Assembly: GCA_003666325.1 (NCBI GenBank)
Contig: QPIL01000116.1
Location: 1 to 64,000, forward strand
Source of the DNA: Methylococcales symbiont of Iophon sp. n. MRB-2018
GTDB taxonomy: Bacteria > Pseudomonadota > Gammaproteobacteria > Methylococcales > Methylomonadaceae
Direction of reading: 5' to 3'
Length of the DNA: 64,000 nt
Both the position numbers and the translations under genes were made by a program. This document shows, in pieces, positions 1 to 64,000 of this stretch. Within the stretch, counting starts at the first letter, position 1. Each line of letters opens with the position of its first letter. The notes under the pieces were generated by a model. That model did not search any database. It was given only the letters and a program-made list of their open reading frames with translations, and was not told where the DNA came from.

Positions 1-113
1 TTTTCATCTATTACAAAACGTTTAGATAGCTTTGCATTACTGAGACTAGATTGTTGTATAATTCTTCTTGAATGCAGATTTGTTTTTGCATTCGTGTGAT
101 AGCCTTGGGGCAT
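1..113 (-). CDS. N-terminal fragment of a helix-turn-helix protein, possibly a transposase (runs off window)
   Basis: Reading leftwards from ATG at 113, 37 codons stay open to the window edge and begin MPQGYHTNAKTNLHSRRI. An AAAGGA ribosome binding site lies about 6 bases before the ATG. The visible part is basic and ends in a segment (SLSNAKLSKRFVIDE) resembling the first helices of a helix-turn-helix as found at the start of IS481-like transposases. The product name is an inference from this short stretch only; another DNA-binding protein is equally possible. Confidence 0.4.
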   Translation of the reverse strand, partial: MPQGYHTNAKTNLHSRRIIQQSSLSNAKLSKRFVIDE

Positions 114-203
114 ATTAATTCCTTTGTGGTGAAAGTTTAATATGTTATCAGGGCTGTCCTTTTATTGTTTTTAAATCAGGTATAACGTGGTGAAACTATA
201 CAC

Positions 204-316
204 TAGTCTTTAGTCTTTAGTCTTTAGTCTTTAGTCTTTAGTCTTTAGTCTTTAGTCTTTAGTCTTTAGTCTTTAGTCTTTAGTCTTGAGTCTTGAGTCT
301 TTTTAAGCGTTGACTA
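204..316 (-). repeat. Heptamer tandem array plus left end of MITE family A
   Basis: Fourteen back-to-back 7-base units (12 TAGTCTT then 2 GAGTCTT, 204-301) run into TTTTAAGCGTTGACTA. That sequence is the reverse complement of the left terminal repeat of MITE family A (compare TAGTCAAGTCTTAAAA at 20761). It is therefore a deletion derivative: array and one end remain, while the 3' body is missing. Confidence 0.85.
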
Positions 317-363
317 ATTATAACTAAATTGCGTATTGCGCAACACGAATAGTTTTGTTTGTA

Positions 364-459
364 GCCTAACGCTAAGCTGATCTGTGCTTGACGGCGACCG
401 ACTGGAGCGGTAGCGAAAGAAGGGAACAGCCAAGCGTCAGCTTGAGCGTTTTGTTATAC
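364..459 (-). other. attC-like integron recombination site 1
   Basis: An imperfect palindrome runs from GCCTAAC (364) to GTTATAC (459). The arms CGCTAAGCTGA and TCAGCTTGAGCG pair except for one extra G on the + strand. The extra base on the + strand marks it as the recombinogenic bottom strand, so cassette sense is -, agreeing with the gene that ends at 504. Confidence 0.75.
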
Positions 460-503
460 TGCACATACATGCTATAGCAGTATAGTAGATCGAACATAGA
501 CAC

Positions 504-922
504 CTAAAGCTGTAGTGCTGTTTTCTTGATTTCTTGAATCGCTTCATCTTCATGAACTTGAACAAATCTTACTGAGCTTACCCACATACCCATATCTAGA
601 AAACATCTTATAAAATATGTTTTTCCTGCCCCAAGTGAAAAAGTAGAGATTCTATCTATTGCTCCAGTTCTTGAATGAATTTTATAAGTACCTAGAGATA
701 TAATCTGCTTGAAATATGCGCCATTATCTAATGTTCCAATTTCAATTTTATTGGCGATAACAGGCATGGTTGTACCACCTCCTTGAAAACGGGAAAGTCT
801 ATAGAAATAAACAATAGCATTAGTATCAGATGCAATCTCAATTTCAGCAGCATTAAATCTAGCACCAACATTAGCACAACCAGCTAACGCTATAAGAATG
901 AAAAAATAATGTGTGTTTTCAT
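504..922 (-). pseudogene. DUF2846-like lipoprotein, frameshifted in its signal peptide
   Basis: The intact downstream frame from ATG at 767 gives 87 residues. Upstream, the same frame stays open and reads IALAGCANVGARFNAAEIEI, a lipobox (LAGC) and mature start. The natural start is ATG at 922 (MKTHIIF...). A one-base shortage in the A6 run at 901-906 (T6 on the coding strand) breaks the frame inside the signal peptide. With one extra base the product is a continuous lipoprotein of about 139 residues. The segment IVYFYRLSRFQGGG and what follows resembles DUF2846. It is the gene of an integron cassette whose attC is at 364-459. The lesion could be phase variation, decay or a sequencing error in the homopolymer. 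Confidence 0.7.
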
Positions 923-938
923 TAATATCCTCTAAAAA

Positions 939-1028
939 GTATAACGCCCGAACTCACTTGCCGCCAAAAGCAGAGTGTAGTGTAGCGAAACGCCGCTTTT
1001 GGTGGTCAAGTGGAGTGTCTTGTTATGT
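939..1028 (-). other. attC-like integron recombination site 2
   Basis: GTATAAC (939) to GTTATGT (1028). The arms CTCACTTGCCGCCAAAAGC and GCTTTTGGTGGTCAAGTGGAG pair along about 20 bases, with one extra T and one extra G on the + strand. This is the classic pair of extrahelical bases of an attC bottom strand. The orientation gives cassette sense -. One of the clearest sites in the array. Confidence 0.88.
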
Positions 1029-1033
1029 GCCAA

Positions 1034-1519
1034 TTACAACTTTACTAGCTGCCCTCTTTGTTCTTCAGTTAAAGAACCTATTGTTGCAATTGTAAGTGTC
1101 TGTGAAGATAGTGATGAAATATTTTCATCCAAAGATATATCAACTCGGTCTGGTAGGCTGTACATAGCACCTGTCGCAGGATCTATAATTAATATACCTA
1201 ATAGACCACCAAAAAGTATATTTCCAAGATACCAGCCATCAACAGAACTCGTTAATGTATATGATTTTGGAGAGAAGCCCTTTTTAGTTAATTCCACAGT
1301 ATATGTTTCACCCCTAAAGTATCCTGCCGACGACTTTAACGTTACTGTTGACGGAGTAACACCACTATGAATTTTTTGACCTGAACGATTAAGAACAACA
1401 AAGCTAGCCCTATCAGGGTTACTATTAATTGCAACCCCATATTCTGATTTACTGATAATACTTGCACAACCCGTGACTAAAACTGCAGAGAGAGCTACAG
1501 CAACAATTTTCTTTTTCAT
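1034..1519 (-). CDS. Putative lipoprotein (integron cassette gene)
   Basis: 161 residues. The N-terminus MKKKIVAVALSAVLVTGC is a lipoprotein signal peptide with lipobox VTGC, so the mature protein should start at Cys18 and be membrane-anchored. The following part has a beta-rich PEGA-like look (GVTPSTVTLKSS...YTVELTKKGFSPKSYTL), then a short Gly/Leu-rich hydrophobic stretch (YLGNILFGGLLGILIIDP) and a polar tail. The stop lies 5 bases before attC 2, as expected for a cassette gene. No enzymatic motif seen; the function is unknown. Proteins of this kind are common in integron cassettes. Confidence 0.85.
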   Translation of the reverse strand: MKKKIVAVALSAVLVTGCASIISKSEYGVAINSNPDRASFVVLNRSGQKIHSGVTPSTVTLKSSAGYFRGETYTVELTKKGFSPKSYTLTSSVDGWYLGNILFGGLLGILIIDPATGAMYSLPDRVDISLDENISSLSSQTLTIATIGSLTEEQRGQLVKL

Positions 1520-1575
1520 TTAAACATTCCTTAATTAGCCCTTATTTAAAAAATTGCTATGCACAGGGCTTGAGC

Positions 1576-1632
1576 ACATAACGCTAAAATTCAGCGTCCT
1601 CTTTAGCGGTCAGGTGGAATGATTTGTTAGAA
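1576..1632 (-). other. attC-like integron recombination site 3 (short)
   Basis: ACATAAC (1576) to GTTAGAA (1632), only 57 bases. The left arm AAAATTCAGCGTCCTCTT and right arm AGCGGTCAGGTGGAAT pair imperfectly. It sits just downstream of the gene ending at 1691. Confidence 0.6.
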
Positions 1633-1690
1633 TCCATTAGCCACCAACTTTATTATACGCCAACTCAATATACTGCTTGATTTCTTCAAA

Positions 1691-2572
1691 TTATTCTGGT
1701 GTTGAAATAGTGAACTTAACGTCACCAGTACCATAATGACCAATTGTACTTACATCCCGATAATGCTTTGGTGGCTCAAGAACCTCAAAAGGCTTAAGCT
1801 TGACAAACAACTTAATATTTTTTCTTTTTGCTTCCATGCACACGATATTTTTAGATGACTTATACGCTATATAAAACTTTTTTGGCACCTCTTCTATTGC
1901 TGAATCTAATCCCGTAACAAATTCACGAACTTCGTGCATGAGCTCAAGGATTTCTTTTGACTTACCTTCAAAATGTTTTTCAAGCGTAGAGGTGGCTGTT
2001 GCTCTCACTTGTGCAGCTTTTTTCCCAGCCTCAACCATAACTGGGTTTTTATTAGGTGGTTGAGAAATTACTGTTGCTGATTTTGTATTGTGTAACACTT
2101 CTTCCAGATAGAAGGAATTGTTTGTAAATAGACGGTATTTCCATAATTCAATATTTGCACCCATGACCTGAACAGCATGAATATCATATTTTTTGTAATT
2201 TGGAGCTATACAGATTACCCTAACATCTGTCCAATCAATCTTAACTCCATTTCCAAGTTTTTTCTGTACTGCAATTTCAAAATCTCCTTTATGATCTTGA
2301 ATCCAGTGTAGATAAAATAGGCTTTGATTTATTAGCTCCGATGATTCTACTTTTTTGTATTCAATTATGACTGGATTATCTTCTTCTGATAGGGCGAGGC
2401 TATCAATTCTTCCCGCATGTTGTGCTCCTGTTGAAAATTCAGTTGCCACAAAGCGACAATTGAAAACCTCCTCTAGGTTGCTTTCAATCAAAGATTGCAA
2501 TTCTTTTTCAAGTGAGAAATTTTTTTGTTCTACTGGAAGTAGTTTGTTTTCTGATATTTCAAATATTGGCAC
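1691..2572 (-). CDS. DUF5655-type protein with restriction-endonuclease-like N-terminal domain; C-terminus cut by a nonsense codon
   Basis: 293 residues. The N-terminal half looks like a DUF91/NucS-type PD-(D/E)XK fold: HAGRIDSLALSEEDNPVIIEYKKVES has the order Asp...Glu-Tyr-Lys typical of that active site. The C-terminal part (IEEVPKKFYIAYKSSKNIVCMEAKRKNIKLFVK) resembles DUF5655. After the TAA at 1691 the same frame continues as FEEIKQYIELAYNKVGG to a second TAA at 1637, just before attC 3. The ancestral protein was therefore probably 17 residues longer and the present stop is a late nonsense mutation. It may still be functional. Integron cassette, own start after a weak leader. Nuclease activity is an inference from the motif. 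Confidence 0.75.
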   Translation of the reverse strand: MPIFEISENKLLPVEQKNFSLEKELQSLIESNLEEVFNCRFVATEFSTGAQHAGRIDSLALSEEDNPVIIEYKKVESSELINQSLFYLHWIQDHKGDFEIAVQKKLGNGVKIDWTDVRVICIAPNYKKYDIHAVQVMGANIELWKYRLFTNNSFYLEEVLHNTKSATVISQPPNKNPVMVEAGKKAAQVRATATSTLEKHFEGKSKEILELMHEVREFVTGLDSAIEEVPKKFYIAYKSSKNIVCMEAKRKNIKLFVKLKPFEVLEPPKHYRDVSTIGHYGTGDVKFTISTPE

Positions 2573-2587
2573 TTATTATCCTTTGAC

Positions 2588-2688
2588 TTCTAACGCCCAC
2601 ATCACCAGCCCTAATAAGGGGCGCATTTTTTGCCTTAGCAAAAAAAGTGATGCTTACTAGAGTCTGATACTTTTCTTTGTTGTTACTG
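2588..2688 (-). other. attC-like site 4 (degenerate)
   Basis: CTTCTAACGCCC at 2588 opens a 100-base stretch ending GTTGTTACTG. The arms ATCACCAGCCCTAATAAG and CTTACTAGAGTCTGAT pair only partly, and an inner GCGCATTTTTTGCC...AAAAAAAGTGATGC stem is present. The position between two cassette genes supports it more than the pairing does. Confidence 0.5.
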
Positions 2689-2707
2689 GGAATAAAAAAG
2701 GTGGAAG

Positions 2708-3127
2708 TTATTTTTTTTCGCTTTGTTGATCTACTTTGGTTGTTACTTTAGGAATAGAGATATTTTCTTCGATAACTTTTTTTGTTTCTAGTACAGGTAT
2801 TAGTTTGATGATCGCTAAGATTAGAAATGTAATAGCAACAGCAGTACCTAAAAGCCACTTAAATGTTTCAAAAGGAACCTTGCTTACTTCGGTTTTTATA
2901 TCTCCCATTTCTCTTGCAAAAATTTCCTTTGTAACCATTGCCTCTTTGACAATTGCCATATCCGTTTCAAGAACTCTTAATCTAGCATCTGTATCGCCGC
3001 CGCCATTAAATTCTCTTTTTTCAAATTCGGCATCGATACCTGCTAAAATTGCATTTTCTAACCCTTTAGAACTAGGAAGTTTACTAGGTGTTGTTGGTTG
3101 GTTCGGCCCCATCGCATTACTTTTCAT
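2708..3127 (-). CDS. Single-pass membrane protein, function unknown (cassette gene)
   Basis: 139 residues. A polar N-terminal half (including RLRVLETDMAIVKEAMVTKE, likely a short coiled coil) is followed by one transmembrane helix around residues 90-110 (WLLGTAVAITFLILAIIKLIPVL) and a charged tail ending in EKK. The layout resembles small phage-type membrane anchors such as XhlA. It lies in the same reading frame as the upstream gene, separated from it by one TAG and two codons, so the two could also be one ORF split by an amber codon. No family assignment. Confidence 0.7.
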   Translation of the reverse strand: MKSNAMGPNQPTTPSKLPSSKGLENAILAGIDAEFEKREFNGGGDTDARLRVLETDMAIVKEAMVTKEIFAREMGDIKTEVSKVPFETFKWLLGTAVAITFLILAIIKLIPVLETKKVIEENISIPKVTTKVDQQSEKK

Positions 3128-3133
3128 TGGTCT

Positions 3134-3382
3134 CTATCCAATCCCAAACCGCCGCATCTTGCCATCCATAATAAGCAGAAATAGGTGATACAATACAACT
3201 AACAGGAGTATCGTCACTAGATAAGTACTCGTAGACACTAGAAGATGTTGTTTCAGTGGTGCTAACAAGCCATTGACCAGTTGCCAACAATCTGTTTCAG
3301 AATATTTTTCACGAACCTCTTTGTCTACAGCATCATTATCTGTAGACCCAAAGATTGCAAAGATTTTTTTTGATTCACTCAT
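3134..3382 (-). CDS. Small membrane protein, function unknown (cassette gene)
   Basis: 82 residues with one strong transmembrane helix at about 50-72 (STYLVTILLLVVLYHLFLLIM) and a short basic C-terminus (GKMRRFGIG). The N-terminal 45 residues are charged and likely cytoplasmic. First of a two-gene cassette with the 139-residue membrane protein, whose ATG starts 6 bases after this stop in the same frame. Not recognised as a known family. Confidence 0.6.
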   Translation of the reverse strand: MSESKKIFAIFGSTDNDAVDKEVREKYSETDCWQLVNGLLAPLKQHLLVSTSTYLVTILLLVVLYHLFLLIMDGKMRRFGIG

Positions 3383-3453
3383 AAATACAATGATAGCATT
3401 TAAAGGCTTTTCTGTGAATAATCAACCTACATTTATTTAATAATACCTAAAAC

Positions 3454-3551
3454 GTATAACGCCCGCATCAGCTGACGTAAAAAGAGGCGCACTTTTTTGC
3501 TTCGCAAAAAATGTGACGCTTTTTACGGTCAGCTGGATGCGATTGTTATGT
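3454..3551 (-). other. attC-like integron recombination site 5
   Basis: GTATAAC (3454) to GTTATGT (3551). Arms GCATCAGCTGACGTAAAA and TTTTACGGTCAGCTGGATGC pair with two extra G on the + strand. The centre forms a further hairpin around GCTTCGC. Cassette sense is -, matching the antitoxin gene that ends at 3581. Confidence 0.9.
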
Positions 3552-3580
3552 TTTTTTCATTGATACAGAATATTACCCTT

Positions 3581-3844
3581 CTAATGCACTTTATCCCATT
3601 CAGGTACATCAAAACTTTTTTGCACTGAATCAAGCACTTTATTAACCTTAGTTTTTAAAGAAGAAATATTTTTTCTAGATATTCTTGCTTCAATAGCTGA
3701 AAGTACTTCTATTTGGCTAATTTGTGTTGTTAACATATAGTTGGCAAGATTATTCATTGAAACACCTTGAATGTGTGCCTCATTTTCTAGCCTAGCCTTC
3801 AAATCAACGGGAATTCTTAAAGTAACCACTTGTGTTTTACTCAT
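3581..3844 (-). CDS. Antitoxin of a PIN-type toxin-antitoxin module, RHH-like
   Basis: 87 residues. The N-terminal part (TQVVTLRIPVDLKARLENEAHIQGVSMNNLANYML) has the beta strand plus two helices of a ribbon-helix-helix repressor; the C-terminal half is charged and would wrap the toxin. It starts 8 bases inside the end of the PIN-domain gene, so the two are translationally coupled with the toxin first. It should neutralise the PIN RNase and, with it, repress their promoter through the palindrome at 4265-4286. Cassette gene, attC 5 downstream. Confidence 0.85.
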   Translation of the reverse strand: MSKTQVVTLRIPVDLKARLENEAHIQGVSMNNLANYMLTTQISQIEVLSAIEARISRKNISSLKTKVNKVLDSVQKSFDVPEWDKVH

Positions 3845-4259
3845 AATTTTTTCTCCACATTTGATAGAAACCTTTTGGTGTTAATACCTTAAATTCAAAA
3901 CCCCTTAACTCACCACCATTAAAGTCTCGAATATTTGAGGTGATTAGATAGTTACTCTTACTGGCAAATGCACACTCACAAAATAGGTTGTCATTTTCGT
4001 CCCTCAGATTTGGTCGAAGTCTATAATATATTTTTTGTTTTTGTGCCAGAAGAACCAATAAATCAAGTACATCTTCAACTTGTTCAATGTTCAACCTTGT
4101 AAGCTTAAGAATTTCCTCTCTTTTTAATACGTCATCATATTCAAGTATTATTTGCGTAGATAATGCGAGATTAATTCTCTCATTTATAATGAGCCGGAGA
4201 ACCTTATGCGATGCACCAGATTCACTAATGAGTGCTGCTAATAAAATATTTGTATCCAT
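3837..4259 (-). CDS. PIN-domain RNase toxin (COG1569-like)
   Basis: About 140 residues from MDTNILLAALISESG. The acidic PIN signature is visible: Asp in MDTN, Glu in ILEYDDVL, Asp-Glu-Asn-Asp in LRDENDNLFCECA and Asp in TSNIRDF. The PIN fold cleaves RNA and inhibits growth when free of antitoxin. A longer reading from 4301 is possible, but the start at 4259 is preferred because a perfect palindrome (likely operator) covers 4265-4286. The gene overlaps the antitoxin start by 8 bases. In integrons such modules stabilise cassettes against loss. Confidence 0.85.
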   Translation of the reverse strand: MDTNILLAALISESGASHKVLRLIINERINLALSTQIILEYDDVLKREEILKLTRLNIEQVEDVLDLLVLLAQKQKIYYRLRPNLRDENDNLFCECAFASKSNYLITSNIRDFNGGELRGFEFKVLTPKGFYQMWRKNYE

Positions 4260-4264
4260 TGTCA

Positions 4265-4286
4265 CTATCATAGATAAAAATGATAG
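4265..4286. promoter_or_regulatory. Palindromic operator candidate of the PIN/RHH module
   Basis: CTATCAT and ATGATAG form perfect 7-base inverted arms separated by 8 bases, immediately upstream of the toxin start. An RHH antitoxin typically binds such a site to autorepress. The role is inferred from position. Confidence 0.6.
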
Positions 4287-4322
4287 CACATAAGAATACA
4301 AATTTCCACGAGTGGATTTTAA

Positions 4323-4452
4323 AACATAACGCCAAATTCAGTGGCCGCTGGCAGATATAAGTTAAACTTTGTAAACACACAGAACTTTGATAAAAACTGA
4401 CCTTTGAAAACGAACCACACCGCCAGCGGTCGACTGGAATTTTTTGTTATGT
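4323..4452 (-). other. attC-like integron recombination site 6
   Basis: ACATAAC (4323) to GTTATGT (4452). Arms AAATTCAGTGGCCGCTGGC and GCCAGCGGTCGACTGGAATTT pair with the extra G and T on the + strand. The centre is a long loop. Cassette sense is -, which is opposite to the gene at 4775-5815 to its right. Confidence 0.88.
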
Positions 4453-4496
4453 GCTTTTATAGGCATCAGCTATTGTTTTTACTAAAAATTATAAAT

Positions 4497-4520
4497 TAAA
4501 GTAGCCTGTCCCTATTATTT
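4497..4520 (+). repeat. REP-like sequence of the Y1 transposase family (family R)
   Basis: AAAGTAGCCTGTCCCTATTA matches the sequence flanking the RAYT gene at 7237-7260 (AAAGTAGCCTGTCCCCGTTA). It lies in the 320-base leader between attC 6 and the next gene, which otherwise holds no ORF; a TTGTCAA/TTGACAA inverted pair lies further along near 4710-4737. Confidence 0.75.
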
Positions 4521-4774
4521 CCTATTTTCATGCTGTTATTTTAAGTTAAAAATTTCCATAAAAATAGAGAAATTGACAGTTTTTTCTAGGTTTTTTAGTT
4601 ATAAACTACTGATTTTTAGTTAAAGTCTATTTTTCTTATGCGGATACTTCAGACTCTGACCCTAATTATTCGTTATGTTTTTTAATCATCGTCCCACCAT
4701 CAAAATGGTTGTCAAAGAACCAATAAAAGGTTGACAATAATGCTCGACAGCTATTTTTATTTACTTCAAAAAAA

Positions 4775-5815
4775 ATGACTTTAAGAGATCGCGGTAAAAA
4801 CATTCGGCGCCAAATACTGAGAGATGTCAAATATCATCCAAATGATATTGCTCACCACATTAGTCAAATATTTTCAATTTCTAGGCAAGCAGCATATAAA
4901 CATTTAAAAAAACTCGTAAACGAAGATTGGCTTGAAGCGACAGGAACAACTAGAAAAAAAGTTTATAAGTTGGGTGTGCGTAGAGAAAATACAGCAATTT
5001 TACTGCTTGATGAAAATGCATCAGAACATAGTATTTACTCCCAGGAGTTTTCTTCAGTTGTCGAAGGGTTGCCCAAAAATATAGATGATATTATTTTTTA
5101 TGGTTTTACTGAAATGGTTAATAATGCAATTGACCATTCTCAAGGTAAAAACTGCCTAATTTCTGTAAAAAGAGATAGAGAGCAAGTTGGTATTACCATA
5201 GCAGATGATGGAGAAGGTATATTTAGACGAATTACTCGACTTAAACAATTATCAGATGAAAAACAAGCAATATTAGAGTTATACAAAGGGAAACTAACAA
5301 CAGACCCTGAAAACCATTCTGGTCAGGGGATTTTCTTTACTTCAAAAATGTTTGATAGCTTTTACATATTATCTCATGATCTGGTTTTTAACCATGACCA
5401 TAAAAGGGAGCTTGATATTATTGCTGATAATACCATTGTTAAGCAGGGTACAAGCGTTCACATGCGTATTGCTCTTGATTCAACTAGAACAGATAAAGAG
5501 ATTTTTGATGGATTTAGTGGCAGTGAAGATGAGGATTATGCATTCAATAAAACCATTATTCCCGTTAATATGGCGAGAATTAATGAAGAGAATTTAGTCT
5601 CTAGAAGCCAAGCAAAAAGGTTCTTGACTCGAATTGAAGCTTTTAAATATGTGTTTTTTGATTTTGAAAATGTAGAGTCAATTGGCCAAGCTTTTGCAGA
5701 TGAAATATTCAGAGTTTACAGAAAAAGACATCCTGATATTACTATTGCTTATCAAAACACTAATGATGCTGTTAAAGCAATGATAAAACGGGCAGAAATT
5801 GATATAAATACTTGA
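4775..5815 (+). CDS. Winged-HTH + GHKL ATPase + STAS-like (DUF4325) signalling protein, inverted within the cassette array
   Basis: 346 residues in three parts. Residues 1-70 form a helix-turn-helix (FSISRQAAYKHLKKLVNEDWL with a basic wing). Residues about 90-230 form a GHKL ATP-binding domain with N-box EMVNNAIDHS (113-122), G1 box DDGEGI (144-149) and G2 box HSGQGIFFTSKMFD (181-194), but no phospho-acceptor His. Residues about 265-346 resemble the STAS-like DUF4325 (FDFENVESIGQAFADEIFR). The design recalls an anti-sigma kinase and its STAS antagonist fused to a DNA reader. It is the only + strand gene of the array. No Shine-Dalgarno is obvious at the chosen ATG. A role in regulation or stress defence is inference only. 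Confidence 0.85.
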   Translation: MTLRDRGKNIRRQILRDVKYHPNDIAHHISQIFSISRQAAYKHLKKLVNEDWLEATGTTRKKVYKLGVRRENTAILLLDENASEHSIYSQEFSSVVEGLPKNIDDIIFYGFTEMVNNAIDHSQGKNCLISVKRDREQVGITIADDGEGIFRRITRLKQLSDEKQAILELYKGKLTTDPENHSGQGIFFTSKMFDSFYILSHDLVFNHDHKRELDIIADNTIVKQGTSVHMRIALDSTRTDKEIFDGFSGSEDEDYAFNKTIIPVNMARINEENLVSRSQAKRFLTRIEAFKYVFFDFENVESIGQAFADEIFRVYRKRHPDITIAYQNTNDAVKAMIKRAEIDINT

Positions 5816-5825
5816 TATTAATCTG

Positions 5826-5883
5826 CCATAACGTTTGAAATAACGCGACGTCCCCCAATTTTGCACACATTATTTTGTTATGC
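5826..5883. other. attC-like site 7 (degenerate)
   Basis: CCATAAC (5826) to GTTATGC (5883) encloses AAATAACGCG and a partly matching CACACATTATTTTG arm. Pairing is poor, but the spacing between a gene end (5815) and the higA stop codon (5878, inside the site) is that of a cassette boundary. Confidence 0.5.
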
Positions 5884-6195
5884 TGTTTTTTGCATATTAC
5901 TAACATCTTGAATTGAATCAAGCTCTATTTTTTCGGTAACTTGCACTCTATAAAGGTCGCAACGCATTTGGATATTTAACCAAAAACCAGCTGAAACACC
6001 AAAAAACTTTGCTAAACGTAATGCTGTACTGGGTGTTACCCCCCGCTTTTTATTTACCAATTCATTAATACGTTGATAAGGAACGTGAATTGCATCAGCA
6101 AGTTCACGTTGACTTATATTCATGGGAACAAGAAATTCTTCCCGAAGCATTTCCCCCGGATGAGTTGGTTCTCTATGTGTTGGAATACGTACCAT
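5878..6195 (-). CDS. higA: HigA-family antitoxin
   Basis: 105 residues, XRE-type helix-turn-helix with the HigA hallmark N-terminus (THPGEMLREEFLVPMNISQRELADAIHVPYQRINELVNKKRGVTPSTALRLAKFFGVSAGFWLNIQ, written in parts: HPGE at 12-15, LREEFL at 18-23, FWLNIQ near 80). It binds HigB and represses the operon. It lies 9 bases downstream of higB on the same strand, the typical toxin-first order, and its stop is inside attC 7, as in other cassettes here. Confidence 0.93.
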   Translation of the reverse strand: MVRIPTHREPTHPGEMLREEFLVPMNISQRELADAIHVPYQRINELVNKKRGVTPSTALRLAKFFGVSAGFWLNIQMRCDLYRVQVTEKIELDSIQDVSNMQKTA

Positions 6196-6204
6196 ACTTT
6201 ACCT

Positions 6205-6498
6205 CTAATGATAATCAACTATTTCTACTTCACTAGGGCCTAACTCGCCCCAGACAAAGCAAATTCGATATTGCTCATTGATTCGAATACTAAACTCGGA
6301 ATCTCTACCTCCTAAAAGGCTTTCTAACCTATTCCCTGGGGGGATTTTCAATTCTTCTAAAGACTCAACAGAATCAAGTTGATCCAATTTTCTTGAAGCA
6401 ATACGCCAAATCATTTGTGGACAAATTTTCCTAGCAATTTTTGAATTAACTCCGTTAAAAATATCTTCAGTAGCTTGATTTTTGAATGATGTAATCAT
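6205..6498 (-). CDS. higB: HigB-family mRNA interferase toxin
   Basis: 97 residues with the RelE/HigB pattern: SKIARKICPQMIWRIASRKLDQLDSVESLEELKIPPGNRLE, then SIRINEQYRICFVW near the C-terminus and the closing motif VEIVDYH. HigB cleaves mRNA on the ribosome. Length is usual for the family (about 92-100). First gene of a higBA cassette. Confidence 0.93.
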   Translation of the reverse strand: MITSFKNQATEDIFNGVNSKIARKICPQMIWRIASRKLDQLDSVESLEELKIPPGNRLESLLGGRDSEFSIRINEQYRICFVWGELGPSEVEIVDYH

Positions 6499-6547
6499 GC
6501 TAACATAATAGCACGGTCTCCATGTTAGACAAGTGGCTACGTTTTTA

Positions 6548-6629
6548 GCATAACGCTTACATAAAGGACGCGCAGCTCTTTGCGCGTCCCAGAGAGCGAT
6601 AGCGAACGAACTTGATGTTTTTGTTAGGC
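6548..6629 (-). other. attC-like integron recombination site 8
   Basis: GCATAAC (6548) to GTTAGGC (6629), the best match to the canonical GTTRGGC core. An inner stem GGACGCGCAG/CTTTGCGCGTCC is clear; the outer arms are less well paired. Confidence 0.65.
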
Positions 6630-6659
6630 TTTATGGATGCCGTGATAGATTTTTTCCAT

Positions 6660-6683
6660 AAATAATGGGGACAGGCTACTTTA
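6660..6683 (+). repeat. REP-like flank of the RAYT gene (left copy, family R)
   Basis: AATAATGGGGACAGGCTACT, inverted with respect to the copy at 7237-7260, so the transposase gene is bracketed by an inverted pair about 550 bases apart. Confidence 0.8.
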
Positions 6684-7196
6684 TCATAACTTTTTCTCAT
6701 TTTTCGGTCTTCCTCTGGCTTTTAAGGTGCCTAATAATGTGCGACTTTTAAAAACTCTTTCTGCTAATGAGCCATAACGCCAATCTTGTGCTGTTGTGCT
6801 TAGCTTTGCTCTGAGTGCATTCGCCTCTATGTAACGAAATAGCGTTAAATAATAACTCTCTTTTTCAACCAAAAAGCTTTTAAATCTGCCTTGCCAAATA
6901 TATCCTGAGGTTTTGTTTTTCCTGTGGTAATAACGCACATGAGAGGTCATTACCCATTGCATAAACTTACTAAGACTCTTTTCACCTTGTGGCACTAATA
7001 ACAAATGAAAATGATTAGGCATAAGGCATAAGCAGTAGGCGTGTAGCTCTATGTTTTCTCTTTCAAACCCTGTTTTTAACAAAGTCAAAAAGTATTCATA
7101 ATCCTCTTTATCATCAAAAACCTGCATACGCATATTACCTCTATTGATGATGTGATAAATTCCGCCTTGGGTTTCTCCTCTGGGTATGCGTGGCAT
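6684..7196 (-). CDS. REP-associated tyrosine transposase (RAYT, Y1 HUH superfamily)
   Basis: 170 residues. PNHFHLLLVP (about 60-69) is the HUH metal-binding motif, and RYIEANALRA near residue 122 carries the candidate nucleophilic Tyr; MPRIPRGETQGGIYHIINRG is the standard N-terminus. RAYTs nick single-stranded DNA at REP hairpins and are believed to spread them. The gene is bracketed by an inverted pair of family R repeats that recur at 4497, 8113 and, in part, near 40053. It lies between two cassettes and seems to have removed the left end of attC 9. The basic tail (ARGRPKNEKKL) is typical. Confidence 0.93.
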   Translation of the reverse strand: MPRIPRGETQGGIYHIINRGNMRMQVFDDKEDYEYFLTLLKTGFERENIELHAYCLCLMPNHFHLLLVPQGEKSLSKFMQWVMTSHVRYYHRKNKTSGYIWQGRFKSFLVEKESYYLTLFRYIEANALRAKLSTTAQDWRYGSLAERVFKSRTLLGTLKARGRPKNEKKL

Positions 7197-7236
7197 TGTG
7201 GTGGGTTTTGTAGTAAAAGATGAGGGTTATAGCATA

Positions 7237-7260
7237 AAAAGTAGCCTGTCCCCGTTATTT
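7237..7260 (+). repeat. REP-like flank of the RAYT gene (right copy, family R)
   Basis: AAAAGTAGCCTGTCCCCGTT is the inverted partner of 6660-6683. It directly abuts the remaining part of attC 9. Confidence 0.8.
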
Positions 7261-7313
7261 CAAGTAAGACGCGCGCGTCTTTTTGCGCGTCGTACTTGAC
7301 TTTTTTGTTAGCA
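7261..7313 (-). other. attC-like site 9, apparently truncated by the RAYT insertion
   Basis: CAAGTAAGACGCGCGCGTC pairs with GCGCGTCGTACTTGAC, then TTGTTAGCA closes the right side at 7313. The expected TAAC box on the left is missing; the REP-like flank of the RAYT replaces it. Confidence 0.6.
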
Positions 7314-7314
7314 T

Positions 7315-7614
7315 TTAGTGACTTAATGCCTTTAATACAGCTCTTGGTTCTTTTGCCACAACATTAAGCAAAACAAGAGCAGGGCCTTGTGGCTTTCGAT
7401 CTCCGCGCTCCCAATGGCGGAGTGTACTAACGCTAATGCCAAAAGCAGATGCAAACTCATTTTGTGACATGCTAACATTAGCTCTAATGTTTTTTACGTC
7501 AATAGGGGAGAACTTATGAACAACAGCGCCCCCTTCTTTGTTTTTTGAAAATTCTAAAGCCTCATTTAAACCTTGTTTTATACTGTCAAATGCACTGCCC
7601 ATATTAGCCACCAT
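7315..7614 (-). CDS. NadS/HigA2-type HTH antitoxin
   Basis: 99 residues. An XRE helix-turn-helix occupies about 38-95 (IRANVSMSQNEFASAFGISVSTLRHWERGDRKPQGPALVLL, read as consecutive parts). This matches the antitoxin of HigB2/RelE-type modules, where it lies downstream of the toxin. Its ATG overlaps the ancestral toxin stop (taa at 7604-7606). The gene still looks intact, while its toxin is interrupted. Confidence 0.88.
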   Translation of the reverse strand: MVANMGSAFDSIKQGLNEALEFSKNKEGGAVVHKFSPIDVKNIRANVSMSQNEFASAFGISVSTLRHWERGDRKPQGPALVLLNVVAKEPRAVLKALSH

Positions 7615-7936
7615 AATTATTAATAAGTAAAGTTGTGAATTTAGTTAATTCATTGCGCTCAGATTTTGATAGGTTTGATTTCTAACCCTTACCAAATAGA
7701 GTTAACAAGAATATTGGCATAGATTCGTTATGGAAATAGTAGATAATCCGAACACCACCACTCTTACCTTTGCCGTGTGCAGCCCACCTTAGTTTTCGTA
7801 TGCCACCAGTACCTTGCATTATGTCTCCGGCAGCAGGATGAGCCGCCAAATAATTGATTACACTTAGCCGTTCAGGTGCACTGAATAATTTATCTGATCT
7901 TCTTAGGAATTCAGGGAGTTCAACAATAGTTTGCAT
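7604..7936 (-). pseudogene. RelE/HigB2-type toxin with a premature TAG
   Basis: The first 84 codons encode a RelE-superfamily toxin (PEFLRRSDKLFSAPERLSVINYLAAHP, then MQGTGGIRKLRWAAHGKGKSGGVRIIYYF and IFLLTLFGKG, read as parts). At 7682-7684 a TAG replaces the codon where relatives have Glu. The frame then continues KSNLSKSERNELTKFTTLL to a TAA at 7604 that overlaps the antitoxin start, giving the family's normal length of 110. Loss of the last 26 residues probably inactivates or weakens the toxin. A sequencing error cannot be excluded. Confidence 0.8.
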
Positions 7937-7982
7937 ACATTAATAGTAATCCATTGGATTATAACTGTCAATGTTGATAGAA

Positions 7983-8054
7983 TGCTAACGTCAAAAATCA
8001 CCGGCGTAATAAAGCGACGCTTTATTACGTCCGAGTGCATTTTTCTTGTTAGGC
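7983..8054 (-). other. attC-like integron recombination site 10 (array end)
   Basis: TGCTAAC (7983) to GTTAGGC (8054). Arms AAAAATCACCGGCGTAATAAAG and CTTTATTACGTCCGAGTGCATTTTT are nearly perfectly complementary, with T, A and C extra on the + strand. Nothing cassette-like is seen to the right, so this is the outer edge of the array. Confidence 0.88.
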
Positions 8055-8112
8055 ATTTTTTCTCCAATGCCTGCGTGACTTGTTGGTACGTGCCAAAAAG
8101 TCAGCTTGACCC

Positions 8113-8136
8113 AAATAATGGGGACAGGCTACTTTA
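8113..8136 (+). repeat. REP-like sequence (family R) and the non-coding stretch to coaX
   Basis: AAATAATGGGGACAGGCTAC is identical to the left flank of the RAYT. The remaining bases to 8299 hold no gene; CCCACCCCACCCTCCCCAGC at about 8208-8227 followed by GGAGAGGG is a G/C-strand-biased, partly self-complementary spacer. Confidence 0.7.
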
Positions 8137-8299
8137 TCGTTATCCCATTGGGTGAGGGGAAATCAAAAAAATCTACTTTATATACAGTGGTTTATTTAGA
8201 ATCTCCCCACCCCACCCTCCCCAGCAGGAGAGGGCTTTTAAGAGCCTTGTATGATTACACTGTATCCGACTTTAGGGCATAGACCCATAAAAATAAACT

Positions 8300-9040
8300 T
8301 CATTCTCTGTGCTCCTGACAATAAAGAGATAAGCCTTTAAGTACAAAATCAACTTCGACTATACATTTTATTTTTAAATAAGGTGCTAATAATTGCGCAT
8401 CCCCTCCTGTTAAAACCCATAAATTACTTTGACAAAGTTCATCCATAGTTTTTTCTATCAAACCAGCAACAGCATATAAGGTTCCCGTATAAATTGCAGC
8501 TTCTGTGGTATTGGAAAGTATCGGCGTAAATTGTGTTTCACTCAATATCAATGCCTCTGTATTTTGGGATAAAGCCTGTTTCATTAACTCTAGTCCCGGA
8601 CTTATTATTCCCCCTAAATGCTGCCCTTTCTCATTGATAGCATCAATGGTGATAGCTGTTCCACAATCAATAACAACGCTATTACCCGGATAATAATGCT
8701 GCAAAGCGATTAAACTTAGCCATCGATCAATTCCTAGCTTTTCTGGCTGTGAATAGGCATTAGTCACAGAAAAAGATTGAGCAGATGTTTCGGCAATAAT
8801 CACTTTTATGTTGGGCCATAAAACCTCAGCGATTGTCAAAATCTGTTGTACTATTTGCGTTGAACTTACTGAGGAAATTACTAATTTATCTGGCTTTTTT
8901 AACGATTGCCATTGTCTTTTAATGGTTTGAGAAAATCCTGATTTTTTATGTTCAATGGCAAAGCTTGTACGGAGCTCACTCTCAGCATTATCAATTCCCC
9001 ATTTAATGCGTGTATTACCAATATCAAGTAATAAATTCAT
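8300..9040 (-). CDS. coaX: Type III pantothenate kinase
   Basis: 246 residues. ATP-dependent phosphorylation of pantothenate, first step of coenzyme A synthesis, in the cytosol. ASKHA-fold motifs are visible: DIGNTRIKWG (6-15, phosphate 1 loop), GIDRW (103-107), DCGTAITID (125-133) and GGIISPG (143-149). Length is normal for CoaX. It overlaps birA by 4 bases (ATGA), so the pair forms a translationally coupled birA-coaX operon, the usual gammaproteobacterial arrangement. Confidence 0.97.
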   Translation of the reverse strand: MNLLLDIGNTRIKWGIDNAESELRTSFAIEHKKSGFSQTIKRQWQSLKKPDKLVISSVSSTQIVQQILTIAEVLWPNIKVIIAETSAQSFSVTNAYSQPEKLGIDRWLSLIALQHYYPGNSVVIDCGTAITIDAINEKGQHLGGIISPGLELMKQALSQNTEALILSETQFTPILSNTTEAAIYTGTLYAVAGLIEKTMDELCQSNLWVLTGGDAQLLAPYLKIKCIVEVDFVLKGLSLYCQEHRE

Positions 9041-10029
9041 GGTGAACGAAAACTCACTTCTCCCGATCTAAATTTTTTTATTTTTCCGTATTTATCAGTC
9101 AACAATAATAATCCAGTATCGTCTATGCCTTGTACCTCACCACTGAATATTTGCTTGCCTTGATGGATATTAACTATTTTTCCTTGCATACAGTCGTATT
9201 TTTGCCATTCTTTTATATAGTCAGCTAAAGTATCTTTTTCAAAATTTGCAATAATAGGCATCAGTTGATTTAAAAGCATTGCAGCAAACTTATTTCTTAG
9301 CGTTGAAGCATTGTTGGAAAGTATAGAATTCAAGTCAACCCACTCCTGGCTAATAGACTGTGCTTTATCCTCTGGTAAATAGAAATTCAAACCTAAACCG
9401 ATCACTGTATTGCATGGGCCACTAGATTCACCCGATACTTCAATTAAAATGCCTGCTAGTTTTTTTTGCTTCCAGTAAATATCATTGGGCCACTTTAGTC
9501 CAATATTTTCAACACCACAGTCTTTTAAAGCCCTTATAACAGCTACGCCAACAACTAAACTTAAACCATTAATGGAGCTTGTTCCATTTTGAAATCGCCA
9601 TAAAATTGATAGATAAATATTACTCCCAAAAGGTGAGACCCATTCTCGTCCTCTACGACCTTTACCTGCTGACTGGGACTCTGCAAAACAGACGCAGGCA
9701 TTTTTGTTGCTTTGCCGGGCTTTATCAATTAAATAACGATTGGTTGAATCTAAGACATCATGAATTTCCAGTTCAGTAATTAAACTTTTAACATCGGCAG
9801 TCAATCGCTTTTGTATTTCTGCTTTGGACAATAAGTGTAAAGTAGAACTCAATTGATACCCTTTTCCACTAATGGCATTTACTTCTAGCCCTAAGTCTGT
9901 CAATCTTTTTAATTGCTTAAAAACAGCGGATCGACTAATACCTAATTGTTCAGCTATCTCTGTTCCTGAATGGAACTGTGCATCGGCTAAAATGTTGAGT
10001 ATTTGTTTCTGATTTGATGAAAAAAACAT
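9037..10029 (-). CDS. birA: Bifunctional biotin ligase / biotin operon repressor
   Basis: 330 residues. Residues 1-60 are the winged helix-turn-helix (GTEIAEQLGISRSAVFKQLKRL), so this is the repressor-type BirA. The catalytic domain has GKGRRGREW (122-130, biotinyl-AMP loop), KWPNDI (179-184) and KKLAGILIE (189-197); the last 50 residues form the SH3-like C domain. It biotinylates the carboxylase carrier protein and can repress biotin synthesis genes. First gene of the birA-coaX pair; 8 bases downstream of the M16 gene, so possibly part of a longer transcript. Confidence 0.97.
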   Translation of the reverse strand: MFFSSNQKQILNILADAQFHSGTEIAEQLGISRSAVFKQLKRLTDLGLEVNAISGKGYQLSSTLHLLSKAEIQKRLTADVKSLITELEIHDVLDSTNRYLIDKARQSNKNACVCFAESQSAGKGRRGREWVSPFGSNIYLSILWRFQNGTSSINGLSLVVGVAVIRALKDCGVENIGLKWPNDIYWKQKKLAGILIEVSGESSGPCNTVIGLGLNFYLPEDKAQSISQEWVDLNSILSNNASTLRNKFAAMLLNQLMPIIANFEKDTLADYIKEWQKYDCMQGKIVNIHQGKQIFSGEVQGIDDTGLLLLTDKYGKIKKFRSGEVSFRSP

Positions 10030-10036
10030 GTGTCAA

Positions 10037-11335
10037 TTATCTTATAGCTCCCACAGTAATGGTATTGATATACTCTAGTTTAACCCGTCTACTAAACGCA
10101 TCTTTTATTGAGGCGACAGTCACTTTTTCAACTTTTAGCTGAAATAGTTCTAGGTAATCTAGGGTTAATTGATAAAAACCGATCATGGCAACATAACTGG
10201 TTAATTTACTGTTGTTATCAAACCGCATGGCAAAACCGCCTGTTAGATTTTTCTTGGCTGCGAGCAGTTCTTGTTCTGAAGGCCCTTGTTCTACAAAGTC
10301 GGTTAATGTTTGCTGCATAACTTGTACTGCTTGAGATGTTTGGTCATTACGTGTCTGCAAACCCATAGTAAATGTGCCTTTTCTAAGTAAAGGAGAGAAG
10401 TAACTATAGGCGCTATAGGCTAACCCTCTTTTTTCTCTTACTTCGGCAAACAATTTGGAAACCAGTCCGCCACCTCCTAGGATATGATTCCCTACATATA
10501 AGCTAAAATAATCAGGATCTTTACGGTGCATTCCTACAAGCCCTGACAATACATGTGTTTGACTGGATGGATATTCAATATGCTTGTTGATACCTTGTTT
10601 GGGTAAAGAAACTTCAGCCAGTGCTGGTGGTTTTGTGCCTTTATCTAAATCTACGATCAATGATTCTGCAATATTCATAGCTTTCTGCTTTGGTATATCA
10701 CCCACAATAACTACCATGGCATTACTGGCGACATAATATTGCTTATAAAAAGCGTTTAAATCATCTACGCTAAACCCAGATACTGTTTTAGTAACACCAG
10801 AGCTAGGATGGGCATAGGGATGGTCTTTAAATAAAATATTGGAAAAGGCTATTTTTGCCAAGGTAGCAGGCGACTCTTCTCTATGTTTTAACCCTGCTAA
10901 TGTTCTTTGTTTTTCTCGTTGAAAATCAGCTTCATTAAAAATAGGCTTGCTGACAATAGCATGTAGTGTTTGCAATGATTTCTGTAGCAATTTTTCTGTC
11001 GTCAAAGAGCGTAAAGATAAGGATGCCATATCCCTGGAAACATGGGTAGAAAACTGTGCACCTACACTTTCAAAACGTTTTGCTATCTGATCAGCATTCC
11101 ATTGACCTGCACCGGTATCTAATACAGCCGAGGTGAGTGATGCAACGCCATATTGCTCGCCATCTCTGGCACTCCCTGCGTCAAAAATAATCCGTATATC
11201 AACCATCGGTAAGCCTTTGGTTTCTACATAAAATACAGGGCTTCCTTGTGATGTCTGCCAATGTTCAATTTTTGTAGCTGAAAATACCGGATTACTCAAT
11301 AATAATAAAACAAACCCTATCCATTTATTGTGCAT
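10037..11335 (-). CDS. M16-family peptidase-like protein without zinc motif, periplasmic
   Basis: About 432 residues from MHNKWIGFVLLLLSNPVFSA, a signal peptide with cleavage after FSA. A start at 11389 would add 18 polar residues before the signal and is unlikely. The M16 fold is recognisable (FDAGSARDGEQYGVASLTSAVLDTG; REKQRTLAGLKHREESPATLA), but HxxEH is absent, so it is probably the non-catalytic partner of the zinc-containing M16 encoded just upstream. The two genes overlap by 11 bases and should form a heterodimeric processing protease. Confidence 0.93.
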   Translation of the reverse strand: MHNKWIGFVLLLLSNPVFSATKIEHWQTSQGSPVFYVETKGLPMVDIRIIFDAGSARDGEQYGVASLTSAVLDTGAGQWNADQIAKRFESVGAQFSTHVSRDMASLSLRSLTTEKLLQKSLQTLHAIVSKPIFNEADFQREKQRTLAGLKHREESPATLAKIAFSNILFKDHPYAHPSSGVTKTVSGFSVDDLNAFYKQYYVASNAMVVIVGDIPKQKAMNIAESLIVDLDKGTKPPALAEVSLPKQGINKHIEYPSSQTHVLSGLVGMHRKDPDYFSLYVGNHILGGGGLVSKLFAEVREKRGLAYSAYSYFSPLLRKGTFTMGLQTRNDQTSQAVQVMQQTLTDFVEQGPSEQELLAAKKNLTGGFAMRFDNNSKLTSYVAMIGFYQLTLDYLELFQLKVEKVTVASIKDAFSRRVKLEYINTITVGAIR

Positions 11336-12692
11336 GACGACTTCCTGTTTTGCTTTTTGGTTTCTGTTCGGTGATGGGTTGTGGGTCAAGATAGGCGATA
11401 GTTAATTTATCTTCTAGCAAATACTTCCGAGCCACATCTCGAACTTGTTGTGCTGTAATTTGATTGATTTTATTGACATACTCATCCGCTTTTTGCCAGC
11501 CTAAGCCGACCACTTCAAACATACCTAATTGCATACCTTGATAAAAATTGGAATCCTGCTCATAAATAGCACTGGCTAATACTTGTGCTTTGACTCGTTG
11601 CAACTCTTCATCTGCAACCAATGTGGTTTTTAAATCATAAATTTCTTGCTTTAAAGCGTATTCCATATCAAACACTGTTTTTCCTGTCGCTGGTGTTGCA
11701 TCCAACAAAAATAAACTGGGTAAACGAGAAACCAAGTTATAACTAGCACCAGAAGAAACTGCAATTTGTTGACCTCTTACCAGTTTTGAAGCCAGTCTTG
11801 CACTATTACCACCATCTAAAATTCCTGCTAAAACTTCCAGTGCATAAGCATCTGTTTCATTTTCGACGGTGTTTAGCACCGGCACTTTATAGCCCAACAA
11901 TATATACGGTAATTTAGCAGGCAATCTGACTGTAGTTTTACGAACCCCATGCTGCTCAATTTCTGTTTGTGGTTTGATAGTCTCTATTTTGCTGGGTTTA
12001 ATGGCTGAAAAATATTGTTCCGCTAAGGCAAATACATCTTCAAAATTAACATCACCCACCACAACCAATGTTGCATTATTTGGTGCATACCATCGCTCAT
12101 ACCATTTTTGTAAATCATCTACTTGATAATTAGCAATATCTGAAGGCCAACCGATAACAGGGTTTCTATACGGACTATTGGAATAAGCAATAGAGGTAAA
12201 ATATTCTTGCATTTTAGATCGCGGTTTATCATCCGTACGCATTCTACGTTCTTCAGTGACCACTGCTAATTCCTTTTTCAATGCGTCTGGGTTTAAGCGC
12301 AAATTACGCATACGATCAGCTTCCAGCTTAAAGCTGATATCCAATCGAGACTTTTCCATGGTCTGAAAATAAACCGTATAATCACGTCCAGTAAAGGCAT
12401 TTTCACGCCCACCATTTTCTGCAATAATGCGAGAAAATTCACCCGCAGGACACTTCTCAGTGCCTTTAAACATCATGTGTTCAAGCATGTGGGAAATTCC
12501 AGTAACACCTCCTGGCTCATAGCTTGACCCGACTTTATACCAAAGCTGCGAAACCACAACGGGAGAACGATGATCTTCTCTGACCAATATCTTTAACCCA
12601 TTATCAAGATAATGTTCATGTACTTCTACACTGGTACTATTTGCACTGAATGGCAAAAAAAATAAAACAATTAAAAATAGTCTGAAACTCAT
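11325..12692 (-). CDS. M16-family zinc metallopeptidase, periplasmic
   Basis: 455 residues. Signal peptide MSFRLFLIVLFFLPFSANS. The inverted zinc motif HMLEH (68-72) and the distal glutamate ELAVVTEERR (E148, exactly 76 residues after the motif) are intact, so it should be catalytic. Domain two (YVDEL-type region near PYILLGYKVP) follows. The partner lacking the motif lies immediately downstream with an overlap. Substrate unknown; relatives degrade or process peptides in the periplasm. Confidence 0.95.
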   Translation of the reverse strand: MSFRLFLIVLFFLPFSANSTSVEVHEHYLDNGLKILVREDHRSPVVVSQLWYKVGSSYEPGGVTGISHMLEHMMFKGTEKCPAGEFSRIIAENGGRENAFTGRDYTVYFQTMEKSRLDISFKLEADRMRNLRLNPDALKKELAVVTEERRMRTDDKPRSKMQEYFTSIAYSNSPYRNPVIGWPSDIANYQVDDLQKWYERWYAPNNATLVVVGDVNFEDVFALAEQYFSAIKPSKIETIKPQTEIEQHGVRKTTVRLPAKLPYILLGYKVPVLNTVENETDAYALEVLAGILDGGNSARLASKLVRGQQIAVSSGASYNLVSRLPSLFLLDATPATGKTVFDMEYALKQEIYDLKTTLVADEELQRVKAQVLASAIYEQDSNFYQGMQLGMFEVVGLGWQKADEYVNKINQITAQQVRDVARKYLLEDKLTIAYLDPQPITEQKPKSKTGSRHAQ

Positions 12693-12795
12693 AAATTCTC
12701 TTTTTTATAAAATAGTAAACCAAAGAACCGTTTTAAAGATAATTGGTGGGGGGGTATGTCTGTAACCCTCGATTTTAACTCAGTGACTTTGTAGC

Positions 12796-14544
12796 TTATG
12801 TGATTTTTTCTATATATTGCAACATTAATTGCACACTTCTATTTCCTCTATATTCGTTAATATCAAGTTTGTATGCCACGTTGATTGAGCGAACACCTAA
12901 CCATTGTTCAGATTTCTCAACAAAAAAAGCAATAGCATCAATTAATAATTCACTTTTTGGAATTCTTAATACAAATTTAAGGTGTTGTTGACCCACAACT
13001 CTACATTGGATAACATCAAAAACACCATCAAATACAGGTTCTGGAAAACCTTGTCCCCAAGTACCCACTTCTTTTAATTGTTCGGAAAATTCTATTGAAA
13101 TATCTTGTTCTAAAAGTTGCCCATCTGAATACACTTTTTGCTCTAAGTCAATACTATCTAAATGCTTGGCGACAACTTCATCAAATGCCAAAGCAAATGC
13201 CGGATAGTCGTGCATTTTAATACTCATACCTGCTGCCATGGCATGACCTCCAAATTTACTCAGGATTTGTGGATGAGCCACTGCAATCTCACTGAGTACA
13301 TCACGAATATGTACACTAGGTATGGATCTTGCCGATCCTTTAATTTCCCCTTTGCCTACAGCAGCGAAAGCTACAACGGGTCTATGCAGGCGATCTTTAA
13401 TTCTAGACGCTAAAATACCAATCACGCCTTGATGCCAATTTTTCTCAAAAAGGCAAACCCCCGCAGGTAAATGATGCTCATCCAGCACTTGCATTTGTTC
13501 TAATAAAGACATGGCTTCATGCCTCATTTGTGCTTCAACTTCTTTACGGTCTTGATTCAGCTGGTCTAATTGTTCTGCCATGTCTTTTGCCAAGCCTAGG
13601 TCTTCTGTTAACAAGCATTGTATGCCTAGTGACATATCATCCATACGCCCTGCAGCATTAAGTCGTGGGCCTAATGCGAAAGCTAAATCTGATGAATGGA
13701 TTGAGCTAAACTGTTTTCCGGCTTGGGTGATCAATGCTTGAATACCAGGATGTGCCTTTCCTGAACGAATCCGTAACAAACCTTGGTGTACTAAAATTCG
13801 GTTAATCTGATCTAAAACCACAACATCCGCTACCGTTCCCAAGGCAACATAGTCTAATAATTGTGCCAAATTAGGTTGCTGAGTCTTGTTTTTTTCAAAC
13901 CATTTGTTTTCCCGTAGCCGATTTCGCAAGGCTAATAACACATAAAACATGACACCGACACCAGCAATGTGTGTACTGGGAAATTCATCACCCACTAAAT
14001 TAGGATTAACAATAGCATCAGCATCCGGCAACTCTTCACCTGGCAAGTGATGGTCTGTAATTAATACTTTAATATTAAATTCTTTAGCGACCTTTACTCC
14101 GTCAATACTGGAAATACCATTATCAACCGTAATAATAAGGTCAGGTTGGTGCTGCTGTTTAACATATTCAACGATTTCAGGTGTTAAACCATAGCCGTAC
14201 TCAAAACGATTAGGAACTGCATAAGATATATTCTGCACACCCAGTAATTCCAGACCTTTAATAGCGACCACACAACTGGTGGCTCCATCCGCATCAAAAT
14301 CGGCAACAACAGTAATTTTCTGCTGCTGTTCAATGGCAAATATTAAATGTGCCACCATCTTTTCCATTCCTGACAATAACCAAGGTGATGGGAGCTTTGC
14401 CAGCGTACGCTCTAATTGTTCATTATCGGTAATTTTACGCGCAGAAAATATTTTTTGAAAAACAGGTGAAAACCCTGTTAAATGCGATTTCTTTTTACTT
14501 CTTGGACGAGGGACTATCTTTTTTTTAATGCCTTGATGATACAT
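12796..14544 (-). CDS. recJ: Single-stranded-DNA-specific 5'-3' exonuclease RecJ
   Basis: 582 residues. DHH-family motifs are clear: DFDADG (82-87), DNGISS (141-146), DHHLPG (164-169) and, in the DHHA1 half, GPRLNAAGRM and GGHAMAAGM. RecJ degrades single-stranded DNA 5' to 3' in recombination and mismatch repair in the cytosol. Length agrees with the family. The first 20 residues are very basic. A family D repeat follows its upstream side. Confidence 0.97.
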   Translation of the reverse strand: MYHQGIKKKIVPRPRSKKKSHLTGFSPVFQKIFSARKITDNEQLERTLAKLPSPWLLSGMEKMVAHLIFAIEQQQKITVVADFDADGATSCVVAIKGLELLGVQNISYAVPNRFEYGYGLTPEIVEYVKQQHQPDLIITVDNGISSIDGVKVAKEFNIKVLITDHHLPGEELPDADAIVNPNLVGDEFPSTHIAGVGVMFYVLLALRNRLRENKWFEKNKTQQPNLAQLLDYVALGTVADVVVLDQINRILVHQGLLRIRSGKAHPGIQALITQAGKQFSSIHSSDLAFALGPRLNAAGRMDDMSLGIQCLLTEDLGLAKDMAEQLDQLNQDRKEVEAQMRHEAMSLLEQMQVLDEHHLPAGVCLFEKNWHQGVIGILASRIKDRLHRPVVAFAAVGKGEIKGSARSIPSVHIRDVLSEIAVAHPQILSKFGGHAMAAGMSIKMHDYPAFALAFDEVVAKHLDSIDLEQKVYSDGQLLEQDISIEFSEQLKEVGTWGQGFPEPVFDGVFDVIQCRVVGQQHLKFVLRIPKSELLIDAIAFFVEKSEQWLGVRSINVAYKLDINEYRGNRSVQLMLQYIEKIT

Positions 14545-14558
14545 AAAAACCTATTATG

Positions 14559-14637
14559 GTAGAGTCGACTTCAGTCCGTTATGAGAAACATCAGAAGCTT
14601 GGATTGTTAATATTTGCAGGCTGAAGTCCGTTCTACA
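14559..14637. repeat. Family D inverted repeat (CTTCAGTC type), copy 1
   Basis: GTAGAGTCGACTTCAGTCCG at 14559 is matched in inverse by CTGAAGTCCGTTCTAC ending at 14637, giving a 79-base hairpin-capable element between recJ and thrC. Confidence 0.75.
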
Positions 14638-14641
14638 TTTT

Positions 14642-15730
14642 TTACATTTTATCTAATATCGCCTTTTTCACTGCATCCAGCGTCGCATCAATTGTTACTG
14701 GATGAGAGTCTTTGCATTGATTGATTGCTGTATCAGGGTCTTTAAGACCATTTCCTGTCAAGGTACAAACAATCTTGCTACCTTCTGCAATTTTTCCGCT
14801 GGCTATATCTTTTAAAGCACCTGCTAAAGATGTCGCTGATGCGGGTTCACAAAAGATACCTTCATAGTGCGACAACATTTTATGTGCTTCTAGGATTTTC
14901 TCATCACTAAAACAATCAAACCAGCCCGCTGATTCTTTTTGTGCATTCCATGCATGGTCCCAAGATTGCGGTCTGCCAATTCTTATAGCAGTTGCAATGG
15001 TTTCTGGATTATCGACCATTTTACCACTGATAAAAGGTGCCGCTCCAGCGGCTTGATAACCACACATAACAGGTCGTTTACTGACCACTGCTTTTAAATC
15101 ACCCTGATCTTGTGCGTATTCGGTATAACCTTTCCAATAAGCGGTAATATTGCCGGCATTTCCCACCGGTAAACAGTGATAATCGGGGGCATAACCCAAC
15201 TCATCAATAATTTCAAAAGCGGCTGTTTTTTGTCCATCAATTCTAAACGGATTAATAGAATTGACGATAGTCACTGGAGCATGTTTACTAATTTCTTTCA
15301 CTAGGGACATGCCGCTATCAAAATTACCGTTAATTTGAATGATTTGGGCGTCATACATTAATGTTTGTGCCAGTTTCCCTAATGCTATTTTGCCATCAGG
15401 TATCAGGACAAAGGCTTTGATTCCTGCTCTTACGGCATACGCCGCAGCTGATGCCGATGTGTTTCCTGTTGATGCACAAATAATAGCCTGACTGCCATTT
15501 TCTACGGCTTTGGTCACTGCCATAGTCATACCACGGTCTTTAAATGACCCTGTAGGATTCAATCCTTCAAATTTGACATATATATCAACATCTTTAGCAA
15601 TTATGCTAGGTATATTTTGTAATTGAATCAGAGGGGTATTGCCTTCCCCTATGCTAATAATGCGTGTGTAATCATCAACCGGCAGACGATTTCTATAGCG
15701 TTCAATTAACCCCGCATATCGAGTAGACAT
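14642..15730 (-). CDS. thrC: Threonine synthase
   Basis: 362 residues, fold-type II PLP enzyme converting O-phosphohomoserine to threonine. GLNPTGSFKDRGM (57-69) carries the PLP lysine (K64); ASTGNTSASAAAYAVRAG is the substrate-phosphate loop and GLVGNAG-like PVGNAGNITAYWKG the PLP phosphate loop. The length is that of the short, allosterically simple class. Four bases downstream of hom, so cotranscribed. Confidence 0.97.
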   Translation of the reverse strand: MSTRYAGLIERYRNRLPVDDYTRIISIGEGNTPLIQLQNIPSIIAKDVDIYVKFEGLNPTGSFKDRGMTMAVTKAVENGSQAIICASTGNTSASAAAYAVRAGIKAFVLIPDGKIALGKLAQTLMYDAQIIQINGNFDSGMSLVKEISKHAPVTIVNSINPFRIDGQKTAAFEIIDELGYAPDYHCLPVGNAGNITAYWKGYTEYAQDQGDLKAVVSKRPVMCGYQAAGAAPFISGKMVDNPETIATAIRIGRPQSWDHAWNAQKESAGWFDCFSDEKILEAHKMLSHYEGIFCEPASATSLAGALKDIASGKIAEGSKIVCTLTGNGLKDPDTAINQCKDSHPVTIDATLDAVKKAILDKM

Positions 15731-15734
15731 ATTA

Positions 15735-17045
15735 TTATCCTAATGTTTCCAAGCGAATCCGACACACTGAGCCGGTAATAGTTGATAAAGCTTCTATTTT
15801 TGCAATAGCTGCATTCATTTCCCGTTCTAGTGTTGTTTGAGTCAACATTATAACTGGCAAAGTAATCTCATCTTCCAATGGTTCTTTTTGAATCAATGCT
15901 TCAATACTGATTTTATGATCTGCCAGAATTTTGGTGACTTCCGCTAGTACCCCTGGTTTATCTTCTGCATTCAAGCGTAAATAATAAGCAGTGTTTATTT
16001 GCTCAGATGAAAGTACAGGAATATCTGTGATCTGGTCAGTTTGGAAAGCCAGATGAGGCACTCTGTTTTGATGCTCACTATCAAGCACTCTGACGACATC
16101 GACAATATCAGCAACAACGGCTGATGCTGTGGGTTCAGCACCTGCACCTGCACCATAATAAAGTGTAGGCCCAACCGCATCACCTTGTACTAAAACGGCA
16201 TTCATCACGCCATCAACATTGGCGATTAAACGACGCTCAGGAATCAAGGTAGGATGAACTCTAAGTTCTATTCCTTGCTCTGTCTTTCTTGCTATGCCCA
16301 AATGCTTAATGCGATAACCTAATTGTTCAGCATATTCAACATCTGCACGGGTAATCTTGGTAATACCTTCGGTAAATATTTTTTCAAATTGTAATGGAAT
16401 GCCAAAAGCTAGGGAGGCTAAAATAGCCAGCTTGTGCCCTGCATCTATGCCTTCCACGTCAAAAGTCGGATCGGCTTCTGCATACCCTAAAGCTTGTGCT
16501 TGTGCTAATACATCAGCAAAATCACGGTCATGATCTCGCATTTCAGTCAGAATAAAATTACCAGTGCCATTAATAATACCTGCCAACCATTGAATTTGAT
16601 TGCCACTTAATCCTTCTCTAATGGCTTTTATGATAGGTATTCCACCAGCCACAGCTGATTCAAATAAAACCATCACGCCTTTTTCACTGGCTTTAGCAAA
16701 TATTTCATTACCATGTAAGGCAATTAAGGCTTTATTGGCTGTCACGATATGTTTGCCATTGTCTATCGCCTGTAACACCAAGTCTTTAGCCAGAGTGACA
16801 CCGCCAATAAGTTCTAAAATAATATCTATCTCAGAATCATTAATAATGTCATAACAATCTGTCGTTAGCTTAATATCTTGTGTGTCACAAATTCTCTCAC
16901 GGTTTAAGTCTCGTGCAGAGGCTCTGGTCACTATAATTTCACGACCTGTCCTGCGAGAGATTTCTACCGCATTTCTATTAAGCACATTGACAACACCACC
17001 ACCGACCGTACCTAGTCCTAAAATACCAATTTTTACTGCTTTCAA
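15735..17045 (-). CDS. hom: Homoserine dehydrogenase
   Basis: 436 residues. Rossmann motif GILGLGTVGGGV (7-18), catalytic region around NKALIALHG, GIINGTGNFILTEM and EADPTFDVEGIDAGHKLAIL, and a C-terminal ACT domain (about 350-425; RLNAEDKPGVLAEVTKILADHKISIEALIQ) for threonine feedback. Monofunctional, not fused to aspartokinase. Reduces aspartate semialdehyde to homoserine; operon with thrC. Confidence 0.97.
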   Translation of the reverse strand: MKAVKIGILGLGTVGGGVVNVLNRNAVEISRRTGREIIVTRASARDLNRERICDTQDIKLTTDCYDIINDSEIDIILELIGGVTLAKDLVLQAIDNGKHIVTANKALIALHGNEIFAKASEKGVMVLFESAVAGGIPIIKAIREGLSGNQIQWLAGIINGTGNFILTEMRDHDRDFADVLAQAQALGYAEADPTFDVEGIDAGHKLAILASLAFGIPLQFEKIFTEGITKITRADVEYAEQLGYRIKHLGIARKTEQGIELRVHPTLIPERRLIANVDGVMNAVLVQGDAVGPTLYYGAGAGAEPTASAVVADIVDVVRVLDSEHQNRVPHLAFQTDQITDIPVLSSEQINTAYYLRLNAEDKPGVLAEVTKILADHKISIEALIQKEPLEDEITLPVIMLTQTTLEREMNAAIAKIEALSTITGSVCRIRLETLG

Positions 17046-17063
17046 ATGTAACCCCTAGTTTTT

Positions 17064-17171
17064 ATAGAACAGACTTCAGCCCGCAATTGTTTTTTAAAAT
17101 GTATTTGCTAATGACATCTATTTTAAACCACAAATGTATATCCCCATACTGCGAACTGAAGTCCACTCTAC
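17064..17171. repeat. Family D inverted repeat (CTTCAGTC type), copy 2
   Basis: ATAGAACAGACTTCAGCCCG on the left and GAACTGAAGTCCACTCTAC on the right are inverted; 108 bases, in the space between hom and the aminotransferase. Related to the copy beside recJ. Confidence 0.75.
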
Positions 17172-18364
17172 ATCTGGCTATTAAAAATACCCTCTTTTTT
17201 AAACATCGTTTTGATACCTCTTAAAGCTTGTCTTATTCTATGTTCATTTTCAATCAAACTGAATCGAACATGGTCATCACCATATTGCCCAAAACCAATA
17301 CCAGGTGATACCGCAACCTTGGCATCAATAATCATTTTTTTACAAAAATCTACTGACCCCATTTCCTTGTATTGTTCTGGAATAGGTGCCCATACAAACA
17401 TGGTTGCTTTTGGTTTGTCAACTTTCCAACCCATTGAATTTAGTCCATCACAAAGCACATCTCTTCTATTTTTATACATTTCACAAATTTCTAAAACACA
17501 ATCTTGAGAGCCTTCTAATGCTGCAATTGCAGCAACTTGTATCGGCGTAAACATGCCATAGTCAAGATAAGACTTAATACGGGTTAAAGCAGCAACCAAT
17601 GTTTTATTACCACACATAAATCCTACACGCCAACCCGGCATATTGTAACTTTTTGATAGCGAATAAAATTCAACTGCAATCTCTTTTGCACCTTTTACTT
17701 GTAATATTGAAGGTGCTTTATAGCCGTCAAAAACAATATCCGCATAGGCAATATCATGGACTACCCAGATATTATGCTTTTTTGCTACAACCACAATTTT
17801 TTCAAAGAAGTCTATATCAACGCATTCACTTGTAGGATTACTAGGAAAATTAAGAATTAACATTTTAGGTTTAGGCCAGGAGTCAATAATGGCTTTATGA
17901 AGTTCCTCAAAAAAATCGACACTCGGTACCATTTTGACATGTCTCAAATCAGCACCTGCAATCACAACACCATAAGGGTGAATCGGGTATGCTGGATTAG
18001 GAACTAGCACTACATCTCCAGGGCCTAATGTAGCCAACGCCAAATGTGCAAGTCCTTCTTTGGAACCTATGGTAACAATAGCTTCAGTTTCAGGATCTAA
18101 ATCAACATCAAACCGCTTTTTATACCAATCACAAATTGCTTTTCTTAGACGGGGAATACCACGAGATATAGAATAACGATGTGTGTCTTCTCTCTCAGCC
18201 GCCTCTACCATTTTTGCAACAATGTGCTTTGGTGTGGGCTGATCAGGATTACCCATACCAAAATCAATAATATCTTCGCCTTCTGAACGTGCTTTGGCCT
18301 TTAAATCATTAACAATATTAAAAACATAAGGTGGTAAACGGCTAATACGGCGAAATTCTTCCAT
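17168..18364 (-). CDS. alaC: Class I/II aminotransferase, AlaC-type glutamate-pyruvate transaminase
   Basis: 398 residues. PLP lysine in [12 protein letters not shown] (K238), NPTSE (176-180), D204 and Y207 of HDIAYADI, and the C-terminal Arg of DDHVRFSL are in place. The opening [22 protein letters not shown] is characteristic of AlaC/YfdZ, the main alanine transaminase. Its position next to hom-thrC fits an amino-acid cluster. A close relative acting on LL-diaminopimelate is possible but less likely. Confidence 0.9.
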
Positions 18365-18576
18365 AAATGGCTATTAAAAAAAATGTTAAATAAGATGTAT
18401 TTAAGGGTTTGCTATTATAAGCACCTAGGCATAATTATTTTAATATTTTTACCGATTTTTTTTACCATCTTCTGCATTGCATAAATTGTTGCCTGGCTTA
18501 CTAGGCGCTAATTTATGTGACTTGAACATAAAAAAACCTTTTTAATTCGGTAAAAACTTAACTATTACGAGCAAAA
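18365..18576. other. Non-coding stretch upstream of alaC
   Basis: AT-rich, no ORF or convincing promoter. TTACCGATTTTT-like and TTCGGTAAAAAC sequences form a loose inverted pair. The MITE remnant begins at 18577. Confidence 0.5.
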
Positions 18577-18796
18577 TAGTCAATCCTTAAAAACACAACA
18601 ACCCTCTGATTTATAACAATAAATTAAACAAAAACCATAGATAAAAAAAGCAGTATTTGGTAAAATAACGGCTATTTCTTGGTCGTTTTGCTGATAAAAC
18701 ATACTAACAAAATCAACCCCGCCCAGACTTTAACACCCATAAGAAATCACCAAAAATCAAGGGGTCTTTAGTCTTTAGTCTTTAGTCTTTAGTCTC
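18577..18796 (-). repeat. MITE family A, internally deleted copy, reverse orientation
   Basis: Begins TAGTCAATCCTTAAAAACAC (right terminal repeat seen in reverse) and continues through the conserved 3' body to ATCAACCCC at about 18719. It then jumps to a segment (CCATAAGAAATCACC...AAATCAAGGGG) shared with 25520-25549 and ends in about four TTTAGTC units that touch the dnaQ stop codon. Confidence 0.85.
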
Positions 18797-19508
18797 CCAG
18801 TTTATTCCATAAACATTCACCACTGACCTTTTCAAGCATATCCAAATGCTTTTGGTGCGCTGCTAATTGTTCTTCGGTACAGCTTATGACTTTTAATTTA
18901 GGTCTATTAGCGGGTAAACGGACTATTTTTTGTTTTGTTGCACTAACGGTGGAATTAAAATCCATGATAGAAAATTGACCCCCCGTCATTAATAAATACA
19001 CTTCGGCTAAAATCTCGGCATCTAATAATGCGCCATGCAATTCTCTGTGACTATTATCTATACCATACCGTTTACATAAGGCATCTAAACTGGCTCTGGC
19101 TCCAGGGTGTTTTTTTCTGGCAAAAGGCAAAGTGTCAAATATTGTACTATGTGCTTCAACTGTTATAGTGTTTCCATTAAGTAAAGATAGCTCATGGTTT
19201 AAAAACCCCACATCAAATGGCGCATTATGAATGACTAATTCAGCCCCTTCTGTGAAGGCTAAATAATCATCAACAATATCTGCAAATTTGGGTTTATCCT
19301 GTAAAAACTGATTAGAAATACCATGCACTTTAATTGCACCATCATCAATGATCCGTTCTGGGTTTATGTAAACATGAAAAGTGTTGTTAGTTAAGCGTCT
19401 GTTGATTATTTCAACACAACCGATTTCAATGATTCTGTGTCCGTCAGCAGGACTCAACCCCGTTGTTTCTGTATCTAATACGATTTGCCGAATTGTAGCT
19501 TTACTCAT
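18789..19508 (-). CDS. dnaQ: DNA polymerase III epsilon subunit (3'-5' proofreading exonuclease)
   Basis: 239 residues. DEDDh motifs: DTETTG (12-17), HNAPFDVGFLNHEL and HGALLDAEILAEVY, followed by the linker and alpha-binding tail. Proofreading subunit of the replicative polymerase. The end of the gene overlaps the last heptamer units of the MITE, so the array lies at the coding 3' edge. Confidence 0.96.
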   Translation of the reverse strand: MSKATIRQIVLDTETTGLSPADGHRIIEIGCVEIINRRLTNNTFHVYINPERIIDDGAIKVHGISNQFLQDKPKFADIVDDYLAFTEGAELVIHNAPFDVGFLNHELSLLNGNTITVEAHSTIFDTLPFARKKHPGARASLDALCKRYGIDNSHRELHGALLDAEILAEVYLLMTGGQFSIMDFNSTVSATKQKIVRLPANRPKLKVISCTEEQLAAHQKHLDMLEKVSGECLWNKLGD

Positions 19509-19704
19509 AGCTGTTTGTTTAGTTCAAATATTTGCTGTATTCCACAGTATAAACTATGTCAAAAACCAAGGCGCTTCCAGATACTGTCTTAAAAAAATCA
19601 ACTCTACAACAATATTTTTCCCATGTTTCACGATTTTTATAGACCCTTGCAACCTTGCCCTAAACGCATAAGTGCTTATCACATTTTTTAATCATAGAAA
19701 CTTT

Positions 19705-20679
19705 TTATAATCTGTCCAGCGGTGACACTATTGCTTGCTCGTTTTGTTTTAAAACATACGTATAAATCATAGTCGTTTGCAAATCACTATGCCCAAGCAA
19801 TACCTGAATAGTGCGAATATCAATCCCTGTTTGCAATAAATGCGTGGCAAATGAATGGCGAAACGTATGGGCTGAGACTTTTTTATCAATACTCCTGCAT
19901 TTTTTAACAGCTACTTTAATTGCTTTGTTCACTGCGGACTGATCAATATGGTGGCGGCGTTCAATGTCAGTTCCAGGGTCAGTGGCAATATTTCTACTCG
20001 CAAACACATACTGCCAGTTAAATTCTTTATCCGCATTAGGATATTTTTTGACCACGGAATTTGGCAAATAAACCGAACCAAAACCCGCATGTAAATCTAA
20101 CGTATGGGTGCTTTTTCTTTGCGATAAATGTGCCTTCAATAAAGGAATGATTTTTGTTGCCAATGGTGTAACCCGATCTTTTTTACCCTTACTATTTCGC
20201 ACTATAATTTGGCCACGCTCAAAATCAATATCCTGCACCCGCAGTCGTACCATCTCAGAAATCCGCAAACCACTGCCATACAATAATGGCACCATCAAGG
20301 CATTTATGCCTCGTAATTTTGCCAACACTTTTTTAATCTCTTTAACGCTCAATACCACAGGAATATGCGGCTGTTTGCGCATGCGGGTTGCTCGCACATT
20401 CTGCAAAGGTCTTTCTAGCACTTTTTTATATAAAAACACCAACGCATTAAACGCTTGATTTTGCGTTGAAGAAGCCACATTTTGCTTAGTTACTAGATCG
20501 GTTAAAAAGTTTTCTACTTTATTTTCAGCATTTTCAACTAATGCATTTTCATCCTGCATTTTTGAAAATTTAATAAACTTTTTAATCCAATCGCAATAAA
20601 TATTTTCCGTTTGACGAGCATAATTCATCCCACGCATCACCTCTCGCATTTGTTTAATAATAGGGTTTTCTGTTGTCAT
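19705..20679 (-). CDS. intI: Integron integrase IntI (tyrosine recombinase), no attached cassettes
   Basis: 324 residues. Catalytic residues R139 (YGSGLRISE), K around 167 (SKGKKDRVTPL), H271 and R274 (HTFRHSF), H297 (LGHSDLQTT) and Y306 are present. Between them is the extra IntI-specific patch (about 197-245: AGFGSVYLPNSVVKKYPNAD, EFNWQYVFAS, DIERRHHID) that XerC/D lack. IntI recombines attC and attI sites. No attC array adjoins it: dnaQ lies on one side and a MITE and fbp on the other. The strand and distance do not fit the array at 1-8054. It may act on that array in trans. No clear attI or LexA box seen. Confidence 0.93.
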   Translation of the reverse strand: MTTENPIIKQMREVMRGMNYARQTENIYCDWIKKFIKFSKMQDENALVENAENKVENFLTDLVTKQNVASSTQNQAFNALVFLYKKVLERPLQNVRATRMRKQPHIPVVLSVKEIKKVLAKLRGINALMVPLLYGSGLRISEMVRLRVQDIDFERGQIIVRNSKGKKDRVTPLATKIIPLLKAHLSQRKSTHTLDLHAGFGSVYLPNSVVKKYPNADKEFNWQYVFASRNIATDPGTDIERRHHIDQSAVNKAIKVAVKKCRSIDKKVSAHTFRHSFATHLLQTGIDIRTIQVLLGHSDLQTTMIYTYVLKQNEQAIVSPLDRL

Positions 20680-20760
20680 AGCGTTTATTTTGAATTGTGT
20701 AATTGATGTTTCTTACTAAGAATATCCTATCTCGGGTAAAAATCTAATTTTTATCTTAAA

Positions 20761-21250
20761 TAGTCAAGTCTTAAAAAAGACTCAAGACTCAAGACTCAAG
20801 ACTAAAGACTCAAGACTAAAGACTAAAGACTAAAGACTAAAGACTAAAGACTAAAGACTAAAGACTAAAGACTCAAGACTAAAGACTCAAGACTAAAGAC
20901 TTAGGACTTAGGACTTAGGACTTAGGACTAAAGTAACTGGAACTTCTGTTACTACACGTCATTCCCGAAGTCTGTTATCGGGAATCTAGTTTTAAACACC
21001 CAGATTCCTGCTTAGAACATGCAGGAATGACGGAGGGAGTGAAGTGGATCTTATACCCTATTCAACAAATAACTCTGAATGAAAGAGCTTTAGTTGCTCT
21101 GTGTTTGGGGTTGATTTTGTTAGTATGTTTTATCAGCAAAACGACCAAAAAATAGCCGTTATTTTACCAAATACTGCTTGTTTTGCCTATGGTTTTTGTT
21201 TAATTTATTGTTATAAATCAGAGGGTTGTTGTGTTTTTAAGGGTTGATTA
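20761..21250 (+). repeat. MITE family A, full-length copy with 22-unit heptamer array
   Basis: The left end TAGTCAAGTCTTAAAA and right end TTTTTAAGGGTTGATTA form terminal inverted repeats bounded by TA. Inside lie 22 heptamers (20779-20932: GACTCAA, GACTAAA, then GACTTAG), then the stem AGTAAC...GTTACT, a CGTCATTCC...GGAATGACG hairpin and a conserved 180-base 3' body (GGGGTTGATTTTGTTAGTAT ... TTATTGTTATAAATCA). No ORF of note. Confidence 0.92.
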
Positions 21251-21369
21251 AATATAGATGGGATTTTACTTTTTTTTACAGAGTTTATTTTTAATATTGT
21301 GATATGAGGGAATATGGCTTTGTGATAATGCTTATACCCAATAAACTTAGAACCCAAAAGGGTAAGATA

Positions 21370-21612
21370 AAGATGTTCAACAATGATACAGATAAAGAAT
21401 GGGAAAAGATGATCCATACTTTGCTGTTATTACAGATGAGAATAAAGAATAATTTTTCAAGTCTGGTGATATTTATATTGACAATGTTTTAACAAAAATC
21501 AGCCAGCACATCGACCCAACTTTTTACTATCAAGAAAACTCTCGATTTTGGGTGTGGAGTTGAAAGGCTGGTCATTCCACTTGCGAATGTTGCTGAAGAA
21601 GTTACTGGTATT
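21370..21612 (+). pseudogene. Decayed N-terminal part of a SAM-dependent methyltransferase
   Basis: Three frames together spell a class I methyltransferase start: NDTDKEWEK, then DPYFAVITDE and FKSGDIYIDNVLTKISQHID, then TLDFGCGVERLVIPLANVAE with motif I (LDFGCG). At least two frameshifts and a stop are needed to connect them. The reading ends at about 21612, where the inner end of a family B repeat (TTGTTGAACATGGTAT) begins, suggesting the gene was cut there. Confidence 0.7.
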
Positions 21613-21717
21613 TTTGTTGAACATGGTATAAAAGCTTAAAATTAAATAAAATTTAGCTGTTTTTAAGCTGATGGGGTGGTTTTTAAAGATTGACTAATTA
21701 AATTTTGAGAGTTTTAT

Positions 21718-22731
21718 ATGCATCATAAAATCAGCTTGTCTCAGTTTATTACTGAGCAACATCGACAATCATTAGTCAATGAAGATCTATCTTCTTTGTT
21801 AAATGATATTGCTACCGCTTGCAAACAAATATCTCACTTAACTAGCCAAGGTGATTTAATGGGTACTTGGGGTGATTCTGACTCTGAAAATATACAGGGA
21901 GAAGTACAAAAAAGACTGGACATCATCAGTAATGATTATATGTTTAATGCCCTTAACTGGACTGGACATTTAGCTGGCATGGTATCAGAAGAAGAAGATG
22001 AACCGATGGATATACCAGACATTTATCCCCGAGGAAAATACCTTGCATTATTCGACCCTTTAGATGGCTCCTCCAATATTGATGTCAACCTCACCGTAGG
22101 CACTATATTTTCAATTCTCTGTTGTGAACAAGGAATTAAACCAAGTCACCAGGATTTCTTGCAAAAAGGAGGCAAACAAGTCTGTGCGGGGTTTGTACTT
22201 TATGGCCCGTCAACCATGCTGGTTCTAACAACAGGTCAAGGTGTTAATGGCTTTACCCTTAATCAGGAAATTGGTGAGTTTTATCTGTCCCATCCTAAGA
22301 TGAAAATTCCTCAAGATACCCAAGAATTTGCTATTAATATGTCTAATCAACGCTTCTGGGAAGCACCCGTGCAACAATATATTGCAGAGTGTATTGAGGG
22401 TAGCGATGGTATCCGTGGTAAAGATTTTAATATGCGCTGGATTGCTTCATTAGTTGCTGAGGTTTATAGAATATTAACCCGTGGCGGTATTTTTATCTAT
22501 CCTTATGACTTTAAAGACCCCGCTAAAGAAGGTCGATTACGTCTTATGTATGAAGCCAATCCCATCGCTTTTATAGTAGAACAAGCTGGCGGACTCTGCT
22601 CCACTGGACGTGAGCGCATGTTGGATATTGCCCCTAAAGAAATTCATCAACGTGTGCCTGTTATCTTAGGTGCTAAAAATGAAGTCAATCGTCTTGACTC
22701 ATACTATAAGGAATTTGACGCATGTAAATAG
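21718..22731 (+). CDS. fbp: Class I fructose-1,6-bisphosphatase
   Basis: 337 residues. Metal and substrate sites are visible: EEEDE (91-95), DPLDGSSNID (113-122), and DGIRGKDFNMRWIASLVAE later. It dephosphorylates fructose 1,6-bisphosphate in gluconeogenesis and, in autotrophs, the Calvin cycle. The last codons are TGT AAA TAG. TAG is formed by the TA target plus the first G of the family A MITE that starts at 22729, so the stop codon is MITE-derived; the sequence beyond the element (TA AATAG) indicates the original stop was TAA. A second MITE lies upstream. Confidence 0.97.
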   Translation: MHHKISLSQFITEQHRQSLVNEDLSSLLNDIATACKQISHLTSQGDLMGTWGDSDSENIQGEVQKRLDIISNDYMFNALNWTGHLAGMVSEEEDEPMDIPDIYPRGKYLALFDPLDGSSNIDVNLTVGTIFSILCCEQGIKPSHQDFLQKGGKQVCAGFVLYGPSTMLVLTTGQGVNGFTLNQEIGEFYLSHPKMKIPQDTQEFAINMSNQRFWEAPVQQYIAECIEGSDGIRGKDFNMRWIASLVAEVYRILTRGGIFIYPYDFKDPAKEGRLRLMYEANPIAFIVEQAGGLCSTGRERMLDIAPKEIHQRVPVILGAKNEVNRLDSYYKEFDACK

Positions 22732-23162
22732 TCAAGTCTTAAAAGCCTAAAAAAGACTCAGGACTCAGGACTCAAGACTCAAGACTCAAGACTCAAGACT
22801 CAAGACTCAAGACGAAAGACTAAGAACTAAGAACTAAGAACTAAAGTAACTGGAACCTCTGTTACCACACGTCATTCCCGAAGTCTGTTATCGAGAATCT
22901 CGTTTTAAACATCTGGATTTCTGCTTAGAACATGCAGAAATGACGGGGAAGTGACGTGGCTCTTATGCCCTATTCAACAAATAACTCTGAATGGAAGAGC
23001 TTTAGTTGCTCTGTGTTTGGGGTTGATTTTGTTAGTATGTTTTATCAGCAAAACGACCAAGAAATAGCCGTTATTTTACCAAACACTGCTTATTTTGTCT
23101 ATGGTTTTTGTTTAATTTATTGTTATAAATCAGGTGGTTGTTGTGTTTTTAAGGGTTGACTA
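22729..23162 (+). repeat. MITE family A, full-length copy whose end forms the fbp stop
   Basis: TA at both ends, inverted ends TAGTCAAGTCTTAAAA and TTTTTAAGGGTTGACTA. Thirteen heptamers (22755-22845: GACTCAG, GACTCAA, GACGAAA, AACTAAG) precede the same hairpins and 3' body as in the copy at 20761. Same orientation as that copy; together they bracket fbp. Confidence 0.92.
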
Positions 23163-23166
23163 AATA

Positions 23167-23297
23167 GATGTTTTTAACGGTGATGGTGATGGCATTTGTG
23201 CATTAATCCAATTACGTTTGGCTAAGCCTTTAAAATCACAATGAGTAACGGGGTTAAGAAAGATATTCAATTACTCAATGAAGTAAAAGTACCATCT
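23167..23297 (+). pseudogene. Remnant of a DHH-family phosphoesterase gene
   Basis: Directly after the MITE the sequence encodes DVFNGDGDGICALIQLRLAK, the strongly conserved start of a DHH phosphoesterase (usually FNGDADGICALHQLRL). A stop follows, then NGVKKDIQLLNEVKVPSTL in another frame, matching the next conserved block (VTGVKRDIQLL). The gene's own start is lost beside the MITE and the rest has vanished. The stretch to 23488 shows no other recognisable sequence. Confidence 0.7.
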
Positions 23298-23488
23298 ACC
23301 CTTTGAGGATCTCCCTTCTTTTATTTTAGCTTTTGAGAAAAAATACAGTTAATTGTTGAACAATCAACCACCAAAGAACAAAGCAAGCTGATAAGCAAGA
23401 TGGTATATTGACCCGCTTAAAGCTGAATCCATAGTCAAGTCATGGGTTCAAGTTAAAATCAGTTGGTGCTTAAAACTCAGTATAAATA

Positions 23489-24379
23489 ATGACAAACAAA
23501 ATCAACACGCTTTCCTGGAAAAATTATCTAGCGTTATGCAAGCCCAAAGTGGTCGTACTCATTATCTTTACTGCTATTGTTGGAATGTTACTCGCTGTTC
23601 CTGGCTGGCCACCCATAGATAGTTTTATCTACGGTATTATAGGTATTGGTCTGGCCTCTTCATCTGCCGCTGCAATCAATCATTTTATTGATCAAAAAAC
23701 AGATGCGGAAATGGCAAGAACACAGAACCGCCCACTACCTACCGGAGATCTTAATTCTAAAAATGTTCTGCTTTTTGCAGCGACTTTAGGCGTGCTGGCT
23801 ATGTTGATTCTCATAGTCCTAGTAAACACATTAACTGCTTTTCTCACTTTTCTTTCACTGATTGGCTACGCTGTTATATATACTCTCTATCTCAAGCATG
23901 TAACACCACAGAATATTGTCATAGGCGGTGCCGCAGGAGCAGCGCCTCCTGTTCTTGGCTGGTGTGCCATTAGCGGTGAAGTACATCCCTATTCTTTATT
24001 ACTTTTTCTAATCATTTTCGTCTGGACACCCCCACATTTTTGGGCACTTGCTGTTGCCAAGCGTGAAGAATATGCTAAAGCACAAATCCCCATGCTACCA
24101 GTAACACATGGTGCTAAATTTACCCGTCTGCAAATATTGCTGTATACCGTATTATTACTCATTGTCACCTTGCTACCCTACTTGACAGGAATGAGTAATT
24201 TGATTTACTTAAGCGCTGCATTATTACTCGGCTTTGCATTTATTTATTATGCTATTCAGATGATGCGCAATGATGATGATAAATTAGCCATGAAGACTTT
24301 TTTCTTTTCTATTAACTATCTTATGATTCTGTTTGCTGCCCTGTTGGTAGATCATTATTTTCCGCTTTCTTTGTCATGA
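23489..24379 (+). CDS. cyoE: Protoheme IX farnesyltransferase (heme O synthase)
   Basis: 296 residues, UbiA-type polytopic inner-membrane enzyme with about 8-9 helices. The first Asp-rich motif is NHFIDQKTDAEMARTQNRP (N64, D68, D72); the second conserved loop is YLKHVTPQNIVIGGAAGAAPP (read as parts). It farnesylates heme b to make heme O for terminal oxidases. No oxidase genes adjoin it in the window. It overlaps the next gene by 4 bases (ATGA). Confidence 0.96.
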   Translation: MTNKINTLSWKNYLALCKPKVVVLIIFTAIVGMLLAVPGWPPIDSFIYGIIGIGLASSSAAAINHFIDQKTDAEMARTQNRPLPTGDLNSKNVLLFAATLGVLAMLILIVLVNTLTAFLTFLSLIGYAVIYTLYLKHVTPQNIVIGGAAGAAPPVLGWCAISGEVHPYSLLLFLIIFVWTPPHFWALAVAKREEYAKAQIPMLPVTHGAKFTRLQILLYTVLLLIVTLLPYLTGMSNLIYLSAALLLGFAFIYYAIQMMRNDDDKLAMKTFFFSINYLMILFAALLVDHYFPLSLS

Positions 24380-25362
24380 GTACCGAACACCCTTTTGCTG
24401 AATTTATTAAAATTTTAGGAAAAGGTAAAAAAGGTTCACGCCCTCTCACTCAAGATGAAGCTTATCGAGCCATGAGCATGATTCTTGACAACAAAGTCGA
24501 AGCCATTCAGCTCGGTGCATTTTTAATGTTAATGCGAGTTAAAGAAGAAACGGCAGAAGAGCTAGCAGGATTTGTACGGGCTGCACGAGAATCATTTATC
24601 AGCCCCACTCAACAAATAGACGTTGATCTCGACTGGTCTTCCTATGCTGGGAAGCGTCGCCATTTACCTTGGTTTTTATTATCTACTTTTTTATTAGCAG
24701 AAAATGGTGTCCGTGTTTTTATGCACGGTGCTGGTGGACATACTGAAGGCCGAATTTATACCCATAACATTTTAAAATACCTAGGCTATCAATGTGCAAA
24801 CACTATAGATGAGTCCATCATCCAAATACAAGAAAATAACTTCAGCTATCTTTCTTTGCAACATATTTGTCCACCCTTGTACGATATGATTAACCTGCGC
24901 CCTCTGATGGGCTTACGCTCTCCAGTACACACTTTAGTCAGGCTACTTAACCCATTAGATGCAACACATACTATCCAGGGGATTTTTCACCCTAGTTACC
25001 GACAAGTACACCAAAATGCAGCATTGTTATTGAATCAAACGAGTATGGCCGTCATTAAAGGTGAAGGTGGTGAAACTGAACGAAACCCTGATATGGACTG
25101 CCTAGTTCAAACGGTAAAAAATAGTCAATTATCTGATGAACAATGGCCTGCACTTTTTGCCCGTCGTCATGTTAAGTCAGATAACATGGAGCCACAGCAG
25201 TTGGCTGATTTATGGCAAGGTAAAATTAATAATGAATTTGCAGAAGCAACAATTATCGGAACAACAGCTATCGCTCTTCAGTTAATGGATAAAGTAGACT
25301 CTCAACAACAAGCACACGAGCTGGCGACCTCTCTCTGGTTAGAAAGAAAAGCGAGAATATAA
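24376..25362 (+). CDS. TrpD2/YbiB-type protein (anthranilate phosphoribosyltransferase-like fold)
   Basis: 328 residues. The N-terminal helical domain (LTQDEAYRAMSMILDNKVEAIQLGAFLMLMRVKEETAEELAGF, in parts) and GHTEGRIYTHNILKYLGYQ match glycosyltransferase family 3, but the PRPP-binding GTGGD motif of TrpD is replaced by HGAGGHTEGR. This is as in E. coli YbiB, which binds nucleic acid rather than making tryptophan. Translationally coupled to cyoE. Confidence 0.88.
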   Translation: MSTEHPFAEFIKILGKGKKGSRPLTQDEAYRAMSMILDNKVEAIQLGAFLMLMRVKEETAEELAGFVRAARESFISPTQQIDVDLDWSSYAGKRRHLPWFLLSTFLLAENGVRVFMHGAGGHTEGRIYTHNILKYLGYQCANTIDESIIQIQENNFSYLSLQHICPPLYDMINLRPLMGLRSPVHTLVRLLNPLDATHTIQGIFHPSYRQVHQNAALLLNQTSMAVIKGEGGETERNPDMDCLVQTVKNSQLSDEQWPALFARRHVKSDNMEPQQLADLWQGKINNEFAEATIIGTTAIALQLMDKVDSQQQAHELATSLWLERKARI

Positions 25363-25570
25363 ACTGAGAAATCACATCACCCATAAAATTTCCAGCTTTT
25401 TGGTCAGTTCGCAGCCTGTGGGGTCTTATCCCAAAACTCCCATCATTCACACAAAAACCAATCAATTTAACCATTATTTTGCATAATCCACACAAATGGC
25501 TACCCAGCCCTTAACGCCATAAGAAATTACCAAAAATCAAGGGGATTTTAGTCTTTAGTCTTTAGTCCTA
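25363..25570. other. Non-coding stretch with a shared segment and three heptamers
   Basis: Holds no gene. CCATAAGAAATTACCAAAAA (about 25520) and ATCAAGGGG are shared with the region before dnaQ (18738-18764). Three TTTAGTC units at 25548-25568 adjoin the end of the dhaL-like gene, again placing heptamers next to a - strand stop codon. Confidence 0.7.
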
Positions 25571-25575
25571 ATCTC

Positions 25576-26214
25576 TTATAAATACTTTTTTAGCTCTTCA
25601 GTTATGGCACAAATTATTAATTGATTGGTTTTTGCACCTGCATCAATATGACCGATGCTTTTTTCTTGTAAATAAGATGCTCGCCCTTTTGTTGCAAGCA
25701 TTTCTCGGGTGGATTCCATCCCATTAGTTGCAGTTGTTGCGATTTCATCCAATAAAGTAGATAAATCGCCAGCTAAATTAATGTTTTTCTGTAATAATTC
25801 AGAGACGGGTATTAATACATCTAGCATGGTTTTTTCGCCAGCTTTTGATTTTCCTCTTTTTTTTACTGCTTCAACAGCCTGTATATAGGCTTCGGAAAAA
25901 GTTTTCTGATTTAAAGTGGAATCATTTTTTGATGATTTACTCATGCTGATGAAGAATGTGCCAAAAAGTGACCCAGAAGCACCGCCCATTGTATTTAATA
26001 GCGTCATTCCTATTTTTTGCCAGGCTTCAGACCAAATTTGCTGTGGATAATCATGATAATTTTTCTTGAGAGCGTTAAGTCCTCTTTGTAAGTTAATTAC
26101 ATGGTCACCATCGCCTAATATTTGATCAAGCGTAGTTACTTGCTCTGCATTTTCTTGTATTGTTTTATCAATGACTTCAATTAATGCAGGCATTAAATCT
26201 GTTTTAAATTGCAT
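25576..26214 (-). CDS. DhaL-domain protein (dihydroxyacetone kinase ADP-binding subunit type)
   Basis: 212 residues. DhaL signature residues are present: LGDGDHVINLQRG (Asp cluster for the Mg-nucleotide), NTMGGASGSLFGTFFISM and GKAGEKTMLDVL, with a C-terminal AKGRASYL-like segment (TKGRASYLQEKSIGHIDAGA). DhaL normally works with DhaK and DhaM, neither of which is seen here, so the partner or the exact substrate is uncertain. Stands alone. Confidence 0.88.
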   Translation of the reverse strand: MQFKTDLMPALIEVIDKTIQENAEQVTTLDQILGDGDHVINLQRGLNALKKNYHDYPQQIWSEAWQKIGMTLLNTMGGASGSLFGTFFISMSKSSKNDSTLNQKTFSEAYIQAVEAVKKRGKSKAGEKTMLDVLIPVSELLQKNINLAGDLSTLLDEIATTATNGMESTREMLATKGRASYLQEKSIGHIDAGAKTNQLIICAITEELKKYL

Positions 26215-26471
26215 TCTAGGAGCCTATAAAAAAAGTTAAATGACTAATTAATAGTTAAGTTATCTAATATAGTTCTAACTAGCAACACAAAAACCTTAAG
26301 TCTGTGATAATATTTCTAAAAAGTATTGCATTTGCTCAAAATATCTTATGTCTTTGTGCTTAAATGATCTTGGTTTAAACATAGTAAATAGGAAGTCGTA
26401 AATACGGTTGTGCAAAGGTTATAATACCGTTCACTGTAATAATAAGCATAATAAATTGTGAGGATAGTCTT

Positions 26472-28496
26472 ATGGGGTTTCTAGTTATTATTGTTCTAGC
26501 CGGAATTGTTTATACGCTTTTACCAAAAAAAGCGAATGAAAATTTGCTTGATACAGCACCTATTGATCTGGATATGGATCAGACTTATTACAGAGAAGAA
26601 AATGAAGCACAGCGATTAAGAGAAGAACGTTTGACACAGGAAGAGTATGAGATACAACAGCGTAGACTAGCATCTACTGCTGAATATGATTTAGAACAAC
26701 GTGAAGTAAGAATAAACCAAATAGAAACTGAATTAGAAACTCGGCAGTTTGGACTTAAAGAACAAGCTAGTAGATTATCTCGTGATGAATTAGAAACCAA
26801 TCAAACTCAACTAAACCTGAATGAACTACAAGATAAAATTTATCATGATGCGCTAGCTATTAAACAAGACCAAGATGCACTGAATGATCGTGAATTAGAT
26901 TTAGAAAGAGAAAGTAATCGCCTAAACCAATTTCGAGATAATTTAGCAGCAGAAGAAGAGTCAATTAGTCAGCAACAACAAAACGCTAGAGAAACCCAAT
27001 ACCAACTAGAAATCAAGCAAGAAGAAATAACCAAAAAAGAACTTGAAGTTACCCATTTAATTGAGCAATCTGAACGCGAATTAAAATCATTACGTGATGA
27101 TTTAGATTTAAAAGTATCTCAAATATCTGAAAACATAAATGTAATAGGTGTTACACAATCAGATATTAGTGAGACACAAACCAGAGCTTCTCAGGCAGAA
27201 CAAATTGCAATTAATATGCAAGTTGATCTGCAAAATCGTGAAGCGCAAGTGATTAAAGAAGAACGGCAAAATTTAATTATCCAAGAAGAGTTTTCAAATC
27301 AACAGCAAGAACTATCAAACATTCAAAATCAAATAACATCCAGAGAGGAGGAAATCTCTCGCATGGAGCGTGAGGTTGCTGATTCGGCAGCCCAAAAAGA
27401 AATTGAATTAGGTCGTCTGCAAGATGAACTGAATGGCCAGTCTCGAAGACTGTTCGAGGATCAGCAAGTTTTAGTTGCTATCAGAGACGATCTGGACACT
27501 AAAGAACAAGCTATTCTTCAACATGAAAGAGACACACTTCAAGTACAGGATGATTTGAAATACCGTCAAGCTCAAATTGATACAGATGAAGCCTCTATTC
27601 AATCTTTTCAGCAAGAGTTGCAAAGTCAAGGAGAAAAGATTGCACAACAAGAACAACAAACCAGAGATGCTCAATATGCTTTGAATGAAAAGGCAGAGGA
27701 AATTGTTAGAAAAGAGCGAGAAGTCCTTGTTTTACAGAAAGAGATAGAATATAGAGTTGAAATAGAAAGGACTGAAACAGAAAGGACTGAAATAGAAAGG
27801 GCTGAAATAGAAAGGACTGAAATAGAAAGGGCTGAAATAGAAAGGACTGAAATAGAAAGGGCTGAAATAGAAAGGGCTGAAACAGAAAGGACTGAAATAG
27901 AAAGGGCTGAAATAGAAAGGGCTGAAATAGAAAGGGCTGAAATAGAAAGGGCTGAAATAGAAAGGGCTGAAACAGAAAGGGCTGAAACAGAAATTTCCGA
28001 GATAAAACCCGTTATTGAAAATGAACGAGCAGAAATAGAGCGCCCTGAAGAAGTAGATGTGCCTGATGATACAGCTAGCGAGCCACCTCTTACAGAAGAA
28101 CAGATAAGATTAATTCAGAATAGTTGGAAAATGCTTGTTCCAGTGAAAGAACAAACGGCTGCATTGTTTTACAAGAAATTATTTTTGATAGCTCCTGAAG
28201 TCAGGCCTTTATTTACAAATGATATTAATAGTCAAGGTAAAAAATTAATTGCCTCAATCAATCTGGTCGTTAATTCATTAAATAATCTGGAGCATGTTGT
28301 ACCCGCCCTTCAAGCTATGGGAGAACGCCATGTAACTTATGGTGTTGAGCCTGTGCATTATGATATTGTTGCTGTTGCCTTGTTATGGACTTTTGAACAA
28401 GGCCTGGGTGATGCTTTTACAGAAGATGTTAAAGAAGCATGGACGATTGCTTATGGTTTAATTGCTTCAACAATGATTGCTGATATTGCAGAATAA
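26472..28496 (+). CDS. Membrane-anchored long coiled-coil protein with C-terminal globin domain
   Basis: 674 residues. Residues 2-17 form one N-terminal membrane helix. Residues about 40-520 are Glu/Gln-rich and predicted continuous coiled coil, containing 16 tandem pentapeptides ([AT]E[IT]ER, 429-508). Residues 540-674 form a single-domain globin of the flavohaemoglobin/Vgb class: LTEEQIRLIQNSWKML, a CD1-like Phe in LFTND, and a likely proximal His in MGERHVTYGV (H620). No reductase domain follows. Binding of heme and O2 or NO is inferred from the fold. Placed alone, with a 255-base upstream space and a GAGGATA-type ribosome binding site. The full architecture is not one I recognise. Confidence 0.85.
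   Translation: MGFLVIIVLAGIVYTLLPKKANENLLDTAPIDLDMDQTYYREENEAQRLREERLTQEEYEIQQRRLASTAEYDLEQREVRINQIETELETRQFGLKEQASRLSRDELETNQTQLNLNELQDKIYHDALAIKQDQDALNDRELDLERESNRLNQFRDNLAAEEESISQQQQNARETQYQLEIKQEEITKKELEVTHLIEQSERELKSLRDDLDLKVSQISENINVIGVTQSDISETQTRASQAEQIAINMQVDLQNREAQVIKEERQNLIIQEEFSNQQQELSNIQNQITSREEEISRMEREVADSAAQKEIELGRLQDELNGQSRRLFEDQQVLVAIRDDLDTKEQAILQHERDTLQVQDDLKYRQAQIDTDEASIQSFQQELQSQGEKIAQQEQQTRDAQYALNEKAEEIVRKEREVLVLQKEIEYRVEIERTETERTEIERAEIERTEIERAEIERTEIERAEIERAETERTEIERAEIERAEIERAEIERAEIERAETERAETEISEIKPVIENERAEIERPEEVDVPDDTASEPPLTEEQIRLIQNSWKMLVPVKEQTAALFYKKLFLIAPEVRPLFTNDINSQGKKLIASINLVVNSLNNLEHVVPALQAMGERHVTYGVEPVHYDIVAVALLWTFEQGLGDAFTEDVKEAWTIAYGLIASTMIADIAE
27756..27995 (+). 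repeat. In-gene 15-base tandem array (16 units)
   Basis: Sixteen units of GCTGAAATAGAAAGG and close variants (ACTGAAATAGAAAGG, GCTGAAACAGAAAGG) inside the coiled-coil globin gene. The units are in frame, so changes in copy number would lengthen or shorten the coil without a frameshift. Confidence 0.95.
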
Positions 28497-28608
28497 GTAT
28501 TCGTTGTTTCTAAGCGGGGTGAAATAAGAAACTGATCTCAGCTTTTTCCTTTAATCGAATTTCTCTCATTGTTTTACCTCGATATACACTTACATATATG
28601 AGGCTACT

Positions 28609-29044
28609 TAGTTAATCCTTAAAAACCACCTAAAAAAGACTCAGGACGAAGGACTCAAGACTCAAGACCCTTTGGTTTTTGATTAGTTCTGGTGCGTGGA
28701 ACGCACCCTACGGACTAAGGACTAAAGTAACTGGAACCTCTGTTACCACACGTCATTCCCGAAGTCTGTTATCGGGAATCTAGTTTTAAACACCTAGATT
28801 CCTGCTTAGAACATGCAGGAATGACGGAGGGAGTGAAGCGGATCTTATACTATGTTCAACAAATAACTCTGAATAAAAGAGGTTTAGTTGCTCTGTGTTT
28901 GGGGTTGATTTTGTTAGTATGTTTTATCAGAAAAACGACCAAGAAATAGCTGTTATTTTACCAAATACTGCTTGTTTTGTCTATGGTTTTTGTTTAATTT
29001 ATTGTTATAAATCAGATGGTTGTTGTGTTTTTAAGGGTCGACTA
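28609..29044 (+). repeat. MITE family A copy carrying a foreign GTGCG insert
   Basis: TA-bounded ends TAGTTAATCCTTAAAAACC and TTTTTAAGGGTCGACTA. Only about 4 heptamers (28638-28668), then TTGATTAGTTCTGGTGCGTG and GAACGCACCCTACGGAC, a segment also seen in the copies at 42850 and 63935, before the common hairpins and 3' body. The following 480 bases to 29532 hold no gene; a family B end-like ATACCATGTCCAACAAATAA lies at about 29238. Confidence 0.88.
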
Positions 29045-29589
29045 CTTACTTAATAAAACCCTCAGTCCTTAGCTTTTATAAAAAAACACAATCCTAAACG
29101 TGTACCAAAGGCAACTACCCACTCCTTAGAAAATAGGTAAAAAAAGCCTATAAAATTTAGCCCTAAAGGCGCCGGTGACATGCCAGGACTGTTAATCCAT
29201 TAGTCTGACGGTTTGTCTTAAAAAGTTTTTTTTGTGGTCTGAAAATACCATGTCCAACAAATAAATACACAATCAATACCATTATTTGGCAATTTTAAAA
29301 ACTGGTTTACTGTGACAATATCAACAGAAGAAGTATTTAAAGTGACGTTTAGCGTCGACAAGAAAAATATAAAACTGGATGCCACACCAACAACTAGGAT
29401 TATTACGAAAAACTGCGGTAGAAAAAATGGGGATAATATATGTGGGTAGTGTTGGTATAGAATAAATCCACAAATTTTTAGAAAATCACCCGATATGTTT
29501 CAAGCTGAACTTTTAAAAAATCATGGTACAACGTGGTGAAACTTGACACCAAGGGCTTATATAGAAGGTTTTTTATCCAGGGTGAAATA

Positions 29590-30365
29590 ATGAAAAACAA
29601 AACTTTAATACAAGAATTTCTTTCTTCAAAGATCACTTTTCTTCCTGATAATGGAGAAATTATTGATTGGGTAGATAGATCAGCTATTGAATTTCAATTT
29701 ACTGTGATTTCTCAACATCTGGATTTTGTTATTGAAGCTATAGAACAGAAACAAAAGCAATTAAAATCAATATCTTGGGGTTTTTTTGGAACACTTGATG
29801 ATTGCAATGAGGAGGAAAAAAGTAGTCTTTACTATTCATTTATTAATGGAGGGTCTTCTTCTTTTGGTTATCAATATTCAGGAATAAATTCTTTCTCTCA
29901 AATTCAGTGGAGATCTGAGTTTCTTATTATCTATTCGTATTTTGAACATACTCTCAATAATTTATGTTATGAAGTCCAAAAAAATCAAATTTTAAACTAG
30001 GATTAAAAGACATCTATGGTCAAGGTATTGAAAGGGCAAGAAACTATTTGGTTAAACTTGCTGGAGTGAAAACACCATTCACCACAGAAAACTGGCAACG
30101 AGCTAAATTTTTGTCAAAAATAAGAAATGAAATTTCTCATAAAAATAGCATAATCGAATATAAACCAGAGGAACCACAAAGCCTTAGTGCGAAAATACAG
30201 AATGAGCAGTATATTGAGCTAGAGAAGGTGTTTACAAATAAGGAAGAGGCAGAAATCTTTCTTAGCCATAAGTTTTTAAAACAATCCGTAATTGAGTTAC
30301 GTGATTGTTTATTGGAAATAAGCACTTACCCATTATATGCTTCCAATGTTAAAAATAAAACCTAA
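29590..30365 (+). pseudogene. Hypothetical protein gene of an isolated integron cassette, split by a frameshift
   Basis: The start at 29590 follows AGGGTGAAATA. The first frame gives 136 residues ending QKNQILN at 30000. The second frame is open well upstream of 30048 and continues SNFKLGLKDIYGQGIERARN... for about 125 residues to 30365. The break falls in an A7 run (29978-29984); one more A restores a 258-residue ORF. FLIIYSYFEHTLNNLCYEV and FLSKIRNEISHKNSIIEY suggest a helical, HEPN-like protein, which is only an impression. The stop abuts the attC site at 30360. Confidence 0.65.
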
Positions 30366-30490
30366 CCAAAAATCTCCAGTTGACTGTTGACAGCACAGTT
30401 CGTTTTCAACGATCATTTTAGATCAAAGTTTAGTGCTTTATCAGAGTTCATCTAACATCTGCCAACGGCAACTGACTTGAGTTGTTAGCT
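30360..30490 (+). other. attC-like integron site 11, isolated, + sense
   Basis: ACCTAAC (30360) to GTTAGCT (30490). Arms TCTCCAGTTGACTGTTGACAG and CTGCCAACGGCAACTGACTT pair with an extra C and A in the left arm on the + strand, which is G and T on the - strand. The orientation is thus reversed compared with the array at 1-8054, and agrees with the + strand gene before it. Confidence 0.82.
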
Positions 30491-30584
30491 TAAAATAAAT
30501 ACATTTCCTATCTGGAAATTTGAAAAATGCGTCTATTTATTGCTTCTGCTAAAATGTATTCTGTAGTGACAGAGGAAATATAAA

Positions 30585-30791
30585 ATGACTATTACTGAAA
30601 TTTCAAACATGCGTGTTATTGAGCGGTTTCAAACAATGGAGGCGTTATGGGATTCACTCACTCGCGAACCATCTGGAATTAAATCACCTAAATGGCACGA
30701 AGAAATACTCTTTGCTAGAAAAGAAAAAATAGAAAGTGGTAATGCTAATTTTATATCTCTAGAAGAATTAAAATCAAAGCATGAAAAATGA
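30585..30791 (+). CDS. Addiction-module antitoxin (TIGR02574-like), toxin lost
   Basis: 68 residues. The pattern RFQTMEALWDSLTREPSGI, then PKWHEEILFARKEKIESGNANFISLEELKSKHEK, is typical of the small antitoxins paired with RelE/ParE toxins. An AGAGGAAATATAAA leader precedes the ATG. Its TGA overlaps the ATG of the toxin fragment that follows, so it is now an orphan antitoxin. Confidence 0.85.
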   Translation: MTITEISNMRVIERFQTMEALWDSLTREPSGIKSPKWHEEILFARKEKIESGNANFISLEELKSKHEK

Positions 30792-30883
30792 ATATCAAGC
30801 ATATTCAGATATTATCAGAGGCAAAGGCCGACCTTGACCATGGGAGGTGTTTCTATGCAAGCCAAGAACAAGAGTTAGGTTGA
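30788..30883 (+). pseudogene. Truncated ParE/RelE toxin
   Basis: ATG at 30788 overlaps the antitoxin stop. The frame reads MNIKHIQILSEAKADLDHGR then CFYASQEQELG and stops after 31 codons where sequence of an IS630-type transposase begins. The N-terminus matches ParE-type toxins (ILSEAxxDLxxGxxFYxSQExGLG), so the toxin was cut off by the insertion. Confidence 0.75.
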
Positions 30884-31110
30884 TCGGACTTAGCCATATC
30901 CAAAATGGAAAAAGCTACCAACAAGTAGCACAATATCTCTTACAAAGTTTAAGCACTATCAAACAATGGGATCGACATTGAGACCTCAGCATAACTCTGG
31001 AACGATCTTGCCAGGCTTGGAATGAAATACTAAATGAGGATGGTTTTGTTAGAAACTTGTGCGGTAGAGAGTGGAGTTGTTTGGTTTGGTTTGGTTATTT
31101 TTTGAATATT
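30878..31110 (+). pseudogene. Internally deleted IS630-family transposase remnant
   Basis: RLIGLSHIQNGKSYQQVAQY and LLQSLSTIKQW (30878-30970) match the N-terminal HTH of IS630 transposases. After a piece of family C hairpin (GAGACCTCAGCATAACTCTG, 30973-31000) comes CQAWNEILNEDGFVRNLCGR plus EWSCLVW (31009-31090), the usual C-terminus. The catalytic middle is missing. The C-terminal part recurs at 40064. Confidence 0.7.
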
Positions 31111-31155
31111 GTATAATACTAAAGCAACCCCATTAGCAAAACAGTCATAAAATAA

Positions 31156-33159
31156 ATGATAAAATTAAATGCTCAACAGCAAGCGGCTGTCAAAATTATT
31201 GATCATCCTTTACTGGTATTAGCAGGCGCAGGTAGTGGTAAAACACATGTCATTACAGAGAAAATAGCCTATCTTGTCAAACAAGGAACACCCGCTAGAA
31301 ATATAGCTGCATTAACCTTTACTAATAAAGCCACCAGAGAAATGAAAGCAAGGGTGGCAAAATTACTGGATAGTAAACAAAGTAGAGGTATACGGGTTTC
31401 TACCTTTCATTCATTAGGGTTGGATATTTTACGAAAAGAATATCAAATACTGGGCTATAAGCCAGCGCTAACCTTATTTGATGAGCAGGATAAACTGACT
31501 TTATTACGCAACTTGATTGACTATAGTTCAGCTGATTATGACAGTGATGCCGTTGAATTTTACAATAAACAATTTGCTGATTGGAAAAATGCGTTTGTGA
31601 CTCCAGAACAAGCAATTAGTACGGCAACGGATGAAAACCATTTGACTGCCTTGTTATACCAAGATTTTAATCGACATTTAAAAGCTTATAATGCCGTTGA
31701 TTTTGATGATTTGATTTTATTGCCTGTACTACTTTTTCAGAAAAGTGCTGATGTTTTAGAAAAATGGCAAAATAAAATTCGTTACTTATTGGTGGATGAA
31801 TATCAAGATACCAATATTACCCAATATCAGTTAGTTAGACTGTTAGCAGGAAATTTAGGACGATTTACAGTGGTGGGGGATGATGATCAGTCTATTTATG
31901 CTTGGCGTGGTGCTCAGCCCGAAAACCTAGATCAGTTAAAAAGAGATTATTCTCGCTTAAAAGTGATTAAACTAGAGCAAAACTATCGTTCAGCAGGGCG
32001 AATTCTTAAAGTAGCCAACCAATTGATTAGTAATAATCCCCATGTTTTTGAAAAGAAACTTTGGAGTAATTTAGGTTTTGGTGATCCTTTAAAGGTAATG
32101 AGTCATAAAAATGATCGTGCAGAAGCCGCGCAAATTGTGGCAGAAATTATTCATCATAAGTTTAAACATGGAGGGAGTTATTCGGATTATGCCATTTTAT
32201 ATAGGGGCAATCATCAATCTCGATTATTTGAAGGCTGTTTAAGAGAAAACAATGTGCCTTACTTTATCAGCGGTAGTACTTCCTTTTTTGCCTATTCTGA
32301 GATTAAAGATATTTTGGCTTATTTGCGTTTATTTGTTAATCAAGATGATGATGCGGCATTTCTTAGAATTATTAATACCCCTAGACGAGAAATTGGCCCA
32401 AGCACATTAGAAAAGTTATCTGCCTATGCCAATAAAAGGCAAGTGAGTCTGTTTACTGCTTGTTTTGAAATAGGGCTAACACAATCATTGCCAGAAAATG
32501 CTATTCAGCGAATAAGAAGGTTTGCAAACTGGGTAAGCAATATGGCAGAAAATATCAATAAAAATGATACCTTTGAAGCGATTAACCAATTTATAGAGCA
32601 AATTAATTATGTAGATTGGTTAATTGAAAATAGTAAAACAACAGCGGCAGCCGAGAGTAAAACTAAAAATGTATATGATTTGATTGCCTGGTTAAAACGC
32701 ATTGCCAGTAATGAGGCGGATGAAGAAAAAACCTTGTCTGAAATCATATCAAAAGTAATGTTAATGGATATTTTGGAAAGAAACAGTGAGGATGAGGCAG
32801 CGGATCAAGTGAGTTTAATGACTTTGCATGCTTCAAAAGGTTTAGAGTTTCCTCATGTTTTTCTTATCGGCATAGAAGAAAATATTTTGCCACATCAAAG
32901 TAGTATTGAGTCGGATAATGTTGAAGAAGAAAGGCGGCTTGCCTATGTGGGGATTACGCGAGCACAAAAAAGTTGTACTTTAAGTTATTGCACACACCGA
33001 AAACGTTATGGCGAAACCATTGAATGTGAGCCCAGTCGTTTTTTAAATGAATTACCTGAAGAAGACTTGGAGTGGAACAATAAAAACCAATTAGCAGCAG
33101 AAGTTATTAAAGAACGCGGAAAAGCGAATCTGGCAAGTTTAAAAACCCTATTAAATTGA
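31156..33159 (+). CDS. rep: ATP-dependent DNA helicase Rep
   Basis: 667 residues, superfamily 1A. Walker A GAGSGKT (24-30), LTFTNKATREMKAR (motif Ia), Walker B VDEYQDTN, GDDDQSIYAWRGA (motif III), QNYRSAGRIL (IV), MTLHASKGLEFPHVFLIG (V) and EEERRLAYVGITRA (VI) are all intact. It is a 3'-5' helicase acting in replication restart. Length and the start MIKLNAQQQAAV match Rep rather than UvrD. It is followed 9 bases later by nth. Confidence 0.95.
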   Translation: MIKLNAQQQAAVKIIDHPLLVLAGAGSGKTHVITEKIAYLVKQGTPARNIAALTFTNKATREMKARVAKLLDSKQSRGIRVSTFHSLGLDILRKEYQILGYKPALTLFDEQDKLTLLRNLIDYSSADYDSDAVEFYNKQFADWKNAFVTPEQAISTATDENHLTALLYQDFNRHLKAYNAVDFDDLILLPVLLFQKSADVLEKWQNKIRYLLVDEYQDTNITQYQLVRLLAGNLGRFTVVGDDDQSIYAWRGAQPENLDQLKRDYSRLKVIKLEQNYRSAGRILKVANQLISNNPHVFEKKLWSNLGFGDPLKVMSHKNDRAEAAQIVAEIIHHKFKHGGSYSDYAILYRGNHQSRLFEGCLRENNVPYFISGSTSFFAYSEIKDILAYLRLFVNQDDDAAFLRIINTPRREIGPSTLEKLSAYANKRQVSLFTACFEIGLTQSLPENAIQRIRRFANWVSNMAENINKNDTFEAINQFIEQINYVDWLIENSKTTAAAESKTKNVYDLIAWLKRIASNEADEEKTLSEIISKVMLMDILERNSEDEAADQVSLMTLHASKGLEFPHVFLIGIEENILPHQSSIESDNVEEERRLAYVGITRAQKSCTLSYCTHRKRYGETIECEPSRFLNELPEEDLEWNNKNQLAAEVIKERGKANLASLKTLLN

Positions 33160-33168
33160 TTGGTTAAA

Positions 33169-33801
33169 ATGAATAAAGACAAGCGGTTGATCATTTTTGA
33201 TCGTTTAGCCGAAGCCATTCCAAACCCTAAAACTGAATTGCAATATTCTTCAGTTTTTGAATTGCTGATCGCTGTGGTTTTGTCTGCTCAGGCTACCGAT
33301 AAAGGAGTAAACAAAGCAACAGCGTTATTATTCCCTATTGCAAATACGCCTCAGGCGATTTTAAATCTAGGTGAATATGGGCTTAAAAAGTACATAAAAA
33401 CAATAGGTTTGTTCAATACCAAAGGGGCTAATATTATAAAGCTTTGTCAACGTCTAATAGATTACCATTATGGTGAAGTCCCCAAAAATAGAGAGCAACT
33501 TGAAGCCCTATCTGGAGTTGGTCGTAAAACAGCAAACGTTATATTAAATACCGCATTTGGACAGCCAACAATTGCTGTAGATACGCATATTTTTAGAGTA
33601 TCAAATAGAATGGGGCTGGCTAAAGGAAAAAATGTATTGACGGTTGAAAACAAATTAGAAAAGTGGGTGCCAAAACAGCATAAGCTTAATGCGCATCATT
33701 TGCTAATTTTACATGGACGCTATACTTGTATTGCTAGAAAGCCAAGATGTCAAAGTTGTGTTGTAGAGAACCTGTGTGAATTTAAAGACAAAACAGAATA
33801 A
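33169..33801 (+). CDS. nth: Endonuclease III (DNA glycosylase/AP lyase)
   Basis: 210 residues. HhH with catalytic Lys LSGVGRKTANV (K120), catalytic Asp AVDTHIFR (D138) and 4Fe-4S cysteines C187, C194, C197 and C203, all at the spacing and positions of the E. coli enzyme. It removes oxidised pyrimidines. ATG at 33169 is preferred over an upstream TTG. Probably cotranscribed with rep. Confidence 0.97.
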   Translation: MNKDKRLIIFDRLAEAIPNPKTELQYSSVFELLIAVVLSAQATDKGVNKATALLFPIANTPQAILNLGEYGLKKYIKTIGLFNTKGANIIKLCQRLIDYHYGEVPKNREQLEALSGVGRKTANVILNTAFGQPTIAVDTHIFRVSNRMGLAKGKNVLTVENKLEKWVPKQHKLNAHHLLILHGRYTCIARKPRCQSCVVENLCEFKDKTE

Positions 33802-33901
33802 TAAATTTTGATAAATGTGGAACTCTGTATACACTATATAAGTCGCAAAGCGGTAATATTTTGTAATAAAAAATAATTTTATACTTTTACGAGGAATGAA
33901 A

Positions 33902-34495
33902 ATGAAAAAAATAAAAAAAACACCTTTTGCTGTAGCAATGGGTACAGCAGTTGTTTCAGCTTTTACTGCAACAGCAGTACATGCAGAAGCAAACCCTTTT
34001 GGTATGACCGAATTATCAGAAGGCTATATGCAAGTAGCAGAAACAACTAAAGGCTATAAAATGGTTAAAGCTACTGGCAAAAAAGCAAAAGATGGTGCCT
34101 GTGGTGAAGGGAAATGTGGTGGTATGATGGATGGCGAGAAAATGAAAAAAGGCATGGAAGGTGCTTGCGGTGAAATGAAAGCAGCAGAAGCAAAATGCGG
34201 CGAAGGTAAATGCGCAGGTATGATGGATGGCAAGAGAATGAAAAAAGGCATGGAAGGCGCTTGCGGTGAAATGATGAAAGGCAAAGAAGGTAAGTGCGGA
34301 GAAATGAAAGCAATGGAAGCTAAATGCGGCGAAGGTAAATGTGCAGGTATGATGGATGGCAAGAGAATGAAAAAAGGCAGGGAAGGCGCTTGCGGTGAAA
34401 TGATGAAAGGCAAAGAAGGTAAGTGCGGAGAAATGAAAGCAATGGAAGCTAAATGCGGCGAAGGTAAATGTGCTGCCAATAAAAAAGCAAAATAA
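33902..34495 (+). CDS. hvfA: Cys-rich EGKC-repeat precursor, HvfA-like (oxazolone/thioamide RiPP type)
   Basis: 197 residues. Signal peptide of about 27 residues (MKKIKKTPFAVAMGTAVVSA ... AVHA/EA). The mature part has about 35 ordinary residues, then a Lys/Met/Gly-rich tail with 13 Cys. EGKC occurs six times, alternating with EGACGEM and MMDGKRMKKG in repeats of about 42 residues. HvfA-type peptides are modified at EGKCG by a DUF692 enzyme and its partner to copper-binding oxazolone/thioamide groups; the same enzyme pair lies downstream. Start 33902 is chosen over 33896 because GAGGA (33891) has proper spacing. Strongly internally duplicated at DNA level. Confidence 0.85.
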   Translation: MKKIKKTPFAVAMGTAVVSAFTATAVHAEANPFGMTELSEGYMQVAETTKGYKMVKATGKKAKDGACGEGKCGGMMDGEKMKKGMEGACGEMKAAEAKCGEGKCAGMMDGKRMKKGMEGACGEMMKGKEGKCGEMKAMEAKCGEGKCAGMMDGKRMKKGREGACGEMMKGKEGKCGEMKAMEAKCGEGKCAANKKAK

Positions 34496-34502
34496 GATAT
34501 TG

Positions 34503-34576
34503 CAGATAGACGCTAACTATCTGTTTTTAAATAAAAATCAACCCGCATTCTCAATAATTGGGGGTGTGGGTTTTTT
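34503..34576 (+). terminator. Two successive intrinsic terminator-like hairpins after the precursor gene
   Basis: CAGATAG/CTATCTG with TTTTT (34503-34528) lies 8 bases after the stop; AACCCGCA/TGTGGGTT with TTTTTT (34540-34576) follows. They would cap most transcripts after the precursor and reduce transcription of the modifying enzymes. Confidence 0.75.
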
Positions 34577-34580
34577 GCTT

Positions 34581-34742
34581 AGAGATCTCAGCATAACTCT
34601 GGCGATGAGAAAAAAACGATAGAATTTTTCAGGTTTTAGTCAAAATACAAGTGTAATAATGGACTATTGCGCGTTATTTTGGCTGAAAGATGGAAAACTT
34701 CTAGCCTTTTTTATCCGTTCATGCGTTATGCTGAGGCCTCTT
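34581..34742. repeat. Family C element between precursor and enzyme genes
   Basis: AGAGATCTCAGCATAACTCT at the left and TTATGCTGAGGCCTCTT at the right are inverted, with AAAAACGATAGAAT and TTCTAGCCTTTTTT as inner complementary parts. The element is 162 bases, apparently non-autonomous, and splits the RiPP operon. Confidence 0.85.
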
Positions 34743-34774
34743 AATAGTGTTATAAAATGAATAGAGGGTTTCTA

Positions 34775-35626
34775 ATGGATGGCACAACAAATTTGGTTGA
34801 ACATACAGGTCTCGGCTTACGTCGATCCTTTTTAAAAGAAATTGTTGAAAACCCAGCTAAAAATGTCAGCTTTTATGAAGTTGCACCTGAAAACTGGATT
34901 ACCATTGGTGGAAAACTAGGTAAGCAATTCAGATCTATGACTGAGCGTTTTGATTTTGTTTGTCATGGTCTTTCTTTATCAATTGGCTCAACAGATCCTC
35001 TGGATGAAAAATTTGTTCATGATGTGAAAGATTTTATGGGTGAACATCAAATCAAGCTTTATAGCGAGCATCTGAGTTACTGTAGCCATGAAGGACATTT
35101 ATATGACTTGATGCCAATTCCTTTTACAGAAGAGGCGGTGACTCACGTTGCTGAAAGAATCAGGCGTGTTCAAGACATTCTGGAACAAAAAATAGCAATA
35201 GAAAATGTTTCCTATTATGCTGCACCAGGGCAGGAAATGGCTGAAATAGATTTTTTTAATGCGGTGGTTGAACAAGCTGATTGCAATATTTTATTAGATA
35301 TTAATAATATTTATGTGAATAGCATTAATCATGGCTATGATGCGAACAACTTCTTACGAGCAATGCCATCTGATCGCATTGCCTATGCCCATATTGCTGG
35401 ACATTATGTAGAGGCAGATGATTTTTTGGTTGATACACATGGTGCAGATGTCATTGACCCAGTTTGGAAGTTATTGGCAAAGGCGTATGAATTATATGGC
35501 GTATTTCCAACCCTATTAGAGCGTGATTTTAACATCCCTTCTCTGAATGTTTTATTGAAGGAAGTCGATACCATTAATGCCATTCAAAATGCCTGGTATC
35601 AACAACATGAGCAAAAGTCGGCATGA
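34775..35626 (+). CDS. hvfB: DUF692 multinuclear iron oxidative enzyme (MNIO), HvfB/BufB-like
   Basis: 283 residues from ATG at 34775 (GAGGG 7 bases before; an ATG at 34757 lacks a site). TIM-barrel family with metal-ligand candidates HGLSLS (H64), SEHLSYC (H99), ENVSYY (E143), DINNIYVN (D175), HIAGH (H206, H210) and DTHG (D220, H222). MNIO enzymes oxidise cysteines of the precursor to oxazolone/thioamide groups with a DUF2063 partner. Follows the precursor gene across two terminators and a family C element; overlaps the partner gene. Confidence 0.92.
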   Translation: MDGTTNLVEHTGLGLRRSFLKEIVENPAKNVSFYEVAPENWITIGGKLGKQFRSMTERFDFVCHGLSLSIGSTDPLDEKFVHDVKDFMGEHQIKLYSEHLSYCSHEGHLYDLMPIPFTEEAVTHVAERIRRVQDILEQKIAIENVSYYAAPGQEMAEIDFFNAVVEQADCNILLDINNIYVNSINHGYDANNFLRAMPSDRIAYAHIAGHYVEADDFLVDTHGADVIDPVWKLLAKAYELYGVFPTLLERDFNIPSLNVLLKEVDTINAIQNAWYQQHEQKSA

Positions 35627-36395
35627 TGTGATGCAGATTGATTTTAAAGCAAAACAATCTGAATTTGCAGCTTATATAAGAGACCCTTTTAATAACCCAA
35701 GACCTAGTGATGTTAAAAGAGAACGTATAGAAGTTTATCGAGAACTTTTTTTTAATAATGTCGATGGCTTTTTATGCAGTAACTTTCCTGTTTTAAAAAC
35801 CATACTGAGTGACGAACAATGGTATCAACTGTCACAGGATTTTTTTAAAAACCATGCGTGTACAAGCCCTTATTTTTCTGAAATTGCGGAAGAGTTTTTA
35901 GATTTCTTACAAAACCAGCGCAAAAATAATTCGGATTATCCCTTTATGCTTGAACTTGCCCATTACGAATGGGTTGAAATGGCATTATCCATTTCTAAAG
36001 AGCATGTTTTAGTTAATACAGAAGATCAGCTAGCAAATATTTTTCAGCAGACTCTTTCTTTATCAACACTCGCCTGGCCACTGGTTTATCAATATCCAGT
36101 ACAGCAAATCTGCCCTTCTTTTCTACCTGAAGTTGCACCAGAGCAGCCGACTTATCTACTGGTCTACCGAGATAAGGTAGATGATGTAAAATTTATTCAA
36201 ATTTCGCCTATTACTTTCCGCTTGTTGCAAATATTGCAGGAAAATGAAGCAATGTCTTGTCAGTGTTGTTTAAAACAAATTGCTGACGAATCAGCATCCC
36301 CTGATCCTGAAAAAATAATGGCTTCAGGTCTGGAAATTATTGAAGACTTGGCGCGGAAAAATATTATTATTGAATATGGTATAAGACCAAAGTAA
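35607..36395 (+). CDS. hvfC: DUF2063 partner protein, HvfC/BufC-like
   Basis: About 262 residues. The N-terminal DUF2063 domain (QSEFAAYIRDP, RERIEVYRELFFNNVDGFL, SNFPVLKTIL, YFSEIAEEFLDFL) and C-terminal helical/wing part (ITFRLLQILQENEAMSC) match the standard partner of MNIO enzymes; it presents the leader to the enzyme. Start is uncertain: 35607 overlaps the enzyme gene by 20 bases, while 35631 begins just after it. No DoxX (HvfD) gene follows, although many such operons have one. Confidence 0.88.
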   Translation: MSKSRHDVMQIDFKAKQSEFAAYIRDPFNNPRPSDVKRERIEVYRELFFNNVDGFLCSNFPVLKTILSDEQWYQLSQDFFKNHACTSPYFSEIAEEFLDFLQNQRKNNSDYPFMLELAHYEWVEMALSISKEHVLVNTEDQLANIFQQTLSLSTLAWPLVYQYPVQQICPSFLPEVAPEQPTYLLVYRDKVDDVKFIQISPITFRLLQILQENEAMSCQCCLKQIADESASPDPEKIMASGLEIIEDLARKNIIIEYGIRPK

Positions 36396-36425
36396 ATTGA
36401 AAATTGAGATCAAAAGCAAGTTATA

Positions 36426-36538
36426 CCAAAGTAACTGGAACCTCTGTTACACACGTCATTCCCAAAGTCTGTTATCGGGAATCTAGTTTTAAACACCTGG
36501 ATTCCTGCTAAGAACATGCAGGAATGACGGAGGGAGTG
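36426..36538 (+). repeat. Central fragment of MITE family A
   Basis: AAAGTAACTGGAACCTCTGT followed by the CGTCATTCCC...GGAATGACGGAGGG hairpin and AGTGAAGT, as in the full copies, without heptamers, terminal ends or 3' body. Lies between the RiPP genes and the autotransporter. Confidence 0.85.
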
Positions 36539-36643
36539 AAGTAATTGGGAAGCGGACACGATCATGGGTAAAAATCACACAGATGTTTTTGTTACATTGG
36601 ACATGTAGGGCGAGCGACCGCTCCCCCTACATGCCCCTATATG

Positions 36644-39600
36644 CTAAAACTTAAAGTCGCCACGCAACTCTATGCTATCCCCTTTTTCTCTACGCTCGCC
36701 TATTAGGTTTAGGCTCAATATAGAATCAATTGTCCAGCGTCCGCCTATATTATAGCTTTGTGTACCGTTTGTTAGGTTTGCCCCAGCGTAAGGGCTGAGT
36801 AAACCACGACCAAAGAACCCAGGTAGTCCGTAACCTAACTCGGTGTTTAACTGTAGGCTTCTATTGTTGTTGTTATCCTCATCATTTGCATCGTTTACAC
36901 CATTTTCGTAGCTATTAGTTACTATGGATGACCGCTGCCCTATTCTATTGCCAACATTGTCTGGCGTGTCGCCCCAAGCAGGTTGTAGGCTTAACCATAA
37001 ACCTTGCCCACTGTTGTTGGCTTGGTATTTGACCAGTCCACTGAGTCCCCATTCTTTGTAATTTGACTCATGTGCCACTAAACCATGCGCCCGTAACTCC
37101 ATTTGTAGTCCTTGTAGGTTGCTGTAACGGTAGCTACCTGCTAACTCTATGCCACCACCAGTCTCACCACTGCCATCGTCATAACGTATTCCTAGCTCTA
37201 TGGATGGGCTGATGCTGGCACCGCTGGCTAGGGTATGTTTATGACTACCTTCTAATACCATACGGTAACGACGGGCATCAATGGACAATCCTTTAGAATC
37301 CGTTAGCTTGCTTTTACCCACCTTAATATTAGATAGCGATACCTCGCCTTTAAGGCGTAGGGTGGTGGTGCCGGGTATATCTAGCCAGTTATCGCTGGAT
37401 AATAGATTGTCACTACCACCAAAGGCGAGACTATATAGCTCGGTGTCACGGTTAGTTTTGGTTTCGATGCCATTGCTGTCATCGTCAATTTCTACCTCGC
37501 CCTGACCATAACCTAATGTACCCCAGACACGTCCGCCTGGTGATAAATCATAAGCAATATAAGGGTGAACGCTGTATAGGGTATGGTTCAGGTTGCCTTC
37601 GCTGTTATTTGTGCTATCGCGTTTATAGTCAACATCGCTTTCGCTGTAAGAGAAAGCGGCACCAGCCACTAGGTCTTGGTTTATACGGGCATCAATACCC
37701 ACAGTACCACCGACTATTCCACCTTCCCAGTCAACGCCAGAGACATCATCTGCAAGGTTCAGGTAATCACCACTGCCCCATAGTGTCATATTATTAACAC
37801 CGTAGTCATTATCCCCTGCTACATTCAGCGGGATGAGGAAAGAGGAATTATTAAGCATTTGTTTAAGGTTCAATCCTTTTTCTATCACAGTGCGGGCATT
37901 GTTATTGATTAGCTCTTGCAAGTTTGAGCTACCCCCTAGATTAAGGCTGACATTGGCAGTGTCTGTTGGGGAGGTAGATAATGCTTGGTCAATACGGTTG
38001 CTGATATTGTCCACTGCCATTTTTGATGTTGCTCTTAGCAGTTGTGGCAGGATGGCATCTAGCACTTGCTCTTCGGCTGCGGCGTTTAAACTGTCACCAT
38101 TGGTGACGGTGACGGTATAGGTCACGATGCTTGTGTCATTTCCTGCAGTCACTACAATGCTAATGGTGTTATTACCCTCGCTCAGTCCAGAGACTCGCCC
38201 GTTGGCATCGACTGTCAAAGCACTGCCGTCTGCCGCCGTACCACTAATGACAAAGCTGGCATTGCTATCAGAGAGGGTTGGGGTTACAGTCAGGCTGGTT
38301 ACCGCATTAGCAATGCTGACGTCGTAGTCAATCGTACCGCTGGCAAAGACTGGGTCTAAGGTGCCAGCGGACAAGGTTAAGGCACTCAAGCTGGCAACGG
38401 TGTGATCCAGTGTATAACTTGGCTGATTAGCGTCTGTGTCTGTGGGTGTGGTGTTAGTTAAGATTCTACCTGCCGTATCTGTAATGTTCTGATTGCTAGC
38501 AAATGCCAGCGTTACAGTGCCGTTTAGCGCTGCTAGATTGCCGCCAGTAACGTTTACTAGATACACGGCACCTGAGCCGGTAACAGTGGCTGTGGCAGTG
38601 GTGCCGCTAACCGTAAAGTCGGTACCATCTACATTCTGTACATCTCTACTAAAAGTTACCGTCCAGATGAGTGTGTCGGCACTGGTGGTTTCAGCAGTCG
38701 GCGAGGTGCGCATTATGCTGGTTACGGCTGGAAGGCCAACAGCTACTGTGAAATCTATGCTGTTACTGGTGCCAAACTCTGCGTTGTCTACGGCAATGCG
38801 CACGGTATAAGTGCCATCTGCTACCATGCCTGAATTAAAGCTTAGAGTATTTGATACAAGGGCAAATCTTGCATTATCGCTACCCTCAGCGGCATCACCC
38901 GTTGCCAGTGTGTATGTTGGGTTTTGACCGCTTAAAACAGCATTTTGGGCGACAAAGTTAAAGTCAAGTACGTTTAAGTTATCAACCCCGCCATAATCAG
39001 AGTTTGCTGTTTGTAGATCAGCAACAGTCTCATCAACATACCAACGACCGAGGTTTTGGTTAAAAACATTGGCATTGGTGAACATGCTGGCCATATCCAT
39101 TACGCTAGCAACATTCCAGCCGCCGATGTCTTGATTAAAAGCCCTGGCACTGGAGAACATGAAGTTCATATCCGTTACCCTAGCAACATTCCAGCTACCG
39201 ATGTCTTGATTAAAATCACTGGCAGTGAAGAACATCTGGTTCATATTCGTTACGCTAGCAACATTCCAGCTACCGATGTCTTGATTAAAATCACTGGCAC
39301 CATCGAACATGCCGGCCATATCCGTTACGCTAGCAACATTCCAGCCGCCGATGTCTTGATTAAAAACATTGGTATCGGCGAACATGCTGGACATATTCGT
39401 TACGCTAGCAACATTCCAGTTACTGATGTTTTGATTAAAAACAGCAACAGCGGCACCGGCAAACATAAGGCGCATACTCGTTACCCCGCTAAGGTCTGGA
39501 CTATCGTTTGCACTCATCATCATCGCGTTGGCACCATGAAATGCACCCTCCATGCTCGTCCAGTTGGCAGTTCCCCATTGCTGTACGTCTATTAATTTCT

Positions 39601-39910
39601 CTCTATCCATGCCAGAACTCAAGTTAAAGCGGGTGATGGTGTTTGAGACTGTGACTGTGTAGTCGCCAGCAGTGGCGTAGTCATGCGTAGGGTTACTGCT
39701 TGCAATGACTTCGGTAGTACCATCGCCCCATTTAATGGTGTAACTGCCCTCACTAGGGAAGGTCAGAGTCAGATCATTCGCAGGCATCCGCCATTCGGTA
39801 TTAAATGATTCGTGTGAGCTTGCCTGTGAGGCGGTGCTGAATAAAAAACCCGATGCCAGTAGCAGTAGCATGGGAGTAACAATACGGCGGGTAATATTTG
39901 TTTTTAACAT
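36644..39910 (-). CDS. Autotransporter with BspA-like (DUF285) repeats and Ig-like domains
   Basis: 1088 residues. Signal peptide about 1-30 (LLLLASGFLFSTASQAS). A PKD-like part follows (EGSYTIKWGDGTTEVIASS). Six repeats of about 25 residues with the pattern MxxMFxxAxxFNQDIGxWNVASVT mark DUF285 at about 110-290. Ig-like and cadherin-like segments come next (VTSIMRTSPTAETTSADTLI; LSALTLSAGTLDPVFASGTI). A linker and a C-terminal autotransporter barrel (about 800-1088, ending ELRGDFKF with terminal Phe) complete it. It should be exported through the outer membrane as a surface adhesin or receptor. Stands alone; base composition is higher in G+C than its surroundings, suggesting transfer. Confidence 0.92.
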   Translation of the reverse strand: MLKTNITRRIVTPMLLLLASGFLFSTASQASSHESFNTEWRMPANDLTLTFPSEGSYTIKWGDGTTEVIASSNPTHDYATAGDYTVTVSNTITRFNLSSGMDREKLIDVQQWGTANWTSMEGAFHGANAMMMSANDSPDLSGVTSMRLMFAGAAVAVFNQNISNWNVASVTNMSSMFADTNVFNQDIGGWNVASVTDMAGMFDGASDFNQDIGSWNVASVTNMNQMFFTASDFNQDIGSWNVARVTDMNFMFSSARAFNQDIGGWNVASVMDMASMFTNANVFNQNLGRWYVDETVADLQTANSDYGGVDNLNVLDFNFVAQNAVLSGQNPTYTLATGDAAEGSDNARFALVSNTLSFNSGMVADGTYTVRIAVDNAEFGTSNSIDFTVAVGLPAVTSIMRTSPTAETTSADTLIWTVTFSRDVQNVDGTDFTVSGTTATATVTGSGAVYLVNVTGGNLAALNGTVTLAFASNQNITDTAGRILTNTTPTDTDANQPSYTLDHTVASLSALTLSAGTLDPVFASGTIDYDVSIANAVTSLTVTPTLSDSNASFVISGTAADGSALTVDANGRVSGLSEGNNTISIVVTAGNDTSIVTYTVTVTNGDSLNAAAEEQVLDAILPQLLRATSKMAVDNISNRIDQALSTSPTDTANVSLNLGGSSNLQELINNNARTVIEKGLNLKQMLNNSSFLIPLNVAGDNDYGVNNMTLWGSGDYLNLADDVSGVDWEGGIVGGTVGIDARINQDLVAGAAFSYSESDVDYKRDSTNNSEGNLNHTLYSVHPYIAYDLSPGGRVWGTLGYGQGEVEIDDDSNGIETKTNRDTELYSLAFGGSDNLLSSDNWLDIPGTTTLRLKGEVSLSNIKVGKSKLTDSKGLSIDARRYRMVLEGSHKHTLASGASISPSIELGIRYDDGSGETGGGIELAGSYRYSNLQGLQMELRAHGLVAHESNYKEWGLSGLVKYQANNSGQGLWLSLQPAWGDTPDNVGNRIGQRSSIVTNSYENGVNDANDEDNNNNRSLQLNTELGYGLPGFFGRGLLSPYAGANLTNGTQSYNIGGRWTIDSILSLNLIGERREKGDSIELRGDFKF

Positions 39911-40389
39911 TTTTTTAACTCTGTAATTGGCGAATTTAATCTAGGGTAGGGATGACCGTTGTAGAATAACAACATGATAGAAAAATGCAAGGGGAAAATA
40001 ATTAGGGTCAGAGAATAAACAAAATTCAAAAAATAATAACACTATAAACAGATGGATAATAGGGACAGGCTTGGAATGAAATACTAAATGAGGATGGTTT
40101 TGTTAGAAGTTTGTGTAGTAGAGAGTGGAGTTGTTTGGTTTTGTTATTTTTTGAATATAGTATAATATCCTCCCATCAATAAAAAACAAGCATCCAGTTT
40201 CCAGTAAGATTTTCTCCTTTGATTTCTTTGATTTCAAGACAGTATTTGACCCCTTGATTCTTTTCGTGCCTTTACCGTCATCCGTGCCTTTATCGTGGAT
40301 TCCCGCGTTCGCGGGAATGGCGATAGAGTACAAACCAAGATTGATTTTCAAGACAGTATCTGAGCCCTTGATTTAATTCACAAATATTT
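39911..40389. other. Non-coding stretch with IS630 and REP scraps
   Basis: Contains a partial family R-like GGATAATAGGGACAGGCTTG (40051), which runs into a copy of the IS630 C-terminus (40064-40135: QAWNEILNEDGFVRSLCSRE WSC), and TTCCCGCGTTCGCGGGAA at about 40299, a small hairpin. No gene seen. Confidence 0.65.
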
Positions 40390-40734
40390 TTACCCATCAT
40401 TCCGTTTAAAGCTGTGAACCCATACTAGGTCTTCGTCATTCCAGTTCATACCAGTATGCATTTTTAAAATGATAGCTTTGTACATACCTAAGCTGGAATA
40501 TCCTTCTGCATTGGCATCTTGGTCTGTCATTTCTCCTAGCGTATGGCGCTCTAAAGAGGTAACTGTAAATTTAATGCCTTCCAGTTCAAAAGTTTCATCA
40601 GGATAGGCGTATATGCCATCACGACGTTGCTGTGTTTTTTGCCCACTCAGTGCTGCTTCAACTAATTTTGGGTGGCGTACCAAACGGTCAATATCACAGG
40701 TTTTTTCAGGGTAATCAGTCATTAAAAATCTCAC
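40390..40734 (-). CDS. ASCH-domain protein
   Basis: 114 residues. LVRHPKLVEAALSGQKTQQRRDGIYAYPDE (in parts) and TVTSLERHTLGEMTDQDANAEGY are typical of ASCH (PUA-like) domains, which bind RNA or modified nucleotides. Start may be the second Met (MTDYPEK), four codons in. Alone on this strand. Confidence 0.8.
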   Translation of the reverse strand: MRFLMTDYPEKTCDIDRLVRHPKLVEAALSGQKTQQRRDGIYAYPDETFELEGIKFTVTSLERHTLGEMTDQDANAEGYSSLGMYKAIILKMHTGMNWNDEDLVWVHSFKRNDG

Positions 40735-40866
40735 ATTAAATTAACACCGTGTTCAACAAATAAATATACTATAATGCGAGGAAGAATGCATTTTATGACA
40801 TATCCTTCGTGCGGTCACGGATGAAGTATAATAACAGTGTTTATTAATTTAATAATGGTAAATTAT

Positions 40867-41307
40867 ATGCGTTTTTTACATACAATGATTAGGGTCAATA
40901 ATTTAGCAAAGTCATTGGTATTTTATTGTGACATTCTTGGCTTATCAGAAGTTAATCGGATAGAAAGTGAAGAGGGACGCTTTACTTTGGTTTATCTGGC
41001 TGCACCTTTGGATAAACACAGTGCAGAAAGAGTTGGCTCACCCACTCTGGAGTTGACTTATAACTGGGATACAGAAGAATATACAGGAGGACGTAATTTT
41101 GGACATCTGGCTTATGAGGTGGATGACATTTATCTTTTTTGCCAAAATTTGATGGCTGCTGGTGTTATTATCAACCGTCCGCCAAGCGATGGATATATGG
41201 CTTTTATTCGATCTCCTGATGATATTTCCATAGAGCTGTTACAAAAAGGCAAACGGCTGCAAGCTCAAGAACCTTGGCTATCTATGAAAAATAAGGGCTT
41301 TTGGTAG
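40867..41307 (+). CDS. gloA: Lactoylglutathione lyase (glyoxalase I), VOC family
   Basis: 146 residues from MRFLHTMIRV; an upstream ATG at 40837 would add ten unlikely residues. Metal ligands H5, E62 (LELTYN), H80 (NFGHLAY) and E123 (SIELLQ) match GloA spacing. Converts the methylglyoxal-glutathione adduct to lactoylglutathione. Alone on this strand; preceded by a family B-like half end at 40743. Confidence 0.93.
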   Translation: MRFLHTMIRVNNLAKSLVFYCDILGLSEVNRIESEEGRFTLVYLAAPLDKHSAERVGSPTLELTYNWDTEEYTGGRNFGHLAYEVDDIYLFCQNLMAAGVIINRPPSDGYMAFIRSPDDISIELLQKGKRLQAQEPWLSMKNKGFW

Positions 41308-41344
41308 TCGTCGTTAATCTCCTTGATACTTTGTTCGCTAGCTT

Positions 41345-41505
41345 ATACCGTATTCAACAAATAAACACACCAATATAGCACCCATATTATCACCTTATGA
41401 GTACTAAAAATAGGGGGTTATCAATAACTAGCCCTCTATTTTTAGCAAATACATAAAGCACTAATATAAGCACTATATTAGTATATTTATTTATTGAATA
41501 TGCTA
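41345..41505. repeat. Family B element, copy 1
   Basis: ATACCGTATTCAACAAATAA at the left, inverse at the right (TATTTATTTATTGAATATGC). Between them are two more inverted parts, GCACTAATATAAGCACTATA and a central TAGGGGGTTATC...ACTAGCCCTCTA stem. No ORF. Confidence 0.85.
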
Positions 41506-41525
41506 TTACTTTACTCTATAGGTCT

Positions 41526-42752
41526 ATGAATACAAATAAGTATCCAATTACTGCTTTTCTAATCGGTTTGAGCCTATATTCGCAGTTTCTAAATGCGGAA
41601 CAAGATATTTTAAACACCCCTCTGTTTCAAAATAAGTTTTTTACCCTATCAACAGATCATTCATTAATTTGTGAAACCAGTAAAGTGGCTTATATGTCAA
41701 CGGAGAAGTTGCTGAAAACCATTCATTATTATGAAAAACACAACCCAAAAGAGTTGCGTAAATTTGCCGTTGCAGTATTAACGGATCATGCTACTGAGGA
41801 GCACCAAGAGGATTTACATGATTACAGGGAAGATTGTAAGGAGTCTATAGCATTAGAGATTTGTGTTTTAGAAAAATATTGGGATGATAATGAAACAGCA
41901 TTAAGAGTATTGGCTCTGTTTTACGATACCAAAACCATTGTAAAACATAGTGAATTCTATCAGGCAAGGCGTTTTAACAAGGATCATTTGCGTGTTTTTG
42001 AAAAAGCAATTCGTAAAATACCGCCTTTTATGCGTAAGAAAATCAGCCGGGCAAAACCAATTAGACATCTTGAAAAAGAGATAGAAAATTTAGATTCTAA
42101 AATACAGGTACTTATTCAGGATGCTTTTCCAGATGATTTTGCAACAAGTATATGGTCTGATGATACTCATCCTCTGACTTTTGTTCCCAGTAAAGGGTTT
42201 AATAGTCAGGTTGTTGCACAGGTTTATAGTGGTCAGAATCTGATTATTTTTACCGTAAAGGCTTTTGATAAGGGCAAAGATGGGCGTTTATATAGGGATA
42301 TAGATTTGAAATATTTGGTTGATTTCAGAATCCCTATTATTGTGCATGAAATAGCACATACCATTGATAATTTTCATTTTTGGAATGGTGATGATGTCTT
42401 ATATTATTTTTATCGCTATCGTAAAATATCAACCGATAATGAAACTGTCAAAATGATTATGGATTCTAAATTAGCACTTTGGCCTTCAAAATGGTTTGAA
42501 GCCTTTGAATATTTATGGGAGGTGAATGACGGGCGTTATGATGGGCAAATTCAGGAAAAACTGGCAGAACTCGTTGCCCAATATATTTTAATACCTAGGC
42601 GATTAAAAAAAAGCACACCGAAAGGTTATCAATGGTTACGAAATGATGTTTTTAAAACTATTGAATATAGTGGTTATGATACCTGTACCCAACCGATTAT
42701 TAAGACTTTGAATTGGTGGGAATATTCGATTGCTAAAGTGCTAGGGGATTAG
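41526..42752 (+). CDS. Putative secreted HExxH metallopeptidase-like protein, unrecognised family
   Basis: 408 residues. The N-terminus MNTNKYPITAFLIGLSLYSQ ends FLNA/EQ, a probable signal peptide. The rest is rich in charged and aromatic residues with HEIAH at 274-278 (in PIIVHEIAHTIDNFHFWNGDD), the zinc-binding HExxH of gluzincin/metzincin-type peptidases. Downstream Glu candidates are in WFEAFEYLWEVND and EKLAELVAQYIL. I do not recognise the family. It is flanked by a family B element upstream and a heptamer-bearing MITE immediately downstream. Confidence 0.8.
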   Translation: MNTNKYPITAFLIGLSLYSQFLNAEQDILNTPLFQNKFFTLSTDHSLICETSKVAYMSTEKLLKTIHYYEKHNPKELRKFAVAVLTDHATEEHQEDLHDYREDCKESIALEICVLEKYWDDNETALRVLALFYDTKTIVKHSEFYQARRFNKDHLRVFEKAIRKIPPFMRKKISRAKPIRHLEKEIENLDSKIQVLIQDAFPDDFATSIWSDDTHPLTFVPSKGFNSQVVAQVYSGQNLIIFTVKAFDKGKDGRLYRDIDLKYLVDFRIPIIVHEIAHTIDNFHFWNGDDVLYYFYRYRKISTDNETVKMIMDSKLALWPSKWFEAFEYLWEVNDGRYDGQIQEKLAELVAQYILIPRRLKKSTPKGYQWLRNDVFKTIEYSGYDTCTQPIIKTLNWWEYSIAKVLGD

Positions 42753-42767
42753 GGGATCAGGGCTCAA

Positions 42768-43157
42768 GACGAAAGACTAAAGACTAAAGACTAAAGACTA
42801 AAGACTAAAGACTAAAGACTAAAGACTAAAGACTAAGAACTCCTTGATTTTTGATTAGTTCTGTATTTCCACCATCCCTAGTGGGCAAACGCACCCTACG
42901 GATCTAAAGACTCAGAAGTAGGGTGCGTTTGACCGCCAGGGATGGTGGAAATGCAGTAAGATTGTCTGGAACAATCTCTGTCCACGCACCAGAACTGGGG
43001 TTGGGGTTGGGGTTGGAATTGATTTTGTTAGTATGTTTTATCAGCAAAACGACCAAAAAATAGCCGTTATTTTACCAAATACTGCTTGTTTTGTCTATGG
43101 TTTTGTTTAATTTATTGTTATAAATCAGATGGTTATTGTGTTTTTAGGGGCTGACTA
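42768..43157 (+). repeat. MITE family A copy with hairpin insert, left end lost
   Basis: Ten heptamers (42768-42837, GACGAAA then GACTAAA, GACTAAG) start 15 bases after the metallopeptidase stop. A long inverted repeat follows: ATTTCCACCATCCCTAGTGG ... CCGCCAGGGATGGTGGAAAT with GCACCCTACGG/GTAGGGTGCG. Then the family A 3' body ends GGGGCTGACTA at 43157. The left terminal repeat and the CGTCATTCC hairpin are absent. Confidence 0.88.
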
Positions 43158-43245
43158 ATTAAGATTTTTAGTTTGGGGTTTTAAAAAAAGAATGTGATAA
43201 TTCGTTGTTTTTACGATATAAAGATACCTTTTTGGGGCCTATAAG

Positions 43246-44337
43246 ATGTTATTTAAACAACTTTTTGATGAGGTAAGTTGTAGCTATACCTATTTTATTG
43301 CTGATCTTAGTAATAAAGAGGCTGTGTTGATTGATCCAGTAGACTCGGAGTTATCAATTTATCTGGATTTAATTGCTGAGCATAACTTAACTTTAAAATA
43401 TTCATTAGAAACACATGTTCATGCTGATCATGTGACTGCCAGTGGTCAATTAAGGCAAAAACTGGGGGCGAAAACTGCGGTAAGCTCACTTTGTGGTGCA
43501 GGTAGTGCGGATATACAAATTCAAGATGGTGATACTTTTGAGTTTGGTGATGCTGAATTTATTAAAGTTATTTCTACACCTGGACATACACCAGGTAGTC
43601 TTTCTTTTTTATGGCGAGATCGTGTTTTTACTGGGGATTCATTACTGCTTGGAGGTTGTGGTCGTACAGATTTTCAAGGTGGCAATGCAGGGGATCAATA
43701 TGATGCTATTACCCAACGCTTATTTACATTGCCCGACGATACTATTGTTTATCCTGGACACGATTATAAAGGTCGGTGGATTGGTAATATTGCTCAAGAA
43801 AGCAGACATAATTCACGGCTAGCGGGGAAAACAAAAGAAGAATTTGTTAAGATTATGGAAAATCTTAATTTACCGAAGCCTAAACTGATTGATATGGCAG
43901 TATCGGCCAATCTCTATTGTGGCATTGATGAGGAATTAGCAAATCAAGGTGCAGAACAACGTATTGACGGGTCTGACCCTAAACGTCAAAATTCCAGTGT
44001 GCAAGATTTGGTCAATGACGCCAAACAAAAAATAACAGAAATTGATGTGCAAAAAGCGAAAGAAATATTGCATAATAGTTCGGTTTTTCTTCTTGATGTA
44101 AGAGAAGAAAATGAGTTTGAAACGGGGCATATTGAAAATGCTGTTTTAATTCCTCGTGGACAACTAGAGATTAAGATAGCAGAGCAAACGGAACTTACTG
44201 ATAAATCATCGGCAATTATAGTCTATTGTGGCAGTGGAATGCGGGCTGCATTATCTGCTAATACCTTGCTAAATATGGGATATACCAATGTACTGTCTAT
44301 TGCAGGAGGCTATCAGGCTTGGAAACAGAAACTTTAA
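43246..44337 (+). CDS. Persulfide dioxygenase-rhodanese fusion protein
   Basis: 363 residues. Residues 1-235 are an ETHE1-like metallo-beta-lactamase domain with HVHADH (57-62), PGHTPGS, TGDSLLLGGCGRTDF and YPGHDY supplying the mononuclear iron ligands. Residues about 265-363 are a rhodanese domain with active-site C328 in CGSGMRAA. Fusions of this type oxidise glutathione persulfide to sulfite and transfer sulfane sulfur. It precedes the sulfide:quinone reductase by 350 bases, making a sulfide-oxidation unit with the SulP gene. Confidence 0.93.
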   Translation: MLFKQLFDEVSCSYTYFIADLSNKEAVLIDPVDSELSIYLDLIAEHNLTLKYSLETHVHADHVTASGQLRQKLGAKTAVSSLCGAGSADIQIQDGDTFEFGDAEFIKVISTPGHTPGSLSFLWRDRVFTGDSLLLGGCGRTDFQGGNAGDQYDAITQRLFTLPDDTIVYPGHDYKGRWIGNIAQESRHNSRLAGKTKEEFVKIMENLNLPKPKLIDMAVSANLYCGIDEELANQGAEQRIDGSDPKRQNSSVQDLVNDAKQKITEIDVQKAKEILHNSSVFLLDVREENEFETGHIENAVLIPRGQLEIKIAEQTELTDKSSAIIVYCGSGMRAALSANTLLNMGYTNVLSIAGGYQAWKQKL

Positions 44338-44349
44338 AATGTATTATAA

Positions 44350-44588
44350 GAGGTCTCAGCATAACTCTGGACGAGACAAAAAAGGCTAGAAGTTTTAATA
44401 TTCAAGCCATTGAGTTGGGTTAATACCATGTTCAACAAATAAATACGCCAATCTAGCACTCATATTATCACCTTATAAGCACACTAAAAACAGTGGGTTA
44501 TCAATAAAGTAGCCCCCCTATTTTTAGCAAACACATAAGGCACTAATATAAGCACTATATTAGTATATTTATTTGTTGAACATGGTAT
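44350..44588. repeat. Family C fragment followed by family B element, copy 2
   Basis: GAGGTCTCAGCATAACTCTG with AAAAAAGGCTAGAAGTTT (44350-44398) is one arm of family C. At 44423-44588 a family B element begins ATACCATGTTCAACAAATAA and ends with the exact inverse (23 bases perfect). No gene seen between the dioxygenase and sqr. Confidence 0.88.
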
Positions 44589-44701
44589 AAAATGGACGAT
44601 GTAGGATGCTAGTGGTTTTTGAATATACCACTTTATAAAGCCAAGATGGCTATAAACAGACGGAAATTATAATAATTATACTTAAAAAAGTGAGAAAAAA
44701 A

Positions 44702-45958
44702 ATGTCTGAACAACACTATTCAGTAGTTATCGTTGGCGGCGGTGCCGCTGGCGTTTCTACTGCAAATAACATGATTCGCAAAAACCCAAGCATTGATATA
44801 GCTTTAATTGATGCTTCTGAAAAACATTATTATCAGCCTGGTTTTACTACCATTGGAGGCGGTGCTTATACCCTAAAAAAAGCCACTAAAAATCAAGCAG
44901 ACATTATTAATCCAAAGGTTAATTGGATTAAAGAGTTTGCTGAAAGTTTTCAGCCAGATGATAATAAAATCACCTTAAAGTCGAGTGCTATAGTCAGTTA
45001 TGATTATTTGGTCGTATGCCCTGGCTTACAGTTGGACTTTAATAAAGTTGATGGTCTGGTTGATACCTTGGGTAAGAATGGTGTCTGTAGTAATTATTCA
45101 GTGGATGTTGTTGAATATACATGGGAAACTTTACAAAAAGTGGCATCAGGCAATATTTTATTCACTCAGCCCCCTATGCCTATAAAATGTGCGGGCGCGC
45201 CTCAAAAAATCATGTATTTGGCTGCTGATCGTTTTCGTAAGAAAGGCATTTCAGACAAGGTGAATGTTGAATTTTTTAATGCTGGGCCCAGTATGTTTGG
45301 TGTGCCTTTTTTTGCAAAAGCTTTGACTAAGGTGATCGCTGATTATGGCATTACTACTAATTTTGGGCATAACCTGATAGCAATTGATGGCGAAGCCAAA
45401 ACCGCAACATTTGAAACATCTGATGCAGATGGTCAAAAATCGACAGTCACAAAAGACTTTGACATGATTCATGTAACACCCCCACAAAGTGCGCCTGATT
45501 TTATTAAATCAAGTCCTTTAGCTAATGAGGGCGGCTGGGTTGATGTTAATCAATTTACCTTGCAACATAATAAGTTTGCTAATATTTTCGGTTTAGGGGA
45601 TGTCGCCTCAACAGCTAATGCAAAAACAGCAGCAGCCGTTAGAAAACAAGTGCCTGTTGTTGTTGATAATATTCTTAAACTCATGGAAAGTAAGGATTTG
45701 GTGGAAGGTTATGATGGCTATGGCTCATGCCCGTTGACGACATCATTAAATACGGTGATGTTAGCTGAATTTTCGTATGGTGGCAAAGTAACACCTTCAT
45801 TTCCATTTTTAGACCCAAGAACCAATAGTCGCTTATGGTGGTTGGGAAAAATTATTGGTTTTCCTCTGCTATATTGGCAAATAATGATTAGAGGCATTCG
45901 TTTTGATATTCCTCATAAAGCATCTTATGTTAAGAAATTAACTGAAGAAGACGGATAA
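44702..45958 (+). CDS. sqr: Sulfide:quinone oxidoreductase
   Basis: 418 residues. FAD Rossmann motif VVIVGGGAAGVSTANN (8-23), further conserved parts KHYYQPGFTTIGGG and NIFGLGDVASTANAKTAAAVRKQ, and Cys in NGVCSNYS, IKCAGAPQK and GSCPLTTS for sulfide oxidation. C-terminal amphipathic helices attach it to the membrane. ATG at 44702 is preferred to the upstream GTG. It passes electrons from sulfide to quinone; with the upstream persulfide dioxygenase it makes a sulfide-to-sulfite route. Confidence 0.95.
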   Translation: MSEQHYSVVIVGGGAAGVSTANNMIRKNPSIDIALIDASEKHYYQPGFTTIGGGAYTLKKATKNQADIINPKVNWIKEFAESFQPDDNKITLKSSAIVSYDYLVVCPGLQLDFNKVDGLVDTLGKNGVCSNYSVDVVEYTWETLQKVASGNILFTQPPMPIKCAGAPQKIMYLAADRFRKKGISDKVNVEFFNAGPSMFGVPFFAKALTKVIADYGITTNFGHNLIAIDGEAKTATFETSDADGQKSTVTKDFDMIHVTPPQSAPDFIKSSPLANEGGWVDVNQFTLQHNKFANIFGLGDVASTANAKTAAAVRKQVPVVVDNILKLMESKDLVEGYDGYGSCPLTTSLNTVMLAEFSYGGKVTPSFPFLDPRTNSRLWWLGKIIGFPLLYWQIMIRGIRFDIPHKASYVKKLTEEDG

Positions 45959-45985
45959 GGCTTTATAGAAAACTCAGCATAAATA

Positions 45986-46022
45986 GAAACCACAAAGATA
46001 TGCTTAAACCTTTGTGGTTTTT
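45986..46022 (+). terminator. Intrinsic terminator after sqr
   Basis: AAACCACAAAG and CTTTGTGGTTT form an 11-base stem around GATATGCTTAAAC, followed by a T-run. Positioned 28 bases after the sqr stop. Confidence 0.85.
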
Positions 46023-46124
46023 AATCCTAGATAGTTTGCAAGTGCCAATTTAAAAAGGCAGAACAAGCCAATAAGTGGATCTAATGGGATCTTCTCATTT
46101 TATACCATCCTCATATTACTTTTT

Positions 46125-47879
46125 ATGTCTCTTCTGCAAATTAATAAAGTTAATTTTTCTCAATACATTGCTCTTTTTAGCTGGCTAAAAAATTATAGCA
46201 AGCAAGACTTTAACGGCGACATTTTTGCCGGTATTATTACTGCTATTTTATTAGTTCCGCAAGGTATCGCTTATGCAATGTTGGCGGGCTTACCTGCACA
46301 AGTGGGGCTTTATGCTAGTATTTTACCGCCTGCTATTTATGCACTTTTAGGGAGCAGCAGAACCTTATCTGTCGGCCCTGTTTCAATTGCTGCCATTATG
46401 ATAGCCAGCGTGTTGGCTACAGCAGAAATAAATGGGTTAGGCAGTCCTGTTCAAAATGCATTGATTTTAGCTGCGGAAGGAGGGCTGATTTTATTGCTCA
46501 TGGCTATGTTTCGTATGGGTGGTCTAGTGAATTTTATCAGTCACCCTGTATTGACTGGATTTACCAGTGGTGCCGCTATTCTTATTGTATTAAGCCAAGC
46601 CCCTCACCTATTAGGGTTGTCGAACAATATCTGTGGTATTAATCCTAGTTGCTACAGTGAATATTTAACGGATATTAATATATATACCGTTGGCTTAGGA
46701 GGAGGGAGCTTAATCTTATTATTGCTTTTTGGGGAACCTCTACTTTTTATCTTCGATAAACTGACTATTAAAAAAGCAATTACTACAGGAGTGAGTAAGT
46801 GCGCACCTTTATTAGCGGTTGTTATAACAAGCTGTCTAGTCTATTTTTATCAATTGGCAGAACAGAAAGATGTGGCTATAGTGGGTCATATCCAGCCTGG
46901 TTTTCCATCGTTTAGTTTTTCTTTTATAAATAATTATGTGCAATGGAAAGCATTATTACCAAGTGCTTTTTTTATCGCTATTATTGCTTATGTAGAAAGT
47001 ATTGCGATTGCTAACGTGACAGCAAAATTAAGAAATCAAAAGATAAACCCTAATCAAGAATTAGTTGCATTAGGTGCTGCAAATATTGTTACTGCATTTT
47101 CAGGTGGTATGTCTGTAGCAGGCAGTTTTAGTCGAACAATGGTTAATTTTTTTGCAGGTGCCAGAACTCAAATGGCAATGTTGATTGCCGTTTTTTTACT
47201 TGCTATTGCCATGGTGTTTTTTACAGAGCAATTCACCTATATTCCCCGAACGACTTTAGCCGCTGTTATTTTAGTTGCCATTTTTCCTTTGATAAAATTG
47301 GGCGATATTATTAAAACCTGGAAGTATGATCAAAGTGATGGTTTTGCAGAATTGATTACCCTGTTAGGTGTTTTGATTCTGGGGATTGAAGAAGGTATTG
47401 CTATTGGTATCGCCATTACTATTCTGAGTTTTTTACGGAGAACAAGTAAACCACATATTGCCCTTGTGGGGCGGATAGAGGGTACTGAACATTTTAGAAA
47501 TGTAAAGCGTTATCAGGTAGAAACCTGGGAAAATATAGTGTTAATCAGAATTGATGAAAATATTAGTTTTGCTAATGTCAGTTATATTGTTAATTTTATT
47601 GAAACTGAGACCAATAAAAATTCGGCTATAGAACATGTCGTGCTTATTTTTTCATCGGTGAGTTATATAGACAGCACGGCCTTTGAAGCATTAGAAACGC
47701 TTATTCATTCATTAAAAAGTAGCTCCATTGTGTTGAGTCTTGCCGAAGTTAAAGGGCCCGTTATGGACAAGCTAAAACAAACCCGTTTTCTGGAACACTT
47801 AACCCCAGGGCGGGTATTTTTTCAAACCATTGAAGCTGTTGAGGCACTGACAGATCAGTCTATTCTAAAAATGCGTTAA
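46125..47879 (+). CDS. SulP-family anion transporter with STAS domain
   Basis: 584 residues. The SulP core has about 12 membrane segments ([21 protein letters not shown] is the family signature; [35 protein letters not shown]-like part is present as [12 protein letters not shown]). A cytoplasmic STAS domain is at about 450-560 ([33 protein letters not shown]). Transports sulfate or another anion; its place beside sqr fits sulfate/sulfite handling. The 3' end overlaps the convergent purC by 15 bases. Confidence 0.93.
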
Positions 47880-48758
47880 TATACGCTCAGCTTCTGCATA
47901 TTTAGCGGCACAGACCTTGGTAACTTCTTTAGGTAAAGACGGCGCAGGTGCTGTTTTATTCCAATCTAGTGTTTCCAGATAATCCCGTATATATTGCTTG
48001 TCAAAACCAAGAGGGCTTATACCTACTTGATAATGTTCTGCTGACCAAAACCGAGAGGAATCAGGTGTTAATACTTCATCAATTAAATATAATTTCCCAT
48101 CGTCATCCAAACCAAATTCAAACTTGGTATCAGCAATAATAATACCTCTTTGTTTGGCAAATTTAGCGGCTTTGGTATAAAGATCAATGCTGACCTGTTT
48201 GATTTGTTTAGCAATTTTTTCACCTAATAGCTCGATAGTTTGTTCAAAAGTAATATTTTCATCATGATTGCCTACAGCGGCTTTAGAGGACGGGGTGTAA
48301 ATGACTTCTGCTAATTGTTGCGCTTGTTTTAAGCCTTTTTCTAAGCCAATACCGCAAATAGCTCCCGTTTGTTGGTAATCTTTCCAGCCAGACCCAATCA
48401 GGTAACCACGAACAATCGCTTCAACAGGCAAGGGGTTTAGGCGTTTAACAATAATTGACCGCTCACTGACCTGAGAATGTTCTTCTGGATTAGGAATAAT
48501 ATCTTCCAGTTTAATGCCGACCAAATGATTTGCTATGATATGTTGCATTTTGTTAAACCAAAAATTGGATATATTGGTTAATACACGACCTTTTCCTGGA
48601 ATAGGGTCAGGTAAGACCACATCAAATGCTGATAATCTGTCTGTTGTTACAATCAATAAATGATCATTATCTACTGCATAAATATCACGAACTTTACCGC
48701 GAGACAGTAATGACAGGTTTGATAATGATGATTCAAAAAGTGCATCAGGTGCGTTCAT
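47865..48758 (-). CDS. purC: SAICAR synthase
   Basis: 297 residues, ATP-dependent condensation of CAIR with aspartate in purine synthesis. [39 protein letters not shown] (in parts), [21 protein letters not shown] and [29 protein letters not shown] mark the long form of PurC. Convergent with the sulP gene, with a 15-base overlap of the reading frames. Confidence 0.97.
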
Positions 48759-48907
48759 AGTCAGATAAGATATTAGTCAATAAGATACTTGTTATTTTAG
48801 CATTAAATTCTTATCTCTAAATATTAGGCTGAGGTCTCAAGATAAAAATTAATTTAATAGTGGTAAAATAATGCACAATAATTTTATTAAATTGGGGTAT
48901 TAAAAGC

Positions 48908-49702
48908 ATGAGTTGGATGGGGAAAGTAGTCGGTGGTGCCTTTGGTTTTTTAATGGGAGGGCCTTTAGGTGCTATTTTGGGTGCCTCAGTGGGACATCAA
49001 TTTGATACTGGATTGAATGCTATCAAAATGGATGAACAGTTAAGTCCCGGTGATCAGCAACGGGTACAGATGGCGTTTTTTACTGCTACATTTTCAGTAA
49101 TGGGACATATTGCTAAAGCGGATGGGGAAGTCACTACAGCAGAAATAAACCTAGCAAAACGGGTTATGGATGAGTTGTCTTTGTCTGGGGATATGAGAAA
49201 AACTGCAATTAAGCTGTTTGAACAAGGTAAAGCAGAGGCGTTTCCTTTAAAAGATGTTTTGCAACAATTTCGTAAAGAATGCCATAGGAGGACGAATTTA
49301 ATACGTATGTTTCTGGAAATTCAGATTCAGGCGGCGTTTGCGGATGGGGTATTAGATCAGGCAGAGGAAAAGGTTTTACAGACAATATGTGGTTATTTAG
49401 GTATATCACGGTTTGAATATGAACGCATAAAATTACAGTTTCAAGCGCAGCAACGTTTTTATGGGTATTCCAGCCAACAGTCTGCCTCCAGTCGCTTGCA
49501 AGATGCTTATGCTGTTTTAGCCGTGAACTCGACAGCAACTGATGCTGAAATTAAAAAAGCATATCGACGGTTAATGAGTCAGCATCATCCCGATAAACTG
49601 GTGGCTAAGGGCTTACCCGAAGAAATGATGGTCTTGGCAAAAGAGAAGACGCAAAAAATTACAAAAGCGTATGAAATGATAAAAGAACAAAGAAAAAAAT
49701 AA
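48908..49702 (+). CDS. djlA: DjlA-like co-chaperone: TerB domain plus C-terminal J domain
   Basis: 264 residues. Gly-rich hydrophobic N-terminus (MSWMGKVVGGAFGFLMGGPL GAILGASVG) likely inserts in the inner membrane. A TerB/DjlA central domain covers about 50-180 (HIAKADGEVTTAEINLAKRVM, AFADGVLDQAEEKVL). A J domain with HHPDK (about 228-232) at 198-264 should stimulate DnaK. The layout is that of DjlA. Confidence 0.92.
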   Translation: MSWMGKVVGGAFGFLMGGPLGAILGASVGHQFDTGLNAIKMDEQLSPGDQQRVQMAFFTATFSVMGHIAKADGEVTTAEINLAKRVMDELSLSGDMRKTAIKLFEQGKAEAFPLKDVLQQFRKECHRRTNLIRMFLEIQIQAAFADGVLDQAEEKVLQTICGYLGISRFEYERIKLQFQAQQRFYGYSSQQSASSRLQDAYAVLAVNSTATDAEIKKAYRRLMSQHHPDKLVAKGLPEEMMVLAKEKTQKITKAYEMIKEQRKK

Positions 49703-49714
49703 TGGGAACAGCAT

Positions 49715-50752
49715 TTAACCGAAAATATTTTTATTAACGGCTTTACCTTGTGCTATTTTGGAGGTGATATAGCCTTTTTCTACTTGTTCTTTTAGGTTTT
49801 GATCTAAGGTCTGCATACCCTCTTTACGACCTGTTTGAATAGCAGAGTACATTTGGGCGACTTTCGCCTCTCTGATTAAGTTTTGGATGGCTGGCGTAGC
49901 AACCATGATTTCATGTGCAGCAATTCGTCCGCCACCGATTTTTTTTAGCAGTATTTGAGAAATAACGGCGCGTAAGGACTCTGATAACATGGAACGAATC
50001 ATATCCTTTTCTGCCGCAGGAAAAACATCAATAATACGGTTAATGGTTTTAGCTGCGGAGGTGGTATGCAGTGTGGCAAAAACCAAATGTCCTGTTTCGG
50101 CAGCCGATAAGGCTAGGCGTATGGTTTCCAGATCCCTCATTTCACCCACTAGGATAATATCGGGATCTTCCCGAAGTGCAGAGCGAAGTGCAGCATTAAA
50201 GTTATGTGTATCTCTGTGAACTTCTCGCTGGTTGATAAGGCATTTTTTACTTTTGTGAATAAATTCTATAGGGTCTTCTACGGTTAAAATATGGGCGTAA
50301 TCATGCATATTAATATGATTAACCATCGCCGCCAAAGTGGTCGATTTACCAGATCCTGTAGGACCAGTCACGAGAATCATACCTCTAGGCGTTTTACACA
50401 GTTCTTCAAAGAACTTAGGAGCCTTTAAATCTTCAAGGCTCAGTATCTCAGAGGGAATGATTCTAAATACAGCCGCCGCACCGCGTTCTTGATTGAATAC
50501 ATTGACACGAAAGCGGGCAACGCTAGGTAATTCAAAGGAAAAATCCGTTTCATAAAACGCTTCATAATCTTTACGCTGCTTGTCATTCATGATGCCATAA
50601 ATTAAGGCATGCACTTCCTTATGGTCTAAAGCAGGAATATTGATGCGACGAATATCGCCATCAACTCTAATCATGGGGGGTAAGCCCGCAGATAAATGTA
50701 AATCAGATGCTTTGCTCTTAACAGAAAATGTTAATAATTCAGCAGCATCCAT
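49715..50752 (-). CDS. pilT: Type IV pilus retraction ATPase PilT
   Basis: 345 residues. Walker A GPTGSGKST (130-138), Asp box TVEDPIEF, Walker B ILVGEMRDLETIRLAL, His box HLVFATLHTTSA and the C-terminal AIRNLIRE-like AIQNLIREAKVAQM, diagnostic of PilT. It drives pilus retraction and twitching. As in Pseudomonas it is divergent from yggS, but here the gap has grown to 760 bases by repeat insertion. Confidence 0.96.
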   Translation of the reverse strand: MDAAELLTFSVKSKASDLHLSAGLPPMIRVDGDIRRINIPALDHKEVHALIYGIMNDKQRKDYEAFYETDFSFELPSVARFRVNVFNQERGAAAVFRIIPSEILSLEDLKAPKFFEELCKTPRGMILVTGPTGSGKSTTLAAMVNHINMHDYAHILTVEDPIEFIHKSKKCLINQREVHRDTHNFNAALRSALREDPDIILVGEMRDLETIRLALSAAETGHLVFATLHTTSAAKTINRIIDVFPAAEKDMIRSMLSESLRAVISQILLKKIGGGRIAAHEIMVATPAIQNLIREAKVAQMYSAIQTGRKEGMQTLDQNLKEQVEKGYITSKIAQGKAVNKNIFG

Positions 50753-50815
50753 AAGGGTGTCTCCAGTGAGTTGAAATAAACCAAATTAGGCATATTTAAA
50801 AAAGTAATGTATATC

Positions 50816-50880
50816 GAGATCTCAGCATAACTCATGAGAGGATAAAAAAGGCTAGAAGTTTTCTATCTTTCAGCCAAAAT
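50816..50880. repeat. Family C arm in the pilT-yggS gap
   Basis: GAGATCTCAGCATAACTCAT with AAAAAAGGCTAGAAGTTTTC and TATCTTTCAGCCAAAATAAC, one arm plus part of the centre. The complementary arm is at about 51470-51510 (CCCTTTTTTTATCCGTCCAG AGCTATACTGAGACTTC), beside yggS. The original element was perhaps opened by insertion of the family A copies. Confidence 0.75.
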
Positions 50881-50934
50881 AACATGCAATAATACAAAAT
50901 TCAAAAAATAATAATACTATAAATAGGCAGATCA

Positions 50935-51470
50935 GACTAAAGACTAAAGACTAAAGACTAGAGACTCAGGACTTCGGACTTAGCCCTATCCAAAAGGGAA
51001 AATATAGCAATAAGTAGTTAACCCTTAAAAATACCATAACCATTTTATTTATAATAATAAACCCAACAAAAACCATAGAAATACAAGCAGTATTTGGTAA
51101 AATAACGGCTATTTCTTGGTCGTTTTGCTGATAAAACATACTAACAAAACCAACCCCAAACACAGAGCAACTAAACCTCTTTCATTCAGAGCTATTTGTT
51201 GAACATGGCATAAGAGCCGCGTCATTCCTCCATGTTCTAAGCAGAAATCTAGGTGTTTAAAACGAGATTCCCGATAACAAACTTAGGGAATGACCTGTGG
51301 TAACAGAAGTTCCAGTTACTTTAGTCCTGAGTCTTTCGTCTTTCGTCTTTCGTCTTTCGTCTTTCGTCTTTCGTCTTTCGTCTTTCGTCTCAAGCAGTAT
51401 TTGGTAAAATAACGGCTATTTCTTGGTCGTTTTGCTGATAAAACATACTAACAAAATCAACCCCAAAAAT
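50935..51470 (-). repeat. Nested family A MITEs with two heptamer arrays in the pilT-yggS gap
   Basis: Array one: 7 units 50935-50983 (GACTAAA to GACTTAG), which merges with GACTTAGCCCTATCCAAAAG, a relic of the IS630 N-terminus seen at 30888. Then a reversed copy starts TAGTTAACCCTTAAAAATAC (51015), runs through body and hairpins to array two (51320-51382: TTTAGTC, CTGAGTC, then 7 TTTCGTC). It is followed at 51384 by a second partial 3' body (AGCAGTATTTGGTAAAATAA ... AAATCAACCCC). Confidence 0.88.
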
Positions 51471-51513
51471 TCTATCCCTTTTTTTATCCGTCCAGAGCTA
51501 TACTGAGACTTCT

Positions 51514-52197
51514 ATGAACCAAATAAAGCAAAGACTTAACACCATAAAATCGCAGATTGTTGATGCAGAACGGCAAGGAAATAGGGATAGAGGAAGTGTT
51601 AAATTATTGGCAGTAAGTAAAACTAAGCCGGCCTCTGATATTGCACTCGCTTATCAGGCAGGACAGCGAGATTTTGCCGAAAGCTATACTCAAGAAGCTC
51701 TGATTAAACAGGTTGATTTAGCAGCTTTTGATATATGCTGGCATTTCATAGGCCCAATACAATCCAATAAAACCAAGGCCATTGCCACTCATTTTAGCTG
51801 GGTTCATAGTGTTGATCGTTTAAAAATAGCCAAGCGTTTAAGTGAACAACGACCTGATTATTTGCCTGATTTAAACATTCTTCTACAGGTTAATATTAGT
51901 GTTGAAGAAACAAAATCGGGGGTTTTACTTAATGATTTACCTCAGTTAATTGAAGCAGTGAATACTTTGCCTAATATTCGTTTACGCGGGGTGATGGCAA
52001 TACCAGAACCAACAGTTGAGTACCAAAACCAGAGAAAGCCATATAAGCACTTATACCAAACAGTGACTCAATTAGCTTTGCCAAAGATCAATGAATTTTC
52101 TTTGGGTATGTCTGGCGATTTAAAGGCAGCTATAGTTGAAGGCTCGACCATTGTTCGGATAGGGTCTGCAATATTTGGTGGTAGAGTGGTTCCATAA
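51514..52197 (+). CDS. yggS: PLP homeostasis protein YggS
   Basis: 227 residues, fold-type III PLP binding protein. PLP lysine in LLAVSKTKP (K36), FAESYTQEAL, WHFIGPIQSNKTKAI and SLGMSGDLKAAIVEGSTIVRIGSAIFG (in parts) are diagnostic. It buffers PLP and has no known catalytic activity. Divergent neighbour of pilT; its last 68 bases overlap the convergent permease gene. Confidence 0.96.
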   Translation: MNQIKQRLNTIKSQIVDAERQGNRDRGSVKLLAVSKTKPASDIALAYQAGQRDFAESYTQEALIKQVDLAAFDICWHFIGPIQSNKTKAIATHFSWVHSVDRLKIAKRLSEQRPDYLPDLNILLQVNISVEETKSGVLLNDLPQLIEAVNTLPNIRLRGVMAIPEPTVEYQNQRKPYKHLYQTVTQLALPKINEFSLGMSGDLKAAIVEGSTIVRIGSAIFGGRVVP

Positions 52198-53002
52198 AAT
52201 GGATGATGGCAAGTTGTGAAAATATTAATTTAATACCCATGACCAGTAAAAGTAACATGATTAACAGTCGCAAAACCTTATCGTGTAATTTTTTGCCAAT
52301 TATACTTCCCAGATAAATAGCAGGGACACCACCTGCTAATAAGCCAAACAAGAGTTCAAAATCAACACTGCCAAAATACAAGTGCCCTAACCCCGCTATC
52401 GCAGTTAGAGGAATGGCGTGAGCAATATCGGTGCCGATAATAGCAATGGCTGATTTTCGGGGATATAACAAAAAAAGAATGGCCGAACCAATAGCACCCG
52501 CGCCAACCGATGAAAGTGTCACCACACAACCTAATAAACAACCACAGAAGATGGTGATTTGAGGTCGAAATCGTCTGACAAAATTGACTAATAAGCTGTC
52601 AGAATGGTTAGCATGTATAAAAGCGAGTAATTTATCTTTTAGCAGAATAATAAATGCTGTCAAAATGAGCATAATACCCAATGTCAGTATGATAATTTCA
52701 TCATAATTAACCCCTGTTTGTTTTAAATTATCCAGAAATTGAATGGTGATAAGAGAACAGGGAACGCTACCACTTGCTAATAGGAGTACGACTTTCCAGT
52801 CAATGGTTTTATTTTTATGATGGAAGTAAACACCGCTGCATTTTGTTAATGCGGCATATAATAAATCTGTACCTACAGCAATAACAGGTGATATACCAAA
52901 GCCTAGTACTAGAATAGGTGTCATTAGCGAGCCACCACCCACGCCAGTAAGGCCAATAATAAGCCCAACCAAAGCACCTGCAACAATATGAATAAATTCC
53001 AC
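52130..53002 (-). CDS. TauE/SafE-family sulfite/organosulfonate exporter-like permease
   Basis: 290 residues with about eight membrane segments in two repeats, each opening with a Gly-rich motif (GLIIGLTGVGGGSLMTPIL and GAIGSAI/LGSIIGKKL). Members export or import sulfite, sulfoacetate or similar anions; here a link with the sulfur genes at 43-48 kb is plausible but not shown. The 3' part overlaps yggS by 68 bases, so the last 20 or so residues are constrained on both strands; the true stop is as read. Confidence 0.88.
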   Translation of the reverse strand: MEFIHIVAGALVGLIIGLTGVGGGSLMTPILVLGFGISPVIAVGTDLLYAALTKCSGVYFHHKNKTIDWKVVLLLASGSVPCSLITIQFLDNLKQTGVNYDEIIILTLGIMLILTAFIILLKDKLLAFIHANHSDSLLVNFVRRFRPQITIFCGCLLGCVVTLSSVGAGAIGSAILFLLYPRKSAIAIIGTDIAHAIPLTAIAGLGHLYFGSVDFELLFGLLAGGVPAIYLGSIIGKKLHDKVLRLLIMLLLLVMGIKLIFSQLAIIHFMEPLYHQILQTLSEQWSSLQL

Positions 53003-53125
53003 GAATAAGTTTTAAATAATGGCAAAAAGTGTGCAAATATAACGGAATTTTTATATTTTTAAAAGTAATTTAAAAACATAATGAGACCTCGGCATAGTTA
53101 ATATCATTTATTTTTGAAAATGGTT

Positions 53126-54544
53126 TTAGCTAAGGTCAATAGGTAGTTCTTTGATTTTACGGGTTAAAGTATTTCTACCATAACCTAGCAATACAGCCGC
53201 TTCATTCCTTCTGCCCGAGGTATATTGTAAGGCTGTTTTAATGAGTATGCCTTCTACTTCAGCAATAATAGTTTTGGCTATTTCTTTATCGCCTATTAAT
53301 AAATGATTTTTTACTGTATTTTCCAATAATAATTCCCACTGGCTGGTTGTATTATTTAAGTCCTCTTTTTCTACCGAATTTAATTCAGGCGGAAGGTCTT
53401 CTAAATGAATTTCTCTACCTGATGCCATAACGGTTAACCAGCGACAAAAATTCTCAAGCTGTCGTACATTGCCGGGCCAAGGTAAAGTGCTTAAAAAAAC
53501 TTCGGTTTCTGGTTTTAAAGCTTTGAGTTCGCTATTGAGCTCAACAGCAGCTTGGTTTAAAAAATGACGCATTAAAATAGGTATATCTTCTTGCCGCTTT
53601 CGTAAAGGTGGAATATGTATACGGATGACATTGAGACGGTGAAATAAGTCTTCTCTAAATAAGCCTTGTTCAACTAATGATTCAATGTTTTGGTGTGTTG
53701 CAGCAATAATGCGAACATCCACTTTAACAGAGGAATGGGCGCCCACTGGATAGAACTCATTGTCGGATAATACACGTAATAATCTGGTTTGTAGTTCGGC
53801 TGGCATATCACCAATTTCATCTAAAAATAAAGTACCTCCATTGGCTTGCTCAAAGCGCCCTGCTCTTTTGGTATAAGCACCGGTAAATGAACCTTTTTCA
53901 TGACCAAAAAGCTCAGATTCCATTAAGTCTTTTGGGATGGCAGCCATATTAAGTGCAATAAAAGCCTGTTTATTGCGCGGGCCATGACGATGTAAAGCCT
54001 TGGCAACTAGCTCCTTACCCGTGCCAGATTCACCATTAATAAGTACAGTGATATTTAAACGCGCCAAGCGACCGATAGCACGAAATACTTCTTGCATGGC
54101 AGGCGCACTACCAATAATTTCCGGTGTATCTTCGCTGAGATCCTCAGTATTACTTTGTTTTGAGTTGCCCTGCTTACTTTGAGCGCAGGCTCTTTGTACA
54201 ACGTCAATAACTTCATTAATATCAAAGGGTTTAGGTAGGTATTCAAAAGCACCTGCGTTAAAGGCTGAAACGGCACTATCTAAATCGGAATGTGCAGTCA
54301 TGACTATAACGGGTAGATCTGGATGGTTGTACTGCACTTTACTTAATAATTCGAGACCATCAACTTTAGGCATTCTGATATCAGTAATCAGTGTGGTGGG
54401 AACATTGTTTTCCAATGCTTCTAACAGGCTATGGGCATCAGCAAAACTTTGTGTGTTGATAGCAGCTTTATTAAGTGCTCTTTCAATTACCCAACGAATG
54501 GATTTGTCATCATCTACTATCCAGACAATATTATTCTTTTTCAT
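53126..54544 (-). CDS. ntrC: Nitrogen regulation response regulator NtrC
   Basis: 472 residues from MKKNNIVWIVDDD. Receiver domain with DDD (11-13) and phospho-acceptor D55 (LITDIRMPK). Sigma-54 AAA+ domain with GESGTGKE, GAFTGA (ELFGHEKGSFTGAYTKRAGRF) and the Walker B GTLFLDEIGDMP. Fis-type HTH at the C-terminus (EAAVLLGYGRNTLTRKIKEL). It activates sigma-54 promoters such as the one before glnK. It overlaps ntrB by 14 bases. Confidence 0.97.
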   Translation of the reverse strand: MKKNNIVWIVDDDKSIRWVIERALNKAAINTQSFADAHSLLEALENNVPTTLITDIRMPKVDGLELLSKVQYNHPDLPVIVMTAHSDLDSAVSAFNAGAFEYLPKPFDINEVIDVVQRACAQSKQGNSKQSNTEDLSEDTPEIIGSAPAMQEVFRAIGRLARLNITVLINGESGTGKELVAKALHRHGPRNKQAFIALNMAAIPKDLMESELFGHEKGSFTGAYTKRAGRFEQANGGTLFLDEIGDMPAELQTRLLRVLSDNEFYPVGAHSSVKVDVRIIAATHQNIESLVEQGLFREDLFHRLNVIRIHIPPLRKRQEDIPILMRHFLNQAAVELNSELKALKPETEVFLSTLPWPGNVRQLENFCRWLTVMASGREIHLEDLPPELNSVEKEDLNNTTSQWELLLENTVKNHLLIGDKEIAKTIIAEVEGILIKTALQYTSGRRNEAAVLLGYGRNTLTRKIKELPIDLS

Positions 54545-55583
54545 CTGCATTAACTAAAGGTAGAAAAATAGAAAAAATGGTATTACCAGGTTCACTTTCG
54601 CACTCAATGAAACCATTGTGCTGATTAATCAATGATTGAGCAATGGATAGACCTAGCCCCGTACCTTCGGCTCGGCTGGTAATCATGGGGTAAAAAATTT
54701 GGCTCATCATCTCGCTAGTAATTCCAGGGCCACTATCAGAAATATCAATTTTTGCTGTCAATTTATAGTGTTTCCGACCAATGGTTAATTGTCTAAGTAC
54801 TCTTGACTTTATGCTAATTGTTCCTTTGTGCTGCATGGCTTGAACCGCATTTTGAACAATATTGAGTACAACCTGAATCAATTGGTTTTTATCGGCTTTT
54901 AAATCAGGAATACTAGGGTCATAATCTGTTTTAATAATGATTTTATCAGCTTCGATATTAACCAACTGTTTAACGCGCTCCAATACTTCATGGATATTAA
55001 GTAGCTCTTTTTTAGCGGGTTTTTTAGGTCCTAGCATTTTATCCATTAAGGCTTTTAAACGATCAGATTCCTGAATAATAATTTGAGTATATTCTTGCAG
55101 ATCTTGATCTTTTAATTCTAGTTCTAGTAGCTGAGCGGCTCCCCTTATTCCACCTAAAGGGTTTTTAATTTCGTGTGCCAGACCTTTTGCCAATAATCGG
55201 CTCATATTTTGTTGAGCAAAAAGCTGTTTCTCTTTGCTAATGCGTAATTGTCTGTCAACTTGCTGCATTTCAACCAATATTTCATTGAGATAATTGTTAT
55301 GAAACAAAGGGGTGACACTGATATTTACTTTTCTTGTATGGTTTAGCCGAACCAGTTTAATTTCTCTATCAATAATAGGATCTTCAACATTAAGACACTG
55401 CTGTAGGTCAATTAACAAGCTAGAAGCTGATGATTTGAACAGTGAGTTTGCGGTAAGTCCTAATAGATGTTTTGCACTATCCGCTAATAATATTTCTCCT
55501 GCCGCATTAATATAAATTAACTCTAATTGACGATTAAATAATAGAATCGATTCATTGAGGTGAGCAAGAATGTTTTTATGCAC
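54531..55583 (-). CDS. ntrB: Nitrogen regulation sensor kinase NtrB
   Basis: 350 residues. PAS domain at about 1-110, phospho-acceptor H137 in GLAHEIKNPLGGIRGAAQLL, N-box QVVLNIVQNAVQAM, G1 DISDSGPGI and G2 GTGLGLSIAQSL. No membrane segment, as expected for NtrB, which responds to PII rather than to an outside signal. First of the ntrBC pair. Confidence 0.97.
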   Translation of the reverse strand: MHKNILAHLNESILLFNRQLELIYINAAGEILLADSAKHLLGLTANSLFKSSASSLLIDLQQCLNVEDPIIDREIKLVRLNHTRKVNISVTPLFHNNYLNEILVEMQQVDRQLRISKEKQLFAQQNMSRLLAKGLAHEIKNPLGGIRGAAQLLELELKDQDLQEYTQIIIQESDRLKALMDKMLGPKKPAKKELLNIHEVLERVKQLVNIEADKIIIKTDYDPSIPDLKADKNQLIQVVLNIVQNAVQAMQHKGTISIKSRVLRQLTIGRKHYKLTAKIDISDSGPGITSEMMSQIFYPMITSRAEGTGLGLSIAQSLINQHNGFIECESEPGNTIFSIFLPLVNADEKE

Positions 55584-55764
55584 AAGCTATCACCGACTAT
55601 ATTGAGAGACCCATCAGAAAAAAAGCAAATTATATGCCATTAATTTATGCTAAATTGATAGCAGTGGCATTCAGTGGCTGAGTAATTTTAGAGAGGGATG
55701 TTTTACCAAGAAAGAGAAAGTTATACCCTTTATTGTTGAAAATGGTATTAGTGAGGGTTAAACA

Positions 55765-55790
55765 AAAACGCCTCATATATGAGGCGTTTT
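55765..55790. terminator. Bidirectional intrinsic terminator upstream of glnA end
   Basis: AACGCCTCATATATGAGGCG is a perfect palindrome flanked by A-run and T-run, so it can stop transcripts from both sides. It lies between the glnA 3' end and ntrB. Confidence 0.85.
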
Positions 55791-55807
55791 AATTGGCTTA
55801 TATTACT

Positions 55808-55949
55808 GTAACTACTCAGCTCACCCTCTATTTTGTCCAATAGCCGCGTTGAAAGTACGCATTTACACCTGTAAACTTCGTGCTTTCGCTTATGCTTTTG
55901 AACAAAATAGAGACAATCTAAGCAGTTACGGAGTATGCTGAGTAGCTAC
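55808..55949. repeat. Long nested inverted repeat between glnA and ntrB
   Basis: GTAACTACTCAGCTCACCCT and TGCTGAGTAGCTAC ends; inside are CTCTATTTTGTCCAA and TTGAACAAAATAGAG, and an inner GAAAGTACGC/GCTTTCGC-like part. About 142 bases; transcribed it could fold as a cruciform-like structure. Seen only once in this window. Confidence 0.7.
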
Positions 55950-55980
55950 ATATTACTCTGCTTACAAAGCCACCATCAGA

Positions 55981-57390
55981 TTACAGGCTGTAATACATGT
56001 CAAACTCTACTGGGTGAGTACTCATGCGTAGACGAGTCACTTCTTCCATTTTTAGATCAATATAACCATCAATCACATCATCAGTAAAAACACCACCGCG
56101 CGTTAAAAATTCGCGATCTTCAGCTAATGCTTTTAATGCTTCATCAAAAGAGAACGCCACTTGGGGGATTGCATCTTCTTCTTCTGGAGGTAGGTCGTAT
56201 AAATCTTTGTCCATGGCATCGCCAGGGTGAGTTTTGTTTTGAATGCCATCAAGCCCAGCCATTAACATAGCTGCAAAGCAAAGGTAAGGGTTGGCAGTAG
56301 AGTCACCAAAACGTAGTTCAATACGGCGACCTTTAGGGTTGTTAACAAAGGGGATACGGATAGATGCAGAGCGGTTACGCGCAGAATAAGCAAGCATAAC
56401 AGGGGCTTCAAAGCCTGGTACTAAGCGTTTATAGCTGTTGGTTGATGCATTAGCAAAAGCATTCAATGCTTTTGCATGTTTGATGATACCGCCGATGTAG
56501 AAAAGAGCAGTTTCAGATAAACCGCCGTACAAATCACCAGAGAATAAATTATCTCCACCTTTAAACAGTGATTGGTGTACGTGCATGCCGTTACCGTTGT
56601 CGCCAACAAGAGGTTTAGGCATGAATGTCGCTGTTTTTCCATAAGCGTGAGCAATATTAGCTACTACATATTTAAGTGTTAATACTTCATCTGCCTTATT
56701 TACTAATGTGTTGAATTTACTACCAATTTCACATTGTCCAGCAGTTGCTACTTCATGGTGATGTACTTCAGTGGTTTGACCCATTTCTTCAAGAACCAGA
56801 CACATCGCTGAACGCATGTCTTGTAATGAATCAACAGGAGGAACAGGGAAGTAACCGCCTTTTACACCTGGGCGATGTCCAATGTTGCCATCTTCGTAGG
56901 CTTTTTGTGAGTTCCAGCCCGCTTCTTCAGAATCCACTGTGTAGCCACAGCTACCCATGTCAGAATTCCATTTTACGTCATCAAATACGAAAAATTCATT
57001 TTCTGGACCGAAGTAGGCAGCATCAGCAATGCCGGTAGATTGCATATAAGCTTCAGCACGTTTTGCAATAGAGCGTGGGTCACGTTGATAACCTTGCATA
57101 TCATTAGGTTCAATAATATCGCAACGTAAGATCAAAGTAGTATCGTCAAAGAATGGGTCTAAAACAGCCGTTGCTGGATCAGGCATTAAAATCATGTCTG
57201 ATTCGTTAATACCTTTCCAGCCTGCCACTGAAGAACCATCAAACATATTACCTTCTTCAAAGGTATCTTCATCAATGGTATGGGCTGGAAAAGTTACGTG
57301 TTGTTCTTTACCGCGTGTGTCACAAAAACGAAAGTCAACAAATTTGACATCATTTTCCTGAATCATTTTAAGGACGTTATCTACTGACAT
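55981..57390 (-). CDS. glnA: Glutamine synthetase type I
   Basis: 469 residues, the usual GSI-beta length. [59 protein letters not shown] and the adenylylation loop [10 protein letters not shown] (Tyr near 399) are intact. It assimilates ammonium into glutamine. Located next to ntrBC and glnK-amtB. The 140-base upstream space has no convincing sigma-54 site by eye. Confidence 0.98.
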
Positions 57391-57472
57391 TTATTTTGTC
57401 TCCAAGGATTAATTTTATTTATATTTTTTGCGATGCAAATCGTAACTCTACCATTTTTTTATAAATAAGGCT

Positions 57473-57503
57473 AAAAAAAACGGGGCATAAAGCCCCGTTT
57501 TTA
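57473..57503 (-). terminator. Intrinsic terminator of the outer-membrane protein gene
   Basis: ACGGGGC/GCCCCGT stem with A-run to the left, i.e. a T-run on the - strand, 30 bases after the stop at 57530. Confidence 0.85.
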
Positions 57504-57529
57504 AATATCAATACTTTAAAGAAAAGTGC

Positions 57530-58921
57530 TTAGAAAGTAGTCGATAAAGTAGCTACTGCACGGCCATCGCCTAAGTTGCCAGTACTTGAGTCATCGGTTT
57601 CTGTATAAGCCACTTCGATATTATATGAGCCAAAATCTCTAGCAATACCTGCTTTCCAGTCCCAATAGTCATCATTACCCGCTTTTTGGTTGTAGTAACC
57701 AGCATGACCAAGCAAAGTAACGCTACATAGTGATTCAGGCAAGGTGTAGTCTATTGCCATATCAGAATATTCTCCAGGTAATGTATTTTCTATTTTTAAA
57801 CCGTAGTAGTAATAGTAGCTTAGGTTTAGGTTTTTAAGCGGTGATGTTGAAGCACCAAAATAGAGTTCTGTGAAGTTTGCGGCAGAGGCTGAGGTGTATT
57901 CATAGCGAAGAATCCCTATGTCATACATAACAGGAAAAGGTAGTAATCCACTCAAATCGGTGTCTCTGGAGAAACCCCCGTATAAATCAACTTCCATGCT
58001 TGCATTGTCACCAAATTCATAGCTTGATGCCCATACGCCAATGTAAGCACCGGAGTCATGAGAAATATCAAAAGATCCTTGAATTGCAGGTTCGTTATGC
58101 GTTTGAGATATACCACGCCAGATGTAGTCTGTAGTTAATGCAACAGATGCACTGGTTTCAAAGCCCGCAGGAAGACCTAAGCCGCCGTTTGAATCTGCAC
58201 CTAGTTCGCGTGAAATAGTGGCTACCACTTTTGCATCATCTAAATCGCCATTACCTGAGTCGTCAGTTTCTGTATATGCGATTTCAATGTTATAGCCAGC
58301 AATTTCTTTTGATGCACCGAATTTCCAGTCCCAATAGTTATCTGCACCACCTTTTTGGTTATAGTAACCGGCATGTCCTAAGAGGGTGATGCCACCTAAT
58401 GAATCAGGTAATGTGTAATCGGCAGCCATATCAGAATACTCACCTGGTAGAGTATGACCAACTTTAAGTCCGTAGTAGTAGTAGTAGCTTAAGTTTAAAT
58501 TTTCAAGCGGTGCGACTGAAGCGCCAAAATACAACTCAGTGAAGTCCAAGTCTGATGATCCAGTGTATTCGTAACGTAAAACCCCGATATCGTAATCAAG
58601 GGAAAAAGGCAGGATACCACCAAAATCAGTTGCATTGGTATAACCGGCATAGGCATCAAGCTCCATGCTAGTACCACCATCGCCAAATTCTACGTTAGAT
58701 GCCCAGAGCCCAAGATAAAGACCTGTCTCATGGGATAAATCAAATGCACCTTGAATAGCAGGGTCATTATTGGTCTGAGAAACACCACGCCAAATATAGT
58801 CAGTGGTTAAGGCAACGCTGGCACTGTGACCCCAGCCAAAAAAGTTTGTATCCTCTTCGGCAAAAGAGAGAGAGGATGTTGCAAATAGTACAATAGCAAC
58901 AGATAAATTTATTTTATTCAT
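57530..58921 (-). CDS. TIGR02001-type outer-membrane protein, tandem duplication
   Basis: 463 residues. Signal peptide of about 21 residues (VLFATSSLSFA/EE). Two homologous halves (about 30-245 and 258-463) each have ASVALTTDYIWRG[VI]SQT, GVLRYEYT..FTELYFGASVAPL, NLNLSYYYYYGLK and GHAGYYNQK. A normal member has one such unit of about 220 residues, so this is a fused tandem copy; the ending ATLSTTF with terminal Phe suits barrel insertion. Between glnA and glnK-amtB, which suggests a nitrogen-related uptake or sensing role (inference). Confidence 0.9.
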   Translation of the reverse strand: MNKINLSVAIVLFATSSLSFAEEDTNFFGWGHSASVALTTDYIWRGVSQTNNDPAIQGAFDLSHETGLYLGLWASNVEFGDGGTSMELDAYAGYTNATDFGGILPFSLDYDIGVLRYEYTGSSDLDFTELYFGASVAPLENLNLSYYYYYGLKVGHTLPGEYSDMAADYTLPDSLGGITLLGHAGYYNQKGGADNYWDWKFGASKEIAGYNIEIAYTETDDSGNGDLDDAKVVATISRELGADSNGGLGLPAGFETSASVALTTDYIWRGISQTHNEPAIQGSFDISHDSGAYIGVWASSYEFGDNASMEVDLYGGFSRDTDLSGLLPFPVMYDIGILRYEYTSASAANFTELYFGASTSPLKNLNLSYYYYYGLKIENTLPGEYSDMAIDYTLPESLCSVTLLGHAGYYNQKAGNDDYWDWKAGIARDFGSYNIEVAYTETDDSSTGNLGDGRAVATLSTTF

Positions 58922-59173
58922 AATAATTCCAAGTTAAATAGGTTAGTTCTTGTGAAACCAAGCAAAGCATATACCACTTTAGGCTTGTTGTAAAGTAGCA
59001 ACTTAAAAGTATGTGTAAGTATTTTGTGTAAGTATTTATAGTATAAAAGATGATAAGTTTGGTGCGGTTTGTTTTTAGAAAGAGATGTCCGTTCTTTTTG
59101 GTGTAGCTGTTGTTAGCTAACAACAAATGATGCGTTACTTTGTAATATCATTGATATTAAGTGAGAAATATAT
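58922..59173. other. Upstream region of the OMP gene before the MITE
   Basis: No gene seen. Two TTGTGTAAGTATTT-like direct repeats (TGTGTAAGTATTTTGTGTAA at about 59011) are present. A promoter for the OMP must lie here. Confidence 0.4.
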
Positions 59174-59179
59174 AAAAAA

Positions 59180-59657
59180 GACTCAAGACTCAAGACTCAA
59201 GACTCAAGACTCAAGACTCAAGACTCAAGACTCAAGACTCAAGACTCAAGACTAGAGACTTAGGACTTAGGACTTAGGACTTAGGACTTAGGACTTAGGA
59301 CTTAGGACTTAGGACTTAGAACTTAGGACTTAGGACTAAAGTAACTGGAACCTCTGTTACCACGTCATTCCCGAAGTCTTTATCGGGAATCTCGTTTTAA
59401 ACACTTGGATTTCTGCTTAGAACATGCAGGAATGGCGGAGGGAGTGACGCGGATCTTATACCCTATTCAACAAATAACTCTGAATGAAAGAGCTTTAGTT
59501 GCTCTGTGTTTGGGGTTGATTTTGTTAGCATATTTTTTAAGCAAAACGACCAAGAAATAGCCGTTATTTTACCAAATACTGCTTGATTTATCTATGATAT
59601 TTGTTCAATTTATTGTTATAAATCAAATTGTTATGGTGTTTTTAAGGGTTGACTAAT
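59180..59657 (+). repeat. MITE family A, 23-unit heptamer array
   Basis: Twenty-three units (59180-59340: GACTCAA first, then GACTTAG, AACTTAG, GACTAAA), then AGTAACTGGAACCTCTGTTA, the CGTCATTCC hairpin and the 3' body, ending TTTTTAAGGGTTGACTA. The left terminal repeat is weak or lost. It lies between the OMP gene and the glnK promoter; it may affect spacing from upstream sites. Confidence 0.9.
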
Positions 59658-59674
59658 GCAGTGTTTGTATTATT

Positions 59675-59708
59675 TTGGTGCGATGTTTTGTTGTTTTGCA
59701 CCAAAATA
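59675..59708. promoter_or_regulatory. Inverted GGTGC/GCACC arms upstream of glnK, possible NtrC enhancer
   Basis: TTTTGGTGC (59675-59683) and GCACCAAAA (59700-59708) are perfect 9-base inverted arms, about 60 bases upstream of the sigma-54 site. The half-sites resemble NtrC sites (GCACC...GGTGC), but here the order is inverted and the spacing longer, so binding is uncertain. Confidence 0.5.
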
Positions 59709-59763
59709 GATCGGGTTTTAACACTGCTTATCCCTGAGCTTAGTTTTGTCCTTATCTGACTTG

Positions 59764-59780
59764 TTGGCATAGATTATGCT
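59764..59780 (+). promoter_or_regulatory. Sigma-54 promoter of glnK-amtB
   Basis: TTGGCATAGATTATGCT: GG at -24 and GC at -12 are separated by exactly ten bases, as in TGGCACG-N4-TTGCW. Transcription would start near 59791, 31 bases before the glnK ATG, which has AGAGAGGAATTTT as leader. Confidence 0.8.
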
Positions 59781-59800
59781 TTTTTCCATAATGTAACTAA

Positions 59801-60160
<360 letters not shown>

Positions 60161-60184
60161 AAATAATAATTAAGAGGTGATAAA

Positions 60185-61450
60185 GTGGAAGCTTTAAATA
60201 AATTAGCGGAGTTAAGTTATGCGCTCGATACGTTCTACTTTTTAATGAGTGGAGCACTGGTGATGTGGATGGCAGCAGGTTTTGCCATGCTGGAAGCGGG
60301 CTTAGTTCGTGCTAAAAATACCACAGAAATTTTAACAAAAAACGTCGTGTTATTTGCCATAGCTTGTATTATGTATATGTTATGTGGATATAACATTATG
60401 TATCCCGCTGAAGCAGTTAATAGTGTTTGGCCAGGTCTGGGCTTTTTGTTAGGCGATGATCATACTGCTGAAGCCGTACTGGCTAGCGAAGGTGGAACAT
60501 ATTATTCCAAAATGTCTGACTTTTTCTTTCAGGTAGTTTTTGTTGCTACAGCAATGTCAATTGTGTCTGGCGCAGTGGCTGAGCGGATGAAATTATGGGC
60601 GTTTTTATTCTTTGCTGTGGTTATGACAGGTTTTATTTATCCAATACAAGGTTATTGGAAATGGGGTGATGGTTTCTTAAATGGTCTAGGTTTCCTAGAT
60701 TTTGCTGGTTCTGGTGTAGTGCATTTATGTGGTGCTACTGCGGCATTCGCAGGTGTGTGTTTATTAGGTGCTCGTAAAGGCAAATATGGTGAAAATGGGG
60801 CTATTTACCCGATTCCAGGCTGTAATATGCCACTGGCTACTTTAGGAACATTTATCTTATGGTTAGGTTGGTTTGGTTTTAATGGTGGTTCAGAGTTAAA
60901 ACTTTCTGATATTGGTGAGGCTAACGCAGTTGCCATGGTTTTTGTCAATACCAATGCAGCAGCAGCAGGTGGTGTTGTTGCTGCCCTTGTCGCCGCACAA
61001 TTAATGTTTGGCAAAGCAGATTTATCCATGACTTTAAACGGCGCATTAGCAGGTTTGGTGGCTATTACAGCAGAGCCTCTAACGCCTACACCTTTAGTTG
61101 CAACTGCAATTGGTGCAATCGGTGGGTTAATTGTTGTTTTTGCTATCGTTAATATTGATAAGTTAAAAATAGATGATCCGGTTGGTGCAATTTCAGTGCA
61201 TGGTGTCGTCGGTATTTGGGGCTTGTTAGCAGTTTGTTTTACCAATCCAGATGCGACACTAACAGCACAACTAATAGGAATAGTCACCATTTTTGGCTTT
61301 GTATTTATTGCTAGTTTTATAACTTGGTACATTATTAAAGTAATCATGGGCATCCGTGTCAGTGAAGAAGAAGAGTATCAAGGGATTGATTATTCTGAAT
61401 GTGGAATGGAAGCTTATCCTGAGTTTACCGATTCCAGTAAAGGACAATGA
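60185..61450 (+). CDS. amtB: Ammonium transporter AmtB (first copy)
   Basis: 421 residues, start GTG at 60185 (AAGAGGTGATAAA leader). About 11 membrane segments with AEAMKLWAF-type VAERMKLWAF, the twin-His region DFAGSGVVHLCGATAAFAG and SVHGVVGIWGLLA, and GFNGGSELK. No signal peptide is visible. Ends in a charged tail that GlnK can contact. Paired with glnK. Confidence 0.97.
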   Translation: MEALNKLAELSYALDTFYFLMSGALVMWMAAGFAMLEAGLVRAKNTTEILTKNVVLFAIACIMYMLCGYNIMYPAEAVNSVWPGLGFLLGDDHTAEAVLASEGGTYYSKMSDFFFQVVFVATAMSIVSGAVAERMKLWAFLFFAVVMTGFIYPIQGYWKWGDGFLNGLGFLDFAGSGVVHLCGATAAFAGVCLLGARKGKYGENGAIYPIPGCNMPLATLGTFILWLGWFGFNGGSELKLSDIGEANAVAMVFVNTNAAAAGGVVAALVAAQLMFGKADLSMTLNGALAGLVAITAEPLTPTPLVATAIGAIGGLIVVFAIVNIDKLKIDDPVGAISVHGVVGIWGLLAVCFTNPDATLTAQLIGIVTIFGFVFIASFITWYIIKVIMGIRVSEEEEYQGIDYSECGMEAYPEFTDSSKGQ

Positions 61451-61474
61451 TGTAAATAGTCTTAATTTATTAAA

Positions 61475-61557
61475 AGAGAACCCCGGCACAACTCATGAAC
61501 GGATAAAAAAGGCTAGAATTTTTTTTCTCTCTCGTCCAGAGTTATGCTGAGGTCTCT
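61475..61557. repeat. Family C hairpin, short complete copy
   Basis: AGAGAACCCCGGCACAACTC to AGAGTTATGCTGAGGTCTCT, 83 bases, with AAAAAAGGCTAGAATT as part of the stem. Terminator-like position after amtB. Confidence 0.85.
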
Positions 61558-61564
61558 AAAAGAT

Positions 61565-61598
61565 GAAAAAACGGGTACATTATGTACCCGTTTTTTTT
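61565..61598 (+). terminator. Intrinsic terminator after amtB
   Basis: ACGGGTACAT/ATGTACCCGT, A-run on the left, eight T on the right, between the two glnK-amtB pairs. Confidence 0.9.
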
Positions 61599-61614
61599 GT
61601 GTAGAAGAAAATAG

Positions 61615-61654
61615 TTTTACCTGCACTCATTTGGTGGGAGATTGCAGGTAAAAT
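61615..61654. promoter_or_regulatory. Inverted repeat with NtrC-like core upstream of second glnK
   Basis: TTTTACCTGCA and TGCAGGTAAAA (11-base arms) enclose TGCACTCATTTGGTG, which is close to TGCACC-N5-GGTGCA. Candidate NtrC site. Two further mirrored sequences TAGTGCCTATTTTTGTGCA (61690) and TGTGCAAAAATAGGTGCTA (61763) follow, the second only 23 bases before the ATG. Confidence 0.6.
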
Positions 61655-61782
61655 TTGCAATACCATTTTCAAGAATAAATGATGTAATATAGTGCCTATT
61701 TTTGTGCATTGTGTGTTTATAAAAACCTATTGATAAGCTTTATATTTTTTATGGATTCAAAATGTGCAAAAATAGGTGCTAG

Positions 61783-62142
<360 letters not shown>

Positions 62143-62182
62143 TTTACTTTTAAGTGAATATTAAATTGAGACCAATAAACAA

Positions 62183-63487
62183 ATGGATATAAATAATAAA
62201 AAATTGCTACTCAATAAATACTTACTCTATTTGCTTTTTTTTCCAAGCATTGCCAACGCTGATGAATTAAATCAGGCAAATACTGCTTGGGTGCTAACTT
62301 CAACAGTACTTGTTCTATTTATGACATTGCCTGGTTTGTCATTGTTTTATGCGGGTTTAGTCAGAAGTAAAAATGCATTATCAGTTTTAATGCAGTGTTT
62401 TGCTATTACATGCGTTGTGTCTATTATATGGCTGGTCGGTGCTTATAGCTTTATCTTTGCAGATGGGGGTGAGTTACAAGCATTTATAGGTGGAGCATCA
62501 AAAATGCTGGTGTTGGATTTAGAAACAGACAGCCTAACAGGTGATATTCCTGAAACCGTATTTTTTATGTTTCAAATGACTTTTGCCATTATTACTCCTG
62601 CGTTGATTGTAGGTGCTTTTGCAGAAAGAATGAAGTTTTCAGCCATGCTCTGGTTTAGTTCATTATGGCTGATTTTTGTTTACATCCCTGTATGTCACTG
62701 GGTGTGGGGTGGTGGCTGGCTTGCGGAATTAGGCGTTATGGATTTTGCTGGTGGTATTGTTATTCATATCAACGCGGGGGTAGCGGCTTTAGTGGCCGCC
62801 CTGGTGTTGGGTAAAAGAAGAGGTTTTCCAACTACAGCAATGCCTCCGCATAATATGACGATGGTGGTTACAGGAGCTGGTATGTTGTGGGTGGGATGGT
62901 TCGGTTTTAATGCGGGGAGTGCATTAACATCAGATGGATCGGCAGGGATGGCTATGTTGGTCACTCATATTGGTGCAGCGGCAGGCTCCTTAACTTGGAT
63001 GTTTATTGAGTGGATAAGATTTGGAAAACCCAGTGTATTAGGCATTGTTACCGGTATGGTGGCAGGTTTAGGGACGATCACACCCGCCTCAGGATTTGTT
63101 GGTCCTCTCGGTGCATTGGTCATCGGTATAACAGCAGGTACATTCTGTTTTTTTGCAACCCAATACATTAAACGGGTTTTAAAAATAGATGATTCATTAG
63201 ATGTTTTTCCTGTGCATGGTGTCGGTGGTATCACCGGTTCATTATTAACCGGGGTGTTTGCTTCTAGTAGTCTAGGCGGCTTAGGTTTAGCAGACGGCGT
63301 ATCTATTATGGATCAGGTGGGGGTTCAAGCTATTGCAGTTGTTACTACTATTTGTTGGTGTGCAGTGATCAGTTATGGGCTTTTGAAAATGATTGATAAA
63401 ACAATTGGCTTACGAGTGTCTGAAGACGAAGAAGTACAAGGACTGGATATTGTATTACACGAAGAAACGGGATATCACGATCTTTAG
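62183..63487 (+). CDS. amtB: Ammonium transporter Amt (second copy, with signal peptide)
   Basis: 434 residues. Unlike the first copy it has an N-terminal signal peptide (LLNKYLLYLLFFPSIANA/DE) as in E. coli AmtB. Membrane signature segments FAERMKFSAMLWF, DFAGGIVIHINAGVAALVAAL (twin-His first half) and VHGVGGITGSLLTG (second half), WFGFNAGSAL. It clearly differs from the first AmtB, so the two are old paralogs, not a recent duplicate. Confidence 0.96.
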   Translation: MDINNKKLLLNKYLLYLLFFPSIANADELNQANTAWVLTSTVLVLFMTLPGLSLFYAGLVRSKNALSVLMQCFAITCVVSIIWLVGAYSFIFADGGELQAFIGGASKMLVLDLETDSLTGDIPETVFFMFQMTFAIITPALIVGAFAERMKFSAMLWFSSLWLIFVYIPVCHWVWGGGWLAELGVMDFAGGIVIHINAGVAALVAALVLGKRRGFPTTAMPPHNMTMVVTGAGMLWVGWFGFNAGSALTSDGSAGMAMLVTHIGAAAGSLTWMFIEWIRFGKPSVLGIVTGMVAGLGTITPASGFVGPLGALVIGITAGTFCFFATQYIKRVLKIDDSLDVFPVHGVGGITGSLLTGVFASSSLGGLGLADGVSIMDQVGVQAIAVVTTICWCAVISYGLLKMIDKTIGLRVSEDEEVQGLDIVLHEETGYHDL

Positions 63488-63596
63488 TTAAATCCTCGCT
63501 TCCTATAGCATTTATTCTTAACAATGGTCTTATACCCTATTCAAAAAATAATTAAAGCAAACTACCACACAAACTTACAACAAAACCATCCTTATT

Positions 63597-64000
63597 TAGT
63601 CAACCCTTAAAAACACCATAACCATCTGATTTATAACAATAAAACCAACAAAAACCATAGACAAATCAAGCGGTATTTGGTAAAATAACGGCTATTTCTT
63701 AGTCGTTTTTCTGATAAAACATACTAACAAAATCAACCCCAAACACAGAGCAGCAAAACCTCTTTCATTCAGAGTTATTTGTTGAACAGATATAAGAACC
63801 GCCTCACTCCCACCGTCATTCCTGCATGTTCTAAGCAGAAATCCAAGTATTTAAAACTAGACTCCCGATAACAGACTTCGGAAATAACGTGTACTAACAG
63901 AAGTTCCAGTTACTTGAGTCCTGAGTCTTTAGATCCGTAGGGTGCGTTTGCCCGCCAAGGATGGTGGAAATGCAGTAAGATTGTCTGGAACAATCTCTGC
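63597..64000 (-). repeat. MITE family A, reverse copy running to window end
   Basis: Begins TAGTCAACCCTTAAAAACAC, contains the reversed 3' body and hairpins, two or three heptamers (GAGTCCTGAGTCTTTAG, 63917-63933), then the GTAGGGTGCGTTTGCCCGCC segment shared with the copies at 28690 and 42900. The 63488-63596 stretch carries no gene. Confidence 0.88.

What the first reader, a model, noticed from the sequence alone, without database searches (positions are those of the whole stretch)
4775..5815. Cassette-borne three-domain regulator: winged HTH, GHKL ATPase, STAS-like domain
The protein unites DNA-binding, anti-sigma-kinase-like ATPase and STAS-like domains in one chain, has no phospho-acceptor His, lies in a mobile cassette array and is the only gene read against the array orientation with its own 320-base leader. 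It could be a one-protein partner-switching regulator or a defence sensor. I know related HTH-ATPase-DUF4325 proteins exist, but not their function.
Basis: partly seen in the sequence, partly recalled or inferred. Interest (0 to 1): 0.7.

Follow-up and report, generated by a model that had tools for sequence, protein, structure and literature searches.

The report
Self-regulating one-protein DNA-binding ATPase switch
A stand-alone, horizontally spreading bacterial gene encodes one protein that joins a DNA-reading domain, an anti-sigma-kinase-like ATP-binding domain and a STAS domain, and its promoter carries evenly spaced copies of a short DNA word that the protein very probably reads to control its own production; it looks like a one-chain cousin of a recently described immune-control pair, but its final task is unknown.

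Summary
Window 4775-5815 (+) encodes 346 aa: winged HTH, intact SpoIIAB-like GHKL domain, C-terminal STAS (DUF4325). It is the only + gene in an array of attC-like hairpins. Relatives occur in about 8% of sampled same-class genomes and in viral contigs, as solo genes without a conserved partner, some beside phage integrases, under strong purifying selection.

New result: the gene's own promoter carries 2-4 direct repeats spaced 21-22 bp (41 of 48 dereplicated loci with 8 of 9 matching, against 24 of 576 control promoters). The repeated word differs between clades and tracks the recognition helix after correction for relatedness. In genomes scanned with two of these words, nearly all sites lie in front of this gene only. 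The residue at the STAS phospho-serine position is Gln in 77 of 77.

Best reading: a negatively autoregulated, ATP-dependent one-chain switch. It is related to the immune-control proteins CapK/CapS and VapKSC (PMC13373217) but a member of neither: domain order, phospho-site, partner gene and operator type all differ. Autoregulation is well supported by inference; signal and output are not shown, and defence is only plausible. New variant of a known kind.

The parts
4775..5815 (+). wHTH-GHKL-STAS(DUF4325) protein, 346 aa
4775..4972 (+). winged helix-turn-helix, residues 1-66; recognition-helix region ISRQAAYKHLKK (35-46)
   Evidence: AF2 plus structure matches to wHTH chains; half-site type follows this helix
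4976..5485 (+). GHKL ATP-binding domain, residues 68-237; N-box E113/N117/H121, G1 D144xGxG148, lid KGKLTTDPxNHSGQG
   Evidence: SpoIIAB Z 14.1; E113, N117, H121, D144, G146, G148 invariant in 77 of 77
5600..5800 (+). STAS-like domain (DUF4325), residues 276-342, with invariant Gln305 at the phospho-Ser position
   Evidence: Pfam 6.5e-16; STAS fold; Q305 77 of 77
4707..4715 (+). operator half-site copy 1, GGTTGTCAA
   Evidence: 22 bp from copy 2; ortholog L011 has two identical AAGGTTGACAAT copies 22 bp apart at about the same distance from its ATG, L003 has three copies
4729..4737 (+). operator half-site copy 2, GGTTGACAA; contains a -35-like TTGACA
4324..4452 (-). attC-like hairpin closing the cassette that holds the gene (gene inverted within its cassette)
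5828..5888 (-). short degenerate attC-like element between this cassette and the HigBA cassette
   Evidence: read by eye (TAACAA...GCGTTA on the - strand); too weak for the scan

Best explanation
The gene is a self-contained, negatively autoregulated ATP-dependent switch. Its N-terminal winged helix reads 2-4 copies of a short word repeated head to tail every 21-22 bp (two DNA turns, so all on one face) in its own promoter, up to the start codon, and represses itself (inferred, well supported). The SpoIIAB-like GHKL domain binds ATP. The STAS domain, which cannot be phosphorylated at the usual residue, docks on a GHKL domain as SpoIIAA docks on SpoIIAB. If docking occurs between neighbouring chains, it gives a head-to-tail row that fits the direct repeats (hypothesis). 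A stress signal or the nucleotide state would break the row and release a pulse of the protein. Because no other promoter was found with the operator, the output is probably carried by the protein itself (GHKL/STAS binding of another factor, or cell protection during stress or phage attack); this last step is unknown.
For: Direct repeats: exact 8-mers at 21-22 bp in 31 of 48 dereplicated loci against 7 of 576 other promoters of the same loci; with 8 of 9 matching, 41 of 48 against 24 of 576; 19 of 22 after dereplication at 60% identity; 1 of 48 at the control period 26-27 (period scan). The word changes by clade (TTGACAAT/TTTACAAT, CCTTTAAGAA, TTGTCGA, TTATAACTAG) while the period stays. Half-site distance tracks recognition-helix distance after removing distance in the rest of the protein (partial r 0.19, 0 of 500 permutations; control helix -0.04, 341 of 500). 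In genome scans 18 of 21 TTKACAAT pairs and 11 of 11 CCTTTAAGAA pairs lie just upstream of this gene; the reversed control pattern found 1 and 0 (with coordinates of 67, 68). Own genome: the pair in this promoter plus three others, no more than the reversed control. No conserved neighbour apart from integrase in a subset. dN/dS 0.02-0.13. Intact ATP site and invariant Gln305. SpoIIAB-like GHKL and STAS folds.
Against: No binding, repression, ATPase or stress response has been measured. In the window alone the repeat is only 8 of 9 and borderline (P 0.05); the case rests on relatives. About one locus in seven shows no repeat at the 8-of-9 level (for example L030, L047). TTGACA is also a -35 box, though three other clade words are not. 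Activation rather than repression is possible. Head-to-tail docking is not modelled: no complex could be predicted. Regulon scans used exact patterns in selected genomes and could miss single or degenerate sites.
Confidence: 0.62

Rival explanations
1. Single-gene anti-phage or stress-defence factor: the protein is kept low by its own operator and, when phage or DNA damage releases it, it inhibits growth or phage development, by analogy with VapKSC and the immune operons under CapK/CapS.
For: Closest characterised relatives act in immunity and respond to ssDNA (PMC13373217). Carried by integron cassette, prophages and phage contigs, in one phage reversed among structural genes, and beside integrases. 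Patchy: 31 of 369 same-class genomes. No regulon beyond itself found.
Against: Most immediate neighbours are ordinary housekeeping genes. No PADLOC model fits (best 2e-4, mainly in the HTH). It lacks the N-terminal STAS that forms the ssDNA groove of CapK. No toxin or effector domain is visible.
Confidence: 0.35
2. RsbW/SpoIIAB-like anti-sigma factor: the GHKL domain captures a host sigma factor and the fused STAS domain is a built-in antagonist.
For: GHKL is closer to SpoIIAB (Z 14.1) and RsbW (Z 12.1) than to histidine kinases or gyrase (about 9); the STAS fold matches RsfB and SpoIIAA.
Against: Sigma binding is not testable here; CapK-type kinases resemble SpoIIAB too and do not act on sigma (PMC13373217); no linked sigma gene was seen.
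Confidence: 0.2
3. Regulator of the mobile element that carries it (integration, excision or lysogeny).
For: Lies just downstream of, and in the same direction as, a tyrosine recombinase in a subset (L004, L034, L042, L176, L180, L181).
Against: In most Polynucleobacter loci the adjacent integrase has decayed to N-terminal fragments while this gene stays intact under purifying selection. Many copies are solo among housekeeping genes. The scans found essentially no operator pair other than in front of this gene.
Confidence: 0.12
4. Ordinary transcription factor with a host regulon.
For: wHTH and clear cognate sites.
Against: In the genomes scanned, paired sites occur essentially only at its own promoter.
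Confidence: 0.1

Closest known systems
CapK/CapS (PMC13373217, EMBO J 2026)
   Same: HTH, GHKL kinase and STAS domains; SpoIIAB/SpoIIAA-like; wHTH binding in the system's own promoter region; some association with mobile or immune loci.
   Different: CapK is HTH-STAS-GHKL and always followed by capS (STAS-wHTH). Here one chain wHTH-GHKL-STAS, no partner gene, phospho-Ser replaced by invariant Gln, direct repeats at 21-22 bp instead of TTAA palindromes, no downstream immune operon.
VapKSC (PMC13373217)
   Same: CapK-like GHKL kinase and a STAS protein.
   Different: VapKSC is three genes with a VapC toxin held by a phosphorylatable STAS antitoxin; no toxin is linked here. The PIN gene of the window is in another cassette with its own RHH partner.
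STAS-GHKL + stand-alone DUF4325 operons found here (L072, L075, L077, L073, L081, L084)
   Same: DUF4325 homologous to the C-terminal domain (hhalign E 5.7e-8) and GHKL homologous (6.1e-8).
   Different: Split into two genes, some with a small membrane-protein gene; phospho position often Ser or Thr; no 21-22 bp repeats upstream.
SpoIIAB/SpoIIAA and RsbW/RsbV partner switches
   Same: Folds of the GHKL and STAS domains.
   Different: Separate proteins; Ser-phosphorylated STAS; target is a sigma factor; no DNA-binding domain.

Membership tests
DUF4325 (PF14213) proteins | Match to the model over its cut-off | tested here: met
   58.2 bits against 23
GHKL ATPases | N, G1 and G2 box residues and fold | tested here: met
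   Invariant E113, N117, H121, D144, G146, G148, G183; SpoIIAB Z 14.1
Sensor histidine kinase | DHp helices with phospho-acceptor His | tested here: not met
   No HisKA match; the model goes from wHTH to GHKL without a DHp pair
CapK | Domain order HTH-STAS-GHKL | tested here: not met
   Order here is wHTH-GHKL-STAS
CapK | Immediately followed by capS | tested here: not met
   No conserved neighbour in 79 loci
CapK | Kinase activated by single-stranded DNA | not testable with these tools
   Needs biochemistry; the N-terminal STAS that forms the groove is absent
CapS / VapS / SpoIIAA-type phosphorylated STAS | Ser/Thr acceptor at the start of STAS helix 2 | tested here: not met
   Gln305 in 77 of 77; helix starts at 305 in the model
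CapS | Palindromic TTAA operator | tested here: not met
   Direct repeats at 21-22 bp; one clade has an added inverted copy
VapKSC | Operon with a VapC-like toxin | tested here: not met
RsbW/SpoIIAB anti-sigma factor | Binds a sigma factor | not testable with these tools
   Only the fold was tested
Integron cassette gene | Flanked by attC sites in an array | tested here: met
   Strong hairpin at 4324-4452, weak one near 5828-5888; not seen around L011 or L003
Known anti-phage system | Match to a PADLOC model over most of the protein | tested here: not met
   Only HTH-level matches, best 2e-4

The most novel reading that the evidence does not exclude
A phosphorylation-free, single-protein partner switch: the SpoIIAB:SpoIIAA-type GHKL-STAS interface formed between neighbouring identical chains, fixed in the unphosphorylated-like state by an invariant Gln, polymerises the protein head to tail along iteron-like direct repeats of its own promoter; nucleotide state or a stress ligand depolymerises it and releases a single-gene defence or stress effector.
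Probability: 0.22. Interest if true: 0.8.

Novelty: new variant of a known kind. Interest (0 to 1): 0.6.

Why it matters
GHKL-STAS pairs have just been shown to control bacterial immune operons (PMC13373217). This family puts the kinase-like domain, the STAS domain and the DNA reader in one widely transferred gene with an operator that can be read from sequence. That makes an unexplained DUF family directly testable with one gene and one promoter, and asks whether partner switching can work without phosphorylation.

Tried and rejected
tblastn against phage and plasmid records gave no match. PADLOC and NCBIfam gave no family name; phrog_3364 has unknown function. A conserved neighbour was sought in 79 loci and not found apart from integrase in a subset. 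The palindrome-operator hypothesis was tried first: long palindromes occur mainly in one clade, while direct repeats are general. TTGACA as mere -35 boxes: rejected as a full explanation because other clades use unrelated words with the same period. The consensus promoter and terminator scan was uninformative. The first attC scan was too strict. Sequence searches of solved structures with the DUF4325 part found nothing meaningful, so CapS/VapS (9Z71-9Z73, 9Z7O) could not be compared directly. LexA boxes were not tested systematically.

Full report
What is there. Window 4775-5815 (+) encodes a 346-residue protein. Pfam finds DUF4325 (6.5e-16) and HATPase_c_2 (5.9e-8) over their cut-offs and only weak wHTH matches. 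An AlphaFold2 model from 18 relatives (mean pLDDT 82.9) gives a wHTH at 1-66, a GHKL domain at about 68-237 closest to SpoIIAB (Z 14.1; RsbW 12.1; DesK and GyrB about 9.4) and a C-terminal domain that, modelled alone, matches STAS domains. No histidine-kinase dimerisation helices are present. The three-domain observation is therefore confirmed.

Setting. The gene lies in an array of attC-like hairpins on the minus strand, flanked by toxin-antitoxin cassettes (PIN/RHH; HigBA). It is the only plus-strand gene, with a 322-base leader. An intact integron integrase is at 19705-20679 in the window, with housekeeping genes between it and the array. The cassette location is not general: L011 (80% identical) and L003 (71%) show no attC nearby.

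Family. Relatives were found in 7 of 398 same-phylum, 31 of 369 same-class and 30 of 251 same-order genomes (the last two with a wider profile), in genome contigs and in 8 viral contigs. In 79 loci there is no conserved neighbour; the commonest recurring one is a tyrosine recombinase directly upstream in a subset. Others sit singly between housekeeping genes such as queA and tgt, or beside nitrate reductase genes. One viral copy lies reversed among structural genes. In six Polynucleobacter loci the integrase next to the gene is reduced to a fragment while the gene is intact. dN/dS is 0.02-0.13. The gene is thus a mobile but selected single-gene unit.

The operator. Word counts upstream of the gene showed TTGACAA/TTTACAA enriched, and inspection showed direct repeats. 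An unbiased period scan gave exact 8-mer repeats at 21 bp in 31% and at 22 bp in 48% of 48 dereplicated loci, against under 1% in 356 other promoters of the same loci and in shuffles, with an echo at 43-44 bp. Together, 31 of 48 loci have one against 7 of 576 controls; with 8 of 9 matching 41 of 48 against 24 of 576; after 60% dereplication 19 of 22. The word differs by clade while the period stays. Half-site similarity follows recognition-helix similarity beyond overall relatedness, and a control helix does not. In the window the copies are GGTTGTCAA 4707-4715 and GGTTGACAA 4729-4737; alone they are borderline (P 0.05), but L011 has two identical 12-base copies 22 bp apart at about the same place, although synonymous sites between the two genes are near saturation (dS 1.3), and L003 has three.

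Only its own promoter. Of 21 TTKACAAT-type pairs in 21 genomes, 18 are directly upstream of the gene, by comparing coordinates; the reversed control found 1. All 11 CCTTTAAGAA pairs are there too. In the window's own genome a looser pattern hits this promoter and three other places, as many as its control. Within the limits of exact pattern scans, the regulon is the gene itself.

The phospho-site. In SpoIIAA-type STAS domains a Ser at the start of helix 2 is phosphorylated by the GHKL partner. Here that position (305, first residue of the helix in the model) is Gln in 77 of 77 sequences, while the ATP-site residues are fully kept. In split DUF4325 relatives the position is variable and often Ser or Thr. 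The domain can bind in an unphosphorylated-like way but cannot be switched by the usual phosphorylation (inference).

Mechanism. Shown: anatomy, conserved ATP site, Gln305, operator, mobility, selection. Strongly inferred: the protein binds its own promoter cooperatively; repression is more likely than activation because copies run up to the start codon. Hypothesis: since the chain carries both halves of a SpoIIAB:SpoIIAA-type interface, neighbouring chains could dock head to tail, which is what direct repeats two turns apart would need. The signal is unknown: CapK is activated by ssDNA in a groove with an N-terminal STAS domain (PMC13373217) that this family lacks. The output is unknown: no regulon was found, so the protein itself probably acts.

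Comparison with the known. A full-text search for STAS domain, anti-phage and HATPase led to CapK/CapS and VapKSC (PMC13373217). The present family shares the parts but fails four defining tests: domain order, partner gene, phospho-acceptor and palindromic operator. The sections of the paper that were read do not describe this one-chain arrangement. Only two papers in the library name DUF4325, neither with a function. It works like, and is probably related to, these systems, but is not a member. Defence is plausible and untested.

Noticed in passing
L073, L081, L084; own genome contig C55 (L002); Francisella phage KIRK Fhv_0046-0048 in PMC7924643: Possible three-gene module: STAS-GHKL kinase-like protein, stand-alone DUF4325 protein (acceptor often Ser/Thr), and a small protein with an N-terminal hydrophobic segment. 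It looks like a CapK/VapK-type pair with a membrane effector in place of a toxin.
   Followed up: partly
window 1691-2572 (-): Cassette gene matching the PADLOC candidate-defence family PDC-S18 (1e-104), with C-terminal DUF5655.
   Followed up: no
window 20931-21231, 22844-23143, 28725-29025, 51038-51321, 59339-59632, 63620-63915; partial at 18596, 36429, 43013, 51391: Dispersed repeat of about 300 bp, 88-95% identical, MITE-like; copies also flank the integron integrase.
   Followed up: no
own genome contigs C69, C36, C47, C91 and window 19705-20679: Three intact integron integrases and several broken ones in a 2.1 Mb genome; the intact one in the window is separated from the cassette array by housekeeping genes.
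   Followed up: no
L083 2982-4253, L080 3593-4867: A further one-chain architecture, STAS-like N-terminus, GHKL, DUF4325 (about 424 aa), with His at the phospho position.
   Followed up: no
L034, L035, L143, L146, L150, L168-L171, L173, L175 upstream regions: In the CCTTTAAGAA clade the last direct repeat is followed by an inverted copy, giving a near-perfect palindrome of up to 41 bp over the ribosome-binding site.
   Followed up: partly
PMC5982333 table (Rhizophagus irregularis ESA12330.1): A fungal gene reported as of bacterial origin is annotated as an ATPase with DUF4325.
   Followed up: no

Follow-up and report, generated by a model that had tools for sequence, protein, structure and literature searches.

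A stretch of 64,000 nt (the window), taken from contig C115 of a 2.09-Mb, 123-contig draft genome (G000), carries copies of a genuine repeat family that recurs throughout the genome. The repeated element is a MITE, and is very probably a non-autonomous deletion derivative of an IS5-family insertion sequence (IS) in which the middle has been replaced by a hairpin module and heptamers. The reference element (20761–21250) consists of inverted ends (TIRs), an array of ~22 heptamers, the hairpin module and an IS-derived end of 184–185 bp. As a family, these elements are short, non-coding and multicopy, share their TIRs with an IS, and retain 185 bp of the IS left end together with 16–50 bp of the right end. 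The first-pass annotation, made from the letters of the window, had recognised a high-copy MITE that has TIRs, duplicates its target and contains a minisatellite, and this description stands. The places that it listed in the window, at least eight substantial copies plus fragments, are all real, with the IS-derived body present at 18577, 20761, 22729, 28609, 42757, 50934–51467 (a compound), 59173 and 63597, and absent from 204–316 and 36434–36542 (Table 1).

Table 1. Positions of the reference element, its parts and related copies in the window
Feature	Position	Strand	Remark
Duplicated target TAAATA of reference element, left copy	20757..20762	.	identical 6-mer at 21249–21254
Array-side TIR TAGTCAAGTCTTAAAA	20761..20776	+	matches right end of parent IS
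Heptamer array, ~22 units, blocks AAGACTC / AAAGACT / AGGACTT	20776..20933	+	
Hairpin module: GTAAC stem and REP-like double hairpin CGTCATTCCCG...CAGGAATGACGG	20934..21066	+	fold z -2.8
First 185 bp of IS5-family IS: non-coding end and start of transposase frame	21067..21250	-	88% to L158 (G030 IS copy)
IS-left TIR, TAATCAACCCTTAAAA in reference copy	21235..21250	-	from comparison with parent IS
Duplicated target TAAATA, right copy	21249..21254	.	pairs with 20757..20762
Complete two-ended copy, TAAATA duplicated	22729..23162	+	site empty in G030
Two-ended copy, few heptamers; other hairpin repeats on array side	28609..29044	+	
Copy with two homogenised arrays (GACTCAA then GACTTAG), without array-side TIR	59173..59655	+	
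Copy with IS-left TIR; array side merges into other repeats	63597..63927	-	
Short copy: IS-left 145 bp, module B, four heptamers	18577..18795	-	dnaQ stop codon lies in first heptamer
Copy: array, other hairpin repeats, IS-left end	42757..43157	+	array starts 15 nt past stop of ORF 41526–42752
Compound of two copies	50934..51467	.	second IS-left stretch at 51391–51467
Array and array-side TIR, body missing	204..316	-	
Hairpin module alone	36434..36542	+	
Three heptamers then module B	25547..25567	-	starts 8 nt after a stop codon
Parent IS right-end fragment (IS positions 1455–1541)	21596..21684	+	

The inverted ends described in the first-pass annotation were recovered genome-wide, with 170 matches to TAGTCAANNCTTAAAA at ≤1 mismatch compared to 3 for a reversed control. 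Further copies of the body were also found, at least 40 of them at 86–96% identity (40 of 236 candidates scored), and when 84,980 species were searched with an exact body pattern of 31 bases, no outside matches appeared. Arrays and ends were counted on eight sample contigs totalling 426 kb, in which we found 38 IS-left ends of ≥100 bp, extrapolating to ~190 per genome, and 22 composites of hairpin module and IS end. The two hairpins noted earlier hold up as well, since the module folds better than its shuffles (z -2.8), and its REP-like part also occurs alone in other genera of the family.

What had been taken for a 180-base body of the MITE is indeed a multicopy sequence, but it is in fact the end of an IS, corresponding to parent IS positions 1–185 at 88% identity. 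Ends that lack the MITE body pointed to a longer element, whose end we located in G030, the closest relative from the same genus, with genes 92–95% identical to those of G000. Two nearly complete copies of the parent IS are present in G030 (L158 and L162), each ~1.56 kb long with identical TAGTCAACCCTTAAAA ends, and their transposase frames are divided into 110–124 and 360 codons by a break near position 612. The 360-aa part matches the IS5-family model NF033578 (292.6 bits, cut-off 275) as well as DDE_Tnp_1, and the array-side TIR of the MITE corresponds to the right end of this IS. Related IS5 elements sit on Campylobacterota plasmids (protein identity 52–59%), and two of these have TIRs that are 2–3 mismatches from GTCAACCCTTAAAA and TANNTA-like flanks, for example TATTTA on both sides. 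In the G000 assembly, an intact IS5 transposase gene was not found, only fragments, two of which run off contig ends; this, along with the broken frame in both G030 copies, makes present activity doubtful.

The same target preference is apparent in the MITE. Over 61 distinct ends, the outer flank reads TANNTA, with T, A, T and A found in 57, 56, 60 and 59 of 61, so that the earlier report of TA at both boundaries holds insofar as TA is present, but this dinucleotide is part of TANNTA, and only a minority of copies, three or four in the window, keep the array-side TIR at all. TANNTA flanks both sides in 13 of 22 two-ended copies, and NN is identical in 9 of these 13, compared to a mean of 2.0 and a maximum of 7 in 2000 shuffles; as TA also closes the TIR, duplications of 2 (NN), 4 or 6 bases look the same. 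Empty sites were seen in G030 as well: the clean one at the position of the 22729 copy (GCAAATAGATG) falls four bases short of the length expected from a TA-only duplication. This site and the NN matches contradict TA-only duplication, while one further site, L022, fits either that or a minor array-side loss. The matching ends, target duplications and empty sites suggest that the transposase of the IS acted in trans to spread the MITE into TANNTA sites.

The heptamer array next to the hairpin module is genuine. The 426-kb sample contains 59 arrays of ≥3 units, whereas a shuffle has none; an element module is found within 120 bp of 36 of these arrays, and all 57 of 57 period-7 arrays belong to one unit family, GACTNAR and near relatives. 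Some arrays adjoin module B, GGTGCGTGGAACGCACC hairpins or a ~52-bp tandem repeat without any MITE sequence, so the heptamer appears common to several local repeats and not strictly part of the MITE. Array lengths are unreliable in this draft assembly, in which some contigs end inside arrays. Within arrays, variants stand in identical blocks, such as CCCCCCAAAAAAACCCCCCAAAAAAA (C = GACTCAA, A = GACTAAA), the pattern that slippage leaves, suggesting that the arrays expanded in this way. The two-ended copy L126 in G030, in which just three units separate the hairpin module from the right end of the IS, is likely the ancestral form. Matches to a heptamer trimer number 1440 in G000, 31 in G030, 16 in G125 (at two contig ends) and 0 in nine others, with a single match in 397 genomes of further Pseudomonadota, no more than in the reversed control. 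From these counts, array expansion is close to lineage-specific. Parent IS, few-repeat form in a relative and expanded form in G000 thus allow the order of events to be read: a REP-like hairpin module with a few heptamers would have taken the place of the middle of an IS5-family IS, giving the form still present in G030, and the heptamers would then have expanded by slippage in the G000 lineage.

Two further ideas about the arrays were rejected. A structured RNA received neither an Rfam match nor folding support, arrays folding worse than shuffles (z +2.2). Arrays of GACTMAR x4 do occur in at least 107 stretches over many phyla (cyanobacteria, Planctomycetota, Acidobacteria and Bacteroidota), where they likely arose by slippage, but the unit was not shown to be specially favoured across bacteria, its trimer remaining at reversed-control level in other Pseudomonadota.

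The notable part of this system is a one-sided replacement of flanks that reaches up to, and sometimes into, the stop codon of the next gene. In most copies, the array side has no TIR and stops in heptamers. Of 49 such TIR-less array ends, 17 are within 20 bp of the end of an ORF, in every case a stop codon, compared to 1 of 37 IS-left ends (ORFs ≥90 aa in the 426-kb sample; Fisher p 0.0003, with copies not fully independent). On the TIR side, homology to G030, the one genome on which the close-relative comparison rests, restarts ≤~3 bp from the element in eight copies (L003, L007, L009, L011, L017, L022, L025 and L026), whereas on the array side L025, L009, L019 and L030 lack ~100–700 bp that G030 has; where the G030 spacer is longer, some sites may instead reflect an insertion in G030. 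For 19 genes flush with arrays, homology to G030 (and G054 where possible) stops 0–28 nt before the array, and several genes end in element-encoded codons. The C-terminus of dnaQ reads LGD* compared to LEK* and LDE* in the orthologues from G030 and G054, and other element-encoded termini are QDSGLRT* instead of QSTAS*, DTGDSGLKTKD* instead of ETGSMNN* and KKSQDSGLKTKDSGLK* instead of NKTTQRTP*. On contig C22, two convergent genes each have an array ending on their stop codon, the two arrays facing opposite ways. The repeats have therefore re-written the ends of conserved genes. The process behind the replacement was probably deletion: an unstable array-side end would lose its TIR and the flank until sequence under selection, typically a stop codon, is reached, so that at times the array encodes the final residues and the stop codon.

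Different explanations have been weighed against this account. Mobilisation by an IS630/Tc1-type transposase, as proposed in the first-pass annotation, could draw on TA at both boundaries, on IS630-like remnants in the window and on DDE_3 fragments in the genome; the remnants look genuine in translation, but nothing in common with the MITE was found in them, and DDE_3 fragments are all that the genome offers of an IS630. The IS with these ends is the IS5-family element, which has identical ends and a further 185 bp of shared sequence, and with a duplication involving TANNTA and a 22729 empty site that does not suit TA duplication, an IS630/Tc1 parent is almost certainly wrong. The frequent absence of the array-side TIR, the variable tail and the arrays ending at stop codons could alternatively reflect one-ended or RNA-mediated spread, in which the IS-left end alone inserts, the heptamer tail is a SINE-like variable end and gene 3' ends are preferred. 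We consider this quite improbable, as two-ended copies with matching target duplications exist and native gene ends are missing compared to relatives, which points to deletion.

The arrays might also have a function at the 3' side of genes, as terminators or stop cassettes, and owe their position at gene ends to selection. All of the close array ends (17 of 17) are at stop codons, GACTAA, GACTTAG and GACTAGA units supply stops in all frames within three units, and the hairpin module comes after the array. Yet the arrays fold poorly compared to shuffles, many are far from any gene end, and they are lineage-specific and highly variable; selection against deletions that enter genes would account for their position without a function, leaving this explanation unlikely. 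Under the IS5-derived account, no host function would be needed, and the MITE would be a selfish element carrying an unstable satellite in a reduced genome. More tentatively, the arrays could act as a one-directional deletion engine, expanding, removing the TIR and flank up to a stop, supplying new gene ends and so helping to reduce the genome of a vertically transmitted symbiont. G000 is probably the genome of a deep-sea sponge symbiont. The window has a GC content of 37.7%, and other members of the genus mostly have genomes of 3.1–3.9 Mb; sponge methane-oxidising symbionts have been described as vertically transmitted, with 37.7 ± 0.1% GC and 2.0–2.2 Mbp (PMC6474228). With the asymmetry of the ends, it becomes testable whether satellite expansion in mobile elements is linked to the loss of intergenic DNA in symbionts.

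A MITE bearing a minisatellite, singled out earlier as unusual, is uncommon but has been published before. In Porphyromonas gingivalis, the MITEs BrickBuilt and MITEPgRS have TIRs like those of the IS5 family and contain a tandem array of 23- or 41-nt units; there are ~19 element copies and no transposase remnant (PMC4596501). Compared by description, BrickBuilt resembles the present element in its IS5-type TIRs, its array between a distinct leader and tail, its intergenic location and its many copies lacking one or both TIRs, matching the frequent TIR loss here. It differs in that here the unit is 7 nt, there are ~190 IS-left ends, the parent IS is identified and adjacent gene ends are replaced. 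ATR elements of Neisseria meningitidis, MITEs with associated direct repeats, have the IS5-family ISNme1 as proposed parent (PMC4596501); they share an IS5-family parent with the element described here, but that description contains no heptamer array. In Beggiatoaceae, a single intergenic heptamer dominates, the TAACTGA repeats (PMC4679880), which likewise represent one heptamer in the intergenic arrays of a gammaproteobacterial lineage with a patchy distribution, although the unit here is of the GACTNAR family. A TAACTGA-like regulatory role was rejected, the position being opposite, with arrays here at stop and not start codons. A resemblance to REP/RAYT systems lies in the REP-like hairpin module and in the REP-like GGTGCGTGGAACGCACC repeats next to arrays, but the MITE ends are of IS5 type. 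A minisatellite in an IS5-type MITE had thus already been described; what the present family adds is an identified parent, its scale, a copy of ancestral type and the replacement of gene ends.

Other repeats were observed in the same surroundings. REP-like hairpins (GTAGGGTGCGTTCCACGCACC) are scattered beside heptamer arrays, and a Y1_Tnp protein (IS200-like, RAYT-type) is encoded at 6684–7196 (-); together, these possibly constitute a REP/RAYT system. Module B (CCTTGATTTTTGGTAATTTCTTATGGG...AAAGTCTGGG...), which looks like a second repeat family, repeatedly follows arrays (window 25547 and 18740–18795; G000 C12:50425, C22:38556 and C27:16935). The ~52-bp tandem repeat GGATGGTGGAAATGCAGTAAGATTGTCTGGAACAATCTCTGC occurs at many loci (for example window 42935–42990 and L095), often nested in array-side regions, and a ~160-bp repeat (GCCGCGTTGAAAGTGCGCATTTACACCTGTAAACTC...; window 55800–55960, L129, L132 and L222) is shared with G030, where it may be split by or adjoin a GACTAAA array. 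The only unrelated heptamer array seen, (TTCAACT)n, adjoins the MITE TIR at the right flank of L018 (G000 C106).

The IS630-like transposase remnants lie at 30878–30975 (helix-turn-helix-like, GKSYQQVAQYLLQSLSTIKQWDRH) and 40060–40140 (C-terminal, AWNEILNEDGFVRSLCSREWS). The window also encodes a 674-aa coiled-coil protein with a C-terminal globin domain (26472–28496), whose gene contains a 15-base in-frame repeat array at 27758–27993, and a 1088-aa protein with DUF285 repeats and a cadherin-like domain (36644–39910), the C-terminal part of which has many paralogues in G030.

Follow-up and report, generated by a model that had tools for sequence, protein, structure and literature searches.

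An HvfABC-type RiPP locus with a Met-rich, repeat-expanded precursor in a Methylococcales methanotroph

The window (the whole stretch of 64,000 nucleotides analyzed here, from contig QPIL01000116.1 of the Methylococcales symbiont of Iophon sp. n. MRB-2018) contains a three-gene RiPP locus that we read as HvfABC of the captophorin/oxazolin type. According to this reading, to which we assign a probability of about 0.75, all 13 Cys of the precursor would be converted to 5-thiooxazoles and the product would act as a periplasmic copper sink, the precursor being a Met-rich, repeat-expanded variant of its lineage. Loci of three genes that convert Cys in a secreted peptide to copper-binding rings are already known. 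The new elements are that the locus is near-universal among the methane-oxidizing relatives of the organism, and that in its family the precursor contains a regularly spaced, Met-rich unit with three Cys. The features are listed in Table 1.

Table 1. Features of the hvfABC locus (positions in the window).
Feature	Position	Strand	Properties and basis
hvfA, RiPP precursor	33902..34495	+	197 aa, 13 Cys; ORF calls, NF050137, start by sister-genome comparison
Probable Sec signal peptide (ATAVHA/EA)	33902..33985	+	Read from sequence
Conserved mature N-terminus, NPFGMTELSEGYMQ	33992..34033	+	Alignment of 45 precursors
Met-rich three-Cys unit, first copy, shortened	34097..34192	+	Alignment of copies c1-c4
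Met-rich three-Cys unit, second copy, KCGEGKCAGMMDGKRMKKGMEGACGEMMKGKEGKCGE	34193..34303	+	37 aa; pattern search, copy alignment
Met-rich three-Cys unit, third copy	34322..34432	+	37 aa; copy alignment
Two tandem 129-nt stretches	34217..34474	+	127/129 identical
Terminator-like 15-bp hairpin and T run between hvfA and hvfB	34540..34572	+	Fold z-score of region -5.7
MITE-like insertion with terminal inverted repeats (CTCAGCATAAC)	34580..34740	.	About 40 genome copies; absent at sister locus
hvfB, MNIO	34757..35626	+	PF05114 357.6 bits, HvfB equivalog 446.6 bits, PDB 3bww
hvfC, DUF2063/PME1 partner	35577..36395	+	PF09836, PF22106, HvfC equivalog, PDB 3dee

The HvfABC-type assignment, first made in an earlier note on this DNA, is borne out by the gene order hvfA-hvfB-hvfC and by the scores of HvfB and HvfC, both of which exceed the cut-offs of their NCBIfam equivalogs (446.6 bits against 360 for the HvfB-family model PRK05409.1, and 305.8 against 142 for NF050145). 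Among solved structures, those nearest in sequence are the H. somni MNIO for HvfB (3bww, E = 1.5e-69) and gonococcal PME1 for HvfC (3dee, E = 2.3e-8). HvfA scores above the HvfA-family domain model NF050137 (47.4 bits, cut-off 19.5) and below the HvfA equivalog NF050188 (34 bits, cut-off 95). As to membership in bufferin 1/2, a DUF2282 match was not found and the BufB score is 276 bits against a cut-off of 310. The ATG of hvfA at 33902 lies 6 nt after GAGGA and agrees with the start in the sister genome; the alternative first ATG at 33896 (ORF 33896-34495) would yield 199 aa. Comparison with the sister genome and a GAGGG site suggest 34775 as the probable start of hvfB, and hvfC probably starts at 35607 or 35631.

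The DoxX-like hvfX that follows hvfC in the HvfABCX operon, optional in the wider family, is absent in the window, as the earlier note had observed. The next gene, which runs on the opposite strand, encodes a DUF285 protein, and the only DoxX found by genome search sits on another contig (C59). None of the relatives' loci tested has DoxX after hvfC, and their downstream genes differ. Missing DoxX is not distinctive for the locus of the window. In the sister genome the interval between hvfC and a glyoxalase gene contains no more than a short ORF; here it holds the DUF285 gene (36644-39910, minus strand), whose 1088-aa product combines DUF285/PARCEL repeats with a cadherin-like domain and, judged by eye, has a C-terminus like that of autotransporters. 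Also downstream of hvfC, at 36455-36535, is a short inverted repeat (GTCATTCC and GGAATGACGG) that resembles a dispersed repeat.

A search of the genome, which measures 2.09 Mb and is 98.6% complete, found one MNIO gene, one HvfA-type precursor and PmoA; the organism is a Methylococcales methanotroph. Its closest HvfB outside its own genome, 95% identical, comes from a Methylococcales symbiont of the sponge Hymedesmia. Within the order, HvfC above cut-off is present in 218 of 234 genomes, as against 89 of 276 genomes drawn evenly across the class. Methanotrophs of the Gammaproteobacteria rely on a copper enzyme, but methanobactin is known best from their alphaproteobacterial counterparts. A near-universal copper-RiPP locus makes a strong candidate for a share in Methylococcales copper handling. 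That the product serves acquisition or storage of copper for methane monooxygenase rather than detoxification is possible but rather doubtful. The near-universality of the locus in a methanotroph order, the presence of PmoA in the genome and the absence from it of a methanobactin-type MNIO (its only MNIO, HvfB, scores 50.3 bits on the MbnB model TIGR04159, cut-off 325) are in its favor, but the characterized homologues are associated with copper excess (PMC12668002, PMC12452194), genomes outside Methylococcales often carry the locus as well, and its co-occurrence with PmoA is imperfect. In family f5, PmoA is found in seven of ten genomes and HvfC above cut-off in none of the ten, all of which have another MNIO; conversely, genomes G001 and G002 have HvfC and lack a PmoA match. 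A strict link of hvfABC to pMMO was rejected on these grounds. At one f5 locus (L143, 1011-2313), the MNIO gene is preceded by one for a protein with a signal and repeated ACKG motifs, of Cys-Lys type; this arrangement represents another branch within the enzyme superfamily.

The 13 Cys of HvfA span residues 69-192, and all lie within a single pentamer class, [DE][GA][KA]C[GA]: EGKCG, EGACG, EAKCG and EGKCA occur three times each and DGACG once. In 20,000 shuffles of the core the class occurs 0.07 times on average and three times at most. Translation of hvfA confirms the six EGKC and 13 Cys counted earlier; together with three EAKC, there are nine Lys-Cys sites, and the other four are Ala-Cys sites. 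Residues following Cys are also restricted: in 74 distinct precursors, including that of the window, G or A follows 643 of 669 Cys, and FonBC favors a small residue at this position (PMC12668002). In vitro, FonBC, the homologue studied in most detail, processes EAKCG/EGKCG and also takes Asp at position 1 and Ala at positions 3 and 5, and every single deviation of HvfA from EGKCG (D1, A2, A3, A5) is found in FonA or tolerated by FonBC, a tolerance that covers single substitutions, while Cys 69 of HvfA combines D1 with A3 (PMC12668002). On the enzyme side, R22/R23 and D257/F258 of HvfB are the counterparts of the substrate-contacting R15/R16 and D249/F250 of FonB. All four are kept in nearly all of 132 aligned HvfB rows, and in the HvfB of the window they are as in EGKCG enzymes. 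The single pentamer class, the tolerance of FonBC and the conserved contact residues make the 13 sites reasonable substrates of one reaction.

It is unlikely that only the nine Lys-Cys sites become thiooxazoles, the four Ala-Cys remaining free thiols or disulphides. Although EGKCG is the family's commonest motif (PMC12668002) and Lys precedes 90% of Cys in 18 precursors from other Gammaproteobacteria, the figure is 24% in the window's own family (f1), where Ala or Ser stands before 60% of Cys. In about 30 precursors E[GA]KC[GA] is missing altogether, yet these lie beside a conserved HvfB of the same kind, and the acceptance of Ala at position 3 by FonBC points in the same direction. Modification of all 13 Cys is thus what is to be expected from their belonging to one pentamer class.

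The chemistry was earlier given as oxazolone/thioamide. That followed the first report, which has since been revised: alkylation-assisted NMR has led to a 5-thiooxazole structure for the products of H. influenzae and N. gonorrhoeae (PMC12668002), and the H. influenzae group now gives oxazolin six 5-thiooxazoles (PMC13419390). Shared chemistry or copper binding has been reported for the H. influenzae, N. gonorrhoeae, Fontimonas and Microbulbifer products (PMC12668002, PMC13419390, PMC12538549). In H. influenzae the signal peptide doubles as leader (PMC13419390). The N-terminus of HvfA has, by eye, a basic start, a hydrophobic stretch and AHA/EA, and is conserved in relatives; among 45 aligned precursors, P34, F35, G43, Y44 and M45 are invariant. 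From analogy with the characterized systems we infer the following sequence of events. HvfC and HvfB would bind the precursor via its signal peptide and N-terminus, and HvfB would oxidize its Cys one by one to 5-thiooxazoles. The modified peptide would then be exported by Sec and serve as a periplasmic copper sink or buffer, with the thiooxazole thiols as ligands.

The core of the precursor is repeat-expanded, as had been noticed earlier, but its period is 43 residues (129 nt) instead of about 42. Tandem Repeats Finder gives a period of 129, with 2.6 copies and 93% matches. The in-register stretches 34217-34345 and 34346-34474 differ at only 2 of 129 bases, which indicates a recent tandem duplication. 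Precursors of the same genus differ in copy number and ends, and the copy number in hvfA itself is to be read with the proviso that short-read assembly can collapse or misjudge such repeats.

Conservation of the core was followed in the 45 precursors, which had been picked by leader and position before hvfB, independently of the core. The core positions that are invariant or at least 90% conserved form a single block, C106-G-x-M-M, K114-M-K-x-G, E120 and C123-G-x-M-M-K-G-K-E-G-x-C134-G. The Met/Lys-rich stretch described earlier as a linker belongs to a Met-rich three-Cys unit common to precursors of the family; it thus ranks with the best-conserved segments of the core and is not a spacer. 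A pattern search found 80 distinct copies of the unit in relatives, all exactly 37 residues long with Cys spacings of 17 and 11. Since the pattern left length free solely between MM and KMK, imposing length and letters elsewhere, the constant length is informative in that interval; the invariant columns in an alignment of 50 copies are likewise partly so by construction of the pattern. A similar unit pattern is present in 71 of the 81 precursors assigned to f1, in which loci L002-L081 were placed by organism title and which leans towards relatives of the window because the loci were found through HvfB similarity to it. The pattern is absent from all 12 precursors of family f4 and all 18 from other Gammaproteobacteria. 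HvfA of the window is one of the ten f1 precursors that miss the pattern, because it has RMKKG in place of KMKKG. The mean Met content of the core is 12.0% in f1 and 5.2% in other Gammaproteobacteria (Mann-Whitney p = 4e-7, a test that ignores relatedness).

At E <= 0.001, NF050137 matches 23 of the 45 precursors, and roughly half of those sampled are recognized by neither HvfA model, so current annotation can miss them. Pfam gave chance-level matches at most for the 45 (two CopK, best E 0.18), and a profile search of the PDB with the precursor gave no match. In the main texts of the literature searched, mostly outside subscription journals, we found no description of the unit and no paper joining Methylococcales or Methylomonas with MNIO/DUF692. 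AlphaFold2 models the whole precursor with a mean pLDDT of 53.8, the units alone standing at about 65-82 within that model, and the unit by itself with a pLDDT of 71.1 as a helix-hairpin-helix, for which Foldseek found no match in the PDB. The predicted helix-hairpin-helix offers a hint but does not establish a fold. Confidence is low for the whole precursor, and since AlphaFold2 treats Cys as unmodified, no fold is claimed.

The conserved Met-rich unit raises a concrete structure-function question. In the lineage of the window the conserved methionines may be further copper ligands. A more extended proposal, which we hold to be speculative and on balance improbable, is that the 37-residue unit is a copper module in which thiooxazole thiols and Met thioethers act jointly, tandem expansion sets the capacity, and the product provides methane monooxygenase with copper or shields it in methanotrophs that lack methanobactin. 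Methionine ligation and a role for methane monooxygenase are conjectural, and so is the stoichiometry of precursor and enzymes: a terminator after hvfA would permit more precursor than enzyme.

The hairpin after hvfA is kept in the sister genome with changed bases. A scan found a terminator-like hairpin between hvfA and hvfB in 15 of 87 f1 loci (some genomes counted twice), a frequency that makes it a feature of the window's lineage and on which it was rejected as a general feature of the family. The MITE-like element that follows it (about 156 bp, genome copies 86-100% identical) is not part of the RiPP system; further exact CTCAGCATAAC matches in the window are at 30985, 44355, 50821 and 61541. 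With the insertion included, the gap between hvfA and hvfB is 261 bp, compared with 112 bp in the sister genome. This difference might suggest that the element and the terminator cut off hvfBC and leave the precursor unmodified in the organism, but that is very improbable: the terminator is common to the sister, both genes after it are intact, with 95% (hvfB) and 93% (hvfC) identity to their sister counterparts, and the hvfA repeats have kept all their Cys. Upstream of the locus, a promoter scan found no more sites than in shuffles, and the DNA aligns well with the sister genome only; for these reasons no regulatory site is claimed.

The earlier suggestion that alternating motifs receive two different modifications has, in spite of the fixed order in which EGACG and EGKCG/A recur, hardly any likelihood, because both contexts belong to one pentamer class whose variation FonBC tolerates, the genome has a single MNIO with unchanged active-site contact residues, and an adjoining tailoring gene is absent.

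Among known systems, HvfABC/oxazolin of H. influenzae (PMC13419390) shares with the window the A-B-C order, the NCBIfam equivalogs for the MNIO and its PME1 partner, a signal peptide (probable in the case of the window) and the EGKCG repeats. Oxazolin has six modified Cys, whereas the window has 13 candidate sites, four of them preceded by Ala. The locus of the window also differs in its Met-rich 37-aa units, the lack of DoxX (HvfX), the terminator and insertion between A and B, and a score below the HvfA equivalog cut-off. FonABC of Fontimonas thermophila (fontiphorin, captophorins; PMC12668002) resembles it as a minimal ABC locus without DoxX, with an EAKCG/EGKCG core and the same MNIO contact residues, but FonA has seven sites, compared with 13 and Met-rich units in HvfA. 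The Buf_EGKCG/oxazolin precursors with 17-residue repeats (PMC12452194) are similarly long and repeat-expanded in EGKCG, and the first two spaced Cys of the window's unit are also 17 apart. However, two EGKCG fall within every 17 residues of the published repeat, and the unit has 37 residues, Cys spacings of 17 then 11, and a period of 43. Bulbicupramide MmrABC of Microbulbifer (PMC12538549) is likewise an EGKCG-type copper-binding RiPP conserved across a taxon; it is conserved in one genus with five to eight Cys, whereas the locus described here extends over an order and has a unit that is specific to a single family. The methanobactin system (MbnABC), from alphaproteobacterial methanotrophs, would be another case of an MNIO-made copper-binding RiPP in a methanotroph, if the peptide of the window binds copper as its homologues do, but MbnABC differs in precursor, partner and ring chemistry.

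Two further observations concern gene arrangement and content. In four loci (L037, L039, L041, and L050), two tandem precursor genes precede one MNIO, the first having two to four Cys. Elsewhere in the window, at 26472-28496 on the plus strand, a 674-aa protein combines a long coiled coil of ERAEI repeats with a C-terminal globin domain (PF00042, E 6.7e-15).
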